The notes under the pieces: generated by a model | The model's database searches: none | What the model was told of the DNA's origin: nothing | What the model saw: the letters and a program-made list of their open reading frames with translations, nothing else | Shown: in pieces, positions 1-47,794 of the stretch | How positions within the stretch are numbered: the first letter of the stretch is position 1 | Layout: each line of letters starts with the position of its first letter | DNA from: Desulfallas thermosapovorans DSM 6562 | GTDB lineage: Bacteria; Bacillota; Desulfotomaculia; Desulfotomaculales; Desulfallaceae | Length of the DNA: 47,794 nt | Reading direction: 5' to 3' | Assembly (NCBI RefSeq): GCF_008124625.1 | Contig: NZ_VNHM01000020.1 | Location: forward strand, 1-47,794 | Translations under genes and position numbers: made by a program

Positions 1-11
1 AATCATAATTC

Positions 12-40
12 TTGACATATAGGGTAGGGGGGTATACTAT
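12..40 (+). promoter_or_regulatory. Promoter with CsoR-type operator
   Basis: A -35 TTGACA (12-17) is followed by TACTAT (35-40) at 17-bp spacing, or TATACT (33-38) at 15 bp. The G-rich stretch at 19-38 (ATAGGGTAGGGGGGTATACT) fills the spacer and has the look of operators bound by copper-sensing CsoR repressors. It precedes csoR, copZ and copA, so copper-induced derepression with autoregulation is expected. The operator assignment is by resemblance only. Confidence 0.7.
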
Positions 41-147
41 TGATTTTAGGGGGGTGAAGCGAACTGGAGGAGCAAAAACCTAAACAATGCCCGGGCTGTC
101 AAAGCGCAGGTAATAACAAGCACAGGCACTGGCGTGACGAAAAAACG

Positions 148-402
148 GTGCACGATTTGTCAAGACGCCTTAACCGCATTGAAGGCCAGGTGCGTGGTAT
201 TAAAAGGATGATCGAAGAGGGAGTATATTGTGACGATGTCTTGAATCAAATTGCTTCGGCCCAGTCCGCGCTGACCGGGGTGGCCAAGCTGTTGTTGGAA
301 AAACACATTAGAACTTGCATTAAGGATCAATTAATTGCCGGTGATGAAGAAGTTGTTGCCGAATTGACCAAAACAATTGCCAGGCTGATCAATAAAAATT
401 AA
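148..402 (+). CDS. csoR: CsoR-type copper-sensing repressor
   Basis: DUF156/CsoR-family repressor that releases operator DNA on binding Cu(I). From this GTG the product is 84 aa and carries the family core RLNRIEGQVRGIKRM and the Cu(I) ligand set C28 (VYCDD), H53 and C57 (KHIRTC), the classic C-H-C fingerprint. The GTG has no ribosome binding site, and the reading frame is open upstream to the TGA at 55-57, encoding a CPGC-containing, His-rich stretch that resembles N-termini of related CsoR proteins. No ATG, GTG or TTG lies in that extension; a CTG at 64 sits about 8 nt after AGGGGGG (48-54). The true protein may therefore start at CTG 64, or the start region may carry a frameshift. First gene of the operon with copZ (16 nt downstream) and copA. 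Family assignment is firm; the start is not. Confidence 0.9.
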   Translation: MHDLSRRLNRIEGQVRGIKRMIEEGVYCDDVLNQIASAQSALTGVAKLLLEKHIRTCIKDQLIAGDEEVVAELTKTIARLINKN

Positions 403-418
403 TGGAGGTTTGAAAAGT

Positions 419-619
419 ATGAATAAAACAGTATTAAAGGTGGAAGGCATGAGCTGCAATCACTGCAAAATGGCGGTGGAAAAGGCGGCGCGGGAAATAA
501 CAGGCGTGGAAGAAGCCCTGGTGAATCTGGAACAAAAGGAATTGGTGGTGACAGGCAACGTCTCCCGTGAACAACTGGTTGAAGCAGTGATAAAGGCCGG
601 GTATGAGGTAAAGAATTGA
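419..619 (+). CDS. copZ: CopZ-type copper chaperone
   Basis: Small soluble heavy-metal-associated (HMA) domain protein, 66 aa, expected to carry Cu(I) to the CopA ATPase encoded next. The metal-binding motif GMSCNHC is near residues 10-16 and the beta-alpha-beta-beta-alpha-beta length is typical. ATG 419 is chosen because GGAGG (404-408) lies 10 nt upstream; the in-frame TTG at 410 would be only one base after that site. It lies between csoR and copA in one orientation, consistent with a single copper-responsive transcript. Confidence 0.93.
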   Translation: MNKTVLKVEGMSCNHCKMAVEKAAREITGVEEALVNLEQKELVVTGNVSREQLVEAVIKAGYEVKN

Positions 620-667
620 TTATAATCGAGCAAATTTAGTGTTAAACCGGAAAGAGGTATCCATAGC

Positions 668-3142
668 ATGGCTGAAAATAACAATGCCTGTTCCCAGGGA
701 TGCGTGGGGAACGGGCGGGAGCTCTCCAGGATTGGGTTCACGGTCAAAGGGATGAGTTGCGCTGCGTGCTCCGCCAGGTTGGAGAGGGGGCTGTCCGGGA
801 TGGAAGGGGTGAGTGCCGCCCGGGTTAACCTGGCCACTGAAAAGGCCACGGTTGATTATGACCCCGCTCTGGTCAAACCGGAACAAATGATTGAAAAAGT
901 AAGACAGTTCGGTTTTGACGTGCTGCAGGAAAAGCTGGACCTGGCCATTGGCGGGATGAGTTGCGCGGCCTGCGCCGCCAGGGTTGAAAAGGGATTGAAA
1001 TCCCTTCCGGGGGTGGCGGACGCCACTGTCAACCTGGCCACCGAAAAAGCCACCGTTACCTATTATCCCGGCCAGGTAAATGCTGCAGCCCTGGTCAATG
1101 CTGTGGAAAAGCTGGGTTACCAAGCACGCAAAATCGATGATCACTATACCGACCGTGAAAAGGATGAGCGGGATAGGGAAATAAAAAGGCAGCGGTTCCT
1201 GTTTATCTTCGCGGCAGTGTTCTCAGCCCCGCTATTTGCCGGTATGCTGGGTATGCTGGCTCCCCTGGAAGGCTTTTTCCCTCATATTTTGCACAATGCC
1301 CTGTTCCAGTTTTTCTTTGCCACCCCGGTACAGTTGGTGGCCGGTTACCACTTTTACCGCGATGCTTATACAGCCTTGAGGAACCGCAGCGCCAATATGT
1401 CGGTTCTGGTGGCCATGGGCACCAGCGTCGCTTATATTTACAGCACGGTGGTGACCTTTTGGGGGCATCGATTGGGATTGCAGCATGTTTATTTTGAGAG
1501 CAGTGCCGTGCTGTTGACCCTGATCCTGCTGGGTAAGATGTTGGAGGCCAGGGCCAAGGGCAAAACCTCCGAAGCCTTGAAAAAGCTGGCCGGTCTGCAG
1601 GCGAAAACTGCCCGGGTGATCCGGGGCGGCATCGAGGTTGATGTTCCGGTGGAAGAGGTGCTGGTGGGCGACCTGGTGGTAGTTCGCCCCGGCGAAAAGG
1701 TGCCGGTAGACGGAGTAATCAGGGAAGGGCATTCTACGGTGGATGAATCCATGCTCACCGGGGAAAGCCTGCCGGTGGATAAAAAGGAAGGCGATCTTGT
1801 CACCGGCGCCACTTTGAACAAGCTGGGCACCTTTCGTTTTGAAGCCCTGCGGGTGGGCCGGGACACAGCTCTGGCGCAGATTATTCGTTTTGTGGAAGAA
1901 GCCCAGAGCTCCAAGGCGCCCATTCAGCGGATGGCGGACGTTATTTCCGGGTACTTTGTGCCCGTGGTCACCGGCATTGCGGTGCTTACTTTCCTGGGCT
2001 GGTATTTTATAGGCGATCCCGGCAACGTGACCAGGGCGGTCTTAAACCTCACCGCCGTTTTGGTTATCGCCTGCCCCTGTGCCCTGGGTCTGGCCACCCC
2101 CACTTCCATTATGGTGGGGACAGGCAAAGGAGCGGAATACGGTATCCTGATCAAAGGCGGGGAACACCTGGAGCGGGCCCACCGGGTCAATGCCGTGGTT
2201 CTGGATAAAACAGGCACCATCACCCACGGGGAACCGGTTCTTACCGACTTGATCCCGGCCCCGGAGTTTGACGGCAGGGATGACTATTTGCTGCAGGTGG
2301 CCGGTGCGGCGGAGCAGGGTTCCGAGCACCCCGTTGCCCAGGCGGTGGTTAAAAAAGCAAGCGCCGGGCAGTTAGATGTGGGAACGGTCACTTCCTTCAC
2401 GGCGATTCCGGGCCGGGGCATCGCCGCTGAAGTAGGTGGGACGAGCGTCCTTTTGGGTACCCGCAGGCTGTTGCAGGAGAAGGGTATTGAGTTGCCCCAA
2501 GTTTTCGAAACCGAAATCCAAAGACTGGAGAACGAGGGTAAAACAGTCATGCTGATGGCTCTGGACGGGCTGCCGGCGGCTGTTTTGGCAGTGGCCGACA
2601 GCATCAAGGAAACTTCCGTGGAGGCAGTGGCTTTAATGCGCAAAATGGGCTTAGAGGTATGGATGCTCACCGGTGATAACCTGCTGACCGCCCGGGCCAT
2701 CGCCCGGGCGGCGGGAATAAGTGAGGATCACGTGCTGGCCCAGGTGCTGCCCGAGGATAAGGCCAAAAAAGTTTCCGAATTGCGGGCCAGGGGAATGGTG
2801 GTGGGAATGGTGGGCGACGGAATTAACGACGCTCCCGCCCTGGTCGAGGCCGATGTGGGTTTTGCCATCGGCAGCGGAACAGACATTGCCGTTGAGGCCG
2901 CTGATATCGTGCTGGTCCGGGGCGACCTGCGCAGCGTGGTGGACAGCATAGCCCTTAGCCGTGTCACCATCCGGAACATCAAGCAAAACCTGTTCTGGGC
3001 CTTAATTTACAACATCATCGGCATTCCCGTTGCCGCCCTGGGGTTTTTAAGCCCCGTGGTGGCCGGCACAGCCATGGCTTTCAGTTCCGTGTCGGTGGTT
3101 TCCAACGCCCTGCGCATCAAGCGATTCAGACCCCAGCGGTAG
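668..3142 (+). CDS. copA: Copper-exporting P1B-type ATPase CopA
   Basis: Integral membrane Cu(I) efflux ATPase of 824 aa, normal for the family with two N-terminal HMA domains. Metal sites GMSCAAC are at C31/C34 and C99/C102. The transmembrane metal site CPC is at residues 469-471 ([14 protein letters not shown]), the phosphorylated Asp is D513 in DKTGTIT, and the actuator TGES and hinge [12 protein letters not shown] motifs are present. C-terminal helices follow. An AGAGGT site precedes ATG 668. Together with csoR and copZ it forms a complete copper detoxification operon; the CPC motif fits Cu(I)/Ag(I) rather than Zn or Cd. Confidence 0.97.
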
Positions 3143-3268
3143 ATTTTTTCCATTGCATACAGCCCGTCGTGGAACGTTGGGTAATGTCTCTGACTCTCTT
3201 AGCTACTGGACTTGGATTTCAAAGAAAGTTTATAATTAGCGAAAAGGAATTTAAAAGGTGGCATTGTT

Positions 3269-3829
3269 ATGTCAGTGATTTTATCGGATAGGGTTTACAC
3301 CGTTTGGGATTACATGCAGTTGGATGATGGGAACCGGTACGAGTTAATTGGGGGGAAATTGGTTATGGTACCACGGCCAAGGCCGAAACACCAAAGGGTT
3401 AGCGGGAAAATATTTTACCAAATTGAGGATTTCCTTAAAAAAAATTTTTTAGGCGTAGTTATACAAGAAGTTGATGTTATTTTAGGATCTGATGTAGTTG
3501 CCCCGGACTTGCTTTTCATTGCCAAAGACCGGTTGGATTTAGTGGGCGAGTTAAACATCCAGGGTGCCCCGGACCTGGTGATAGAAATTTTGTCCCCCTC
3601 TTCGGCAAGCATAGACCGCAGGAAAAAAAGGAAACTATATTTGGCTAGCGGTGTAAAAGAATACTGGATGGTAGACCCGGATCAGGAGTTGGTGGAAGTG
3701 CTTGTAGCAGAGGAAAAAGAATGGCGATGGGCTGGTATATTTGATCGGGAGGATATTTTAACCACGGCACTTTTGCCGGGCCTGGAAATAAGACTGAGTG
3801 AAGTATTTAAAGGTTTTAATGTTCGGTAA
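3269..3829 (+). CDS. Uma2-family (DUF820) putative endonuclease
   Basis: 186-aa protein of the Uma2 family, which adopts the PD-(D/E)XK nuclease fold. Visible landmarks are the N-terminal DDGNRYELIGGKLVM, the VAPDLLFI strand, and APDLVIEILSPSS followed by a KRKLYLASGVKEYWMVDP segment; the Asp, Glu and Lys residues of the predicted nuclease site are all present. Family members are abundant in cyanobacteria and some Firmicutes, usually as dispersed single genes of unknown biological role. AAAGGTGG lies upstream of ATG 3269. It stands alone, 126 bp after copA, and no partner gene suggests a specific function. Confidence 0.85.
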   Translation: MSVILSDRVYTVWDYMQLDDGNRYELIGGKLVMVPRPRPKHQRVSGKIFYQIEDFLKKNFLGVVIQEVDVILGSDVVAPDLLFIAKDRLDLVGELNIQGAPDLVIEILSPSSASIDRRKKRKLYLASGVKEYWMVDPDQELVEVLVAEEKEWRWAGIFDREDILTTALLPGLEIRLSEVFKGFNVR

Positions 3830-3958
3830 GGGGAGGTAGCGAAATTGGCCCTTTGTCTCTCCTTGAAGAAATTTACTATTCAATAAATTTATGATAAACA
3901 AGGGGAATAGGGCGAGGAATTGTAACTTAACTCTTAATAATAACAATTTGTCTATGTG

Positions 3959-3987
3959 TTGACAACTATAAATTTAGCATATATTAT
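3959..3987 (+). promoter_or_regulatory. Candidate sigma-A promoter upstream of first HPP gene
   Basis: TTGACA (3959-3964) and TATTAT (3982-3987) are 17 bp apart, close to consensus. It lies about 250 bp before the HPP gene start, leaving a long leader. The gene-free stretch 3830-4236 otherwise holds only the leader hairpin at 4081-4111. Confidence 0.6.
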
Positions 3988-4080
3988 TTAGTAAAAGGAT
4001 ATTGTTGATAGGATAGTTGAAATCACTAGTATAACTGGGGATGGTAACGGGTGGCCTTGTGCCCCGGTTTTTTCTCGAAA

Positions 4081-4111
4081 CCTCTGAAACTGCGGCTGAC
4101 AGTTTTAGAGG
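4081..4111 (+). promoter_or_regulatory. Leader hairpin before first HPP gene
   Basis: CCTCTGAAACT (4081-4091) pairs with AGTTTTAGAGG (4101-4111) over 11 bp with one G-U pair and a 9-nt loop. It lies in the presumed 5' leader of the HPP gene. There is no clean U-tract after it, so terminator activity is uncertain. Confidence 0.45.
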
Positions 4112-4236
4112 TTTACTTGCTTACCGGTAACACGATTCAATTTTTTACTAATATAAGTAAAAAGCATGGGAAATTAGCGGCAAATATCCCCTTAGCCAGC
4201 ATCGGCTTAATATGGTACTTTCACGGGGGTACAATT

Positions 4237-4806
4237 ATGCATGAAACCATTGAGCAGGATGGGCGGCCGGTCCAGGCCAGAGCTTCAGAAAAATTAACAA
4301 ACTATCTTTGCAAAATGAAAGGCGGCAAGTGTACAGACCTGCCTAAAATATCCTGGTCCGGTTTGTTTTGTTCGGTTTTGGGTAGTTTTACCGGGCTTGG
4401 TTTATTAACTATATTATCGGATATGTATAAATTACCGCTATTATTGCCCTCATTTGGAGCCTCAGCCGCGCTATTATATGGTGCCTGCCATTTGCCCATG
4501 GCCCAGCCTAGAAATGTTATGGGCGGCCATTTGATATCTGCGTTTATAGGGGTACTGGCATATCAAATGTTTGGCAGTTCCTGGTGGGCTATTACTCTGG
4601 GGGTTACCATGGCTATTGTGGCTATGACGGTGACATATACGCTGCACCCACCCGGGGGAGCCACCGCTTTTCTGGCTGTTTATACCGGCCAGGACTTTGG
4701 ATTTATCATATCCCCCGTCGGAGTTGGTGCCGTGTGTTTGGTTTGCATAGCTTTGCTGGTTAATAATTTATCCAGTGAGCGAAAATACCCAAAATACTGG
4801 TACTAA
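4237..4806 (+). CDS. HPP-family membrane protein (copy 1)
   Basis: 189-aa membrane protein of the HPP family, named for the HPPGGATAFLAVY motif, which is present near the C-terminal third. About four hydrophobic segments are visible, with conserved LPSFGASA and MAQPRN motifs. Plant chloroplast and cyanobacterial relatives have been linked to nitrite transport, but the bacterial substrate is not settled. The start ATG 4237 is chosen because GGGGGT lies about 8 nt upstream and because it aligns exactly with the start of the second copy, giving identical lengths. The open frame upstream to 4051 does not look coding. A terminator at 4873-4905 ends the unit, so copies 1 and 2 are probably separately transcribed. 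Confidence 0.88.
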   Translation: MHETIEQDGRPVQARASEKLTNYLCKMKGGKCTDLPKISWSGLFCSVLGSFTGLGLLTILSDMYKLPLLLPSFGASAALLYGACHLPMAQPRNVMGGHLISAFIGVLAYQMFGSSWWAITLGVTMAIVAMTVTYTLHPPGGATAFLAVYTGQDFGFIISPVGVGAVCLVCIALLVNNLSSERKYPKYWY

Positions 4807-4872
4807 AATGTTATAGATCTATATATTATAGAGTTATATAAAGGGTACTATTTTTTACGAAAATTTTTTCTG

Positions 4873-4905
4873 ACCGGCCAACGAACTAGAGGCGGGTCTT
4901 TTTTA
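4873..4905 (+). terminator. Rho-independent terminator after HPP copy 1
   Basis: GACCGGCC (4873-4880) pairs with GGCGGGTC (4892-4899) with one mismatch, followed by six T (4900-4905). It lies about 65 bp after the stop codon. Confidence 0.75.
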
Positions 4906-4923
4906 GTCCTTGATTGGTCTTAA

Positions 4924-4939
4924 TGTGATACATATCACA
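4924..4939. promoter_or_regulatory. FNR/CRP-type operator upstream of HPP copy 2
   Basis: TGTGATACATATCACA is a near-perfect dyad that matches TGTGA-N6-TCACA, the consensus for Bacillus Fnr and for CRP-family regulators generally. If a regulator binds here at the usual -41.5 position, transcription would begin near 4970, just at the hairpin described at 4966-5016. No comparable site is seen before HPP copy 1. The regulator itself is not in this window. Confidence 0.65.
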
Positions 4940-4965
4940 CCGGCCTTGTGGGTTCCGTAACAGCA

Positions 4966-5016
4966 ACCACCCCTGGATTTAGTTATTATCAACAAAATAA
5001 CATTTCCAGGGGTGGT
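4966..5016 (+). promoter_or_regulatory. Hairpin sequestering the ribosome binding site of HPP copy 2
   Basis: ACCACCCCTGGA (4966-4977) is perfectly complementary to TCCAGGGGTGGT (5005-5016). An inner stem GTTATT (4982-4987) / AATAAC (4996-5001) extends the fold, with an 8-nt apical loop. The right arm contains the AGGGGTGG (5008-5015) that serves as the ribosome binding site for ATG 5024, so the folded leader should block translation. Whether it is an RNA switch or a DNA operator depends on where transcription starts. Confidence 0.6.
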
Positions 5017-5023
5017 AAAGCTT

Positions 5024-5593
5024 ATGCAGGGTACCATTAAACAGGACAGCTACCCGGTTCAAATCAAAGCCGGGGAAAAGCTGCTGAATTACCTTTGTAA
5101 AATGAGAGGCGGTAAATGCCCGAACCTGCCTAAAATGTCCCGGTCCGGTTTGCTTTGTTCAGCACTGGGTAGTTTTGCAGGGATCGGTTTGGTGGCCATA
5201 TTATCGGATATTTATAAATTGCCCCTTTTGTTGCCCTCATTTGGAGCTTCGGCAGTGCTATTATACGCCGCCTGCCACGTGCCCATGGCCCAGCCCAGAA
5301 ATGTTGTCGGCGGTCATTTGATATCCGCTTTTACGGGTGTGCTGGTGTATCAAATGTTTGGCGATGCCTGGTGGGCCATTGCCCTTGGGGTAACCCTGGC
5401 TATTGTGGCCATGACGGCAACATATACGTTACACCCACCCGGAGGGGCTACCGCCTTTTTGGCCGTCTATACCGGCCAGGACTTTGGATTCATTATATCC
5501 CCGGTGGGGGTTGGTGCCCTTTGTTTGGTTTTCATAGCCCTGCTGGTCAATAACTTGTCCAGTGAACGTAAATACCCTGATTACTGGTACTAA
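5024..5593 (+). CDS. HPP-family membrane protein (copy 2)
   Basis: 189-aa paralog of the gene at 4237, the same length and identical at most positions, including LPSFGASA, MAQPRN and HPPGGATAFLAVY. Divergence is concentrated in conservative changes in the membrane segments and in the N-terminal 30 residues. It clearly arose by tandem duplication. ATG 5024 is selected by the AGGGGTGG site 8 nt upstream and by alignment to copy 1; an ORF extension to 5012 is not needed. It differs from copy 1 in its control region, which has an FNR/CRP-like box and a site-burying hairpin, suggesting anaerobic or nitrogen-oxide-linked control. The substrate is unknown; a nitrite or anion role is a guess from distant relatives. 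Confidence 0.88.
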   Translation: MQGTIKQDSYPVQIKAGEKLLNYLCKMRGGKCPNLPKMSRSGLLCSALGSFAGIGLVAILSDIYKLPLLLPSFGASAVLLYAACHVPMAQPRNVVGGHLISAFTGVLVYQMFGDAWWAIALGVTLAIVAMTATYTLHPPGGATAFLAVYTGQDFGFIISPVGVGALCLVFIALLVNNLSSERKYPDYWY

Positions 5594-5709
5594 CCAAGCA
5601 TAACATATTAAATATAGTCAAGTTCCTGTATACTGCCTTTAATTTGTAATACATAATATCAACAAGCATACCAATAGGATGAAAATCAATTGTGAAGGGG
5701 ATTTGCTTT

Positions 5710-6027
5710 ATGGAAATAATCAAAATGGGTGAACTGCCCACATTTACAAACCCAAAGGGTATAACCGTAAGAAAGCTGTTGGATAAAGACGGGCTGGTGT
5801 TGATGAATTTGCTTTTTAAACCTGGCGAGGTATTAGAAAAGCACACCACCCCCCAAAATGTGGTCTTTTATGTGGTAAAGGGCGCGGGGACGGTTATGAT
5901 TGGCGATGAAGAATCTCAGGTGCAAGAAGATGAGCTTGTTTATAGCCCCAAGGGTATCCCACATGGGTTAAAAGCCGCCGGGGACCAGGAATTCCACGTG
6001 CTGGTCTGGAAATTACCCACTGCCTGA
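5710..6027 (+). CDS. Small single-domain cupin protein
   Basis: 105-aa cupin_2-type beta-barrel protein. The two cupin motifs are recognisable: EKHTTPQNVVFYVVKGAG around residues 42-60 and YSPKGIPHGLKA around residues 80-92, giving His ligands typical of a metal-binding cupin. The start is ATG 5710, 9 nt after AAGGGG; the GTG at 5692 used by a longer frame has no such site. It lies 116 bp after HPP copy 2 and ends in a very strong terminator. Function cannot be told from sequence; a second small cupin is encoded at 40990. Confidence 0.83.
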   Translation: MEIIKMGELPTFTNPKGITVRKLLDKDGLVLMNLLFKPGEVLEKHTTPQNVVFYVVKGAGTVMIGDEESQVQEDELVYSPKGIPHGLKAAGDQEFHVLVWKLPTA

Positions 6028-6056
6028 ATTTTGCCATCCAAGCACCCTCTACCTCT

Positions 6057-6112
6057 AAAAAAGGCTACGCAACCCTGGTTGTACCAGCAACCAGGGTTGC
6101 GTAGCCTTTTCT
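6057..6112. terminator. Bidirectional intrinsic terminator
   Basis: A perfect 23-bp stem (arms 6059-6081 and 6088-6110) with a 6-nt loop, A-rich on the left and T-rich on the right. It can terminate the cupin transcript from the left and the CsoR-family gene (minus strand) from the right. Confidence 0.93.
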
Positions 6113-6123
6113 TGCCTTACTCA

Positions 6124-6543
6124 TTAAGAAAATTTTTTAAAAATATCCATAAACTCACTTAACGATTTCTTGATATCCCTGCCTTGGTCCAGGTCATTTT
6201 TAATATGGTCGGCCAGGTGGCAGCCCAGCATGGTAATACCCACCCGGTTGATGGCGGCCTTGATGGCCGCCAGTTGAATGACGATATCACCGCAACTGCG
6301 GTAATCCTGTACCATCTTTTGCACACCCCGCACCTGCCCCTCGATCTTTTTCAGCCTGCTGAGCACTTCTTTTATAGTGGTCGGGTCTCTTTCCAAAAGT
6401 GCGTTGGGATCCGGCCCGTTTACCAATATATCATTTATGCCCGATTGTCCGGCGGCAATTTCCTGGTTGAAATGTTCTTGATCATTATGGTTGTTGTGGC
6501 CGGTGCCGTTTTTTTTATGTGCATGGTTTTGTTTGGCTCGCAT
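6124..6543 (-). CDS. His-rich CsoR/RcnR/CstR-family repressor
   Basis: 139-aa DUF156-family regulator, longer than usual because of a roughly 55-residue N-terminal tail rich in His (H7, H9, H16, H19, H24). The core SRLKKIEGQVRGVQKMVQ begins near residue 62. Ligand positions read C84 (RSCGD), then C108-H109 and H113 (GCHLADH). C-H-H at the family ligand positions resembles nickel/cobalt sensors of the RcnR type, whereas a pair of Cys and a sulfur-trafficking target operon would fit persulfide sensing as in CstR. It is divergent from the TusA-Hdr operon, and two matching operators lie between them, so it most likely represses both itself and that operon. ATG 6543 is preceded by GGAGAG. The inducer is unknown. 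Confidence 0.85.
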   Translation of the reverse strand: MRAKQNHAHKKNGTGHNNHNDQEHFNQEIAAGQSGINDILVNGPDPNALLERDPTTIKEVLSRLKKIEGQVRGVQKMVQDYRSCGDIVIQLAAIKAAINRVGITMLGCHLADHIKNDLDQGRDIKKSLSEFMDIFKKFS

Positions 6544-6616
6544 AAGTATCTCTCCGTTTTATAAGGTATTAAAGTACTGGTGCTATGCGTTTTTTACAAA
6601 AATCAAAGCTATACCA

Positions 6617-6668
6617 ATACCCCGTAGGGTATATGTCTAATTATACCCAATATTTTCATCACATTCAA
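6617..6668 (-). promoter_or_regulatory. Promoter and operator for the CsoR-family gene
   Basis: On the minus strand TTGAAT (6668-6663) and TATAAT (6645-6640) are 17 bp apart. Just downstream lies ATACCC-CGTA-GGGTAT (6617-6632), a perfect 6-4-6 inverted repeat with GC tract flanked by AT ends, in the style of CsoR-family operators. Its position near the start of transcription fits autorepression. Confidence 0.7.
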
Positions 6669-6691
6669 GCTTGGAGTTAATAATATTAATC

Positions 6692-6742
6692 TTGACGAAT
6701 TCAGGGAAGTATAGTATTTTAATAATATACCCTTGGGGGTAT
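6692..6742 (+). promoter_or_regulatory. Promoter and operator for the TusA-Hdr operon
   Basis: TTGACG (6692-6697) and TATTTT (6715-6720) are 17 bp apart, followed at once by ATACCC-TTGG-GGGTAT (6727-6742). The operator has the same half-sites and 4-bp spacer as the one at 6617-6632. A repressor bound here would overlap the transcription start. Confidence 0.68.
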
Positions 6743-6889
6743 GGGTATGGGAGTATTGGTGGGTTGCCATATGAATTTAGCAGGCTATGCCCCGGCATTG
6801 CGGCTTTTGTGAGCAACCCCCGGTTTGATACCCTGATGTGGTATAAAACATATCTCAGTTCATGATAATTAATTAAGGAGGCAATGCCA

Positions 6890-7144
6890 ATGACGCCTGA
6901 AGAACTGAAAAACATGCAAGTCGACAAAGTGGTTGATGCCAGAGGTACTTCCTGTCCCGGACCGATTCTGGCGGCTAAAAAGTCCATCGTGGAAGTACAA
7001 GTGGGCCAGGTTATGGAAGTACTGGCTTCGGACGCGGGAACCAAAAAAGACCTGCCGGCCTGGTGCAAAAAAACAGGGCATGAATTTCTAGGCATGTTCG
7101 AGGATGCCGGCGATATCAAGCTATACATTAAAAGGACGAAGTAA
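6890..7144 (+). CDS. TusA-like sulfur carrier protein
   Basis: 84-aa protein of the TusA/SirA fold that carries sulfur as a persulfide on a conserved Cys. The family motif SCPGPIL is at residues 21-27 with the carrier C22. ATG 6890 lies 8 nt after AAGGAGG; the in-frame ATG at 6884 is only 2 nt from that site. It is the first gene of the Hdr operon, two bases before the next gene, which argues that this Hdr complex acts on protein-bound sulfane sulfur rather than on the CoM-CoB heterodisulfide of methanogens. Second-family possibilities such as YedF-type carriers cannot be excluded. Confidence 0.88.
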   Translation: MTPEELKNMQVDKVVDARGTSCPGPILAAKKSIVEVQVGQVMEVLASDAGTKKDLPAWCKKTGHEFLGMFEDAGDIKLYIKRTK

Positions 7145-7146
7145 AT

Positions 7147-7575
7147 ATGGCCGGGACAACTAAAGAAGGCAAGGGTTTTGTACCGAAAATCCTTGCCTTT
7201 TCCACAAACAACATCTCCGATCCGGGCATTGATCTGGCGGGTAGCTCTCATATGCATTACCCTCCCAGCGTAATGGTGGTTAGTATGCCCTGCACCAGTG
7301 GTATCAAACCCGGTTGGATATTGCATGCGGTGGAAAAAGGTTTTGACGGTATTTTCATTGCTGCTGACGGTGAAGAATGTGCTTATCTGCCTGACTGCTC
7401 GGAAAGGGCTTCAAACATCGTTAAGAATGCCCAGGCGTTACTCCAACAAAACGGTTATGAACCCGAAAGAATTAAAATGTCGGCTATTTGTTCGGTATGC
7501 GCCGAGCCCTTTACCAATCAAATTAAAGCATTTTATCAGATTATTCAAAAAATGGGACCAGCCAGGAAGGGATAG
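7147..7575 (+). CDS. MvhD/FlpD-like electron-transfer subunit with altered cysteines
   Basis: 142-aa protein matching the MvhD/FlpD family, which passes electrons into HdrA. Recognisable stretches are the DLAGSSHMHYPPSV segment, KPGWILHAVEKGFDGIFIAADGEECAY, and YEPERIKM. The usual first CxxC (CNWC) is replaced by TNNI and the usual GCHPGDC region reads ADGEEC, so only part of the normal iron-sulfur ligand set remains; a CSVC motif is present near the C-terminus where the family normally has none. The cluster may be lost or rebuilt. It starts at ATG 7147, two bases after the TusA gene, and ends 4 bp before the HdrA gene, so coupling to HdrA is likely. Confidence 0.75.
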   Translation: MAGTTKEGKGFVPKILAFSTNNISDPGIDLAGSSHMHYPPSVMVVSMPCTSGIKPGWILHAVEKGFDGIFIAADGEECAYLPDCSERASNIVKNAQALLQQNGYEPERIKMSAICSVCAEPFTNQIKAFYQIIQKMGPARKG

Positions 7576-7579
7576 AGCT

Positions 7580-10387
7580 ATGAATTATGATATTGTGGTT
7601 ATCGGTAGTGGTATTGGAGGCATGGAATCGGCACTGAAGCTGGGCGACATGGGTTATAAGGTGCTGGTGGTGGAAAAGGAACCCAGTGTGGGCGGTAAAA
7701 TGATTTTACTCAGCAAGGTCTTTCCCACGCTGGACTGTGCCAGCTGTATTTCCACTCCCAAAATGGCGGCTACTACCCATCACCCAAACATCGATGTATT
7801 GGTATATTCAGAAGTTGAGCAAGTAAGGCGAGATAAATCAGGCCGTTTTAAGATACGGGTGCGCCAAAAGCCTACCTATGTAAACCAGACCCTCTGTACG
7901 GGCTGCCGCCAGTGTGAGATGAACTGCAACGTCGCGGTGCCCGACCAGTATAATTTTGACCTGGTGGCCCGGCGGGCGGCTTACATAGCTTTCCCCCAGG
8001 CCGTGCCCAAAAAGGCGGTTATTGAGCGAGCCGGCAGCTCGCCGTGTTCCTATACATGCCCGGCGGGTATTAAGGCTCACGGCTATGTGGCCCTGACCCG
8101 GGCCGGCAAGTATCGAGAGGCCTTTGAACTGATTCTGAAAACCACTCCGGTGGTCGGCAGCCTGGGCCGGGCTTGCTACGCGCCCTGTGAAACGCAGTGC
8201 ACCCGGAGCGGTATCGAAGGGCCTTTGCCCATCAGGAAAATTAAACGATTTATCGCAGATACTTACTATAAAGAACATCCTGTTGGCCAAAAAATCAGCT
8301 CCGAAGCTTCCGGCGTTCCGGAAAGTAACGGTAAGAAAGTGGCCATTGTGGGTTCAGGCCCGGCGGGACTTACGGCGGCAATGCACCTGGCCAGGCAGGG
8401 GTACCGGGTTAAGATACTGGAAGCGGCGCCCCGGCCCGGGGGCATGCTGCGGTTGGCCATACCGGCCTACCGGCTGCCCAAAGATGTACTGGATCGGGAT
8501 ATTCAAAACGTTACTGCGCTGGGCGTGGAGATTGAAACCGGGGTCCGGGTGCAGGACCTTGCTGACTTGAAAAACCAGGGTTTTGATGCCATATTCCTGG
8601 CCACCGGTACTCCCGGGAGTAGAAAGCTGCAGCTGGAGGGGGAAGATTTGCCCGGCGTGATGACTGCGCTGGATTTTCTGCGGCAAGTTAACCTGGGCGG
8701 AGCTGATCCCGCTGCCGCCATGGCGGGAGAAAACAAGCCGGGCGAAAATAACCCAGCCGAAAATAACCCGGCCGGTGCCGTATCCCTTAACGGGAAAACC
8801 GTTGTGGTGGTGGGTGGCGGTAACGTAGCCATCGATTCGGCCCGGGTGGCCGTGCGGCTGGGGGCTAAAAGGGTTATTGTGCAGTACCGGCGCAGCCGGG
8901 CTGAAATGCCCGCCCATGATTGGGAAATTGAGGCCGCCGAAAAGGAAGGTGTTCAGTTTCAGTACCTCAGTGCCCCGCAAAAGTTTACCGGTTCCAATGG
9001 CCGCCTGTCCGAAATTGAGTGCATCCAAATGGAACTTGGCCGGCCCGGTGCCGGTGGCCGTAAAAAACCGGTGCCGGTAAAGGGCTCCGAACACCGGCTG
9101 CCTGCGGATTTAGTGATTACCGCCGTAGGGCTGGTACCGGATACCCGGTGCTGGTCGGATAGCCTTAAATTACAACCCGACGGTACCATTATTGTTAACC
9201 CGGAAACGCTGCAAACATCAACGCCTTACATATTTGCAGGCGGGGATGTGGTCACCGGGCCTTCCATGATTGTGGATGCGGTGGGCCAGGGCAGGCGGGC
9301 CGCCTTTTTCATCGACCGTTTTTTAAGTGGCCGGAAGATGTCAGGGGCGGATTATGATTACCGCTTGCCTGCCGTAGATAAACAGCAGGTACTTGACCGG
9401 CAGCAGAGTTACCGTGTGCTGGCTCCGGTGGCCGGACGGGATACGACTTCTATGCAGCCTGTGCGGGTCAGTTGCTTTGCCGAAGTTGAGCAGTCCCTCA
9501 CCGAAGAGGAAGCGCGCTACAGCGCAGGCCGCTGCCTGGATTGCGGCGTGTGCTCCGAGTGTCAGCAATGTATTTCGGTGTGCCCGGCGGGGGCTATTAA
9601 TATGACCATGCAGGAAAAGCATGTGGAGGTGGAGGCGAAGTCAGTTATTGTTTCCACCGGCTTTAAACTATTTGATGCCGCCCTCAAGCCTCAGTACGGC
9701 TACGGGCAGTATAAAAACGTGATCAGCGGCATGCAAATGGATAGGCTGCTGGCACCTACCCGGCCATATAACACCGTGCTAAGGCCCCATGACGGTAAAG
9801 TGCCCGACAACATTGCCTATGTGCTGTGCACCGGTTCCCGGGATTGCACGGTGGATAACCCGCTGTGCTCCAGAGTGTGCTGTATGTACTCGGTGAAGCA
9901 AAACCAGCTGATTATGGGGGCGCTGCCCCTGGCGGATGTGACGGTTTACTATATCGACGTACGGGCCTTCAGCAAGGGATATGAGGAATTTTACCAGCAG
10001 GCCGGCGCCATGGGAGCCAATTTTGTCAAAGGCCGGGTGGCCCGTATCGAAGAAAAAGACGATGGTAATCTGGTGCTTTTCTACGAAGATATCGACAATG
10101 GCGGTCAATTGCGCCAGGCGGAGCATGATTTAGTGGTGCTGTCGGTGGGATTGCTGCCCAATACCGAGGCCTTGCAGCTATTTGCGGGGGAACAGCTTGA
10201 AAACGACGAATTCTTCTACGTTAAAGAGGTTGATGAGGACATCAACCCGGGCCAGACCAGTATCCCTGGAGTATTTGTGGCCGGGACTGCATCCGGTGCC
10301 AGGGATATCCCCGATTCCATACTGCATGCCGGTGCGGCGGCGGCCCAAGCCGCAGCTTACGTGGAAAGGACAAGGATGAGCAAATGA
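7580..10387 (+). CDS. HdrA-like protein with internal GltD/NfnB-type NAD(P)H module
   Basis: 935-aa flavin and iron-sulfur protein. Domains in order: HdrA-type FAD fold (GSGIGGMESALKLG near residues 7-20); a CxxCxxCxxxC cluster site (C106, C109, C112, C116); a glutamate-synthase small-subunit-like part with Cys-rich start (CSYTCPAGIKAHGYV near 154), FAD site (AIVGSGPAGLTAA near 255) and NAD(P) site (VVVVGGGNVAIDSARVA near 408); ferredoxin-like Cys cluster near 651; and an HdrA C-terminal part with CTGSRDC and CSRVCC. ATG 7580 follows the previous stop by 4 bp; the longer open frame back to 7298 overlaps another gene and is not used. The NAD(P)H module inside HdrA suggests NAD(P)H as electron donor or acceptor for the complex, possibly by flavin-based bifurcation. 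Overlaps the next HdrA by 4 bp. Confidence 0.88.
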   Translation: MNYDIVVIGSGIGGMESALKLGDMGYKVLVVEKEPSVGGKMILLSKVFPTLDCASCISTPKMAATTHHPNIDVLVYSEVEQVRRDKSGRFKIRVRQKPTYVNQTLCTGCRQCEMNCNVAVPDQYNFDLVARRAAYIAFPQAVPKKAVIERAGSSPCSYTCPAGIKAHGYVALTRAGKYREAFELILKTTPVVGSLGRACYAPCETQCTRSGIEGPLPIRKIKRFIADTYYKEHPVGQKISSEASGVPESNGKKVAIVGSGPAGLTAAMHLARQGYRVKILEAAPRPGGMLRLAIPAYRLPKDVLDRDIQNVTALGVEIETGVRVQDLADLKNQGFDAIFLATGTPGSRKLQLEGEDLPGVMTALDFLRQVNLGGADPAAAMAGENKPGENNPAENNPAGAVSLNGKTVVVVGGGNVAIDSARVAVRLGAKRVIVQYRRSRAEMPAHDWEIEAAEKEGVQFQYLSAPQKFTGSNGRLSEIECIQMELGRPGAGGRKKPVPVKGSEHRLPADLVITAVGLVPDTRCWSDSLKLQPDGTIIVNPETLQTSTPYIFAGGDVVTGPSMIVDAVGQGRRAAFFIDRFLSGRKMSGADYDYRLPAVDKQQVLDRQQSYRVLAPVAGRDTTSMQPVRVSCFAEVEQSLTEEEARYSAGRCLDCGVCSECQQCISVCPAGAINMTMQEKHVEVEAKSVIVSTGFKLFDAALKPQYGYGQYKNVISGMQMDRLLAPTRPYNTVLRPHDGKVPDNIAYVLCTGSRDCTVDNPLCSRVCCMYSVKQNQLIMGALPLADVTVYYIDVRAFSKGYEEFYQQAGAMGANFVKGRVARIEEKDDGNLVLFYEDIDNGGQLRQAEHDLVVLSVGLLPNTEALQLFAGEQLENDEFFYVKEVDEDINPGQTSIPGVFVAGTASGARDIPDSILHAGAAAAQAAAYVERTRMSK
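8729..8773 (+). repeat. Three 15-bp in-frame tandem repeats in the HdrA-GltD gene
   Basis: Units at 8729-8743, 8744-8758 and 8759-8773 encode ENKPG, ENNPA, ENNPA. Units two and three differ at one base. They form a short Asn/Pro-rich loop just before the NAD(P)-binding fold. Confidence 0.85.
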
Positions 10388-12123
10388 GCGATCGTAGAAT
10401 AGGCGTTTACATTTGTCATTGCGGCGGAAATATATCCGATTACGTGGACGTGGAAAAAGTGCGCCGGGCTGTGCAAGACGAGCCGGGTGTAGTGGTGGCC
10501 AAGACCGCCATGTTTACCTGTTCCGATGCCACCCAGCAGGAGATGGTACAGGATATTGAGGAGCAGCAGCTGGACGGATTGGTGGTGGCGTCCTGTTCCC
10601 CCAAGCTGCATTTGTTTACCTTCCGGGAAGTGGCCAAAAGAGCGGGTTTAAATCCTTACCAGTATACCCAGGTGAATGTGCGGGAGCAGTGTTCATGGAC
10701 TCATACCGATGATTACGCCGGGGCCACGGCCAAAGCAATTCGCCTGGTGCGGGGCGGCATTGCCCGGACGAGGTTAACCGAACCCCTGCAGCCCATTAAA
10801 ATCGACACTGTACCCAGGGTGCTGGTGGTGGGCGCGGGTATAGCCGGCATGCGGGCAGCTGTGGGCCTTGCGGATTTGGGGCTGGCAGTGCTGTTGATTG
10901 AGCGGGAACCTGTGGTTGGTGGCAGGGTGGCCGCCTGGGGTGCCATGTACCCCCATGGTAAAAACGGCCGTCAACTAATTGCCCGGTTGAATGAAGAAAT
11001 AAAACAAAGGGAAAACATAACTCTGTTCACCTGTGCCGAATTGGTGGAGAAATCAGGCAGCATTGGCAACTTTAATATAAAAATTCGAGTAGGTGGCAAC
11101 AGCGGTCAAGGTCAAGAAATTATAACCGCCCGGGTGGGTTCGATCATCGTGGCTACGGGCTTCGATAATTACCAGCCTGTGGCGGGTGAGTACGGCTATG
11201 GTATTGACGGGGTGCTTACCCTGGCGGAGTATAAGGAATTGCTGGACAGTACTGAAGGCAAGTTGTTCCGCCACGGGCGGGAAATTAAAGACGTGGTATA
11301 TGTTTACTGCGTGGGCAGCCGGCAGCAGTCCGGAGAAAACCCCAACCGTTATTGCTCCCGCTATTGCTGTAACGCCGCCGTGCACGCCTCCATCGAAGCC
11401 GTCGATAAAAATCCCGGCCTGCACCAGTATCACCTGTTCAGGGATATGCGTACTTACGGCAAGTATGAGTTGCTCTACAACCAGGCACGGGAAAAGGGGG
11501 CCGTGTTCCTGCGGTTTGACCACCAGGAGCCTCCGGTAGTGGAAAAGATGGCGGATGGTAAGCTAATGGTTAAAGTGAGAGATTTGCTGACCTATAGTGA
11601 ACAAATTGATATTGCTGCCGATGTGGTGGTGCTGGTAACGGGTATGGTACCCCGCGACAACGGCAGTCTGGTGGATGTCCTCAAACTGCCCCTAGGACAG
11701 GACAAATTTTTCAATGAAATACACCCCAAACTGCGTCCGGTGGAAACAGTGGTGGACGGCGTGTTTATTTGCGGTGCCTGCCAGGGACCCAAGAATTCCT
11801 CGGAAAGCGTGGCCTCAGCCCTGTCGGCGGTGACCCAGAGTGCCTCCATATTAAAGAAGGGCTTTGTGGAATTGGAACCCTTGATTGCTCAAGTGGATCC
11901 GGAGGTTTGCCGGTGGTGTGGAGAGTGTACCAGTGCCTGCCCCTACGGAGCCATCGAGCAGGTGCAGTACCAGGGCCGGGCCGTGGCACGGGTAAACGAA
12001 GCGGTTTGTAAAGGTTGTGGCGGCTGCGCCCCGCTGTGCCCCGCCGGGGCCATAGATCTCAAGGGGTATACGGACGAACAAATGAAATCCATGATCGATG
12101 CCTTTCTAAAGGAGATTGTTTAA
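10384..12123 (+). CDS. hdrA: HdrA-like FAD/iron-sulfur protein
   Basis: 579-aa HdrA homolog. The N-terminal HdrA domain has CHCGGNISD (C11, C13) and the CSPKLH motif near residue 79. The FAD site VLVVGAGIAGMRAAVGLADLG is near residue 145, with VVGGRVAAWG after it. Two [4Fe-4S] ferredoxin motifs close the protein, CRWCGECTSACPYG (C509 onward) and CKGCGGCAPLCPAG (C542 onward). In Hdr complexes this subunit holds the bifurcating or electron-distributing flavin. ATG 10384 overlaps the end of the upstream HdrA-GltD gene by 4 bp, implying translational coupling and a stable pair of HdrA-type subunits in one complex. Tandem HdrA subunits are unlike the classic HdrABC set. Confidence 0.92.
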   Translation: MSDRRIGVYICHCGGNISDYVDVEKVRRAVQDEPGVVVAKTAMFTCSDATQQEMVQDIEEQQLDGLVVASCSPKLHLFTFREVAKRAGLNPYQYTQVNVREQCSWTHTDDYAGATAKAIRLVRGGIARTRLTEPLQPIKIDTVPRVLVVGAGIAGMRAAVGLADLGLAVLLIEREPVVGGRVAAWGAMYPHGKNGRQLIARLNEEIKQRENITLFTCAELVEKSGSIGNFNIKIRVGGNSGQGQEIITARVGSIIVATGFDNYQPVAGEYGYGIDGVLTLAEYKELLDSTEGKLFRHGREIKDVVYVYCVGSRQQSGENPNRYCSRYCCNAAVHASIEAVDKNPGLHQYHLFRDMRTYGKYELLYNQAREKGAVFLRFDHQEPPVVEKMADGKLMVKVRDLLTYSEQIDIAADVVVLVTGMVPRDNGSLVDVLKLPLGQDKFFNEIHPKLRPVETVVDGVFICGACQGPKNSSESVASALSAVTQSASILKKGFVELEPLIAQVDPEVCRWCGECTSACPYGAIEQVQYQGRAVARVNEAVCKGCGGCAPLCPAGAIDLKGYTDEQMKSMIDAFLKEIV

Positions 12124-12124
12124 T

Positions 12125-12367
12125 ATGCAGGGTACAGTGAGAGATTTACGGGAAGTTATCCGGGAAGAGATGTTCATGCGGGATAAAATACTGAAAGTAC
12201 TGAGGGACGGTCCCAAAACAGTGCCGGAAATTGCTAAAACCCTGGGCTATCCCTCCGGTGAGGTAATGTACTGGGTGATGGGCATGCGCAAATACGGGCA
12301 TGTGGCGGAAACAGAGGAAGAAGACGGCTTTTATAAATACAAAGCGGTAACGGGGGAGGGAAATTAA
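12125..12367 (+). CDS. Small winged-helix-like protein of the Hdr operon
   Basis: 80-aa protein with a helix-turn-helix-like pattern (DGPKTVPEIAKTLGYPSGEV, residues about 28-47) followed by a short beta wing region rich in Glu. It starts at ATG 12125, about 8 nt after AAGGAG, one base after the previous stop, and its own stop abuts the HdrC start. No Cys ligands are present, so it is not an electron carrier. It could be a structural subunit or a local DNA-binding regulator; position inside the operon favours the former, the fold the latter. I do not recognise a named family. Confidence 0.65.
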   Translation: MQGTVRDLREVIREEMFMRDKILKVLRDGPKTVPEIAKTLGYPSGEVMYWVMGMRKYGHVAETEEEDGFYKYKAVTGEGN

Positions 12368-12670
12368 ATGGCCCGGGTTAATCCCGAATTTGCCGGTGCG
12401 GTTAAAGAGTCCAAGGCTTTTAACGCCTCGGCCTGCATGAACTGCGGGGTGTGCAGCGCTGTATGTCACATGGGTATAGAATTACTGCCCAGAAAACTGT
12501 TTCGGTATGTTTTACTGGGCATTGAAGAAAAGGTGCTGGCCAATGTGGAAACCATTTACTCTTGCCTGTTATGTAAAATGTGCGAAGTAAACTGTCCAGC
12601 GTCGGTGCATATTGCCGAGAATGTACGGTTTTTAAGACATTATATTAATAAAAAAGTTTATCAACTTTAA
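12368..12670 (+). CDS. hdrC: HdrC-like iron-sulfur subunit
   Basis: 100-aa two-cluster ferredoxin-like protein. It has CMNCGVCSAVCHMG and CLLCKMCEVNCPAS, each a CxxCxxCxxxC set for one [4Fe-4S] cluster, about 50 residues apart as in HdrC. Its job is to relay electrons from HdrA clusters to HdrB. It follows the small winged-helix-like gene without a gap and precedes the HdrB gene by 13 bp, with GGAGA before that start. Confidence 0.88.
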   Translation: MARVNPEFAGAVKESKAFNASACMNCGVCSAVCHMGIELLPRKLFRYVLLGIEEKVLANVETIYSCLLCKMCEVNCPASVHIAENVRFLRHYINKKVYQL

Positions 12671-12683
12671 GGAGAGTAAAGCC

Positions 12684-13640
12684 ATGCCGTTGCCAACTGG
12701 TGATACCATTGGAATATTAGCGGATAATTTAACCTTAAGGCAATCCGTACTGCCCATACCCGCCAAAAGCGCCACCAGGTGGGCCGCGGGCCTGGAACTG
12801 CCCCGGGGAAGCAAAACCGTGCTCTACACGGGGTTAATGTACCAGATGATCCCCTACATTGCCGCCATGAACAAGGCCCAGGAGGATATCGAAGATTCCT
12901 TTTTAGTTAACTTTATTGGTTTGGGCCGGCGGATTAACAAGTTAATTAATGTTTCCAGCATCATGGCCAGGCCTTCTAAAACCATGCAGCAGGCCTATAA
13001 CCAGATACTGGTTAATATTGCCCGGTTGCTTCAACAGGCGGGGGTTCAATTTGGCTACCTATATGAAGAGGAATTATATTCCGGGGCGCTTATATATGAC
13101 CTGGGTATGGATCATGTATTAAAGGAACACGCCCAAAGGGTATATGCAACTTTTAAAAAATACGGGGTAAAAAAAATAATCACCGTGGATCCCCATACCA
13201 CCAATATGCTGCGGTCGGTTTACCCCACCTTGATTAACGGATATGACTTGACGGTGCAAAGCTACATGGAAGTGCTGGTGGAACGTAATATAAGGCCCCG
13301 AAGCGATCTGAATACGGCAGTGGTCATGCACGATTCCTGCGTATACGCCCGCTATGAAAATGTTTTAAATGAACAGCGTACTTTGCTGGCCAGGGCGGGA
13401 GTCACCGTTAAGGAGCCGGCCAATGCGGGCAAATTTACCATGTGCTGTGGTGGCCCGGCGGAGTCGTTATTTCCCAAAAAAGCCAGGGACCAGGCGCAAA
13501 AAAGGGTGGAGCAAATTAAAAAAGTGGCTTTAAACGCTGTAACCATGTGCCCCATTTGCTATGTAAACCTGCAAAAAGCGGCCGGGGGAGCGGTGCAATT
13601 GGAGGATATCTCAAGTTACCTGGTACGTGCCTATTGTTAG
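12684..13640 (+). CDS. hdrB: HdrB-like CCG-domain protein, one motif degenerate
   Basis: 318-aa protein with the C-terminal CCG domain complete: C219 (HDSC), C254-C255-G (CCGGP), C289 and C292 (CPIC), the CX31-39CCX35-36CXXC pattern that binds the noncubane [4Fe-4S] cluster in HdrB. The N-terminal CCG domain lacks its cysteines: the usual TGC motif reads YTGLMYQ and no CCG follows. The catalytic disulfide or persulfide reductase site should thus reside in the C-terminal half. It starts at ATG 12684 after AAGGAGAG. The stop overlaps the longest frame of the DsrE2 gene. Partner of HdrC and the two HdrA proteins. Confidence 0.85.
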   Translation: MPLPTGDTIGILADNLTLRQSVLPIPAKSATRWAAGLELPRGSKTVLYTGLMYQMIPYIAAMNKAQEDIEDSFLVNFIGLGRRINKLINVSSIMARPSKTMQQAYNQILVNIARLLQQAGVQFGYLYEEELYSGALIYDLGMDHVLKEHAQRVYATFKKYGVKKIITVDPHTTNMLRSVYPTLINGYDLTVQSYMEVLVERNIRPRSDLNTAVVMHDSCVYARYENVLNEQRTLLARAGVTVKEPANAGKFTMCCGGPAESLFPKKARDQAQKRVEQIKKVALNAVTMCPICYVNLQKAAGGAVQLEDISSYLVRAYC

Positions 13641-13662
13641 TACTGCGAAAACGAAAGGGGGG

Positions 13663-14145
13663 ATGGCTTTGAGTACCACTAAAAAAACTATCATTGTCTT
13701 CAGCGGCGATTTAGATAAAGTCATGGCAGCTTTTATTATCGCCAACGGGGCTGCGGCCATGGGCGACGATGTGACCATGTTCTTTACCTTCTGGGGGCTT
13801 AACGCATTACGCAAGCCTGAAAAAATAAAGGTGAAGAAAAGCTTTTTACAGGGGATGTTCGGTAAAATGATGCCCCGGGGGGCGGATAAACTGGGTATCT
13901 CTAAAATGAATTTCGGCGGCATGGGGGCGGCGATGATGAAAATCGTTATGAAGCAGCACAACGTCACTACCCTGCCCCAGTTGATCCAAACTGCCAAAGA
14001 GCAGGATATTAAAATGATTGCCTGTGCCATGTCCATGGATGTAATGGGCATCAAGGAAGAAGAGCTTATTGACGGGCTGGAGTTTGCCGGTGTGGCTACC
14101 TACCTGGCCGAGGCCGACGAGTCTAACGTAAATTTGTTTATCTAA
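13663..14145 (+). CDS. DsrE2-like sulfur-transfer membrane-associated protein
   Basis: About 160-aa protein of the DsrE/DsrF superfamily, closest to DsrE2. It has the N-terminal strand KTIIVFSGDLDKVMAAFIIAN, the MFFTFWGLNAL segment and the Cys motif ACAMSMDVMGI (C121 from this ATG), the presumed persulfide site. The start is uncertain: ATG 13663 abuts a GGGGGG run, while TTG 13669 is 6 nt from it and may be the true start; GTG 13627 overlaps hdrB and lacks support. DsrE2 and TusA commonly accompany sulfur-oxidising Hdr and Dsr systems as persulfide relays, so finding them at both ends of this operon strengthens the sulfur reading. Confidence 0.85.
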   Translation: MALSTTKKTIIVFSGDLDKVMAAFIIANGAAAMGDDVTMFFTFWGLNALRKPEKIKVKKSFLQGMFGKMMPRGADKLGISKMNFGGMGAAMMKIVMKQHNVTTLPQLIQTAKEQDIKMIACAMSMDVMGIKEEELIDGLEFAGVATYLAEADESNVNLFI

Positions 14146-14232
14146 TGGCACTGCCCGGGCGGCGGTGGTACAATAAGTAATACGTATAATCAGCCGCTTA
14201 TCAGGTTTGAATGGGAAAAGGAGCAGTGCATA

Positions 14233-14931
14233 ATGGAGATAACTAAAAATAAACTGGCCGGTATGATTGACCACACTTTGCTTAAACCTGCGGCAACCCG
14301 TGAAGACATTATTGCATTATGTGCCCAGGCCCGGGAATACAATTTTGCTGCCGTTTGCATCAACCCCTTTTGGGTGCCCCTGGCTTGTGAACAACTGGTG
14401 GGCTCGGGTGTGGCGGTGTGCACTGTGATTGGCTTTCCTCTGGGGGCTACTTCCACCGCCGCCAAAGCTGCTGAAGCGGGCCGGGCTGTGCGGGACGGTG
14501 CCGGGGAAGTGGATGTGGTGATTAATATCGGTGCTCTCAAAGAGCGCTGTGAAGATATTGTATTGGGGGATATCCGGGCAGTGGTGGAAGCCGCCCGGGG
14601 GCAGAACCCCGATGCCATCACCAAGGTAATTATAGAGACCTGTTATCTGAACCGGGAGGAAAAAATACTGGCCTGCCGGCTGGCCGCCCGGGCCGGGGCG
14701 CAGTTTGTCAAAACCAGCACCGGCTTTGGTACGGGAGGCGCCACGGAGGAAGATGTGGCACTGCTACGGGCCACCGTGGGGCCGGATATGGGTGTCAAAG
14801 CTTCCGGGGGGATAAAGACAGCCGGGCAGGTTCTGGCCATGCTCAAAGCGGGGGCCAGCCGAATCGGGGCCAGTGCCGGAGTGGATATAATGAAGGAATG
14901 GAAGGAATCCGCCTGCTGTTTCACGAAATGA
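14233..14931 (+). CDS. deoC: Deoxyribose-phosphate aldolase
   Basis: 232-aa class I aldolase that splits 2-deoxyribose-5-phosphate into glyceraldehyde-3-phosphate and acetaldehyde in nucleoside breakdown. The Schiff-base lysine is K160 in [14 protein letters not shown], the partner lysine K189 is in VKASGGIK, and the acid D94 is in [11 protein letters not shown]. Length and the IDHTLLKP start are typical. ATG 14233 is preceded by AAAAGGAG. It is followed 22 bp later by the HAD-YbaK gene, which may be cotranscribed. No other deo genes are in the window. Confidence 0.96.
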
Positions 14932-14953
14932 TTCTCAAAAAGTGTCTTAAAGG

Positions 14954-16156
14954 ATGTGTATAAAATTGTTGCAGGCGGCACTGTTTGACCTGGATGGAAC
15001 TCTACTAAAAGTAAATACCAGTGATTTTATGAAGGAGTATTTTAAAAAGATAGCCCTGGCCGCGGCACCGGTGGTTGAGCCGGGCCGGTTCACCCGGGCT
15101 CTTTTAGACAGCACCAATGTTATGATGACCAATCGCGATCCGGCATTGACCAATGCCGAGGTATTCTGGAGTGACTTTCGCGCACGTTTAGCCGACTGCC
15201 ATGAGGCTTTGGAACCACGGATGGACGATTTTTACGCCAGTGAGTTCAAGGGGTTGGCCCGGATGGCCGTTGCCTCCCCCCTGGGCCGGCAGGTGGTGCA
15301 GGCAGCGCTGGACCGGGGGTTGCAAATAGCCCTGGCCACCAACCCGTTGTTTCCCCGCACCGCCATTTATGAACGGATGGTTTGGGCCGGGGTGGCTGAT
15401 TTAGCCTGGGAACTGGTGACCACTTATGAGGAAATGCATTCCTGCAAACCACACCCTGAATATTACCAGGAGATTGCCCGGCGTCTGGGGCTGTCTCCGG
15501 AGGATTGCCTGATGGTGGGCAACGATGTGGAAAAGGACATTGCGGCTGCGGCGGCGGCCGGTATGCGCACCTATCTGGTTACCGATTACATGGTTAACCC
15601 CGGCCAGGAAGATTACCGGAAAGTGGCCGACTGGTACGGCACCCTGGATGAACTGGCCGGATGGCTGGCCGGTGCCGATTGGGAGCAGGTCAGCCTGGAC
15701 GGCCAGGCCCTGGCCAGGGTGCGCCGGTATTTAAAAGAATTTGATGCCGGTCTTGCGCCGCTGGTGTTAAACAAAGCCACCGGCACTGTGGAGGAAGCGG
15801 CCCGGGCTCTGGGGGTGGAACCCGGTATGATTGCCAAAACATTATTATTCCGGGCCGGTGACGGTTACGGGCTTTTTGTGGTGGCGGGGGATGTACGGGT
15901 TAGCACGAAAAAAGTTAAAGAACTGCTGGGCGCCAAGCCCAGTATGGCCACACCGGAGGAAGTGGAGAAAATCACGGGTTACCGAATAGGCGGGGTGTGC
16001 CCCTTTGCCCTGGCCACAGAAGTGCCGGTTTACCTGGATTCATCCATGCAGCGGTTCGACGTGATTTACCCTGCGGCAGGTACCGCCCACTCCGCGCTGC
16101 CCATTAACTTCGAAAAACTGAAGGCCATTACACGGGGCACGGTGGTGGAGTGCTGA
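14954..16156 (+). CDS. HAD-family phosphatase fused to a YbaK-like deacylase domain
   Basis: 400-aa two-domain protein. Residues 1-235 are a haloacid-dehalogenase-type phosphatase: motif I DLDGT with D12 and D14, motif II ATNP, a conserved CKPHPEYY lysine, and motif IV VGNDVEKDI. Residues about 250-400 are a YbaK/ProX-type domain (ALGVEPGMIAKTLLFR, RVSTKKVKELLGAKPSMATPEEV split by turns, and PVYLDSSMQ), a fold that hydrolyses mischarged aminoacyl-tRNA such as Cys- or Ala-tRNA(Pro). The two activities are normally on separate proteins. ATG 14954 directly follows AAAGG, too close to be ideal; TTG 14966 is an alternative. A terminator follows. Confidence 0.88.
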   Translation: MCIKLLQAALFDLDGTLLKVNTSDFMKEYFKKIALAAAPVVEPGRFTRALLDSTNVMMTNRDPALTNAEVFWSDFRARLADCHEALEPRMDDFYASEFKGLARMAVASPLGRQVVQAALDRGLQIALATNPLFPRTAIYERMVWAGVADLAWELVTTYEEMHSCKPHPEYYQEIARRLGLSPEDCLMVGNDVEKDIAAAAAAGMRTYLVTDYMVNPGQEDYRKVADWYGTLDELAGWLAGADWEQVSLDGQALARVRRYLKEFDAGLAPLVLNKATGTVEEAARALGVEPGMIAKTLLFRAGDGYGLFVVAGDVRVSTKKVKELLGAKPSMATPEEVEKITGYRIGGVCPFALATEVPVYLDSSMQRFDVIYPAAGTAHSALPINFEKLKAITRGTVVEC

Positions 16157-16182
16157 TCAGGGTTTAATTAAAAAAAGCAGAT

Positions 16183-16226
16183 AAACAATGGCTGCTTTAA
16201 TCAAGCAAGCGCCATTGTTTTGTTAT
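16183..16226 (+). terminator. Intrinsic terminator after HAD-YbaK gene
   Basis: AAACAATGGC (16183-16192) pairs with GCCATTGTTT (16211-16220), with an inner TGCTT/AAGCA stem (16193-16197/16203-16207), then a T-rich tail. Confidence 0.8.
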
Positions 16227-16329
16227 TTTATCTCGCTCGTAACGTTACAAAAAATAAACCGGTTCCAATACAAGCATCACCATTGCGAGGGTCTTTAGAA
16301 TTAATTTAAATTAATAGGAGGAACTTATC

Positions 16330-16561
16330 ATACGGAGGGTTTTAATTGCGCCGCTAATTGCCGTAATTATGCTTGCTGTGACTGCTGCCATGGCCATGGC
16401 CGACAGTAAGGAGCAAATAGAAATTCATGCTGGCTTTTGATTGTTGCCAGATCCAACCCGCCGTCATTGTCAAAGTCCGCTGCGGTAATGTTACGGGGAG
16501 CAAACCCCACCGGGTAATTCACCGCCGGCTGGAAGCACACACTGGTATAGACCACGCCCAC
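16330..16561. pseudogene. Remnant of a secreted FG-GAP/VCBS-repeat protein
   Basis: Two facing fragments occupy the gene-poor 16227-16630 stretch. On the plus strand, GGAGG (16317-16321) is followed at 8 nt by ATA 16330, opening a 36-codon frame to TGA 16440 that reads as a signal peptide (RRVLIAPLIAVIMLAVTAA then AMAMADS). A start ATG mutated to ATA would explain it. On the minus strand 16561-16440 encodes VNYPVGFAPRNITAADFDND, a clear FG-GAP/VCBS repeat piece, continuing as DGGLDLAT. The two parts could be one gene broken and partly inverted. A palindrome GTAACGTTAC (16239-16248) and an AT palindrome (16300-16315) lie upstream. No functional product is expected. Confidence 0.6.
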
Positions 16562-16630
16562 CCAAAGATGATATAACTACTGTAACATTTTCCTGGGTTT
16601 GGACACCAATAATCAGGAGCGTTTTTTGAT

Positions 16631-17152
16631 ATGGCCATGTCAACTATAGAAAAACTTTATCAGCGTTATAGAGTATCGATTTTTCGATACTTATACCGTA
16701 TGGGCGGAGATTATCACCTGGCGGATGAATTAACCCAGGAAACCTTTTGCCGGGCATTGGTATCCCTAAAAAACTTTCGTGGTGAATCTGCCCTGTCTAC
16801 CTGGCTTTTCCGCGTGGCCTATTATGTCTACACCGGGTACCTGCGGAGCCGTCCCGGGGATCGTTATTTGCCACTAAGCCGTGATATTCCTGACGTAAAC
16901 AGGGCAGGCGACCCGGTCCGGTATTTGGAAGACGCGGAAAACTGGCGACTTGTACGGCTGGCCCTTGAGCAGCTGCCTTTGGACTACCGAACGGTGATTA
17001 TTCTAAGGGAGCAGGAGGGATTTTCCTTTGAGGAAATAGGGGACATACTGGGCAAATCCCCGGCAACGGCGCGGGTAACCCTTTTCCGGGCCAGGCAAAA
17101 ATTTCACCAGCTGTATAAACAACTAGAAGGTGATGAGCATGACCAAGTATGA
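16631..17152 (+). CDS. ECF-type RNA polymerase sigma factor
   Basis: 173-aa sigma-70 factor of the extracytoplasmic-function type. Region 2 is visible as RYLYRMGGDYHLADELTQETF (split: RYLYRMG, DYHLADELTQETF, residues 18-39) and region 4 as LPLDYRTVIILREQEGFS with EEIGDILGKSPATARVTLFRAR. ATG 16631 lies 11 nt after GGAG. Its last codons overlap the anti-sigma gene by 14 bp, the usual arrangement for a sigma/anti-sigma pair. A TGTAAC at 16581-16586 could be an autoregulatory -35 but no matching -10 is evident. The stimulus is unknown. Confidence 0.93.
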   Translation: MAMSTIEKLYQRYRVSIFRYLYRMGGDYHLADELTQETFCRALVSLKNFRGESALSTWLFRVAYYVYTGYLRSRPGDRYLPLSRDIPDVNRAGDPVRYLEDAENWRLVRLALEQLPLDYRTVIILREQEGFSFEEIGDILGKSPATARVTLFRARQKFHQLYKQLEGDEHDQV

Positions 17153-18617
17153 ATGCGAGATAATTAGAGACCTTTTACCACTGTACGCAGACGGTGTGGC
17201 AAGCAGGGCCTCTTTGGAAATGGTGGAACACCACCTGGCGGAATGCGCCTCCTGCCGGCACTTGCTCAACCAGTGCCGGCAACCTGTTTTGGTCACTCAT
17301 GGCGAAGTTAAAACCTCTTCAGTGTCTGGCATGGATCAAGCCTGGGGACGGTTGCGCCGGGTGGCGACGGTTTTTATGGCCTGTATCATCATAACCGCTT
17401 CCACCATTGCCTGGGCCTCATACCAGGCGGGGCGCAACATGGCCTTGCGGGACCCGTCATTCCAACAGGCTGAGCAGATGGATCTCTTTACCGAGGTAAA
17501 CCAGTCCAAAAAGTTGGGTCCCTATACAGTTACAGTGGATAAAATTTTGCTTGATTCCGCGCGGACCACAGTTTTTTACAGTATCGCCCCGCAGCTGGAG
17601 GAAAATAGCAGTATCCATGTCAACATGGCCGATGATAAAGGTGTACATTACGACCCGCGGGGCGGCAGAGGTATACAGGGTAAATATTTTGTATACGATC
17701 TGGAACCGGTTAATCTTGATGCCCAGGAATTAACCCTGTCTTTTAGTACCGGTGAAATACCGGGGGAGACGCGGTTTGAAATACCGGTCGACCCCACCCT
17801 GGTGGCCCAAAACACCAGGGAGTTTTACCCCAATTTGAAAAAAAACATAGAACCGGTGCAACTGGCTCTGGACCGGGCAGTGCTGGGTCTTTCCGAAAGC
17901 ATTATCTTTTTCCGGGTGCGCTGGCCCCAGGACCCATCCATAGCCGGTGTGGGCATCGGGCAGGAACACCCCATGTATACAGTTATGGGACCCAACGGAC
18001 CCACCAGGGTGGAAAGCCGGGGGAGCAGTACCCCGCCGGCACCGGTGATTAAAGAATACGGTGCCTTCTTACCCGGACACTGGGCGGATCTAATCGACGA
18101 AACCAACGGTAAAAGAATCAAACTCAATGAAACCCGCACCCAAACCGATACGGTAACGGGTGGTATTACTGGTACGTTTCACTTTGAACCCGTGGACCCG
18201 TCAGCCAGGGAATTAAAGTTGACCTCGCCGCCGCTGTACCTGTACCGTTTCCCGGGCAAAGAACAGAAAGTAGAAATAAACTGTCCCCGCCAGGGGGAGC
18301 AGGCATTAAACGGAGTCTTTAGCTATGAGAACCTTACTTACAGCTTGGAGAAGGCGGCTATAGAGGATAAGCAGTTGGTTTTTTACTTTGGTTTTCAGGG
18401 GACCGGGGATAAACCGCCTCATTATTACCGCCCTGAATTTCGTATTAAAGATCAAGATCTGGAGTTTTGGCACAGGCATATCCGTATGGAATGGCTGGAA
18501 CAAAATCAATTAAAGATATCTTTCCCCATGCCCGAGAGCAACCGGGTTACTCTACAGTTGAGAAGTGTAGGGGAGAGAATGCCCAAGGTGGATTTTGAAA
18601 TTGATGCCGCACGTTAA
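17139..18617 (+). CDS. Transmembrane zinc-finger anti-sigma factor with large sensor domain
   Basis: 492-aa protein with an N-terminal zf-HC2 anti-sigma domain (C6, H32, C36, C39 in HHLAECASC), one transmembrane helix near residues 75-95 (VFMACIIITASTIAWASY), and a roughly 390-residue extracytoplasmic part rich in beta strand that resembles DUF4179-type sensor regions. The cytosolic zinc-finger part should hold the cognate ECF sigma encoded upstream. ATG 17139 is preceded by AGAAGG at 8 nt; GTG 17130 and ATG 17133 lie too near that site. It overlaps the sigma gene by 14 bp and is followed by a sigma-like gene 28 bp later. Confidence 0.88.
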   Translation: MTKYECEIIRDLLPLYADGVASRASLEMVEHHLAECASCRHLLNQCRQPVLVTHGEVKTSSVSGMDQAWGRLRRVATVFMACIIITASTIAWASYQAGRNMALRDPSFQQAEQMDLFTEVNQSKKLGPYTVTVDKILLDSARTTVFYSIAPQLEENSSIHVNMADDKGVHYDPRGGRGIQGKYFVYDLEPVNLDAQELTLSFSTGEIPGETRFEIPVDPTLVAQNTREFYPNLKKNIEPVQLALDRAVLGLSESIIFFRVRWPQDPSIAGVGIGQEHPMYTVMGPNGPTRVESRGSSTPPAPVIKEYGAFLPGHWADLIDETNGKRIKLNETRTQTDTVTGGITGTFHFEPVDPSARELKLTSPPLYLYRFPGKEQKVEINCPRQGEQALNGVFSYENLTYSLEKAAIEDKQLVFYFGFQGTGDKPPHYYRPEFRIKDQDLEFWHRHIRMEWLEQNQLKISFPMPESNRVTLQLRSVGERMPKVDFEIDAAR

Positions 18618-18645
18618 CCGAATTTTAGATGGGAAGGTGGGAGAA

Positions 18646-19119
18646 ATGTCCAAGCAGGATAATTCTTCCGAGCAAATGGTAAATTTACTTTACAACACAG
18701 GTTATAGATTAACAGGCAGCCACAGGAAAACCCAGGAACTGTTAACAGGCGTTTTTAACACAGTAAGCGATAATATAAGTATAAAAACAGCGCTGAAAAA
18801 ACTGTGTTTAACATACATAAATAAAGCCTCAACGGGTTGGACCCCCAGTTTACCTGAAAGTAGCCCGCCAACCAAAGACAATAGTACGAACAAAATACAA
18901 GCGGCTCTTCTGGCACTGCCGCCTGCAGTAAGGTTGGTATTGGTTTTGCGAGAAGTGTCGGGGTTGAATTATGTGGAGATAGCAGAGATGACTGGTATAG
19001 AAAAAATAGCGGTAACCTGGTTATTAAGTACGGGGCGGTGGGAACTGCGAAAACAATTAGCCCCGCCCCGGGGGCAAAGCGAGCTGCCTGATAAATATTT
19101 TGCACGAAGTAAGTTGTAA
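18646..19119 (+). CDS. Degenerate ECF sigma-like protein
   Basis: 157-aa protein with a recognisable sigma region 4 helix-turn-helix (LLALPPAVRLVLVLREVSG and NYVEIAEMTGIEKIAVTWLL, residues about 85-130) and a weak region 2 (LLYNTGYRLTGSHRKTQELL). Region 2 lacks the acidic DELTQETF-type core found in the intact sigma at 16631. ATG 18646 follows AAGGTGGGAG; the longer frame to 18595 overlaps the anti-sigma gene. It may be a decoy, a DNA-binding accessory, or a decaying sigma. Third gene of the sigma/anti-sigma operon. Confidence 0.7.
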   Translation: MSKQDNSSEQMVNLLYNTGYRLTGSHRKTQELLTGVFNTVSDNISIKTALKKLCLTYINKASTGWTPSLPESSPPTKDNSTNKIQAALLALPPAVRLVLVLREVSGLNYVEIAEMTGIEKIAVTWLLSTGRWELRKQLAPPRGQSELPDKYFARSKL

Positions 19120-19189
19120 ATAGTTTTCCTCCTCTAATTAAAACCGGGCGGTTATGATGCACTATTGAAAGGTTTGGAAAGGAGTAACA

Positions 19190-19283
19190 ATGGTTGGGAG
19201 TTGGGTTACCGGTGATGACTGAGTGCCTGCGTTCATATCAAGCTTAAAGCACCCGGCGGAGCCGGGCGGCCGGTTTACCGCCC
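19190..19283 (+). other. Short leader-like ORF and two competing hairpins
   Basis: In the gene-free stretch 19120-19351, GGAGT (19181-19185) precedes a 10-codon ORF (ATG 19190 to TGA 19222, MVGSWVTGDD). After it, CCCGGC (19252-19257) pairs with GCCGGG (19261-19266), while GGGCGG (19264-19269) pairs with CCGCCC (19278-19283). The two stems share 19264-19266 and exclude each other. No gene follows on the plus strand until 19814, so a function is not clear. Confidence 0.3.
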
Positions 19284-19351
19284 ATGGAAGGGATTAGCCT
19301 GGTATTTAACGGTTCAACCTAACGGTTTATATAGCTGCTGAATATAAATTT

Positions 19352-19621
19352 TTAATGTTCCATTCCCTTTCCAGTTGCGTCCGCGCAGCAACTTCCCGGT
19401 GTGCATCCGCTGCTTTCCGGATTATTGCCGCAGCATGTGGGAGAAGGACCGCTCAAGTTTGCCGGTGCACCCACCGAGTTGGGCAGGAAAGGCTTGGATA
19501 TGAGCTTGGTCAATTCTATTCCCCCGCACTCCGGACACTTAATCTGCTCGTTTTCTCTGGCCGGGAGAGTAAGTGCTTCAAATACTTTACCGCATTTGCA
19601 TTTGTACTCGTAAATAGGCAT
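19352..19621 (-). CDS. FmdB-family zinc-ribbon protein
   Basis: 89-aa small regulatory-type protein with the FmdB/CxxC zinc ribbon: MPIYEYKCKCGKVFE at the start, then CPECGG near residue 30. A second Cys-rich patch at the C-terminal end (CCGNN, CTPGSCCAD) is variable in the family. Its ribosome binding site reads AAAGGGG on the minus strand. Members are widespread in anaerobes and were first noted near formamidase and formylmethanofuran genes; the molecular role is not established. It stands alone between the sigma operon and the SMR gene. Confidence 0.9.
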   Translation of the reverse strand: MPIYEYKCKCGKVFEALTLPARENEQIKCPECGGIELTKLISKPFLPNSVGAPANLSGPSPTCCGNNPESSGCTPGSCCADATGKGMEH

Positions 19622-19813
19622 GTTTATTTCCCCTTTCCTTTGTAGTTTTATTACGGAGATATGTTTTTCGACGTTATTTTATGAAATCCTGCTTTTATCT
19701 TTACCATTAACCACCATTATATCCTCCAGCCCTGGTATTATAAATATGTTATATTAATTAAGTCAGGGTAGTTTCTTTGATATCATGACATAATTTTAGT
19801 TGGAGGTTTCTAC

Positions 19814-20137
19814 ATGGCCTGGCTTTACTTGTTTGTTGCCGGTATCTTTGAGGTGGTATGGGCAATTAGCCTTAAGTATTCCCTTGGTTTTACCCGCCTG
19901 TACCCGTCCTTGGTGACTATAATAGCTATGGCAATTAGCGTTTACTTCTTATCTCTGGCCACCAGGGTGCTCCCCATAGGTACGGCATATGCAGTATGGA
20001 CGGGAATTGGTGCGGTGGGTGCGGTAATTGTAGGCATGCTGTTATTAAACGAGTCCAGGGATGCTGCCCGCCTTTTTTTTGTAACCTTAATTTTAGTGGG
20101 TATTATCGGCCTAAAATTCACTTCGCCGGCTCATTAA
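19814..20137 (+). CDS. SMR-family exporter, guanidinium (Gdx/SugE) type
   Basis: 107-aa four-helix small multidrug resistance protein. The proton/substrate-coupling Glu is E13 with W16 close by ([14 protein letters not shown]), a pairing characteristic of the Gdx (SugE) guanidinium/proton exchangers rather than of EmrE. The second signature [16 protein letters not shown] is near residue 56. Start ATG 19814 follows TTGGAGG. It probably works as a dual-topology homodimer as no second SMR gene lies beside it. No guanidine riboswitch was recognisable in the 170 bp upstream, so substrate assignment rests on sequence alone. Confidence 0.88.
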
Positions 20138-20146
20138 TAGTAATGG

Positions 20147-20529
20147 CTAGGATAGCAGTGCATAGTGGGCCAAAATACTTTGCAATTCATAAATGTTTAA
20201 GCTTCTATTAAATTGTTTGGTTACCGGTGTTGAATCACCGGAAATCCATATCTTGAGCTCTGCTTCCAGGTCGAAGTGCCCTGCTGTTTCGATGCTGAAA
20301 TGGGTAATGCTTTTATAGGGGATTGAATGATATTCTATCTTTTTTCCGGTAACGCCTTGCTTATCAACCAGTATAAGGCGTTTATCGGTAAAGATGAACA
20401 TATCGCGGATAAGCTTGTAGGCCTTTTCAATTCGCTCGGAGGGGGCCAGTACATTGGCAAATTCCTTTTGAACTTCGGTGATATTAACTTTTCCGAGGCA
20501 TTACCCATTAAACCACTTAATAAACCCAT
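20147..20529 (-). pseudogene. Frameshifted bacterial PH-domain protein gene
   Basis: The gene begins at ATG 20529 (MGLLSGLMGNASEK) and should run to 20147, ending with a bacterial PH-like domain (MFIFTDKRLILVDKQGVTGK onward). After codon 14 the frame breaks; reading on in the neighbouring frame gives ITEVQKEFANVLAPSERI, then EKAYKLIRD, joining smoothly to MFIFTDKRL. Restoring one G after AAAAG near 20488 would make EKVNITEV and a continuous protein of about 127 aa. This is a one-base deletion, either a real mutation or a sequencing error. The ATG inside the PH part (20401) has no clear ribosome binding site. Confidence 0.8.
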
Positions 20530-20635
20530 ACAAATATCTCCTTTACACTGGTTTATGATTATTAAATTCCTTGGCCACGTTAATTATTCCTTCGTTTTAC
20601 AGATCAAAATATTCATTCCAATTCCGCCATGTGAG

Positions 20636-20658
20636 TGCCACCGGAGACTTTTGTGGCA
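20636..20658 (+). other. Small hairpin in the 20530-20748 gap
   Basis: TGCCAC (20636-20641) pairs with GTGGCA (20653-20658). Nothing else notable was seen in this stretch, which presumably also holds promoters for the flanking divergent genes. Confidence 0.3.
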
Positions 20659-20748
20659 AGGCTGCAGCAATTAAAGGAGGGTGATGAGAGAATAGGTATA
20701 ACTTAATTATCTGATTATGTTTTATTTTATTAAGGGAGGTCTTATTTT

Positions 20749-21927
20749 TTGAAAAAACTGGTGGTATCAATTATTGGCGCCATGATATTATTCGTAACCC
20801 TGTCCGGCAGTGTGCTTGCCTCCCCGGTTGAAAAAGTTGTTTTCTATCCGGGTGATAACAAGTACATAGCTAATGGCTCAGAATTAACCATGGATGCTGT
20901 TCCATTCGTTGCCGGTGGCAGAGCTTATGTGCCGGTGAGATTCCTGGCCGGTGCGCTGGGTGCCGAGGATAACCTTACCGGATGGGATACTTCCAAGGGC
21001 ACCGTAAGCATTGCGTTGCGGGGCGATAAAAATATGGATATTACATTGCAAGCCGGAAGCCGCCAGCTGGTGATCAACTATTTAAATGGCCAAGCAGGTG
21101 AAGTTTTAAACAAGAAAGCAGTGTCCATGGATGTAACGCCGGTTCTGCGGGATGGACGGATTTACCTGCCCGCCCGTTGGATAGCCGAAGCATGCGGTTT
21201 TGCGGTGGAATGGGATATTGATGCCCGGAGTGTTCTGGTATATGCTTCCGGTACCAAAGAATCTCCCACCGGCGGGGTAAGTGTGGATACCCGGGAAATC
21301 AAGTCCACCACCGACCAGCTGAAGTTGAGCATGGAGATTCCCGTGATTTCAGGTATGTCAAATAAAGCGCTGCAGGAGCAAATAAACAAAGAAATAATGG
21401 ATAAAGCCCTGCAAGCCAGGGGCGAGCTGGAAACTAACTATAAAGAATATGCTGCCAATGCCGAAAAATTTGATTTCCCCGCTCACCCCTTTGAGTTGTA
21501 CATTACTCATGAGGTTTACACCAGCGGCAGTATTCTATCCCTGGTTGTGGAGACATACCAGTACTCCGGTGGTGCCCATGGCATAGCCTGGAGAGACTAT
21601 TATAACCTGGACACCAAAAACGGCAGGCAACTGTCACTGCAGGACTTGTTTAAAGATGATGTGGATTATGTAAGCATTTTAAACGGGCAGATTGATAAAC
21701 AAATTGCGGATCAACTGAATAGCGGCCAGGGCATGTACTTCGAAGGGGATATGGGATTCCAGTCTATTCTGGAGAATCATCCCTTTTACCTCAAGGATGA
21801 TCATATCGTTATTTGTTTTGGCCAGTATGAAATCGCTCCGTATGCCGCCGGTATGCCCGAGTTTCAGCTACCACTGGATTCTCTTTCCCGGTACTGGCGG
21901 GAAGATTTTGGAGCTTTACTTCAATAA
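20749..21927 (+). CDS. Secreted stalk-domain protein with DUF4163/DUF3298-like region
   Basis: 392-aa exported protein. A signal peptide (MKKLVVSIIGAMILFVTLSG, ending near VLAS) is followed by the copper amine oxidase N-terminal (stalk) domain, a cell-surface module common in Clostridia, with VPFVAGGRAYVPVRFLAGAL and a second repeat GRIYLPARWIAEACGF. The C-terminal half (about residues 180-390) fits the DUF4163 plus DUF3298 pair, including YQYSGGAHGIAWRDYYNLD, a combination found in RsiV and cell-wall-associated proteins. TTG 20749 is the start, 9 nt after AGGGAGG. The role is unknown; binding to lysozyme or wall components is only a family-based possibility. Confidence 0.87.
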   Translation: MKKLVVSIIGAMILFVTLSGSVLASPVEKVVFYPGDNKYIANGSELTMDAVPFVAGGRAYVPVRFLAGALGAEDNLTGWDTSKGTVSIALRGDKNMDITLQAGSRQLVINYLNGQAGEVLNKKAVSMDVTPVLRDGRIYLPARWIAEACGFAVEWDIDARSVLVYASGTKESPTGGVSVDTREIKSTTDQLKLSMEIPVISGMSNKALQEQINKEIMDKALQARGELETNYKEYAANAEKFDFPAHPFELYITHEVYTSGSILSLVVETYQYSGGAHGIAWRDYYNLDTKNGRQLSLQDLFKDDVDYVSILNGQIDKQIADQLNSGQGMYFEGDMGFQSILENHPFYLKDDHIVICFGQYEIAPYAAGMPEFQLPLDSLSRYWREDFGALLQ

Positions 21928-21934
21928 AATTGTT

Positions 21935-21967
21935 CAGCCCCAACGAAAAAATCGTTGGGGCTGTTTT
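21935..21967 (+). terminator. Intrinsic terminator after stalk-domain gene
   Basis: CAGCCCCAACGA (21935-21946) pairs perfectly with TCGTTGGGGCTG (21952-21963), loop AAAAA, then TTTT. Confidence 0.93.
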
Positions 21968-22033
21968 GTGGATCATGCCAAAGCTTATGGATTGTCTGGG
22001 CTTAACAATGTTCTTGCGGCCCTCGTCGGATTG

Positions 22034-22276
22034 CTATTTTACGACCTCGACCGTGCCTCCGGCATTTCTGATAGCTTCAGCTATACTGTCAAAATTGCTT
22101 CCACCCAGTACAGGGACCCTGATGATCAGACAAATACCGGAGGGAGAAGTTAACTCAATCAGGTTAAAAAGGTTGATTACTGCGCCGGCAGGGATAAAAA
22201 CGCGCAGGATGGTCCCCGGTAATTGAGGACATTCATTAGTTTGATTAACATTGCCTTTAGCCACAGCGGTGCTCAT
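22034..22276 (-). CDS. Unrecognised 80-aa protein
   Basis: 80-aa protein starting at ATG 22276, preceded on its strand by AAGGAGG; longer frames to 22339 lack support. It has a hydrophobic central strand pattern (GTILRVFIPAGAVINLFNLI, then SGICLIIRVPVL) and a final GGTVEVVK, with one Cys near residue 17. The alternating hydrophobics suggest a small beta-rich fold. I do not recognise the family. It is alone, convergent with the stalk-domain gene. Confidence 0.6.
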   Translation of the reverse strand: MSTAVAKGNVNQTNECPQLPGTILRVFIPAGAVINLFNLIELTSPSGICLIIRVPVLGGSNFDSIAEAIRNAGGTVEVVK

Positions 22277-22416
22277 AAAGAAACCTCCTTGCCAAGTTTT
22301 GGTAGTATAATATTCCAATATTATGGAAAGTGTTACCAAAATACATGTGGAGGCTTTTTGTTGTTAGTTTAATTTAACCCGTGAACTTGTACACCGGGAG
22401 TTATTTTTCAATTAAT

Positions 22417-23091
22417 CTATGCCATATCTTTAAAGGACACCCTGAAGGGATTGAAATCAGTATCGTTATCGTAGTAGTCAACAGCATCAACTTTTTTAAC
22501 AAAGCCGACCGCTGCATAGGTAAATGGGGTAGCTAATATTTCAAATGCCGTCTTAAATACGTAATTTGATAATATCATGTGCATTAACAGGCTGCCCGGT
22601 ATAATGCCTGAAAATGCTATGATAACAAATAAAACCGTATCCACACCCTGGCCCACTACCGTGGAGCTAATGGTTCTGGTCCAAAGAAACCGTCCCCGGG
22701 TGGCGATTTTCATTTTGGCCATAATAAAAGCATTAACAAATTCACCACAGAGGTAGGCAATCAAACTGGCCATTACTATCCTTGGTGTTTGCCCTAAAAT
22801 GGACAGGTAGGCTTCTTGCTGGTGCCAATCACCGGCAGCGGGTAGTATGCCCACCAGCCAGTAGACAAATGACATCATTACACAGGCGGTAAAGCCGGTC
22901 CAGACAACAATCCTGCTTCGCTTATAGCCATATACTTCAGTCAGTATATCACCAAATATATAAGCTATCGGGAAAAGAATTGTGGCCCCGTCAAAATAAA
23001 AAGGCCCGAGATGAGTTACCTTAACCGCCACAGTATTCGATACCAGTAAGACAGTAACAAACAGCGCCATAATTACGGGGAATAAACGCAA
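22417..23091 (-). CDS. VUT-family (YhhQ-type) queuosine-precursor transporter
   Basis: 224-aa integral membrane protein of the VUT/YhhQ family, with about six membrane segments. Conserved parts are DGATILFPIAYIFGDILTEV near residues 34-53 and YGYKRSRIVVWTGF just after, plus a GQGVDTVLFVIIAF segment near 148. YhhQ in E. coli imports the queuosine precursors preQ0 and preQ1. TTG 23091 is the start, 8 nt after GGAGG on its strand. No preQ1 riboswitch was recognised in the 264-bp gap upstream (23092-23355), which contains nothing else obvious. Confidence 0.9.
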   Translation of the reverse strand: MRLFPVIMALFVTVLLVSNTVAVKVTHLGPFYFDGATILFPIAYIFGDILTEVYGYKRSRIVVWTGFTACVMMSFVYWLVGILPAAGDWHQQEAYLSILGQTPRIVMASLIAYLCGEFVNAFIMAKMKIATRGRFLWTRTISSTVVGQGVDTVLFVIIAFSGIIPGSLLMHMILSNYVFKTAFEILATPFTYAAVGFVKKVDAVDYYDNDTDFNPFRVSFKDMA

Positions 23092-23355
23092 AAAAAACGC
23101 CTCCTTGTTTTGTTAATCCGGGTGTCCGCGACCGGAAATCCATATACCTTGTTTACAAAAACCGCTGAAAACTCCAGTGGTGACCGTTTGCATTTTATCA
23201 TGGATAAGGTCATCCGTAAAGACAGGCGGGTTAAGGCAATTCCAATAAAGATAATTGCGCCTTGCTAAGTTTTTTCATGTGGTTAAGGTGCTGTGCAAAC
23301 GGGTGTTTTGTGGTAAAATATCAATGCAATACTGATTGTAGGGAGAAGGGATGTT

Positions 23356-26040
23356 ATGCACAGGCTGCTGGACCAGCGGGGGATAAATTCGGTGCATGTA
23401 ATACCACCCAGGGAGGCACGGTATGCGCCCTTTCCACCGGGCGTTGCCGACGCGGTGGTGCTCTCGCTGGCCGGGCAGGGTATCAAGCAGCTGTATGCAC
23501 ACCAGGCACAGGCCATTGGCCATGTTATGGAAGGGCGCAACGTGATTATTACCACCGGTACATCAAGCGGTAAGTCGCTGGTTTATACTATTCCAATATT
23601 CAGTGCATTAATTAACCAGCCACAGTTCAAAGCGTTGTATATTACTCCCACCAAAGCGTTGGGGCAGAATCAAATTAAAACAATGCAGGATATTGCTGCA
23701 GCTATGGACTGGCCCCGGGGAAAGCCGGTTATGGCCGCGTGCGACGGGGATACTCCCTTTAACCAGCGGCGGGATATTATTAACGGTGCCGGTGTATTAA
23801 TAACCACTCCGGATTTTATACACGCCTGTCTGCTGCCCAGACACCTTGACTGGCCTGGCTTTTGGGGTAATCTGAAGTACATAGTTATTGATGAGGCCCA
23901 TACTTTAAAGGGCGTGATGGGCTGCCACTGCCTGCAGGTTTTCCGCCGCCTCAGGCGAATTTGCGATTACTACGGGGCCAAGCCTGTATTTATACTGTGC
24001 ACGGCCACCATTGCCAATCCCGGTGAATTTGCCGCCAATCTAGTGGGCCTGGATTTTGCGGTGGTGACCGAAGAAACATCGGCTGCCGGTGAGAAAACGG
24101 TGGTATTTTATGAACCGCCCACCTATCAAACCAGTGACGGGCGGACCAAGCGCCGGCTGACCCATTTTGAAGCGGCCCGGGCCGTGGGGCGTTATGTGGA
24201 ATCGGGCAGGCGTACCATTATGTTCGGTCGCTCCCGGCGGATAGTGGAGTCCGCCTACCGGTTTATTCAAGAAAAATTCCCCGGTGTGGCTGGGTTTGTC
24301 ACCCCGTACAAGGGTACTTATGTGCCGCAAATGCGCCGGGACATAGAAAAAAGGCTGTTTAACGGCAGCTTAAAGGGGGTTATCTCCACCAATGCCCTGG
24401 AGTTGGGTATTAATGTGGGGGATTTGGACACCTGCATACTGGCGGGGTTTGCGGGCAGTATTTCTTCCACCTGGCAGCAGGCGGGCCGGGTGGGGCGAAA
24501 GGGGCAAAAGTCGTTAATTGTACTTATGGCCAACGAGGACCCGCTGGATTTATATATTGTGCGCAACCCCCGGTACTTTTTCGGACAGCCCTTTGAAAAA
24601 GCGGTGGTTAGTGATAAAATGCAGTTTCTGGTGGACCACCTGCCCCTGGCTGCCAGGGAATTACCGCTATGTAAGGAAGATACCGCTTACTGGGACAGGG
24701 ATACTTATTATGAAGCGGTGAAGCTGCTATTGAAACACGGCAGGCTTAAGTTGCTGTCGGACCGGCCCAGAACCTACGGCCCGGCGGTGCAACCGGAGTT
24801 TTTTAACCTGCGGGGGGAAAGTGATAATTATCGTACCATCAGTCCACGGGGACAGGTGCTGGAAGAATATAATTACGACGACGTGATCAGGGAGGCTTAC
24901 CCTGGTGCCATACTGCCTGTTTACAACAGGGTGTACCTGGTGGACAGTATAGACCATGATACCAAATCTATTCAGTTGCGGGATCTGCCCCCCGAGTACG
25001 GGGATTATATTACCCGGCCCAATATTGATTCCAGAATTGGCGTGGAAAAGGTCGAGCATACCCGCCGGGAAGGTAATGTGGATGCGTATAGCGGTGTGCT
25101 CAATATTCATAAAAGCCTTGCTGGTTATAGACTGGTTAATGTAAGGGATAAACAAAAAGAAGGATCCAAGTCCGGAGAAATCAGGCAAATTATGAAACCC
25201 ATTGATTTTTCCACCGCTGGTATCTGGCTGGATATTGATTTGCGGGGACTAAAGCAGGAAATCAGATATGGTGCCGCCCATGCTTTAAAGCACCTGCTGC
25301 ACATCACCATCCCCCTGGAGGTAATGTGCGAGCGCAACGACCTGGGGGCCAGCCTCCAGATGCATGGTGACCAGGCCCAGATATTTATCTATGACAACTA
25401 CTCGGGCGGCGTTGGATTGGCGGAATCTGTATTTGATAATATCAAAAGAGTGCTGGAGCGTTGTTATGAACTGGTAACAGGTTGCAGTTGTTTTCAAGGC
25501 TGTCCTTCCTGTATTATCATTCCCCAGTGTCTACAAGCCAATGAAAAGCTGGATAAAGACGGTGTGACTGAATTGCTGGCCATATTGCTGGGCAGGGAAG
25601 TGCCCCGGAAAAAGAGCGGTTTAAGTTTTATCAAGGAAAAACTATTTAAAAGAGCCACCAGTCGCGCCGGTATTAAAATGGAAGCCCGGGCACTGGAGAT
25701 GGAGCTTAAAGAATACGAAAAAACCTTTGCTTATGCCGGCAAATACCGGCATGCTGCGGCTGATATAATAAAACAGTACTATCCGCGGTTAATTAAGCAT
25801 GAGGTTAATATTTTGGCTGTGTATTATTTGGTACATTCCCAAACCGGCAAACCGGTGCCCGAGCGTATATTAAAACAGGCTCTTTCCCGTTGCTGCGGGT
25901 GGTCTGATATGTACCGGCTGTCTTTGCAGGGTCTCAAGGAGAAGGGGTATTTAATCGGTCCACCGGAGCGGTTAACGTTGTTCCCCGGTGTGAAGGATAA
26001 ACTTGGCACGGGTATGCAAAGGCCGGTGGCTGGAACATGA
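23356..26040 (+). CDS. MrfA/YprA-type DEAD/DEAH helicase with DUF1998
   Basis: 894-aa superfamily 2 helicase. Walker A GTSSGKS is near residue 70, motif II DEAH begins at D179, and the second RecA core has TNALELGINVGDLD and QQAGRVGRKGQ. The C-terminal zinc-binding cysteines CSCFQGCPSC (C710, C712, C716, C719) are the DUF1998 signature of MrfA, a 3'-5' DNA helicase that in Bacillus subtilis removes mitomycin damage with MrfB. The protein is about 145 residues longer than MrfA, adding a C-terminal basic helical part from about residue 750. ATG 23356 follows AAGGG. No MrfB exonuclease gene is adjacent. Confidence 0.9.
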   Translation: MHRLLDQRGINSVHVIPPREARYAPFPPGVADAVVLSLAGQGIKQLYAHQAQAIGHVMEGRNVIITTGTSSGKSLVYTIPIFSALINQPQFKALYITPTKALGQNQIKTMQDIAAAMDWPRGKPVMAACDGDTPFNQRRDIINGAGVLITTPDFIHACLLPRHLDWPGFWGNLKYIVIDEAHTLKGVMGCHCLQVFRRLRRICDYYGAKPVFILCTATIANPGEFAANLVGLDFAVVTEETSAAGEKTVVFYEPPTYQTSDGRTKRRLTHFEAARAVGRYVESGRRTIMFGRSRRIVESAYRFIQEKFPGVAGFVTPYKGTYVPQMRRDIEKRLFNGSLKGVISTNALELGINVGDLDTCILAGFAGSISSTWQQAGRVGRKGQKSLIVLMANEDPLDLYIVRNPRYFFGQPFEKAVVSDKMQFLVDHLPLAARELPLCKEDTAYWDRDTYYEAVKLLLKHGRLKLLSDRPRTYGPAVQPEFFNLRGESDNYRTISPRGQVLEEYNYDDVIREAYPGAILPVYNRVYLVDSIDHDTKSIQLRDLPPEYGDYITRPNIDSRIGVEKVEHTRREGNVDAYSGVLNIHKSLAGYRLVNVRDKQKEGSKSGEIRQIMKPIDFSTAGIWLDIDLRGLKQEIRYGAAHALKHLLHITIPLEVMCERNDLGASLQMHGDQAQIFIYDNYSGGVGLAESVFDNIKRVLERCYELVTGCSCFQGCPSCIIIPQCLQANEKLDKDGVTELLAILLGREVPRKKSGLSFIKEKLFKRATSRAGIKMEARALEMELKEYEKTFAYAGKYRHAAADIIKQYYPRLIKHEVNILAVYYLVHSQTGKPVPERILKQALSRCCGWSDMYRLSLQGLKEKGYLIGPPERLTLFPGVKDKLGTGMQRPVAGT

Positions 26041-26115
26041 ATAGGTAAAATGTATCAAACAAGTTTGACTAAAGGAAATATAGAAGATATAATTCACCTA
26101 ACAATCTTATAAAGA

Positions 26116-26204
26116 AACGGGGAGCTCATGTTATGGGCTGAGAAAGGGCTTTTGAGCACCTGACCCGCGAACCTGATCGGGGTAATGCCCGCGTAGGAAA
26201 GGTA
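26116..26204 (+). promoter_or_regulatory. TPP (THI-box) riboswitch
   Basis: The conserved thi-box elements are present in order: GGGGAGC near 26119, GGGCTGAGA (26135-26143), GACCCGCGAACCTGATC (26162-26178), GGGGTAATGCCCGCGTAGG near 26179-26197. It lies upstream of thiC. A terminator follows at 26216-26243, so binding of thiamine pyrophosphate should stop transcription. Confidence 0.96.
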
Positions 26205-26215
26205 TGGTAGATAAG

Positions 26216-26243
26216 CGCACCTAACTTACGAGGTGCGTTTTTT
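26216..26243 (+). terminator. Riboswitch-controlled terminator
   Basis: CGCACCT (26216-26222) pairs with AGGTGCG (26231-26237), then six T (26238-26243). It is the expression platform of the TPP riboswitch. Confidence 0.9.
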
Positions 26244-26395
26244 GCTTGGGGCCGGTCTCAAGATAGTAACTTGCTTGATTCGGTCCGCTTTAGTGCCTGC
26301 CGTGTGGCGTTTATATCGGAAATCCGGCATGGTGAGTGATATAGCGCCATGGCGGGCGCTCCGGGAATTACCATTGAAGCCAAGGAGGAATTGAT

Positions 26396-27691
26396 ATGGG
26401 TTATAATACTCAAATGGTTTCTGCCCGCCAGGGCATAGTGACCGCGCAAATGGAAACAGTGGCTCGCAAAGAAAACATAGATGTAGCCAGGCTTATGGAA
26501 CTGGTGGCCCTGGGGAGGGTGGTTATCCCGGCCAACAAAAACCACCTCTCTCTGGACCCCTGCGGAATTGGCGAGGGAATGAAAACAAAAATTAATGTTA
26601 ACCTGGGTGTTTCCGAGGATTGCTGTGATATGGAAACTGAGTTGGAGAAGGCCCGTTATGCCCTGCGGTTACAGGCCGATGCCATAATGGATTTAAGCTG
26701 TTACGGCAAAACCCGGGAGTTCAGGCAGCGCCTCATTGATATCTCACCTGCGGCCGTCGGCACCGTACCGGTTTACGATGCCGTGGGCTTGTATGATAAA
26801 AGTCTGGAAAGTATTACTGCGGATGAGTTTTTAGGCGTGGTGGAAAAGCATGCCCGGGACGGAGTGGATTTCATGACCATTCACGCCGGGATAAACCGGG
26901 AAACCGCGGCCACATTTAAAAGAACCAGCCGGTTGACCAATATTGTTTCCAGAGGAGGCGCCCTTCTATTTTCCTGGATGGAACTAAATGGCCGGGAAAA
27001 TCCCTTTTATGAATATTATGATGATCTGCTGGAGATATGCGGCCGGTATGATGTTACCATCAGCCTGGGGGATGCCTGCCGTCCGGGAAGTCTTAAAGAT
27101 GCCACCGATGCCGCCCAGGTTCACGAACTGATTGTCCTGGGTGAATTAACCCGCAGGGCTTGGGAGAAAGGCGTGCAAGTGATGATCGAAGGGCCGGGGC
27201 ACGTGCCCTTAAATGAAATTGCCGCCAATATGATCCTGGCGAAGAAACTCTGCCACGGGGCTCCCTTTTACGTGCTTGGCCCGCTGGTTACGGACATCGC
27301 GCCGGGCTACGACCACATTACCAGTGCCATCGGCGGGGCCGTCGCCGCGGCCAGCGGCGCGGATTTTCTTTGCTACGTTACGCCGGCCGAACACCTTCGC
27401 CTACCTACGCTGGAGGATATGAAAGAGGGTATAATCGCGGCACGAATTGCTGCCCACGCCGCCGATATAGCAAAGGGGATTGCCGGGGCAAGGCAATGGG
27501 ACGATGATATGAGCGAGGCCAGGCGGTGCTTAAACTGGTCCCGCATGTTCGAGCTGGCCATTGACCCCGAAAAGGCCAGGCAATACCGGGCCGAATCACA
27601 GCCCGAACATGAGGATACCTGTACCATGTGTGGTAAAATGTGTGCGGTGCGCAATATGAATAAGGTACTGAATGGTTCAAGTAACCTGTAA
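26396..27691 (+). CDS. thiC: Phosphomethylpyrimidine synthase ThiC
   Basis: 431-aa radical SAM enzyme that converts aminoimidazole ribotide to hydroxymethylpyrimidine phosphate for thiamine. The [15 protein letters not shown] segment, [25 protein letters not shown] and the zinc/catalytic region are typical. The C-terminal cluster motif is CTMCGKMC (C409, C412, C416); this is CX2CX3C, compared with CX2CX4C in E. coli. It is the short form common in anaerobes, lacking the long N-terminal domain. ATG 26396 follows AAGGAGGAA. It is controlled by the TPP riboswitch upstream. No other thi genes are in the window. Confidence 0.96.
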
Positions 27692-27729
27692 AAATAAAAG
27701 ATTTAGTATTAATTGATGTCTATAATAAA

Positions 27730-27778
27730 AACCCCGGGCCATTTTCTTGCTATGGAAAATGTGTGCCGGGGTTAGTTT
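27730..27778 (+). terminator. Terminator-like hairpin after thiC
   Basis: AACCCCGG (27730-27737) pairs with CCGGGGTT (27766-27773), with an inner CATTTTC/GAAAATG stem (27740-27746/27755-27761), then a short T-rich tail. Confidence 0.7.
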
Positions 27779-27929
27779 TGGGGGAATCTTATTGGTATAC
27801 ATATATCAAAAAAAATGCAGTTTCCAGGAAAAATTACAAAGGAAAACTATTTTAAATTGTCGAAAACATGTAAGGTTTGTCTTAAATAGTTTGGCAAGTA
27901 ATTATTTCAAGAAATGGAGGTTAAATGTT

Positions 27930-28568
27930 TTGAGTTCAGTTGTAGTAGTAGACCACCCGGTGGCCGGCAACTGTCTGCGTATTTTAAGGGACAAACGGAC
28001 GGAAACCGAATCCTTTCGCAAAGAAATGAAAAGGCTGGGGTTGCTTTTAGCCATAGAAGCTGCCAGGGATATTGAATGTGTCTCAGAGACTGTAATAACA
28101 CCGTTGGATATGGAAATAAGCTGTCCCAGGTTGCGCGACGGCAGAATACTGCTGGTGCCTATTTTGCGTGCCGGCCTGGGGTTTGTGGACAGCTTTCTGG
28201 ATATTTTACCCGCCGCCAAAGTGGCCCATATCGGCGTTGCCCGGGATCATGATACTTTGCAGGCGGTTACTTACCTGGATACCGTGCCGGAACGTTTTAC
28301 TGATTTCGACCGGGTATTTGTAGTAGACCCCATGCTGGCTACTGGTAACAGCAGCGTTAAAACTCTGGAAATAATTACCAATAAAGGGTACAAGCCCGGT
28401 CAAATAACTTTGGTATGCGCCCTGGCCGTGGAACAAGGGATTAAGCAGGTGCTTGACAGGTTCCCGGACATCAAAATTATAACAGCGGTGATAGACCCGG
28501 GACTTAACGATAAAGCTTATATTGTGCCCGGTTTGGGGGATGCCGGAGACAGGTTGAATTTAATTTAG
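27930..28568 (+). CDS. upp: Uracil phosphoribosyltransferase
   Basis: 212-aa enzyme making UMP from uracil and PRPP in pyrimidine salvage. The PRPP loop reads VVDPMLATGNS near residues 128-138, and the uracil-binding tail IDPGLNDKAYIVPGLGDAGDR is near the C-terminus (split as IDPGLNDKAYI, VPGLGDAGD). The start is TTG 27930, 9 nt after GGAGG; the open frame reaching back to 27747 is not credible coding sequence. It lies 164 bp before uraA in the same orientation and both serve uracil uptake and salvage. The gap holds two small hairpins (28639-28654 and 28672-28688). Confidence 0.95.
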   Translation: MSSVVVVDHPVAGNCLRILRDKRTETESFRKEMKRLGLLLAIEAARDIECVSETVITPLDMEISCPRLRDGRILLVPILRAGLGFVDSFLDILPAAKVAHIGVARDHDTLQAVTYLDTVPERFTDFDRVFVVDPMLATGNSSVKTLEIITNKGYKPGQITLVCALAVEQGIKQVLDRFPDIKIITAVIDPGLNDKAYIVPGLGDAGDRLNLI

Positions 28569-28638
28569 TCAATCCTGCATGGTAAAAGCTTTTTATTTCT
28601 CCTGAAAACACCGTTAAATAATTTTCATATTATACTGG

Positions 28639-28688
28639 TGCCGCGTTAGCGGCATGGATGTCTAAAGTGAAATGAACGGTTGGTTCAT
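28639..28688 (+). promoter_or_regulatory. Two small hairpins in the upp-uraA gap
   Basis: TGCCGC (28639-28644) pairs with GCGGCA (28649-28654); ATGAAC (28672-28677) pairs with GTTCAT (28683-28688). No PyrR-binding consensus was recognised. They may be leader structure for uraA. Confidence 0.3.
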
Positions 28689-28732
28689 CCTGGAATAAAA
28701 TCAATAAACGAGGGGAGAGAAATAGTAACAAA

Positions 28733-30022
28733 TTGGCCAAAAGAGAGATTCAAGTACATGAACGTTTACCATTGCTGCAGACTTTACCGCTAAGTTTGCA
28801 GCACCTGTTTGCCATGTTTGGGGCTACGGTACTGGTTCCGATTTTGTTTGATGTGGACCCGGCCACGGTGCTGCTGTTTAACGGTATTGGCACATTGTTG
28901 TACCTGGTGCTTTGTAAAGGGGCTATCCCTGCCTACCTTGGCTCCAGTTTTGCCTTTATATCACCGGTGTTGGTGGTGCTGCCCAAATACGGCTATGAGG
29001 CGGCCCTGGGCGGGTTTATCGCGGTGGGACTGGTTTTCTGTGCTGTTGCACTGGTTATCGGTCTGGTAGGCACCAGGTGGATTGATATCATATTCCCGCC
29101 GGCGGCCATGGGTGCCATAGTGGCGGTCATTGGCCTGGAACTGGCCCCGGTGGCGGCCGATATGGCCGGTCTGACCGCCGAGAAATTGGATCCGGCGGTT
29201 ATTACCGTTTCCCTGTTCACCCTGGCGGTGACCGTTCTCGGTTCGGTACTGTTCCGCGGTTTTCTGGCCATTATACCCATATTAATCGGCATTGTGTCTG
29301 GATATATACTGGCTTTGTTTATGGGTATGGTGGATACCTCATTTATGGCCGCCTATAGCAACAAGGAGTCCTTTAGAGAATTGCTGGCGGCATTATTCAT
29401 AAAGCCCACATTTTACAGGCCCGAATTTAACCCGGCGGCCATTGCAGTGATATTGCCGGCTGCGCTGGTGGTTATCGCCGAACATATTGGCCATTTATTT
29501 GTCACCAGCAATATCGTAGGCCGGGATTTGGCCAAAGAGCCCGGCTTGCACCGTTCTTTGCTGGGTAACGGGCTTTCCACAACGATTTCCGGTTTTTTCG
29601 GCTCTACGCCCAACACCACTTATGGAGAAAATATCGGCGTGCTGGCCATTACCAAAGTGTACAGTGTTTGGGTACTTGGCGGTGCGGCTGTTTTCGCGAT
29701 ATTGTTATCCTTTGTGGGTATACTGGCGGACGTTATCAGGAGCATTCCTTCGGCTGTCATGGGTGGGGTGTCGCTGCTGCTTTTCGGTGTCATTGCCGCT
29801 TCCGGTATCCGCATGCTGGTGGAAGCCAAAGTGGATTACAATAAGGCGCGCAATTTGATTTTAACCTCGGTGGTACTGATTGTGGGTGTCAGCGGCGCCC
29901 ATATAGAAATTGGTGCCGTGACCCTCCAGGGCATGGGCCTGGCTACCGTGGTGGCCATTCTGCTCAGTCTCGCTTTTAGACTTTTTGACGTGCTGGGCTT
30001 GACCGGTGACAAGGATAATTGA
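28733..30022 (+). CDS. uraA: Uracil/proton symporter (UraA/PyrP)
   Basis: 429-aa nucleobase:cation symporter-2 family permease with about 14 membrane segments. The family motif NTTYGENIGVLAITKVYS (residues about 292-309) and QHLFAMFGATVLVPIL near the start identify the uracil-type branch. The start TTG 28733 is the only in-frame start, with AGGGGAG about 14 nt upstream, which is a longer spacing than usual. It imports uracil for the Upp enzyme encoded upstream. Confidence 0.94.
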   Translation: MAKREIQVHERLPLLQTLPLSLQHLFAMFGATVLVPILFDVDPATVLLFNGIGTLLYLVLCKGAIPAYLGSSFAFISPVLVVLPKYGYEAALGGFIAVGLVFCAVALVIGLVGTRWIDIIFPPAAMGAIVAVIGLELAPVAADMAGLTAEKLDPAVITVSLFTLAVTVLGSVLFRGFLAIIPILIGIVSGYILALFMGMVDTSFMAAYSNKESFRELLAALFIKPTFYRPEFNPAAIAVILPAALVVIAEHIGHLFVTSNIVGRDLAKEPGLHRSLLGNGLSTTISGFFGSTPNTTYGENIGVLAITKVYSVWVLGGAAVFAILLSFVGILADVIRSIPSAVMGGVSLLLFGVIAASGIRMLVEAKVDYNKARNLILTSVVLIVGVSGAHIEIGAVTLQGMGLATVVAILLSLAFRLFDVLGLTGDKDN

Positions 30023-30140
30023 CCAGAGTAACTCTACCGGTTAAGCGATTACCCCCTTTGTCATTTAATATAAAGGTTGCAATTAAATGGTATCATGATG
30101 CACAGTTGACAGTGATTGTCATTTATGGTAAGCTATATTA

Positions 30141-30173
30141 AAGGCATCTCGTCCTTGGGGGACGAGGTGCCTT
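30141..30173 (+). terminator. Strong hairpin downstream of uraA
   Basis: A 14-bp stem (30141-30154 with 30160-30173, one G-U pair) and 5-nt loop, followed by a partial T-run from 30181. A TGACA-N5-TGTCA dyad is at 30107-30121 just before it. It could end uraA transcription or act in the leader of the next gene. Confidence 0.6.
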
Positions 30174-30228
30174 ACTGTGTGTTTTTCGTTATTACCATTT
30201 AATGTTTAAGAGAAGGGGGTAAGTAGGA

Positions 30229-30675
30229 ATGCAAGATAGCATTGAATTAACAAAGGGTGCTTATGAAAAATTAATAGAAAGTTTGGTACAGGTTGAAGAA
30301 GAAAAGGAAAATTTGCTAAATGAATTCTTTCCCCAGGATATCAAGGAAAGAAATGAAGTTTTGCAAATTATGGAGAAATATATTACTCAGGTTAATCAGT
30401 TTGCTAAAAAAATAAAAGTGGTTGAATCCGGCACAAATGAGTTGCCGTTTGTTTTAATTGGCAGTGAAGTTGGTTTACAAGATCTGGACTATAATGAAGA
30501 AACCAAACTCAGGATAGTGCTGCCTTTGCAAAGTATGGATGGCGATGATGCCTCATGTTTATCGCCCATTGGTTTGTCCTTATTATTAAAAAAAGTTGGC
30601 GATGAGGTATCGGTAAAAACGCCCGGTGGAATTCTTAACTATCGTGTAAATTCCGTTTCTCTACCTTTTTTCTAG
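30229..30675 (+). CDS. GreA-like transcription factor with shortened N-terminus
   Basis: 148-aa protein whose C-terminal half matches the GreA/GreB C-terminal FKBP-like domain: LSPIGLSLLLKKVGDEVSVK and TPGGILNYRVNSV at residues 110-142. The N-terminal part is helical and acidic but does not align well to the usual GreA coiled coil, so the RNA-cleaving finger may be missing or altered. ATG 30229 follows AGGGGG. It may bind RNA polymerase via the C-domain and compete with GreA, as some Gre-like proteins do. It stands alone between two terminators. Confidence 0.75.
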   Translation: MQDSIELTKGAYEKLIESLVQVEEEKENLLNEFFPQDIKERNEVLQIMEKYITQVNQFAKKIKVVESGTNELPFVLIGSEVGLQDLDYNEETKLRIVLPLQSMDGDDASCLSPIGLSLLLKKVGDEVSVKTPGGILNYRVNSVSLPFF

Positions 30676-30711
30676 CTTTGTACGGGCTAATTAGCATCGT
30701 GTCACAAGTAT

Positions 30712-30747
30712 GCGCGCTCAGATAAAATAAAAATGGGCGCGTTTTTT
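30712..30747 (+). terminator. Intrinsic terminator after GreA-like gene
   Basis: CGCGCTC (30713-30719) pairs with GGGCGCG (30735-30741) with one mismatch, then six T (30742-30747). Confidence 0.75.
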
Positions 30748-30769
30748 AACTTTTTTTGCCGGTGAAATT

Positions 30770-30916
30770 GTGGTAGAATGGAAAAATATACATGGCCGGC
30801 TATTCCCCGTAAGGAGCCGGTCATATTTGCCTGGAAAAAATAGTAGGCGCGTGCCTTATATGAGTATATTAGTGAAAACGTCCTGCCACCAAACCGGTGA
30901 CAGGACGTTTTTTTTT
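30770..30916 (+). ncRNA. Candidate small RNA between two terminators
   Basis: An extended -10 TGGTAGAAT (30769-30777) starts an interval with a 10-bp hairpin (ATGGCCGGCT 30792-30801 with AGCCGGTCAT 30815-30824) and ending in a strong terminator, AAACGTCCTG (30876-30885) with CAGGACGTTT (30901-30910), then six T. The ORF spanning it does not look coding. The rest of the gap to 31169 shows nothing further. Confidence 0.4.
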
Positions 30917-31169
30917 AAAAGGGGCCGGGCTGGCAATTGTATATACTGGTTACCCGCATTAAGATGGAGGATTTAAGAGTTAATTCCGGCACCCCTTTTA
31001 AACCCGGGCCACTGCATTATCAAATGGTTTTCCCAAAGGTGGGAATATAATGGCAAATTTTACACATTCACCGGCCCTCACAAAAAAGTACCTGCATTAC
31101 GAATATTTACTAATAAAGGGGGGTGGTTTGGGACAACTTCTTTGTTGAAAAAATTGTTAGGAGGCCAAA

Positions 31170-31895
31170 ATGATTAGAGCTAGCAAAAAGTTTATATCTG
31201 TATGTATTGGTTTGTTGCTGTGCGCCGGAATATTTTTGACGATGGATGTACCAGCACCGGCCTGGGCTGCAACCAAACTAACCATTAGCGTTTCAGGCAA
31301 TGTTGATCAGAGTACTCTGGATAGCTATATTGGGCAAATTATCAAAAAGTATAATATAAATCCCGATGTAATTTACATTAGATATTCAAACGGAACCACC
31401 ACCAAGTATACTCCCGGCCGGTTGCCTACTCCGAGCACTCCGGTAAACCCGTCTCCTGCTCCGCAGCCCGTTCCGCCGAAGCCTGAACCTGCACCAAATC
31501 CTGCCCCCGCATCAATGACTGCGGATGAACAAAAAATGCTCAATTTAGTAAACCAGGAGAGGGCCAGGGCCGGTCTGCCCGCGCTCAAGGCTGATGAAAA
31601 GCTTATCAAGCTGGCGCGACTTAAGGCGCAGGATATGATCAAGCGTGGGTATTTCAGCCACACGTCACCCACCTATGGTTCCCCCTTTGATATGATGAAA
31701 GCGGCCGGTGTCAGTTACCGCTATGCCGGTGAAAACCTGGCCGGGGCCTATAGTGTGAATACAGCCCACACCAACTTGATGAATTCGCCCGGCCACAGGG
31801 CCAATATCCTGAACAACAATTTCAAATCAGTGGGTATTGGTATTGTGAATGGCGGTCCATATGGTAAAATGTTTGTGCAAATGTTCATTGGTTAG
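31170..31895 (+). CDS. Secreted CAP/SCP-domain (YkwD-like) protein
   Basis: 241-aa exported protein. A signal peptide (about 33 residues, SVCIGLLLCAGIFLTMD core, cut near AWA) is followed by a short domain, a Pro-rich linker of about 30 residues (SPAPQPVPPKPEPAPNPAP), and a CAP domain (residues about 122-240) with the motifs FSHTSPTYGSP, YAGENLAG and NSPGHRANILN, which supply the conserved His and Glu. Such proteins are common in spore-formers and are thought to bind or act at the cell surface. ATG 31170 follows AGGAGG. A terminator follows it. Confidence 0.9.
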   Translation: MIRASKKFISVCIGLLLCAGIFLTMDVPAPAWAATKLTISVSGNVDQSTLDSYIGQIIKKYNINPDVIYIRYSNGTTTKYTPGRLPTPSTPVNPSPAPQPVPPKPEPAPNPAPASMTADEQKMLNLVNQERARAGLPALKADEKLIKLARLKAQDMIKRGYFSHTSPTYGSPFDMMKAAGVSYRYAGENLAGAYSVNTAHTNLMNSPGHRANILNNNFKSVGIGIVNGGPYGKMFVQMFIG

Positions 31896-31916
31896 TTGAC
31901 CTGTTTCTTTCCCAAG

Positions 31917-31966
31917 CTTCCCGGAAACCTCCTTTGCAAGGGGTACCGGGAAGTTTATTATTTTAT
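31917..31966 (+). terminator. Intrinsic terminator after CAP gene
   Basis: CTTCCCGG (31917-31924) pairs with CCGGGAAG (31946-31953), then a T-rich tail. Confidence 0.75.
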
Positions 31967-31985
31967 TTGGAGGTATAATTCGGCT

Positions 31986-34181
31986 GTGGGAAAAAGGGAA
32001 TATCGCCCGAACGGAGAAGTGAAGCCAGGAGGCAGGTTTAATACCACGCTGCCCTATGTATTATTCAGTATTTCCACAGGGAAAGGAACGGTGTCTCACG
32101 TGCGCATGAAAGACTTCATGACCCCCGAAGCGTCTACATTAAATCCTGGTGATACTTTACGCCGGGCTGTGGAGCTTTTCCGCCGGACCCGTCTGGATGG
32201 TATACCCGCCGTGGATGGCCAGGGGTGTCTGGTGGGGCTCCTGACTCGCACTAACTTATTTGATGCCCTGCTTGAGGGTTATGGTCTGGATGACCCCGTG
32301 GATGACTTGCTTACCCGTAAAGTGGTAACTGTGGATCTGGATATGCCTTACCAAACTGTTGTCCGGGAAGTGAAGAAAAGTCCCGTGGGCATGGGGGTGG
32401 TGGTAGACGAGAACAACCGTGTGCGGGGGGCCCTCACCAAAGTGGATATGATTATGGCTTTGTTCAGGGAGTCGGATTTGTTAAATGCCAGGCTGCGAGC
32501 TGTATACCAGGCTATGCATAACGGGTTGGTGTCGGTGGATAACCAGGGGTGTATCACTATGCTCAATCCTGCGGCGGAGGTGCTGCTGGGCGTACAGGAG
32601 AAGGAGGTGCTGGGCTGCCCGGTGGAGAAGGTGTTGCCCGGGTTGAACCTGTCCAATATTATGGTCACCGGCCAGGTGGAGGTAAGTAAAAAATACGAGG
32701 CGGCCGGCCGGGCGTTTCTGGTTAATTGTACGCCGGTGCTGGACGGGGGGAATACGGTAGGGGCTATGGCCATTTTTCAGGATTTGACTGAGCTGGAACA
32801 GGTGGCAGCGGAACTGGAAAGTGTGCGCACCCTGCAGCACACCCTGCGGACCGTGCTGGATATAGCTTATGATGGAATAGTGGTGGTTGACAAAGAGGGG
32901 TATATCACCTTTTTCAACCAGTCGCTGGCCGATTTTTTCGGCCTTGCGGCCCGGGATGCCATTGGGCGGCACGTGACCGATGTTCTGGAAAACAGCCGCC
33001 TGCATATAGTGGCCCGTACCGGGGTGCCGGAAACAGCTCAACTGCAACAGGTGGGCGGAAGCTATTATGTGGTTTCACGCTTGCCCATTGTGGAAAACGG
33101 CCGGGTGGTGGGTGCGGTGGGCAAGATAATGTTCCGCAACCTGGAGGAAATCAGGGAGCTGGCCCGGCGTATGGATAATCTGGAAAGCCAGCTTAGCTTT
33201 TACCGTGAAGAACTACAAAAAAACAGCGGCAGTCGTTTTACCTTTGACAGTATCATCACGGTTAGCCCGGCCATGGTAAAGCTAAAGGGGGAAGCTTTGC
33301 AGGCCGCCCGGGGTATATCCACGGTACTCATCCGGGGAGCCAGCGGCACCGGCAAGGAACTTTTTGCCCAGGCCATACACACGGCAAGCCCCCGCCGGGA
33401 AGGACCCTTTGTAAAGGTAAACTGTGCGGCCATTCCCGAGCATTTAATGGAGTCGGAATTCTTTGGCTATGCCCCCGGGGCCTTTACCGGTGCCATGCGG
33501 GGCGGAAAGCCCGGGCGTTTTGAGCTGGCCCACGGGGGTACTATATTCCTGGATGAAATAGGGGATATGAGCCCGGGCTTGCAGGCCAAGCTGCTGCGGG
33601 TGTTGCAGGACCGGGAGTTCGACCGGGTGGGTGGTACGCACCCGGTGCAGGTGGACGTGCGGGTGGTGGCGGCTACCAATCGTGAACTGGAGGAAATGGT
33701 GGCCAGGGGTGATTTCCGTGAAGACCTTTTTTACCGTCTCAATGTCATTGCCCTGGCCATACCACCCCTGCGGGAACGGCCCGAGGACATTTTGCCCCTG
33801 GTGCATTACTTTTTACGCAAATATAACAATATTTTTGGCGCGCGGGTAACTGATTTGGATCATGAAGCGCTGGAAATTTTAAAGGCCCACCACTGGCCGG
33901 GTAACGTGCGGGAACTGGAAAATGTAATTGAACGCGCCGTAAACTTTGTCACCGGCAGTATAATCAGGGTAAAGGATTTGCCCGCTTATTTGCGCCGCGA
34001 AAAATCGGATCCGGGCCGCCGGGCGGGCGGCAGCAACTACCGGGCTCGTTTGGATGACGTTGAGCGGGAGATCATCCAGGCCGCCCTGAAGTCAACCCGG
34101 GGCAATAAAACCCAGGCCGCCCGCATGCTGGGCATCAGTCGCTCCCGCTTGTACGTGAAGCTTAAAAAGCTGGACAGCTAA
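31986..34181 (+). CDS. Sigma-54-dependent activator with CBS and PAS sensor domains
   Basis: 731 aa from this start. Order: two CBS motifs (MKDFMTPEASTLNPGD onward), two PAS domains (LRAVYQAMHNGLVSVDN region and LDIAYDGIVVVDKEG region), the AAA+ activator core with Walker A RGASGTGKE, the sigma-54 contact loop GAFTGA (encoded at 33477-33494), the IFLDEIGDMSP and RDREFDRVGG segments, and a C-terminal Fis-type HTH (NKTQAARMLGISRSRLYVKL). The start is not certain: GTG 31986 is 12 nt from GGAGG; GTG 32091 or 32100, nearer AAGGAA, would trim 35-38 residues. CBS pairs commonly bind adenine nucleotides. It is convergent with the acyl-CoA operon that has a sigma-54 promoter, and is its likely activator. 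Confidence 0.9.
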   Translation: MGKREYRPNGEVKPGGRFNTTLPYVLFSISTGKGTVSHVRMKDFMTPEASTLNPGDTLRRAVELFRRTRLDGIPAVDGQGCLVGLLTRTNLFDALLEGYGLDDPVDDLLTRKVVTVDLDMPYQTVVREVKKSPVGMGVVVDENNRVRGALTKVDMIMALFRESDLLNARLRAVYQAMHNGLVSVDNQGCITMLNPAAEVLLGVQEKEVLGCPVEKVLPGLNLSNIMVTGQVEVSKKYEAAGRAFLVNCTPVLDGGNTVGAMAIFQDLTELEQVAAELESVRTLQHTLRTVLDIAYDGIVVVDKEGYITFFNQSLADFFGLAARDAIGRHVTDVLENSRLHIVARTGVPETAQLQQVGGSYYVVSRLPIVENGRVVGAVGKIMFRNLEEIRELARRMDNLESQLSFYREELQKNSGSRFTFDSIITVSPAMVKLKGEALQAARGISTVLIRGASGTGKELFAQAIHTASPRREGPFVKVNCAAIPEHLMESEFFGYAPGAFTGAMRGGKPGRFELAHGGTIFLDEIGDMSPGLQAKLLRVLQDREFDRVGGTHPVQVDVRVVAATNRELEEMVARGDFREDLFYRLNVIALAIPPLRERPEDILPLVHYFLRKYNNIFGARVTDLDHEALEILKAHHWPGNVRELENVIERAVNFVTGSIIRVKDLPAYLRREKSDPGRRAGGSNYRARLDDVEREIIQAALKSTRGNKTQAARMLGISRSRLYVKLKKLDS

Positions 34182-34215
34182 AAGGTGTAAGTACGGGGAC
34201 GGTTACCTCGCTTCC

Positions 34216-34257
34216 TAAAGCGTAGCGAAGAATCCAAGATCCTTCGCTACACCTTTA
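34216..34257. other. Inverted repeat between convergent units
   Basis: TAAAG plus GTAGCGAAG (34216-34220, 34222-34230) pairs with CTTCGCTAC plus CTTTA (34242-34250, 34253-34257). No U-tract follows on either strand, so terminator function is uncertain. Confidence 0.5.
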
Positions 34258-34315
34258 GAGTGAGCTGAAAAGTGGGTCAGAGTGATGATTTCGACTCCTG
34301 ACTTCTCAAACACTA

Positions 34316-35458
34316 CTACAACCCTATTTCCTTGGCGATGATATTTTTCATTACTTCGGTGGTGCCGGCAAAAATGTTGAAAATGCGCACGTCCCGGTAG
34401 TCCCGGCAAATGGGATATTCTTCACAGTAACCGTACCCGCCGTGCAGCTGCAAGCAGTGATAGGCTGTGCGGTTAGCCATTTCTGTAATCCACCATTTGG
34501 CCATGGAAACCTCCTTGACCACCCGTTCCCCGGCCAGGTGCTTTTCAAGCAGCTGGTTGATAAATGAACGGCCCAGTTCCACCTCGGTGGCCATTTCCGC
34601 CAGTTTAAAGCTGTTGTGCTGGAATTTGGTTACGGGTTTGCCGAATATATGCCGTTCCCGGCAGTATTCGATGGTATAGTTTAGCATCCTTTCAGCCAAT
34701 CCCTGGGCCATTATGGAGCACACCAGCCGCTCTTGCTGCAGTTTTTCCATCAGGTAGATAAATCCCGCGTTTTCCCGGCCCAGCAGGTTACCCGCCGGTA
34801 CCCGGCAGTCGCTGAAGACCAGCTCGGCGGTATCCTGGCTCCGGAGCCCCATTTTATCCAGTTTGCGCCCCCGGGAAAATCCCGGGGCATCCTTCTCCAC
34901 CACCACCAGGCTGATGCCCTTGTGGGGGGGATTGGCCCGGGGATCGGTTTTACAGGCCACGATGATTAAATCCGACAGCAAACCGTTGGATATAAAGGTT
35001 TTGGTACCGTTTAGTATATAATGGTCACCTTCCCGAACGGCCGTGGTGCGGATGGCGGCCAGGTCCGAACCGGTGTCGGGTTCGGTCATGGCCACCGCGG
35101 TGATGATATCGCCGGATACACAGCCGGGAAGCCATTTTTGCTTTTGCTCCTCTGTGCCGTAAGAGGCGATATAGGGCACTATAATGTCGCTGTGCAGGGG
35201 AAACATCACGTGGGTACCGGCCCGGGCCAGCTCTTCGGTGATAATAACCGAATATTCAAAGCCCGCCCCGGCGCCGTCATATTTTTCCTCCACCCAGGGG
35301 CACAAAAAGCCGTTTTCCCCGGCTTTTTGCCACACTTCCCTGGGGATTTGCCCTGCTTCCTCCCACTCATGGTAATGGGGTATTACTTCAGCCTGCAGGA
35401 ACTTGCGGAAGGAGTCCCTGAATAATTTATAGTCGCCGGAATAAAGGTCCAGGGCCAT
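34316..35458 (-). CDS. Acyl-CoA dehydrogenase
   Basis: 380-aa flavoprotein that introduces the alpha-beta double bond in acyl-CoA. Typical motifs are MTEPDTGSDLAAIRT, NGTKTFISNG and RHIFGKPVTKFQ, ending LHGGYGYCEEYPICRDYRD. At the MCAD-type catalytic Glu site (YEGT) this protein reads FAGT; a Glu in LQQERLV aligns with the helix-G base of isovaleryl-CoA and long-chain dehydrogenases, so it belongs to that branch. ATG 35458 follows GGAGG at 8 nt and lies one base after the SDR stop. Last gene of the seven-gene operon; the substrate is not predictable. Confidence 0.92.
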   Translation of the reverse strand: MALDLYSGDYKLFRDSFRKFLQAEVIPHYHEWEEAGQIPREVWQKAGENGFLCPWVEEKYDGAGAGFEYSVIITEELARAGTHVMFPLHSDIIVPYIASYGTEEQKQKWLPGCVSGDIITAVAMTEPDTGSDLAAIRTTAVREGDHYILNGTKTFISNGLLSDLIIVACKTDPRANPPHKGISLVVVEKDAPGFSRGRKLDKMGLRSQDTAELVFSDCRVPAGNLLGRENAGFIYLMEKLQQERLVCSIMAQGLAERMLNYTIEYCRERHIFGKPVTKFQHNSFKLAEMATEVELGRSFINQLLEKHLAGERVVKEVSMAKWWITEMANRTAYHCLQLHGGYGYCEEYPICRDYRDVRIFNIFAGTTEVMKNIIAKEIGL

Positions 35459-35459
35459 T

Positions 35460-36284
35460 TTACATGCCTCCAGTAACCCGCAATACTTCACCGCTGATGT
35501 AATCGGCCAGGGGCGAAGCCATCAACAGTATGGCGCTGGCGGCCTCTTCGGGGGTGCCCGCCCTGCGCAATGGTATCATGGCCTTGAACATCTGCCGCAT
35601 GCTTTCTGGAATGCCGATGGCCACTTCTTTTCCATCCCGGCTGATGGCGTCCCCTTTTTCTTTGGGTTGGGTGAGGCGGGTTTCTATAAAGCCAAAGGCC
35701 ACGGTATTGACACAAACATTAAAGGGGCCCCATTCCCTGGCCAGGGTCTTGGTGAGACCCACCAAACCCGCTTTGGCGGTGGAATAGTTGGCCTGCCCGG
35801 CATTGCCGTCCAAACCCGCAATGGATGAAATGTTGATTATTTTGCGGGTAACCCGCAGGCCGGCTTCCTTTTCCTTTTTGGCCGCTTCCCGGATATAGGG
35901 GGCGGCGGCCCGGATGATGCGGAAAGGGGCGGTCAGGTGTATTTTAAGCATGGCCTCCCACTGCTCATCGCTCATTTTGTGGATGACTCCGTCCCAGGTG
36001 TAGCCTGCATTATTTACGATTACGTCAATGCTGGGGCCAAAGTTTTCCACGGCGGTTTGTACCAGTTGGGCTGCGAAATCTGAGGCGGTGACATCACCCA
36101 CACAGGCCACGGCTTGCCCGCCGGCGGCCTTGATTTCTTCCACCACTTCCACGGCCGGGCCTTCGTCCAGGTCGCTTACCACCACACGGCCGCCTTCCCG
36201 GGCGAAAAGCAGCGCCGTGGCCCGCCCGATACCCCGGCCTGCTCCGGTGATGATACAGGTCTTATCCTTTAACATGAGCTCCAT
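35460..36284 (-). CDS. Short-chain dehydrogenase/reductase
   Basis: 274-aa NAD(P)-dependent SDR. It has the cofactor motif TGAGRGIG (residues 14-21), NNAG near 91, and the catalytic Ser (NISSIAG) with YSTAK. The acidic residue at the end of beta-2 (SDLDEG) suggests NAD(H) preference. It probably acts as the 3-hydroxyacyl-CoA dehydrogenase in this operon, or as a 3-oxoacyl reductase. ATG 36284 follows AAAGGAGG at 8 nt. A 262-bp gap separates it from the MaoC gene; that gap holds a hairpin at 36498-36533. Confidence 0.92.
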   Translation of the reverse strand: MELMLKDKTCIITGAGRGIGRATALLFAREGGRVVVSDLDEGPAVEVVEEIKAAGGQAVACVGDVTASDFAAQLVQTAVENFGPSIDVIVNNAGYTWDGVIHKMSDEQWEAMLKIHLTAPFRIIRAAAPYIREAAKKEKEAGLRVTRKIINISSIAGLDGNAGQANYSTAKAGLVGLTKTLAREWGPFNVCVNTVAFGFIETRLTQPKEKGDAISRDGKEVAIGIPESMRQMFKAMIPLRRAGTPEEAASAILLMASPLADYISGEVLRVTGGM

Positions 36285-36497
36285 TTATATGTCCTCCTTT
36301 TTAACTTAACTCCGGTATTTTTGCGCCGGCAAATTGGTTTTTCGGTTGTACCGGCACCTTCCTGAACCTCCCCACGGCTAAAACAGGGGATTTCCTTGAC
36401 TTTAGTGCAGGTAATCCGGTGCCGGGTGTTGAAAATCTGAAAAAAATTCCTTCATGGCGTTTTATCCCTGGAAAGGGCATGCATATAAAGTTGAAAG

Positions 36498-36533
36498 GTG
36501 AACTTGATCAGAAAGTTGACTTTCGAAGTTCAC
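36498..36533. other. Hairpin between MaoC and SDR genes
   Basis: GTGAACTT (36498-36505) pairs with AAGTTCAC (36526-36533). It sits just after the MaoC stop in the direction of the operon and may attenuate or stabilise the downstream message; no strong U-tract. The rest of the 36285-36546 gap has one copy of a 17-bp repeat at 36419-36435. Confidence 0.4.
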
Positions 36534-36546
36534 TTTAATGCTGGTT

Positions 36547-36984
36547 CTATAAACTGTTCTTTAATGGCAGGACTGCCTCGAAGGTTCCCTTGACTTTTAC
36601 ACCACCCCTTTGGTCGGCGGCAACAACCTGCCCCTGTACCAGCCCGACACCCTTTTCCAGGCGTTTTTCTGTAATTACACCGGTAACGGTAATGCTGTCC
36701 CCCGGTTTGGTGATATCCACAAAGCGCACAGCCAGGCTGGTTAAATTGCGGTTGGGAATCCATTGGGTAACTGCCTGGCCCACAAAACCCATGACCAGCA
36801 TACCGTGGGCGATGACTCCGCCGGTACCGGCCATTTGACCCACCTCGTCCAGGTAGTGTAAAGGGTTAAAGTCGCCGGAAGCCCCGGCGTATTTGACCAG
36901 CTGCGTTCTGTCTATGGCGGGTTTGGTCAGCGGGGGCAGGGGCCTTGACACTTCCAGGTCTTCAAAATAAACCGTCCGGTTCAT
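36547..36984 (-). CDS. MaoC-type (R)-specific enoyl-CoA hydratase
   Basis: 145-aa hot-dog-fold protein. The catalytic motif ASGDFNPLH (residues about 35-43) with the following GVIAHGML segment is the hydratase-2 signature with its Asp and His. ATG 36984 follows AAGGTGAT; an extended frame to 37044 is not supported. It lies 10 bp after a second, MaoC-N-type gene and the two probably form a heteromer, since MaoC-N domains often pair with separate MaoC subunits. It should hydrate the enoyl-CoA from the acyl-CoA dehydrogenase. Confidence 0.9.
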   Translation of the reverse strand: MNRTVYFEDLEVSRPLPPLTKPAIDRTQLVKYAGASGDFNPLHYLDEVGQMAGTGGVIAHGMLVMGFVGQAVTQWIPNRNLTSLAVRFVDITKPGDSITVTGVITEKRLEKGVGLVQGQVVAADQRGGVKVKGTFEAVLPLKNSL

Positions 36985-36994
36985 TGAAATCACC

Positions 36995-37435
36995 TTACTT
37001 TCTTTCAATAACTGTACTGAGGGATACCAGCACGGTTTTACCATGCTGGTTTTGGTAAATGGTCTCCAGGTGGAATATGTGCATTTTACCCTTATCGGCG
37101 AATCCCTTCAGGGTGCAACGGGCCTCAATTTTATCGCCCGGGTTGATTTCGCCCAGGTAGCGGTATTCCTGCCCGCCATGCAGTACCTTCAAGGGATTTA
37201 TTTTCAGGTTAAGACACAGGGTCATGAAGTCCTGTCCTCCCCAGAAATCCATGCAAGTGCCGAAGGTGGGCGGGGCGATGATATCCCGGTAACCCATGTT
37301 GCGGGCGTATTCGGTATCGGTGTAAACCGGGTTGTCATCCCCGATGGCCAGGACCATTTCCCGAATTTTTCCCCTTTCCACGGTAAAGGAAAAACGGGAC
37401 AATTCGGTACCCACCAGGCCGTTATAATTGCTCAT
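36995..37435 (-). CDS. MaoC N-terminal-type dehydratase subunit
   Basis: 146-aa hot-dog protein of the FAS1/MaoC_dehydrat_N group, with FTVERGKIREMVLAIGDDNP, IIAPPTFGT and HGGQEYRYLGEINPGD. It lacks the full GDxNPxH motif of its neighbour, so it is likely the noncatalytic or binding half of a two-subunit hydratase. ATG 37435 is 6 nt after AAGGAGG; TTG 37441 is less likely. It lies 10 bp before the MaoC gene. Confidence 0.88.
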   Translation of the reverse strand: MSNYNGLVGTELSRFSFTVERGKIREMVLAIGDDNPVYTDTEYARNMGYRDIIAPPTFGTCMDFWGGQDFMTLCLNLKINPLKVLHGGQEYRYLGEINPGDKIEARCTLKGFADKGKMHIFHLETIYQNQHGKTVLVSLSTVIERK

Positions 37436-37549
37436 AAACAACCTCCTTTGGTGCCGCTTCCTTTGATTTGGTGCGGCCTCCTTTGGTGCCGGGTGTTGAA
37501 AGGTTGACAGGTTGAAAGGTTGAAAGCTTAGTGTTGCAATTAAATAATT

Positions 37550-37768
37550 TTACCGGTCCAGCAATGACTTTTCCCCGGCGGCGGCATATTCCCGGTAGAG
37601 GGGGCAGGCGGTGGTTTTGGGGCAGTGGTCATATTCCAGGCAGCGCCAGGCAACCAGCTGGGTATCAATCTGGCAGGTGCCGCTTCCCTCCAGCATATAC
37701 AACTCTTCCACCCGTACCTCGTACCCTGCCACCGGGCATTGAAATGTGCTGTGCACCAGGGTTTGCAT
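37550..37768 (-). CDS. Cysteine-rich 72-aa protein of unknown function
   Basis: 72-aa protein in the acyl-CoA operon between thiolase and the MaoC pair. Six Cys (in FQCPVAG, GTCQID, WRCLEYDHC, TACPLY) suggest metal or iron-sulfur binding, but the spacing fits no motif I know. ATG 37768 is preceded by GGAGG about 12 nt upstream. The overlapping longer frame 37540-38160 runs antisense to nothing better and is not used. Its place in the operon suggests a helper to the thiolase step; that is inference. Confidence 0.6.
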   Translation of the reverse strand: MQTLVHSTFQCPVAGYEVRVEELYMLEGSGTCQIDTQLVAWRCLEYDHCPKTTACPLYREYAAAGEKSLLDR

Positions 37769-37847
37769 GATTTAATCCGGCCTCCATGATTAAGCAGTAA
37801 TGCTATAGCACAGTCAATTTGACATTGAAACAGGCAATGATAAAATT

Positions 37848-39017
37848 TTATTCCTTTCCCACTATGCACACCGAGCACACTGCTTCCCAGGGGAAGCCGC
37901 CCAGGTTGTGGGTGAGCCCCAGTTTGGGATTGTCTATCTGCCTGGGGCCGGCCTGGCCCCTTAGCTGCAGGTACATTTCGTACAGCATGCGCAGGCCGCT
38001 GGCTCCGATGGGATGGCCGAAGGATTTGAGCCCCCCGTCCGGGTTGACCGGCAGTTCTCCGTCCAGGTCGAATACGCCGTTCAGCACATCCTGCCAGGCC
38101 CGGCCCCTTTCCGAAAAGCCCAGGTCCTCGTAAATAACCAGTTCCGTGGGGGTGAAGCAATCATGCACTTCAGCCATGCTGATTTCCTTGCGCGGGTTGG
38201 TGATGCCCGCCTGGCGATAAGCATCCAGCCCGGCATAATAAGTCTCTCGGATGGATGTAAAGTCGAAATCCTGGTGCATGGCACCGTGTCCCGGCCCGCA
38301 GACCACGGAAAGGGCTTTGACGTAGATGGGGTTTTTGTTATACTTTTTGGCATCCTCGGCCCGCACAATAATGGCGGCGGCCGAACCGTCGGCCACCCCG
38401 GAGCAATCCATGACCCCCAGAGGCGCCGCCACAATGGGGGAATTGAGGATTTTCTCCATGGGTACCTCTTTGCGGAACTGGGCCTTGGGGTTCAGGGCCC
38501 CGTTTTTGTGGTTTTTATAGGCGATGCGGGCCAGCACCCGTTTGCCTGTTTCCGGGTCCAGGCCGTACTTGTTAAAATATGCCGGGGCCAGAAGGGAAAA
38601 GGCGGCCGGGGCGGAATAGTTGGGGGCGGTACCGTCCCCCGGAGGCGGGGTGATTACCAGCCCGCTGTAACCCGAGTCCTTTAACTTTTCCACTCCGATG
38701 GCCATGGCAATGTCATAAGCACCCGCAGCCACGGCGTAACAGGCATTTCTAAAGGCATCGGTACCGGTGGCACAGAAATTTTCAATGCGGGTCACCGGTT
38801 TGTATTGTATCTTAAGTGGCTCCGAAAGGCTGATCCCCGCCCAGCCTGAGGCGCAACTGCCCAGCCAGTAGGCCTGGATATCCTCCGGGGTTAGCCCGGC
38901 GTCCTCCAGCGCCTGGTAGGCGGCATCCACCAGCATATCACCGGCGCTTTTGTCCCAGTGCTCTCCGAAGCGGGTGCAGCCCATGCCCACTATGGCAACT
39001 TTGTCCCTGATGCTCAT
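37848..39017 (-). CDS. Thiolase (SCP2/lipid-transfer type)
   Basis: 389-aa thiolase-like enzyme. The acyl-accepting Cys is C82 in NFCATGTDAF, and the C-terminal motif GHPIGASG gives the catalytic His; EVHDCFTP is near residue 290. This is the SCP2-thiolase branch, whose members usually need a DUF35/OB-fold partner, here supplied by the fusion protein encoded upstream. ATG 39017 follows GGGAGG. It should cleave the 3-oxoacyl-CoA to acetyl-CoA or propionyl-CoA. Confidence 0.9.
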   Translation of the reverse strand: MSIRDKVAIVGMGCTRFGEHWDKSAGDMLVDAAYQALEDAGLTPEDIQAYWLGSCASGWAGISLSEPLKIQYKPVTRIENFCATGTDAFRNACYAVAAGAYDIAMAIGVEKLKDSGYSGLVITPPPGDGTAPNYSAPAAFSLLAPAYFNKYGLDPETGKRVLARIAYKNHKNGALNPKAQFRKEVPMEKILNSPIVAAPLGVMDCSGVADGSAAAIIVRAEDAKKYNKNPIYVKALSVVCGPGHGAMHQDFDFTSIRETYYAGLDAYRQAGITNPRKEISMAEVHDCFTPTELVIYEDLGFSERGRAWQDVLNGVFDLDGELPVNPDGGLKSFGHPIGASGLRMLYEMYLQLRGQAGPRQIDNPKLGLTHNLGGFPWEAVCSVCIVGKE

Positions 39018-39059
39018 TAATAAAAACCTCCCTCAATGAAAAATTATTTTCAGGGCTAC

Positions 39060-40472
39060 TCACCTCTTGGGCCTGGCTTTCCAGTAATAATTGTGGATCC
39101 CCCCGGCCTTAAAAAGCTTGCGGAAGGTGGTTTCCACCTCCATGCCGATGGCTACTTTCGCCGGCTCGCAATCGGTCATTTCGCAAAGTAACCGCCCGCC
39201 GCCCTCGAAATCAATCACCGCAAATACCGTAGGCGGGTCCTGGGAAAATGTTAAATAATCAATTGTATAGGTGGTGATACGGGCATTGATGTCTGCAAAA
39301 CAGTAGGGTTCCATGGCGTCTTTGGCCTGGCAGTGCACGCACACCCTCTGAGCGGGAATTTGCGGGGTGCCGCAGCGGGTGCAGCGGCTGCCGTAAAAGG
39401 CCAATATCTTTTTATTGTTACGCCACATGGCCGGTGCAGAGGGGCGGTCGGGTTCGGGCCGCTTGGGTGGCTCAAAGTCCAGCATACCCTTCCAGCGCAG
39501 GTAATTCTGGTAGCTCAGGGAAGTTTTCTTGGATTGCAGTAGTTTCGAAACACCATGCTTGGGAGCGAATTTTTTGATATTGTCCGTAACCCGCAGCAGC
39601 ACGGCGTCCACTCCCTCGCCGAAGGTAACCATTAATATACGGTCCCCGGGTGCCGCTTGCTCCAGCGCCGCGGCCAGCATCAGCGGGGCGTGGGCGGTGC
39701 CGGTAAGGCCTACTGTGCTAAATAGACCATCCTCAATCTGGGACTGCTCAAACCCGAGGGAAAGAGCGGTGCCCGCCTGGTAACGGGGGGAAGGTGCATA
39801 GAGCACCAGCTTGCTGATTTCCCCGGGGGTAATTTTTAACCTTCCCGCCAGGGTTGTCAGGGCTTTGGTGACCAGCGGGCCATAACCCCTGGTGATTACA
39901 AAACGGTCCTCCCAGGCCCGTACAAAACGGTCTGTTACGTCCCGCCACTGGGTCAGTACATCACCGGCCACAGTGCAACTGCCCTCTATTTCAGCCAGGA
40001 GGTTTTCCCGGCCGATAACCAGAGCTGCCGCTCCGTCGCCGAAAAGCTGTTCATGTTGTCCCCTGGCCGCCCCCAGGCGGCAATCCGCCGCTGCCACCAG
40101 TACGTGGCGGGCTCCCGACTTAACCGCATCAGCAGCGGACAGTAAAGCGGTAGAACCGGCCCGGAGAGTGGAAGTGAAGTCCGCGGTACGCACCAGGTCG
40201 GTGGTGTCTAGGGCTGCGGCAATGGTGGTGGCGGATTGTTTTTCGACATAGGGCGGGGTGGTGGTGGCAAAATATACGCCGTCCAGATCCCGGGGCCGGA
40301 TACCGGTCAGGCAGTCCCGGGCAGCTTCCACCGCCATGGTTACGCTGTCTTCATCGTAATTGGCCACCGCCTTTTCTCCCGGGAGGGACGGCTCGCCGAA
40401 GGCCTCGGCCAGGCGCCGGCGCTCCAGGCGGTTGAAGGGAATATAAGCGCCATAGGCGGTAATACCCACCAT
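39060..40472 (-). CDS. HMG-CoA-synthase-like protein fused to a DUF35 OB-fold domain
   Basis: 470-aa two-part protein. Residues 1-330 have the thiolase/KAS-III fold of HMG-CoA-synthase-like proteins (AAALDTTDLVRTADF, GDGAAALVIG). The nucleophilic Cys expected after that region is absent: the stretch reads FTSTLRAGSTALL. The C-terminal part (about 345-470) is a DUF35 zinc ribbon plus OB fold with four Cys in CTRCGTP and CVHCQA. It is probably a noncatalytic partner that assists acyl-CoA binding by the thiolase. First gene of the operon, about 130 nt after the predicted sigma-54 transcription start. Confidence 0.85.
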   Translation of the reverse strand: MVGITAYGAYIPFNRLERRRLAEAFGEPSLPGEKAVANYDEDSVTMAVEAARDCLTGIRPRDLDGVYFATTTPPYVEKQSATTIAAALDTTDLVRTADFTSTLRAGSTALLSAADAVKSGARHVLVAAADCRLGAARGQHEQLFGDGAAALVIGRENLLAEIEGSCTVAGDVLTQWRDVTDRFVRAWEDRFVITRGYGPLVTKALTTLAGRLKITPGEISKLVLYAPSPRYQAGTALSLGFEQSQIEDGLFSTVGLTGTAHAPLMLAAALEQAAPGDRILMVTFGEGVDAVLLRVTDNIKKFAPKHGVSKLLQSKKTSLSYQNYLRWKGMLDFEPPKRPEPDRPSAPAMWRNNKKILAFYGSRCTRCGTPQIPAQRVCVHCQAKDAMEPYCFADINARITTYTIDYLTFSQDPPTVFAVIDFEGGGRLLCEMTDCEPAKVAIGMEVETTFRKLFKAGGIHNYYWKARPKR

Positions 40473-40611
40473 AATGCTAATACCTCCTTATATGGCATGG
40501 TCCAGGTCATGTTGCCAGGCGTTGCGCGCATTACAAGCCTGTATTCAGTTAAGCTTGTAATGAATTTGTTGAAAAATTAGTTTTATTCAGTAAATGCTAT
40601 TACCTGGCAAT

Positions 40612-40627
40612 CGCAAAATATATGCCA
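40612..40627 (-). promoter_or_regulatory. Sigma-54 (-24/-12) promoter of the acyl-CoA operon
   Basis: On the minus strand the sequence is TGGCATATATTTTGCG. The GG and GC are exactly 10 nt apart, matching the TGGCAC-N5-TTGC consensus well. It points to the HMGS-like gene, with transcription expected near 40601. A sigma-54 activator gene flanks the operon. Confidence 0.75.
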
Positions 40628-40695
40628 GGGTTGCAATAGCGCTGAACCATAAAATATACGGCTTATAAAATGATGACTTGAAATTGTTTGTATTG

Positions 40696-40738
40696 ATTGC
40701 AGGACGGTTGTACTGAAAGCGATACAACAAGCTGCAAT
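40696..40738. promoter_or_regulatory. Candidate upstream activator site
   Basis: A nested dyad: ATTGCAG (40696-40702) with CTGCAAT (40732-40738), and inside it GTTGTA (40707-40712) with TACAAC (40723-40728). It is about 70-110 bp upstream of the -24 element, the normal place for enhancer sites of sigma-54 activators. Confidence 0.6.
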
Positions 40739-40831
40739 TTAAAATGTTCATAATACTGTTTGTGCAAGTTTGCCAGCAGGCATGGTTTTTGCGATTCACA
40801 GGGAGAAGTAATCACAGGAGGAGGGGTGTTT

Positions 40832-40909
40832 GTGAACACTCCAATAGAATTTTTGAATTTAACAGGAATATTTCTGGTTTGGGCAGAAAGAATAAATATG
40901 GTAAGTTAG
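40832..40909 (+). CDS. Possible 25-aa small ORF
   Basis: GTG 40832 follows GGAGGAGGGG (40817-40826) and opens a 25-codon frame (MNTPIEFLNLTGIFLVWAER then INMVS) ending at TAG 40909. It has a hydrophobic middle. It lies in the 40473-40989 gap, which otherwise has the sigma-54 control region. Coding status is uncertain. Confidence 0.3.
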   Translation: MNTPIEFLNLTGIFLVWAERINMVS

Positions 40910-40989
40910 GCATGACATGGCTATAGTTTTTCGCTTGTATTGCACCCGTTGTTGAATGAATAATACAATCCTTCAAGGAGGAGGTACTA

Positions 40990-41328
40990 ATGGCTGATAA
41001 TAGTAAACCCACAGCACCGCTGGCCGAGGTGATAAGCCTGGCGGAGTTTATTGACTACCAGCAAGGATCGGTGGTAAGCAGGACACTGGTTGATAAACAG
41101 ACCGGCACGGTAACTTTGTTTGCCTTTGATCAAGGACAAGGGCTAAGCGAGCACACTGCCCCCTTTGATGCCATGGTGCAGTTGCTGGACGGTGAAGCCG
41201 AGGTGACCATTGCCGGGAACCCGCTGCGTTTAAAGAAGGGTGACATGGTCATTATGCCCGCCAACAAGCCCCACGCGCTGCGGGCGGTGGAAAGGTTTAA
41301 GATGCTGTTAACAATGATCCGGGCGTAA
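40990..41328 (+). CDS. Small cupin protein
   Basis: 112-aa single cupin. Motif 1 is LSEHTAPFDAMVQLLDGEAE and motif 2 is MPANKPHALRAVERF, with His and Glu ligands typical of a metal-binding cupin. ATG 40990 follows AAGGAGGAGG. Such small proteins are common in anaerobes with unknown roles; this one is not close to the cupin at 5710. A hairpin at 41338-41374 follows. Confidence 0.87.
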   Translation: MADNSKPTAPLAEVISLAEFIDYQQGSVVSRTLVDKQTGTVTLFAFDQGQGLSEHTAPFDAMVQLLDGEAEVTIAGNPLRLKKGDMVIMPANKPHALRAVERFKMLLTMIRA

Positions 41329-41337
41329 GCGTAGATA

Positions 41338-41374
41338 GCCCCGGCCGTTTATTTAAAAATAAAATGGGCGGGGC
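41338..41374. terminator. Terminator-like hairpin between convergent genes
   Basis: GCCCCGGCC (41338-41346) pairs imperfectly with GGGCGGGGC (41366-41374) around an AT-rich stem. It lies between the cupin and the ferritin-like gene, which are convergent. Confidence 0.55.
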
Positions 41375-41397
41375 ATTGTTTACGCGTATCTCAGTTG

Positions 41398-41862
41398 CTA
41401 TTTAAGCTTACGGGAATTATATTTCAACAGCTTATCCTCCAGCCATAAATGCATTAATCTGGCTTCCAGCATATTCGCTGCGGCAATTTCAGCGATAAAT
41501 TGCTGCATTGTGCCGTTGTGTTGCTCCAATTTGGAAACGAAACCGGCATACCCTTGGTGTGACTTTTTTTCGACCCAACTAAAGGTTTTGACCACGTCCT
41601 TCTCGCTGGCCAGGTTAATGGTAACACCGAACAACCGGCCAATAATGTCACCGCCTTCAATAATAATGGAAGGTTTTCCACCTAAATTTAAGATTGCATT
41701 TCTTACTTTATTAATGTGCTCCATTTCAATTTCTGCAAACCTTCTAAAGGTTCTTCTTATCTCTTTGTCCTGGTAACCTGAAAAATTTTTATACATGCCC
41801 AGGTGGCCGTGTTCCAGGGTTAATATTTTATTAAGTTCAGCTATAATTTCTGTTACTTTCAC
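41398..41862 (-). CDS. Ferritin-like diiron-domain protein
   Basis: About 154-aa four-helix protein of the ferritin-like superfamily. Helix 1 has LTLEHGHLGMY, helix 2 EIEMEHINKVRNA, and later helices WVEKKSHQGY and AANMLEARLMHLWLED give Glu/His residues in the ExxH arrangement of diiron sites. It resembles proteins annotated as bacterioferritin- or Mn-catalase-like, so a role in oxidative stress or iron handling is likely. GTG 41862 is favoured since GGCGG is 7 nt upstream on this strand; TTG 41877 would add five residues. Confidence 0.75.
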   Translation of the reverse strand: MKVTEIIAELNKILTLEHGHLGMYKNFSGYQDKEIRRTFRRFAEIEMEHINKVRNAILNLGGKPSIIIEGGDIIGRLFGVTINLASEKDVVKTFSWVEKKSHQGYAGFVSKLEQHNGTMQQFIAEIAAANMLEARLMHLWLEDKLLKYNSRKLK

Positions 41863-42127
41863 AATGGTCACCGCCAATTATGTATTATTGTTATTATTTC
41901 CCCGGGGTGTGGGAAAATATTTGTAATTAATCGGATTAAGTTTGCCCACCAGGTTGATTGAGTTAAAGGCCAAGCCAGGGTTTTAAAAGCTACCAGGCAC
42001 TGGTATATTATTGTGCTGAAGCTTCCCACGACTAAAGCCGGGGCTTAGCGGTGCTTTGGGGTAAAGTAGGGGTATATTTTGTCCATTAATAGGATGAACC
42101 ATGGAATATGAAACGGGGGTTTGTTTA

Positions 42128-42976
42128 ATGCAGGTACGTTTAACCACGCTTTGTGAAAACACGGCGGCTGCTCTGGGATACACCGGGGAATGGGGGCTTG
42201 GTATTCTGGTGGAGGCCGGCGGTGAGGCGGTGCTGTTGGATACCGGCCTTGGTGATTCTTTGATACGCAATGCCATGGCCGGTAATGTCGATTTAAGCAA
42301 AGTTGACAAAGTGGTCATCAGCCACGGCCATGCCGACCATACCGGCGGCCTGCGTTCTTTGCTGCAGCAGCTTGGGAAAAGGGTGCAAATTCATACTCAC
42401 CCGGCCATATGGGGTAAAAAGTACACTTGCATGACGCTGCCGGGCAGCGGGGAGCGAAGGTGCCGGTATATCGGAATGCCCTTTTGCCGTGAAGAGTTGG
42501 AAGGGCTGGGCGCGGTATTTAATATGTCCAGGGAGCCGGTATGGTTAAACGAGTTTATGGTTACCACCGGTGAAGTGCCCCTGGTTACTTCCTTTGAAAA
42601 AGTTGATGACAATATGTTCTTGCGGGCGGAGGAGGGTTTTGTGCCGGACACCTTGCCGGATGACCAGGCGCTGGTGGTCAAAACGGAAAAGGGATTGGTG
42701 GTGCTGCTGGGCTGCGCCCACCGGGGCATGGTGAATACGCTGCTGCACGCCCAAAGGATTACCGGTGTGGAGAAAATTTATGCTGTGGTGGGCGGCACCC
42801 ATCTTTTCCGGGCGCAGCCGGAGCAAATTGAGCAATCCATGGCCGAACTGCGCCGGATGGGTGTGGGAAAAATAGGCGTATCCCATTGCACCGGCATGGC
42901 CCCGGCTGCACTGCTGGCCCGGGAATTCGGGGATAAATTTTTCTTTAACAATGCCGGCACCGTGGTGGAGTTTTAA
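42128..42976 (+). CDS. Metallo-beta-lactamase-fold hydrolase, MJ0301-like
   Basis: 282-aa metallo-beta-lactamase-fold protein with HGHADH (H66, H68, D70, H71 positions), later GCAHRG and SHCTG. The family including MJ0301 is annotated as 7,8-dihydropterin-6-methyl-4-(beta-D-ribofuranosyl)aminobenzene-5'-phosphate synthase in some genomes, though that role is uncertain outside archaea. ATG 42128 is about 9 nt after GGGGG; ATG 42101 has no such site. A terminator follows. Confidence 0.85.
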   Translation: MQVRLTTLCENTAAALGYTGEWGLGILVEAGGEAVLLDTGLGDSLIRNAMAGNVDLSKVDKVVISHGHADHTGGLRSLLQQLGKRVQIHTHPAIWGKKYTCMTLPGSGERRCRYIGMPFCREELEGLGAVFNMSREPVWLNEFMVTTGEVPLVTSFEKVDDNMFLRAEEGFVPDTLPDDQALVVKTEKGLVVLLGCAHRGMVNTLLHAQRITGVEKIYAVVGGTHLFRAQPEQIEQSMAELRRMGVGKIGVSHCTGMAPAALLAREFGDKFFFNNAGTVVEF

Positions 42977-43000
42977 ATTCCCGCCCAATTTTCATAAAAT

Positions 43001-43040
43001 ACCCCAACATGCCCGGGATAGGTGTGTTGGGGGTTTTTTT
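43001..43040 (+). terminator. Intrinsic terminator after MBL gene
   Basis: CCCCAACA (43002-43009) pairs with TGTTGGGG (43025-43032), followed by seven T (43034-43040). Confidence 0.9.
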
Positions 43041-43086
43041 AACGGTATTTTAGAGTCGCTAAAAATTTTGCAAGGGGAAATTTAAT

Positions 43087-43123
43087 CATAGACGTGTTTG
43101 CAGGGAACATCTTTGGCCTGGTG
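43087..43123 (+). repeat. 37-bp exact copy of ABC ATPase gene segment
   Basis: Positions 43087-43123 are identical to 44414-44450, the sequence just before the Walker A motif of the first ATPase gene. Identity resumes after a one-base insertion for four G, then ends. It is in the noncoding gap 42977-43360, in the same orientation, and the gap shows nothing else of note besides the terminator at 43001-43040. Confidence 0.9.
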
Positions 43124-43360
43124 TGGGGCAGTTTTAATATATTGTCATTTTGAGGCCATGGTGTTATTATGTTCCTAGGTAAACTAAAATCGTTTACATA
43201 GTTTACTGGTGGCTTTGATTTTTTACCCAACAGCCTTGGCGATGCTTAATAACATTGCCTAAAACTCAATTTGTTACCTGAGGGATTGCATTTTTGTTGC
43301 AAAAAGCATAGCATAAATTTTTTATGAGTAATCATTCAATTAATGAAGGGAGCGGTGGCT

Positions 43361-44359
43361 ATGGCTGACAAAAAGCGGGCTTTGGCGGTTCTGGTGCTGT
43401 TATTGGTGGCGGCGGGCTCATACTGGGCCTATGAACATTATTACAAAGGTGAAGTTGCGCTTATCCGGGCCACCGGCACCATTGAGGCCACCACGGTGGA
43501 GTTGAACGCTAAAATGTCCGGGACCGTGGCCAGGCTGCTGGTGGATACCGGTGACACCGTTTCTGCCGGTCAACTGGTGGCCGAGCTGTCCCGCAGCGAC
43601 CTGGCGGCCCAGCGGGAGCGGGACGCTCTGGGGGTATTGAAGGCCGAGGCCCAGCTGGCGGATTTGCAATCGGGAGCCCGGGAGCAGGAGAAAAAAGAAG
43701 CTATGGCCGGGGTGGAAATCGCACGGGTTAATTTAGAAAAGGCCAATACGGATTTGGCCAGGATAGAGGCCCTTTTCCAGGGCGGTGCTGTACCCGAAGC
43801 AGACTATGACAAAGCCCGGACCAGCGCGGAGTTGGCCAAAAACCAGCTGGCGGCGGCCGAGGCCAGGCTTAACCTGCTGGAGTCGGGCAGCCGTCCCCAG
43901 CAAATCAAGGCCGCCCAGGCCGAGGTCGAGCGCAGCAAGGCCGTGCTCAAGGCCAGCGATGCCATGCTGGAGGATTTGAAGGTTTATTCCCCCATCGCGG
44001 GGGTGGTGCTGTCCGGCAATTACGAGCAGGGGGAGTACGTGCAGATGGGTGCTTCCCTGGCCACCGTGGCGGATCTGAATGATCTCTGGATCAAAGTTTA
44101 CATTCCCACCGTCGATTTGCCCCATATCAAACTGGACCAGCCAGTGCAGTTTACTGTCAGCGGCATGGATAAAGTGTTTGAAGGGGTGGTGCAGGAGATC
44201 GCCACCGAGGGTGAATTTACCCCCAAGACCATCCAAACCCAGCAGGAGCGGGCCAATGTGGTATTTGCCGTGAAGATAAAGATCAGCGATGCCGGCGGTG
44301 TTTTAAAGCCTGGTATGCCTGCCGATGTAACCTTTGGACCGAGGGCGAACCATGATTAA
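43361..44359 (+). CDS. HlyD/YbhG-type membrane fusion protein
   Basis: 332-aa periplasmic-adaptor-type protein with one N-terminal membrane anchor (LAVLVLLLVAAGSYWAYE), a lipoyl-like half (GTIEATTVELNAKMSGTVARL), a long coiled-coil hairpin (residues about 80-200), and a beta-barrel C-terminal part. ATG 43361 is 8 nt after GGGAG; ATG 43343 is less likely. It overlaps the ATPase gene by 8 bp. The order MFP, ATPase, ATPase, permease matches the E. coli ybhG-ybhF-ybhS unit, in which YbhF is one fused double ATPase. A drug or lipid export role is likely. Confidence 0.87.
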   Translation: MADKKRALAVLVLLLVAAGSYWAYEHYYKGEVALIRATGTIEATTVELNAKMSGTVARLLVDTGDTVSAGQLVAELSRSDLAAQRERDALGVLKAEAQLADLQSGAREQEKKEAMAGVEIARVNLEKANTDLARIEALFQGGAVPEADYDKARTSAELAKNQLAAAEARLNLLESGSRPQQIKAAQAEVERSKAVLKASDAMLEDLKVYSPIAGVVLSGNYEQGEYVQMGASLATVADLNDLWIKVYIPTVDLPHIKLDQPVQFTVSGMDKVFEGVVQEIATEGEFTPKTIQTQQERANVVFAVKIKISDAGGVLKPGMPADVTFGPRANHD

Positions 44360-45332
44360 AGTGGAAAAGCTGGGCAAAGATTTCGGTCATATCACCGCCG
44401 TGTATGAAGTAACCATAGACGTGTTTGCAGGGAACATCTTTGGCCTGGTGGGGCCGGACGGGGCCGGTAAAACCACCTTGCTGCGCGTGATTTGCGGTTT
44501 AATAGTTCCTGATCGCGGGCAGGTTCTTTGGGCGCAGGCCGCCGGCGGGCAGGGGAAACGGGGGAACGGGGTGGTGCTGGGCTATATGCCCCAGCGGTTC
44601 AGCCTTTATGGTGATTTGACGGTGATGGAGAATATTAATTTTTTCGGCGCCCTGTATAAATTAAAACGACCGGTTATAAGGGAACGGGCTGACGAAATAC
44701 TGGAAATGACCGGGCTGCTGCCCTTTAAAGATCGCTTGGCGGATAACCTGTCGGGGGGTATGAAGCAAAAACTAGCCCTCACCTGCGCCCTGGTCAACCG
44801 CCCGGCCCTGCTGGTGCTGGATGAGCCCACCTACGGGGTGGACCCGCAATCCCGTAAAGAGTTCTGGCGGATATTATACCGGCTGAACAAGCAGGGAATG
44901 ACCATCATAGTATCCACCCCTTACATGGATGAAGCCGAGCTGTGCACCAGGGTGGCCTTTATGAACAAGGGCCGTGTGGTGGCGGTGGATTCACCATCCC
45001 GGCTGAAAAGCAATTTTCCCTACCAGGTGCTGGAGGTGCGGGTTGAAACCCGCCGGGCCGGGCCGGTGGGTGATGTGCCGCCGCAAAGCCGTGGGGGGGA
45101 TGATTTTCCGTATAACCGCCATATTGGGTTGTTCAGTGATTTGCCCGGGGTGGTGTACGTGTCGCTTTACGGGGATAAATACCGCGTGGTGGTGGAGGAT
45201 GGGGAGGCTGCCCGGCGGGCTATGGAAAACCGCCTGGCGGAGAAGGGGATAAACGCCGGGTTGTATTGTACTGAAATCAATCCCACCATGGAAGATGTTT
45301 TTATTGCGCTGGCGGAGAAAGGGGTGGAGTAG
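44352..45332 (+). CDS. ABC transporter ATP-binding protein (YbhF N-half-like)
   Basis: 326-aa ATPase. Walker A is GPDGAGKTTLLRVI, the signature LSGGMKQKLALTCALVNRPA, and Walker B LLVLDEPTYGVDP. A roughly 90-residue C-terminal extension ends in IALAEKGVE. The start ATG 44352 overlaps the MFP stop by 8 bp; its last base overlaps the GTG of the next ATPase. The pair resembles the two halves of the fused E. coli YbhF. Confidence 0.93.
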   Translation: MIKVEKLGKDFGHITAVYEVTIDVFAGNIFGLVGPDGAGKTTLLRVICGLIVPDRGQVLWAQAAGGQGKRGNGVVLGYMPQRFSLYGDLTVMENINFFGALYKLKRPVIRERADEILEMTGLLPFKDRLADNLSGGMKQKLALTCALVNRPALLVLDEPTYGVDPQSRKEFWRILYRLNKQGMTIIVSTPYMDEAELCTRVAFMNKGRVVAVDSPSRLKSNFPYQVLEVRVETRRAGPVGDVPPQSRGGDDFPYNRHIGLFSDLPGVVYVSLYGDKYRVVVEDGEAARRAMENRLAEKGINAGLYCTEINPTMEDVFIALAEKGVE

Positions 45333-46234
45333 TGGACTATGCAGTGACCACCAACCAGTTGACCAGGGTTTTCGGTAATTTCACGGCTGTGGATAAATTG
45401 ACACTGCAGATTAAACCCGGGGAAATTTACGGATTCCTGGGACCCAACGGGGCGGGTAAGTCCACCGCCATGCGGATGCTTTGCGGCATACTGGAACCCA
45501 CATCGGGCACGGCCACGGTATTGGGGTACGACCTGTTGCGGGAAACCGAGAAAATTAAGCAGCGTATTGGCTACATGTCCCAGAAATTCAGCTTGTACGA
45601 TGACCTCACCGCAGCCGAGAACCTGTACTTTTATGCCGGGCTGTACAATATACCCCGCCGGGGAAGGCCGGGCCGGGTGCGGGAAATGATCGATATGGCC
45701 GGTCTTACCGGCCGTGAGAATGAACCGGCGGCTAATCTAAGCGGTGGCTGGAAGCAAAGGCTGGCCCTGGGCTGCGCCATTATTGCCCGGCCCGCCATAG
45801 TGTTCCTGGACGAGCCCACCAGCGGGGTGAGCCCCACCAGCAGGCGCCATTTTTTCAGCATTATCAGGCAACTGGCCGGGAAAGGTACCACGGTGATGGT
45901 GACCACCCACTTCATGGACGAAGCCGAATATTGTGATAAAATCGCCTTCATCTCATCCGGCCGGCTAATGGCGGTGGATAGCCCGGACAATTTGAAAAGA
46001 AACGTTATAGAGGGATGTCTGGTGGAATTGGATTTGCCCGGTGCAATGGAACGGTTGGAGAGTATTGCACAGCTTCCCTACGTTAAAGAATGTTCAGTAC
46101 ACGGGCCGGTGCTGCACGTGCTGCTAAAAAGCGAAGCCCACTTGGCGTCCCTGGAGGAATTTACGGGAGTTTCACCCAAACCCATCACCCCTTCCCTGGA
46201 GGATGTGTTTATTGCACTTTCAAGTAAAAGTTGA
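45332..46234 (+). CDS. ABC transporter ATP-binding protein (YbhF C-half-like)
   Basis: 300-aa ATPase with Walker A GPNGAGKSTAMRMLC, signature LSGGWKQRLALGCAIIARPA, Walker B IVFLDEPTSGVSP, and an H-loop TTHFMDEAEY. The start is GTG 45332, with GGGGTGGAG just upstream and a one-base overlap with the previous gene. It probably pairs with the first ATPase to power one heterodimeric exporter. Confidence 0.93.
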   Translation: MDYAVTTNQLTRVFGNFTAVDKLTLQIKPGEIYGFLGPNGAGKSTAMRMLCGILEPTSGTATVLGYDLLRETEKIKQRIGYMSQKFSLYDDLTAAENLYFYAGLYNIPRRGRPGRVREMIDMAGLTGRENEPAANLSGGWKQRLALGCAIIARPAIVFLDEPTSGVSPTSRRHFFSIIRQLAGKGTTVMVTTHFMDEAEYCDKIAFISSGRLMAVDSPDNLKRNVIEGCLVELDLPGAMERLESIAQLPYVKECSVHGPVLHVLLKSEAHLASLEEFTGVSPKPITPSLEDVFIALSSKS

Positions 46235-46241
46235 AAGGTGT

Positions 46242-46296
46242 CCGTTTTGTTATATTCACATGGCCGCGGGCACTTTTCATATAACAACTTAAACGG
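46242..46296 (+). other. Intra-operon hairpin before the permease gene
   Basis: TTGTTATA (46247-46254) pairs with TATAACAA (46280-46287), with outer CCGTTT/AAACGG pairing. It lies in the 138 bp between the second ATPase and the permease start and may tune permease expression. Confidence 0.4.
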
Positions 46297-46372
46297 CATC
46301 ATGGGTATTGACCACAACAACACCATTACCGAGGAATTACAATTACTAACCACCACCAAAGGGGGGTGTCCG

Positions 46373-47482
46373 GTGAGCAGGATTATTGCAGTTTTACATA
46401 AGGAGATTTTGCAGATGCGCCGGGATCGCATGACGCTGGGTTTGATATTCATGCTCCCGCTGGTGCAACTGCTGTTATTTGGCTATGCCATACAAACCGA
46501 GGTAAAGCACATACCCACCGTGGTTTTTGACCAATCGCTTACCGTGGAGAGCCGGGACTTGCTGGATGCTTTCGTTGCCTCGGGTTACTTTGATGTTACC
46601 CGTACGGTAAACAGCTATACCGAGGTCAATAAAATGATCGACAGCGGTGAGGCCAAGGTGGGTATAATTTTTCCGCCGGATTTTGCCCGCAATATCAAAC
46701 GGGGCGAACCCGGCCAGGTACAGGTGATTGTGGACGCCAGTGATAATATGGTGGCCAACCAGGCTGTGGCTGTGGCCAATTCCATAGGGCTTATCCAGTC
46801 CCAAAAGGTGCTGGCCCAAACCAAGCAATTCACCGGGCCTCCCTATGATGTCAGGGTACGCCCCTGGTACAACCCGGATGGTATCACCGCCTATTACATG
46901 GTGCCGGCCATACTGGGGATAATTGTAACCATGACCATGGTGATCATGACATCCATGGGCATTGTGCGGGAACGGGAGCGGGGCACCCTGGAACAGTTGA
47001 TTGTCACCCCCATTAAATCCCATGAACTTATGATCGGAAAAATATTGCCCTATATCGTACTAGGTTACCTGCAGATCACCGTGGCCTTACTGGTGGGTGT
47101 AATTGTATTCCACGTACCCATCAGGGGTAGCTTGCTGGAATTGTACCTGCTGACCCTTTTCTTCATCACGGCGTCCCTGGGCCTGGGCATACTTATATCC
47201 AACATTGCCAAATCCCAGATGCAGGCGTTCCAAATGTCCTTTTTCGTAATGCTGCCCAGTATACTCTTGTCCGGTTTTATGTTTCCCCGGGACGCCATGC
47301 CCAAAATTATTTATTACCTGAGCAGCCTTATTCCACTAACTTACTATCTTGATATAATCAGGGGTATAGTATTAAAGGGCATTGGGTTTTCCTACCTGGT
47401 GGGGCAGGTTACCGCATTGCTGGTATTTTCGGTGGTGCTATTGACGCTCAGTATATTAAAGTTCAAGAAAAAAATTGCCTAG
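46373..47482 (+). CDS. ABC-2-type transporter permease (YbhS/YbhR-like)
   Basis: 369-aa membrane protein with an N-terminal helix (LGLIFMLPLVQLLLFGYAI), a large extracytoplasmic loop (about 45-180), and five C-terminal helices, the ABC2_membrane_3 layout. The end resembles IIYYLSSLIPLTYYLDIIRG. GTG 46373 is preceded by AAAGGGGGG at about 6 nt; the open frame back to 46238 is not supported. E. coli has a second permease, YbhR, after YbhS; none is seen here, and an IS element begins 86 bp downstream. Confidence 0.88.
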   Translation: MSRIIAVLHKEILQMRRDRMTLGLIFMLPLVQLLLFGYAIQTEVKHIPTVVFDQSLTVESRDLLDAFVASGYFDVTRTVNSYTEVNKMIDSGEAKVGIIFPPDFARNIKRGEPGQVQVIVDASDNMVANQAVAVANSIGLIQSQKVLAQTKQFTGPPYDVRVRPWYNPDGITAYYMVPAILGIIVTMTMVIMTSMGIVRERERGTLEQLIVTPIKSHELMIGKILPYIVLGYLQITVALLVGVIVFHVPIRGSLLELYLLTLFFITASLGLGILISNIAKSQMQAFQMSFFVMLPSILLSGFMFPRDAMPKIIYYLSSLIPLTYYLDIIRGIVLKGIGFSYLVGQVTALLVFSVVLLTLSILKFKKKIA

Positions 47483-47568
47483 CAGCCTGTCTGAGTATTA
47501 ACATAATCAAGGAAAATTAGATACTATTAGCAGGGCAATTGGTACAAGTTGTCGAAATATACAATATT

Positions 47569-47794
47569 ATGATCAAAGGATATAAGCCATACAACCCAAA
47601 TCAAATATATTTATTTCCGCCCGCGCCACAGGATTGGTTACCCAAGGAACATCTTGTTTATTTTATCAGTGATCTTGTTGACCACTTGGATCTAACGGTT
47701 ATCCACAAGGTATACGAGAAAGGGATAAAAGGTCAACCACCGTATCATCCTGTTTTAATGACTAAGATTCTGTTTTATGCCTATTGCCGCGGCG
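47569..47794 (+). mobile_element. Start of an IS1182-like transposase, cut by the window edge
   Basis: An open frame from ATG 47569 runs off the window. It reads YKPYNPNQIYLFPPAPQDWL, then PKEHLVYFISDLVDHLDL and GQPPYHPVLMTKILFYAYCRG, which matches the N-terminus of IS1182/IS5-type transposases (DUF772). No clear ribosome binding site or inverted repeat end could be assigned in 47483-47568. It lies directly after the permease gene. Confidence 0.88.

Follow-up and report, generated by a model that had tools for sequence, protein, structure and literature searches.

A conserved operon of Desulfallas thermosapovorans that looks like an undescribed enzyme acting on protein-bound sulfur

An operon encoded in the genome of Desulfallas thermosapovorans DSM 6562 looks like an undescribed enzyme that moves electrons onto or off protein-bound sulfur. 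What the sequences show is the gene set, its conservation, the intact cofactor motifs, the exchange of one electron-transfer arm and the distribution of the hosts. We judge the chances to be about even that the products constitute an NAD(P)H-linked oxidoreductase for sulfane sulfur on TusA and DsrE2, derived from type II Qmo and HdrL proteins; the complex, its substrate, direction, bifurcation and regulation are what we infer. A literature search (supplements and most subscription journals lay outside its scope) found no description of this gene set, including in the accessible sections of PMC12998232, PMC13293266, PMC6776052, PMC12142623, PMC2702500, PMC3569383, PMC10504309 and PMC6067878.

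Gene content and conservation of the operon

The operon occupies positions 6884-14145 of the window, by which is meant the whole stretch of 47,794 nucleotides analysed, and has the order TusA-FlpD-HdrA(GltD)-HdrA-winged helix-HdrC-HdrB-DsrE2 with intergenic gaps of -14 to +13 bp and a divergent CsoR-family gene opposite (Table 1). The genes, coordinates and families proposed in the initial annotation are all confirmed by a coordinate check and by profile matches.

Table 1. Features of the operon and its upstream region
Feature	Position	Strand	Evidence
CsoR-family repressor, 139 aa, His-rich N-terminus	6124..6543	-	PF02583 E=1.1e-23; divergent from operon
Operator-like palindrome TACCC-N4-GGGTA, nearer CsoR gene	6618..6631		exact match
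Operator-like palindrome TACCC-N4-GGGTA, nearer tusA	6728..6741		exact match
TusA sulfur carrier, 86 aa, SCPGP motif	6884..7144	+	PF01206 E=3.6e-23
FlpD/MvhD-like iron-sulfur protein, 142 aa	7147..7575	+	PF02662 E=1.4e-31; alignment
HdrA with GltD insert (HdrAG), 935 aa	7580..10387	+	NF009410 and NF040770 matches, both under model cut-offs; PDB relatives
GltD/Nfn-like NAD(P)H insert in HdrAG, ~residues 163-651	8066..9532	+	missing from insert-less relatives
Second HdrA, 579 aa, N-terminal CHCGGNI, C-terminal 2x[4Fe-4S]	10384..12123	+	NF040770 E=7e-148, under its cut-off; alignment
Small winged-helix protein, 83 aa	12116..12367	+	Pfam sub-cut-off only; AlphaFold2 wHTH topology
HdrC, 100 aa, two [4Fe-4S] motifs	12368..12670	+	TIGR03290 E=1.1e-10 (sub-cut-off), PF13534
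HdrB, 318 aa, single C-terminal CCG domain	12684..13640	+	PF02754 E=1e-13, residues 213-297 only; alignment
DsrE2 sulfur carrier/transferase, 172 aa, Cys133	13627..14145	+	PF13686 E=3.4e-67

The complete eight-gene order is retained in 17 of the 19 relatives with an orthologue of HdrA(GltD); the remaining two loci end at contig edges. The order is not a matter of chance. It extends far beyond close kin, so that the first refuting outcome named in the initial annotation, a lack of conserved gene order in relatives, does not hold. The module, or a part of it cut by a contig end, has been identified in 81 loci from Bacillota, Actinomycetota, Chloroflexota and other groups. Constancy was counted over 57 loci with enough flank, after dropping duplicates and the locus L112, with genes predicted by a codon-usage ORF caller. 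FlpD and HdrA are present in all 57; TusA was called in 56 of them and a DsrE-family protein likewise in 56, so that the sulfur carriers are constant parts of the module. Genes overlooked by the caller but revealed by tblastn are the winged helix of L073, L079 and L115, TusA of L070 and HdrB of L093; no DsrE-family gene is seen at the L070 locus. Ten genes lying up- and downstream of other loci are mainly of housekeeping function. Four related Chloroflexi loci (L073, L076, L096 and L115) have genes of the sulfite exporter family TauE and of rhodanese in the vicinity of the module.

The AlphaFold2 model of the winged-helix protein (pLDDT 85.7) has wHTH topology, and its PDB matches are to wHTH proteins of the ArsR/SmtB type. 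Strong sequence matches (E<=1e-32) occur in exactly 20 of 60 genomes, which are those with the module, and 7 further genomes have weak matches only (8e-16 to 4e-4). This gene is a marker gene of the module.

Shared core, exchangeable arm and hosts

In HdrAG, 21 cysteines are invariant in all 70 sequences compared, and its relatives of solved structure are HdrA on the one hand and Nfn alpha, GltD and dihydropyrimidine dehydrogenase chains on the other. QmoA-like relatives of type II (423-437 aa) align to HdrAG residues ~1-162 and 652-930 and are devoid of the NAD(P)H insert. The NAD(P)H module attributed to this protein is upheld as a GltD/Nfn-like insert by profiles and PDB relatives. A GGGNxAxDxAR motif is present in 64 of the 70 sequences; after it, 47 have a YRR-type motif and 17 have CLE or SLE. 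These residues of the nucleotide site distinguish preference for NADP (YRR) from that for NAD (CLE/SLE), and the variants are consistent with NADP- and NAD-preferring versions of the protein. The AlphaFold2 model of HdrAG is poor (pLDDT 65.4, pTM 0.42) and uninformative on a bifurcating flavin.

The carrier cysteine of the TusA CPxP motif is present here and kept in 90 of 91 aligned TusA sequences, and Cys133 of DsrE2 is kept in all 98 aligned DsrE sequences, which bears out the assignment of sulfur carriers to the operon. DsrE2 scores 104 bits against NF047629, under the cut-off of 210 for that model.

In 32 of the 81 loci, HdrC and HdrB are replaced by a single QmoC-like membrane protein, which has 5-7 hydrophobic segments in every case (32 of 32) and of which the four representatives compared with the QmoC profile match it at E<=6.5e-51; by analogy with its family it is assumed to contact quinone. 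A fusion of HdrC and HdrB, considered for this protein of 350-402 aa, is ruled out by the profiles and hydrophobic segments, which are of QmoC type. At least two changes between the forms are needed on the HdrA(GltD) tree, and the swap indicates that the arm is a variable electron exit. No CCG protein is seen within the QmoC-form operons, an observation in favour of the shared core as the site of the chemistry. HdrB has one match among solved structures (PDB, E=4e-13). In the HdrABC heterodisulfide reductase, HdrB has two CCG domains, whereas the HdrB described here has one PF02754 match only (213-297).

The hosts fall into sulfate reducers with Dsr and Apr and others devoid of dsrA and aprA. 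Outside the order of the window's organism, no aprA or dsrA over cut-off was found in the hosts tested, L063 excepted; aprA was over cut-off in 0 of 47. The existence of such hosts implies that the module is independent of Dsr, and AprAB is rejected as a partner. The haem-copper oxidase gene COX1 is encoded in 33 of these 47 hosts, which favours an oxidative direction in them and renders the proposed anaerobic nature of the complex too narrow. A rule by which the HdrB form belongs to anaerobes and the QmoC form to aerobes has failed, as outside the order COX1 occurs in 12 of 16 hosts of the HdrB type and in 21 of 31 of the QmoC type (hand tally). DsrC as an obligatory partner of HdrB has likewise been discarded, since just 1 of these 16 HdrB-type hosts has a match to the DsrC family.

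No full-length lipoate carrier of the GcvH/LbpA type was found in the window's genome; the only match to PF01597 (GCV_H) is partial, covering 57 of 122 positions in an 86 aa frame on another contig. Among 30 genomes searched with this profile, 27 have some match, none nearer than ~17 kb to the operon where its position is known.

Relation to known Hdr and Qmo systems

Among the relatives found, the nearest of those that lack the NAD(P)H insert are clusters referred to as type II Qmo. Clusters of this type combine FlpD with a pair of HdrA-type subunits and with QmoC or HdrBC, and stand nearer to HdrA than to type I QmoAB. Loci L122, L124 and L126 share the order FlpD - QmoA-like HdrA' - HdrA - winged helix - QmoC, with winged-helix matches of E=1e-10 to 1e-15, and from host and layout they would be the published type II clusters of Ammonifex degensii and Vulcanisaeta moutnovskia (PMC10504309). 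Their proteins are 42-51% identical to the HdrA parts, but the clusters are devoid of the GltD insert, TusA and DsrE2; the absence of TusA from the cluster in Ammonifex-like genomes implies that the core can work without it. No AprAB or Sat was found among ten neighbouring proteins tested. An intermediate form is represented by L112, a module locus without the GltD insert in a metagenome-assembled genome titled Paludibacter sp., which has the order DsrE2-TusA-FlpD-HdrA'-HdrA-winged helix-QmoC-like with an HdrA' of 440 aa.

The HdrL-MvhD pairs of Desulfobacterium autotrophicum (PMC2702500) and Desulfurivibrio dismutans (PMC12142623), for which an NADH link has been proposed, also have an HdrA/GltD fusion adjoining MvhD/FlpD. 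HdrL is, however, one large protein adjoining Fdh or Dsr genes in those papers, whereas two HdrA proteins are present here, and in the sections consulted of both neither TusA nor DsrE2 nor a winged helix is mentioned alongside HdrL-MvhD. The window's genome also has HdrL-like paralogues, with open frames to ~1500 aa and ~40% identity.

The comparison with sHdr, made in the initial annotation, has given way to type II Qmo as the closest relative found. The sHdr cluster, described as hdrC1B1A-hyp-hdrC2B2 with lbpA (PMC6067878) and found with EtfAB in Thermomicrobium (PMC6776052), shares the association of Hdr subunits with TusA and DsrE-family proteins, but has two HdrB/HdrC pairs where one HdrC and one single-CCG HdrB are present here. 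With no LbpA found and one CCG domain, membership in sHdr is ruled out; the module is not sHdr because no full-length lipoate carrier was found in the window's genome, and the distinction drawn earlier on missing lipoate proteins is thus retained. The alternation of QmoC with HdrBC is the same as in Qmo of type I and the QmoAB-HdrBC of Gram-positive sulfate reducers, as far as these sources describe it (PMC10504309, PMC3569383); unlike type I Qmo with AprAB, the operon has no apr gene and has GltD and sulfur carriers added. The YTD cluster (YedE-TusA-DsrE; PMC12998232) resembles it in having TusA and a DsrE-family protein together. Membership is excluded, as no YedE is encoded in the operon and a PF04143 match occurs in only 13 of 61 genomes tested.

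Proposed reaction and alternative readings

In the reading preferred here, FlpD, HdrAG, the second HdrA and the winged-helix protein would form a constant flavin and iron-sulfur core, in which the GltD insert would bind NAD(P)H and which would exchange electrons with sulfane sulfur on TusA and DsrE2. The exchangeable arm would link the core electronically, in either direction, with a further partner, possibly a thiol/disulfide or other soluble partner for HdrC-HdrB and menaquinone for the QmoC form. The likeliest reaction would be TusA-S-SH + 2e- + 2H+ <-> TusA-SH + H2S. The potential of the sulfur couple lies between those of NAD(P)H and of this further partner, which would make flavin-based bifurcation or confurcation a natural mechanism. 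Precedents are offered by the archaeal sulfide dehydrogenase (Sud), an Nfn-like enzyme that reduces polysulfide with NADPH, and by DsrL, the NAD(P)-linked GltD-fold partner of DsrAB. In this sulfate reducer, mainly NADPH-dependent reduction of sulfane sulfur may be expected. What endures of the initial interpretation is the conserved order, the NAD(P)H module, the sulfur carriers and the lack of lipoate proteins; what has changed is the closest relative found, the finding of a QmoC-like arm in place of HdrC/HdrB in part of the loci, and the restriction to anaerobic life.

TusA and DsrE2 are hallmarks of sulfur oxidation, and it is conceivable, if rather unlikely, that they deliver persulfide sulfur for oxidation to sulfite as in sHdr, with electrons going to NAD(P)+ via GltD and to quinone or HdrB, and sulfite passing to Dsr (in disproportionation, in sulfate reducers) or being exported (in others). 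The company of TusA and DsrE-type proteins with Hdr subunits in sHdr clusters (PMC6067878), the frequency of COX1 and the TauE and rhodanese genes of the Chloroflexi loci are in keeping with this, as is the listing of Desulfofundulus thermobenzoicus, in a strain different from that of L059, as a disproportionator (PMC12998232). Against it are the missing lipoate carrier, the single CCG domain, the replacement of HdrB by the QmoC-like protein in 32 loci, where the proposed sHdrB-type sites are thus missing, and the lack of aprA and dsrA over cut-off outside the order.

A general complex that carries electrons from NAD(P)H onto quinone, HdrB or AprAB in the manner of Qmo, with TusA and DsrE2 as thiol regulators or assembly accessories rather than substrate carriers, would suit a core that resembles type II Qmo clusters existing without TusA, and HdrL-MvhD pairs have been proposed for other electron routes (PMC2702500). 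The near-constancy of both carriers with their cysteines kept, and the lack of aprA in the 47 hosts, make this improbable.

The CsoR-family protein has, in the alignment, a Cys followed by Cys-His at +24/+25 and His at +29; its relatives vary at +24 and +29. Copper CsoR proteins have C-H-C, and CstR has Cys and a Cys at +29 without the His; with His at +29 the present protein is neither, and its C-H-H pattern is one we take to be RcnR-like. The His-rich character noted earlier holds for this protein (five His in the first 40 residues) and is particular to it, the nearest relative having two. Such a gene adjoins the operon in 10 of the 19 relatives. The palindrome has only two exact matches in the window; a pair is seen as well in genomes G005, G010, G012 and G009, in which the start of a similar site lies 134-213 bp upstream of tusA. 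An operon for metal or electrophile stress, controlled by a sensor of the CsoR/RcnR/FrmR type and with the Hdr part keeping protein thiols reduced, would account for this divergent gene, with its RcnR-like ligands and His-rich N-terminus, and for the CsoR-type palindromes. It is highly improbable, as in 7 of the 19 relatives the search revealed no CsoR gene adjoining the module, an ArsR-type gene lies upstream in many other loci and no metal transporter recurs in the module across loci. For the sulfane-sulfur oxidoreductase preferred here, derepression would occur when the repressor leaves the two palindromes.

More speculatively, and we hold this to be unlikely, the module may represent a third Hdr-type sulfane-sulfur route in addition to rDsr and sHdr. 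In this case a flavin-bifurcating complex with three partners would couple NAD(P)H and the sulfur bound to TusA/DsrE with the quinone pool in the QmoC form, or else with a soluble HdrB partner. It would be spread over sulfate reducers and over those Actinomycetota and Chloroflexota in which neither dsrA nor aprA was found and of which many encode a haem-copper oxidase.

If the proposed function is true, various Actinomycetota and Chloroflexota, together with sulfate-reducing Bacillota, would possess a sulfur-linked electron pathway that is invisible to the present markers dsrAB, aprAB, LbpA/sHdr and YTD. A testable substrate class would be gained for the type II Qmo clusters, to which the sections consulted of PMC10504309 assign no definite role. 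The natural swaps of HdrC/HdrB for QmoC and of YRR for CLE/SLE would serve as a comparative system for the choice of electron partner in Hdr and Qmo enzymes.

Organisation of the operon and of its putative control region

The gene set proposed in the initial annotation, running from TusA to DsrE2 with FlpD, HdrAG (an HdrA with a GltD/Nfn-like NAD(P)H insert), a second HdrA, HdrC and HdrB, has been assigned by Pfam and NCBIfam in the window (contig C20; genome size 2.96 Mb), several of the NCBIfam matches scoring under the model cut-offs. HdrB has a single CCG domain (Pfam/NCBIfam). The 83-residue protein encoded between HdrA and HdrC is under the Pfam cut-offs; its AlphaFold2 model (pLDDT 85.7) bears out the winged-helix-like fold suggested for it, with a topology resembling ArsR/SmtB-type folds.

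If one mismatch is tolerated, the window has 5 occurrences of the TACCC-N4-GGGTA palindrome, against 2.4 expected. Among 12 CsoR-TusA intergenic regions, twelve sites of this type are present in 6, against 0.07 in single-letter shuffles, and none in the other 6; the relatives compared are not independent of one another. A CsoR gene adjoins the operon in 10 of the 19 relatives, and an ArsR-type gene is situated upstream of the module in many other loci (two confirmed by Pfam). These palindromes and neighbouring regulator genes suggest an inducible system. The ligand pattern of the operon's CsoR-family protein is neither C-H-C nor that of CstR.

Features of the window and of related loci
Feature	Location	Strand	Remarks
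Second CsoR-family gene	148-402	+	full C-H-C pattern; with the next gene probably a copper csoR-copA pair, judged from sequence, about 6 kb from the operon's atypical CsoR gene
Heavy-metal P-type ATPase	668-3142	+	CxxC domains and DKTGT, by reading the sequence
Tandem near-duplicate small membrane proteins	4051-4806 and 5012-5593	+	HPPGGATAFLAVYTGQ motif; presumably HPP family
CsoR-family gene	6124-6543	opposite to module	
TACCC-N4-GGGTA palindromes	6618-6631 and 6728-6741		only exact matches in the window
Eight-gene module	6884-14145	co-directed	intergenic gaps -14 to +13 bp
HAD-type hydrolase, seemingly fused to a second domain	14954-16156	+	second domain presumably a YbaK/ProX-like editing domain; in L034 and L039 the gene likewise follows the module
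YedE-like stretch (PF04143)	G000:C2:40910-41567 (L055)		window's genome, away from the operon; adjoins another TusA
DsrE2-TusA-FlpD-HdrA'-HdrA-winged helix-QmoC-like cluster	L112:7740-13559		MAG titled Paludibacter; no GltD insert
Another type II Qmo-like locus in G041, beside L122	L123:5150-12708		no QmoC; DsrE2-like and acetophenone carboxylase-like genes nearby

In HdrAG 21 cysteines are invariant (70 of 70 sequences), and a GGGNxAxDxAR motif is found in 64 of the 70; behind it stands a YRR-type motif in 47, including that of the window, and CLE/SLE in 17. As YRR-type sites generally go with NADP preference and CLE/SLE sites with NAD preference, some versions of the protein may prefer NADP and others NAD. 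Among the PDB relatives of the insert are chains of Nfn alpha, GltD and dihydropyrimidine dehydrogenase; those of the remainder include HdrA chains. The HdrAG sequences of L051 and L052 have a different NAD(P) half of the insert (YCLEKEGEL, with extra residues) on a remainder of the window's type, which reads as a domain-level exchange.

Conservation, spread and two forms of the arm

A search of 60 genomes, the window's included, has identified HdrAG orthologues in 19 other genomes. The eight-gene order is complete and unchanged in 17 of these relatives; the remaining two end at contig borders, L038 starting within FlpD and L037 stopping within HdrAG, with the rest of the L037 module found on L128. 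Strong matches of the winged-helix gene (E<=1e-32) are confined to the same 20 genomes, weak ones alone occurring in 7 further genomes of the 60, and the gene is a clean marker of the module. With known hosts counted, it is encoded in 7 of 398 sampled genomes of the window's phylum (one a divergent match at 1e-15) and in 6 of 396 of the phylum of Actinotalea. The marker is thus rare yet scattered in both samples.

A wider contig scan has revealed at least 64 loci, at least 61 of them with the module, either whole or truncated by a contig end, the weak loci L119-L121 being left out. Their record titles name Bacillota, Actinomycetota, Chloroflexota, Dormibacterota, one Armatimonadetes MAG and one MAG titled Paludibacter. 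Adding the window and its 19 relatives brings the total to at least 81 loci, among which L058 duplicates L041, L062 duplicates L047 and L112 is without the insert. Gene content was counted in the 57 loci whose flanks reach 2 kb or more upstream and 5 kb or more downstream, minus duplicates and L112. Among the matches listed, FlpD, HdrAG and HdrA are called in all 57, TusA and a DsrE-family protein in 56 each and the winged helix in 54. By tblastn the uncalled TusA of L070 and the uncalled winged helices of L073, L079 and L115 are visible, but no DsrE in L070. Many Chloroflexi loci encode a short DsrE instead of DsrE2 as their DsrE-family protein. The module of L063, on the contig titled Armatimonadetes MAG, groups with Desulfofundulus, and its genome carries dsrA and aprA, reflecting either a recent transfer or a binning or label error.

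HdrB is encoded in 39 of the at least 81 loci, and in 32 a single protein of 350-402 residues replaces HdrC and HdrB; the caller assigned no arm type to 10, mostly cut contigs. The replacing protein has 5-7 hydrophobic segments in 32 of 32 cases and matches QmoC at E<=6.5e-51 in the four tested, under that model's cut-off. In a FastTree phylogeny built from 70 HdrAG rows with 5 outgroup rows, the arm label must change at least twice. As operons of the QmoC form show no CCG protein, we infer that any sulfur chemistry would be located on the shared core.

Relation to type II Qmo and HdrL

Divergent winged-helix matches led to clusters of the order FlpD-HdrA'-HdrA-winged helix-QmoC in L122, L124 and L126, HdrA' being a QmoA-like version of 423-435 residues; incomplete clusters of this type are present in L123 and L125. 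L122 and L123 both come from genome G041, which we take to be perhaps Ammonifex degensii. The L112 cluster seems to stand between type II Qmo and the module. In PMC10504309, type II Qmo is named in two organisms, one of them Ammonifex degensii, and its role is left open. The module differs from it by the sulfur carriers and by the NAD(P)H insert in HdrA', which spans roughly residues 163-651. From the divergent clusters and L112, the module would appear to be a type II Qmo to which both were added, the order of the gains resting on the single locus L112, whose branch on the tree is long. HdrA-GltD fusions with MvhD are described as HdrL in PMC2702500 and PMC12142623, and HdrL-like paralogues (about 40% identity) are encoded in the window's genome. 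Each protein type of the module is already known; no description of the assembly, the winged-helix marker or the arm swap was found in the literature searched.

Hosts and the proposed reaction

In the window's order dsrA is over the cut-off in all 20 genomes that have the module; elsewhere it is so in the genomes of L059, L060 and L063, against none of 16 other genomes tested (weak matches in 4). For aprA the count is 22 of 72 genomes, comprising 18 of the 20 (G024 has fragments under the cut-off, G047 none), G041 and the same three genomes, with none over the cut-off and one weak match in the 47 hosts outside the order. A DsrC-family match is present in 22 of 61 genomes, but in only 1 of the 16 other HdrB-type hosts outside the order. 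Absences of all these genes are soft, as many host genomes are MAGs. The module is therefore independent of Dsr, Apr and DsrC.

The main rival to the best explanation is oxidation of sulfane sulfur to sulfite, modelled on the sulfur-oxidising sHdr system. Hosts with COX1 favour it: 33 of 72 genomes, being 12 of 16 HdrB-type and 21 of 31 QmoC-type others, none of the 20 in the window's order, not G041 and none of the four of L059-L061 and L063 (the split by arm a hand tally, with the order boundary outside the search set judged from titles and tree). TauE and rhodanese genes close to the module in four Chloroflexi loci point the same way; the lack of a lipoate carrier and of the CCG sites weakens this reading, and we consider sulfite formation the less likely of the two. 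In the related Chloroflexi loci L073, L076, L096 and L115 a TauE/SafE gene, paired with a DUF1634 gene, is found 9-10 kb downstream from where HdrAG starts; in L073 an ArsR-DsrE-TusA-DsrE set follows it on the opposite strand. Weak TauE-profile matches occur in five further loci.

With about even confidence, the module is regarded as a candidate oxidoreductase, type II Qmo-like and linked to NAD(P)H, for sulfane sulfur bound to TusA/DsrE. The simplest reaction would be two-electron persulfide/sulfide chemistry on the carrier-bound sulfur, bi- or confurcation being possible in the predicted complex, and the direction of the reaction may differ between hosts.
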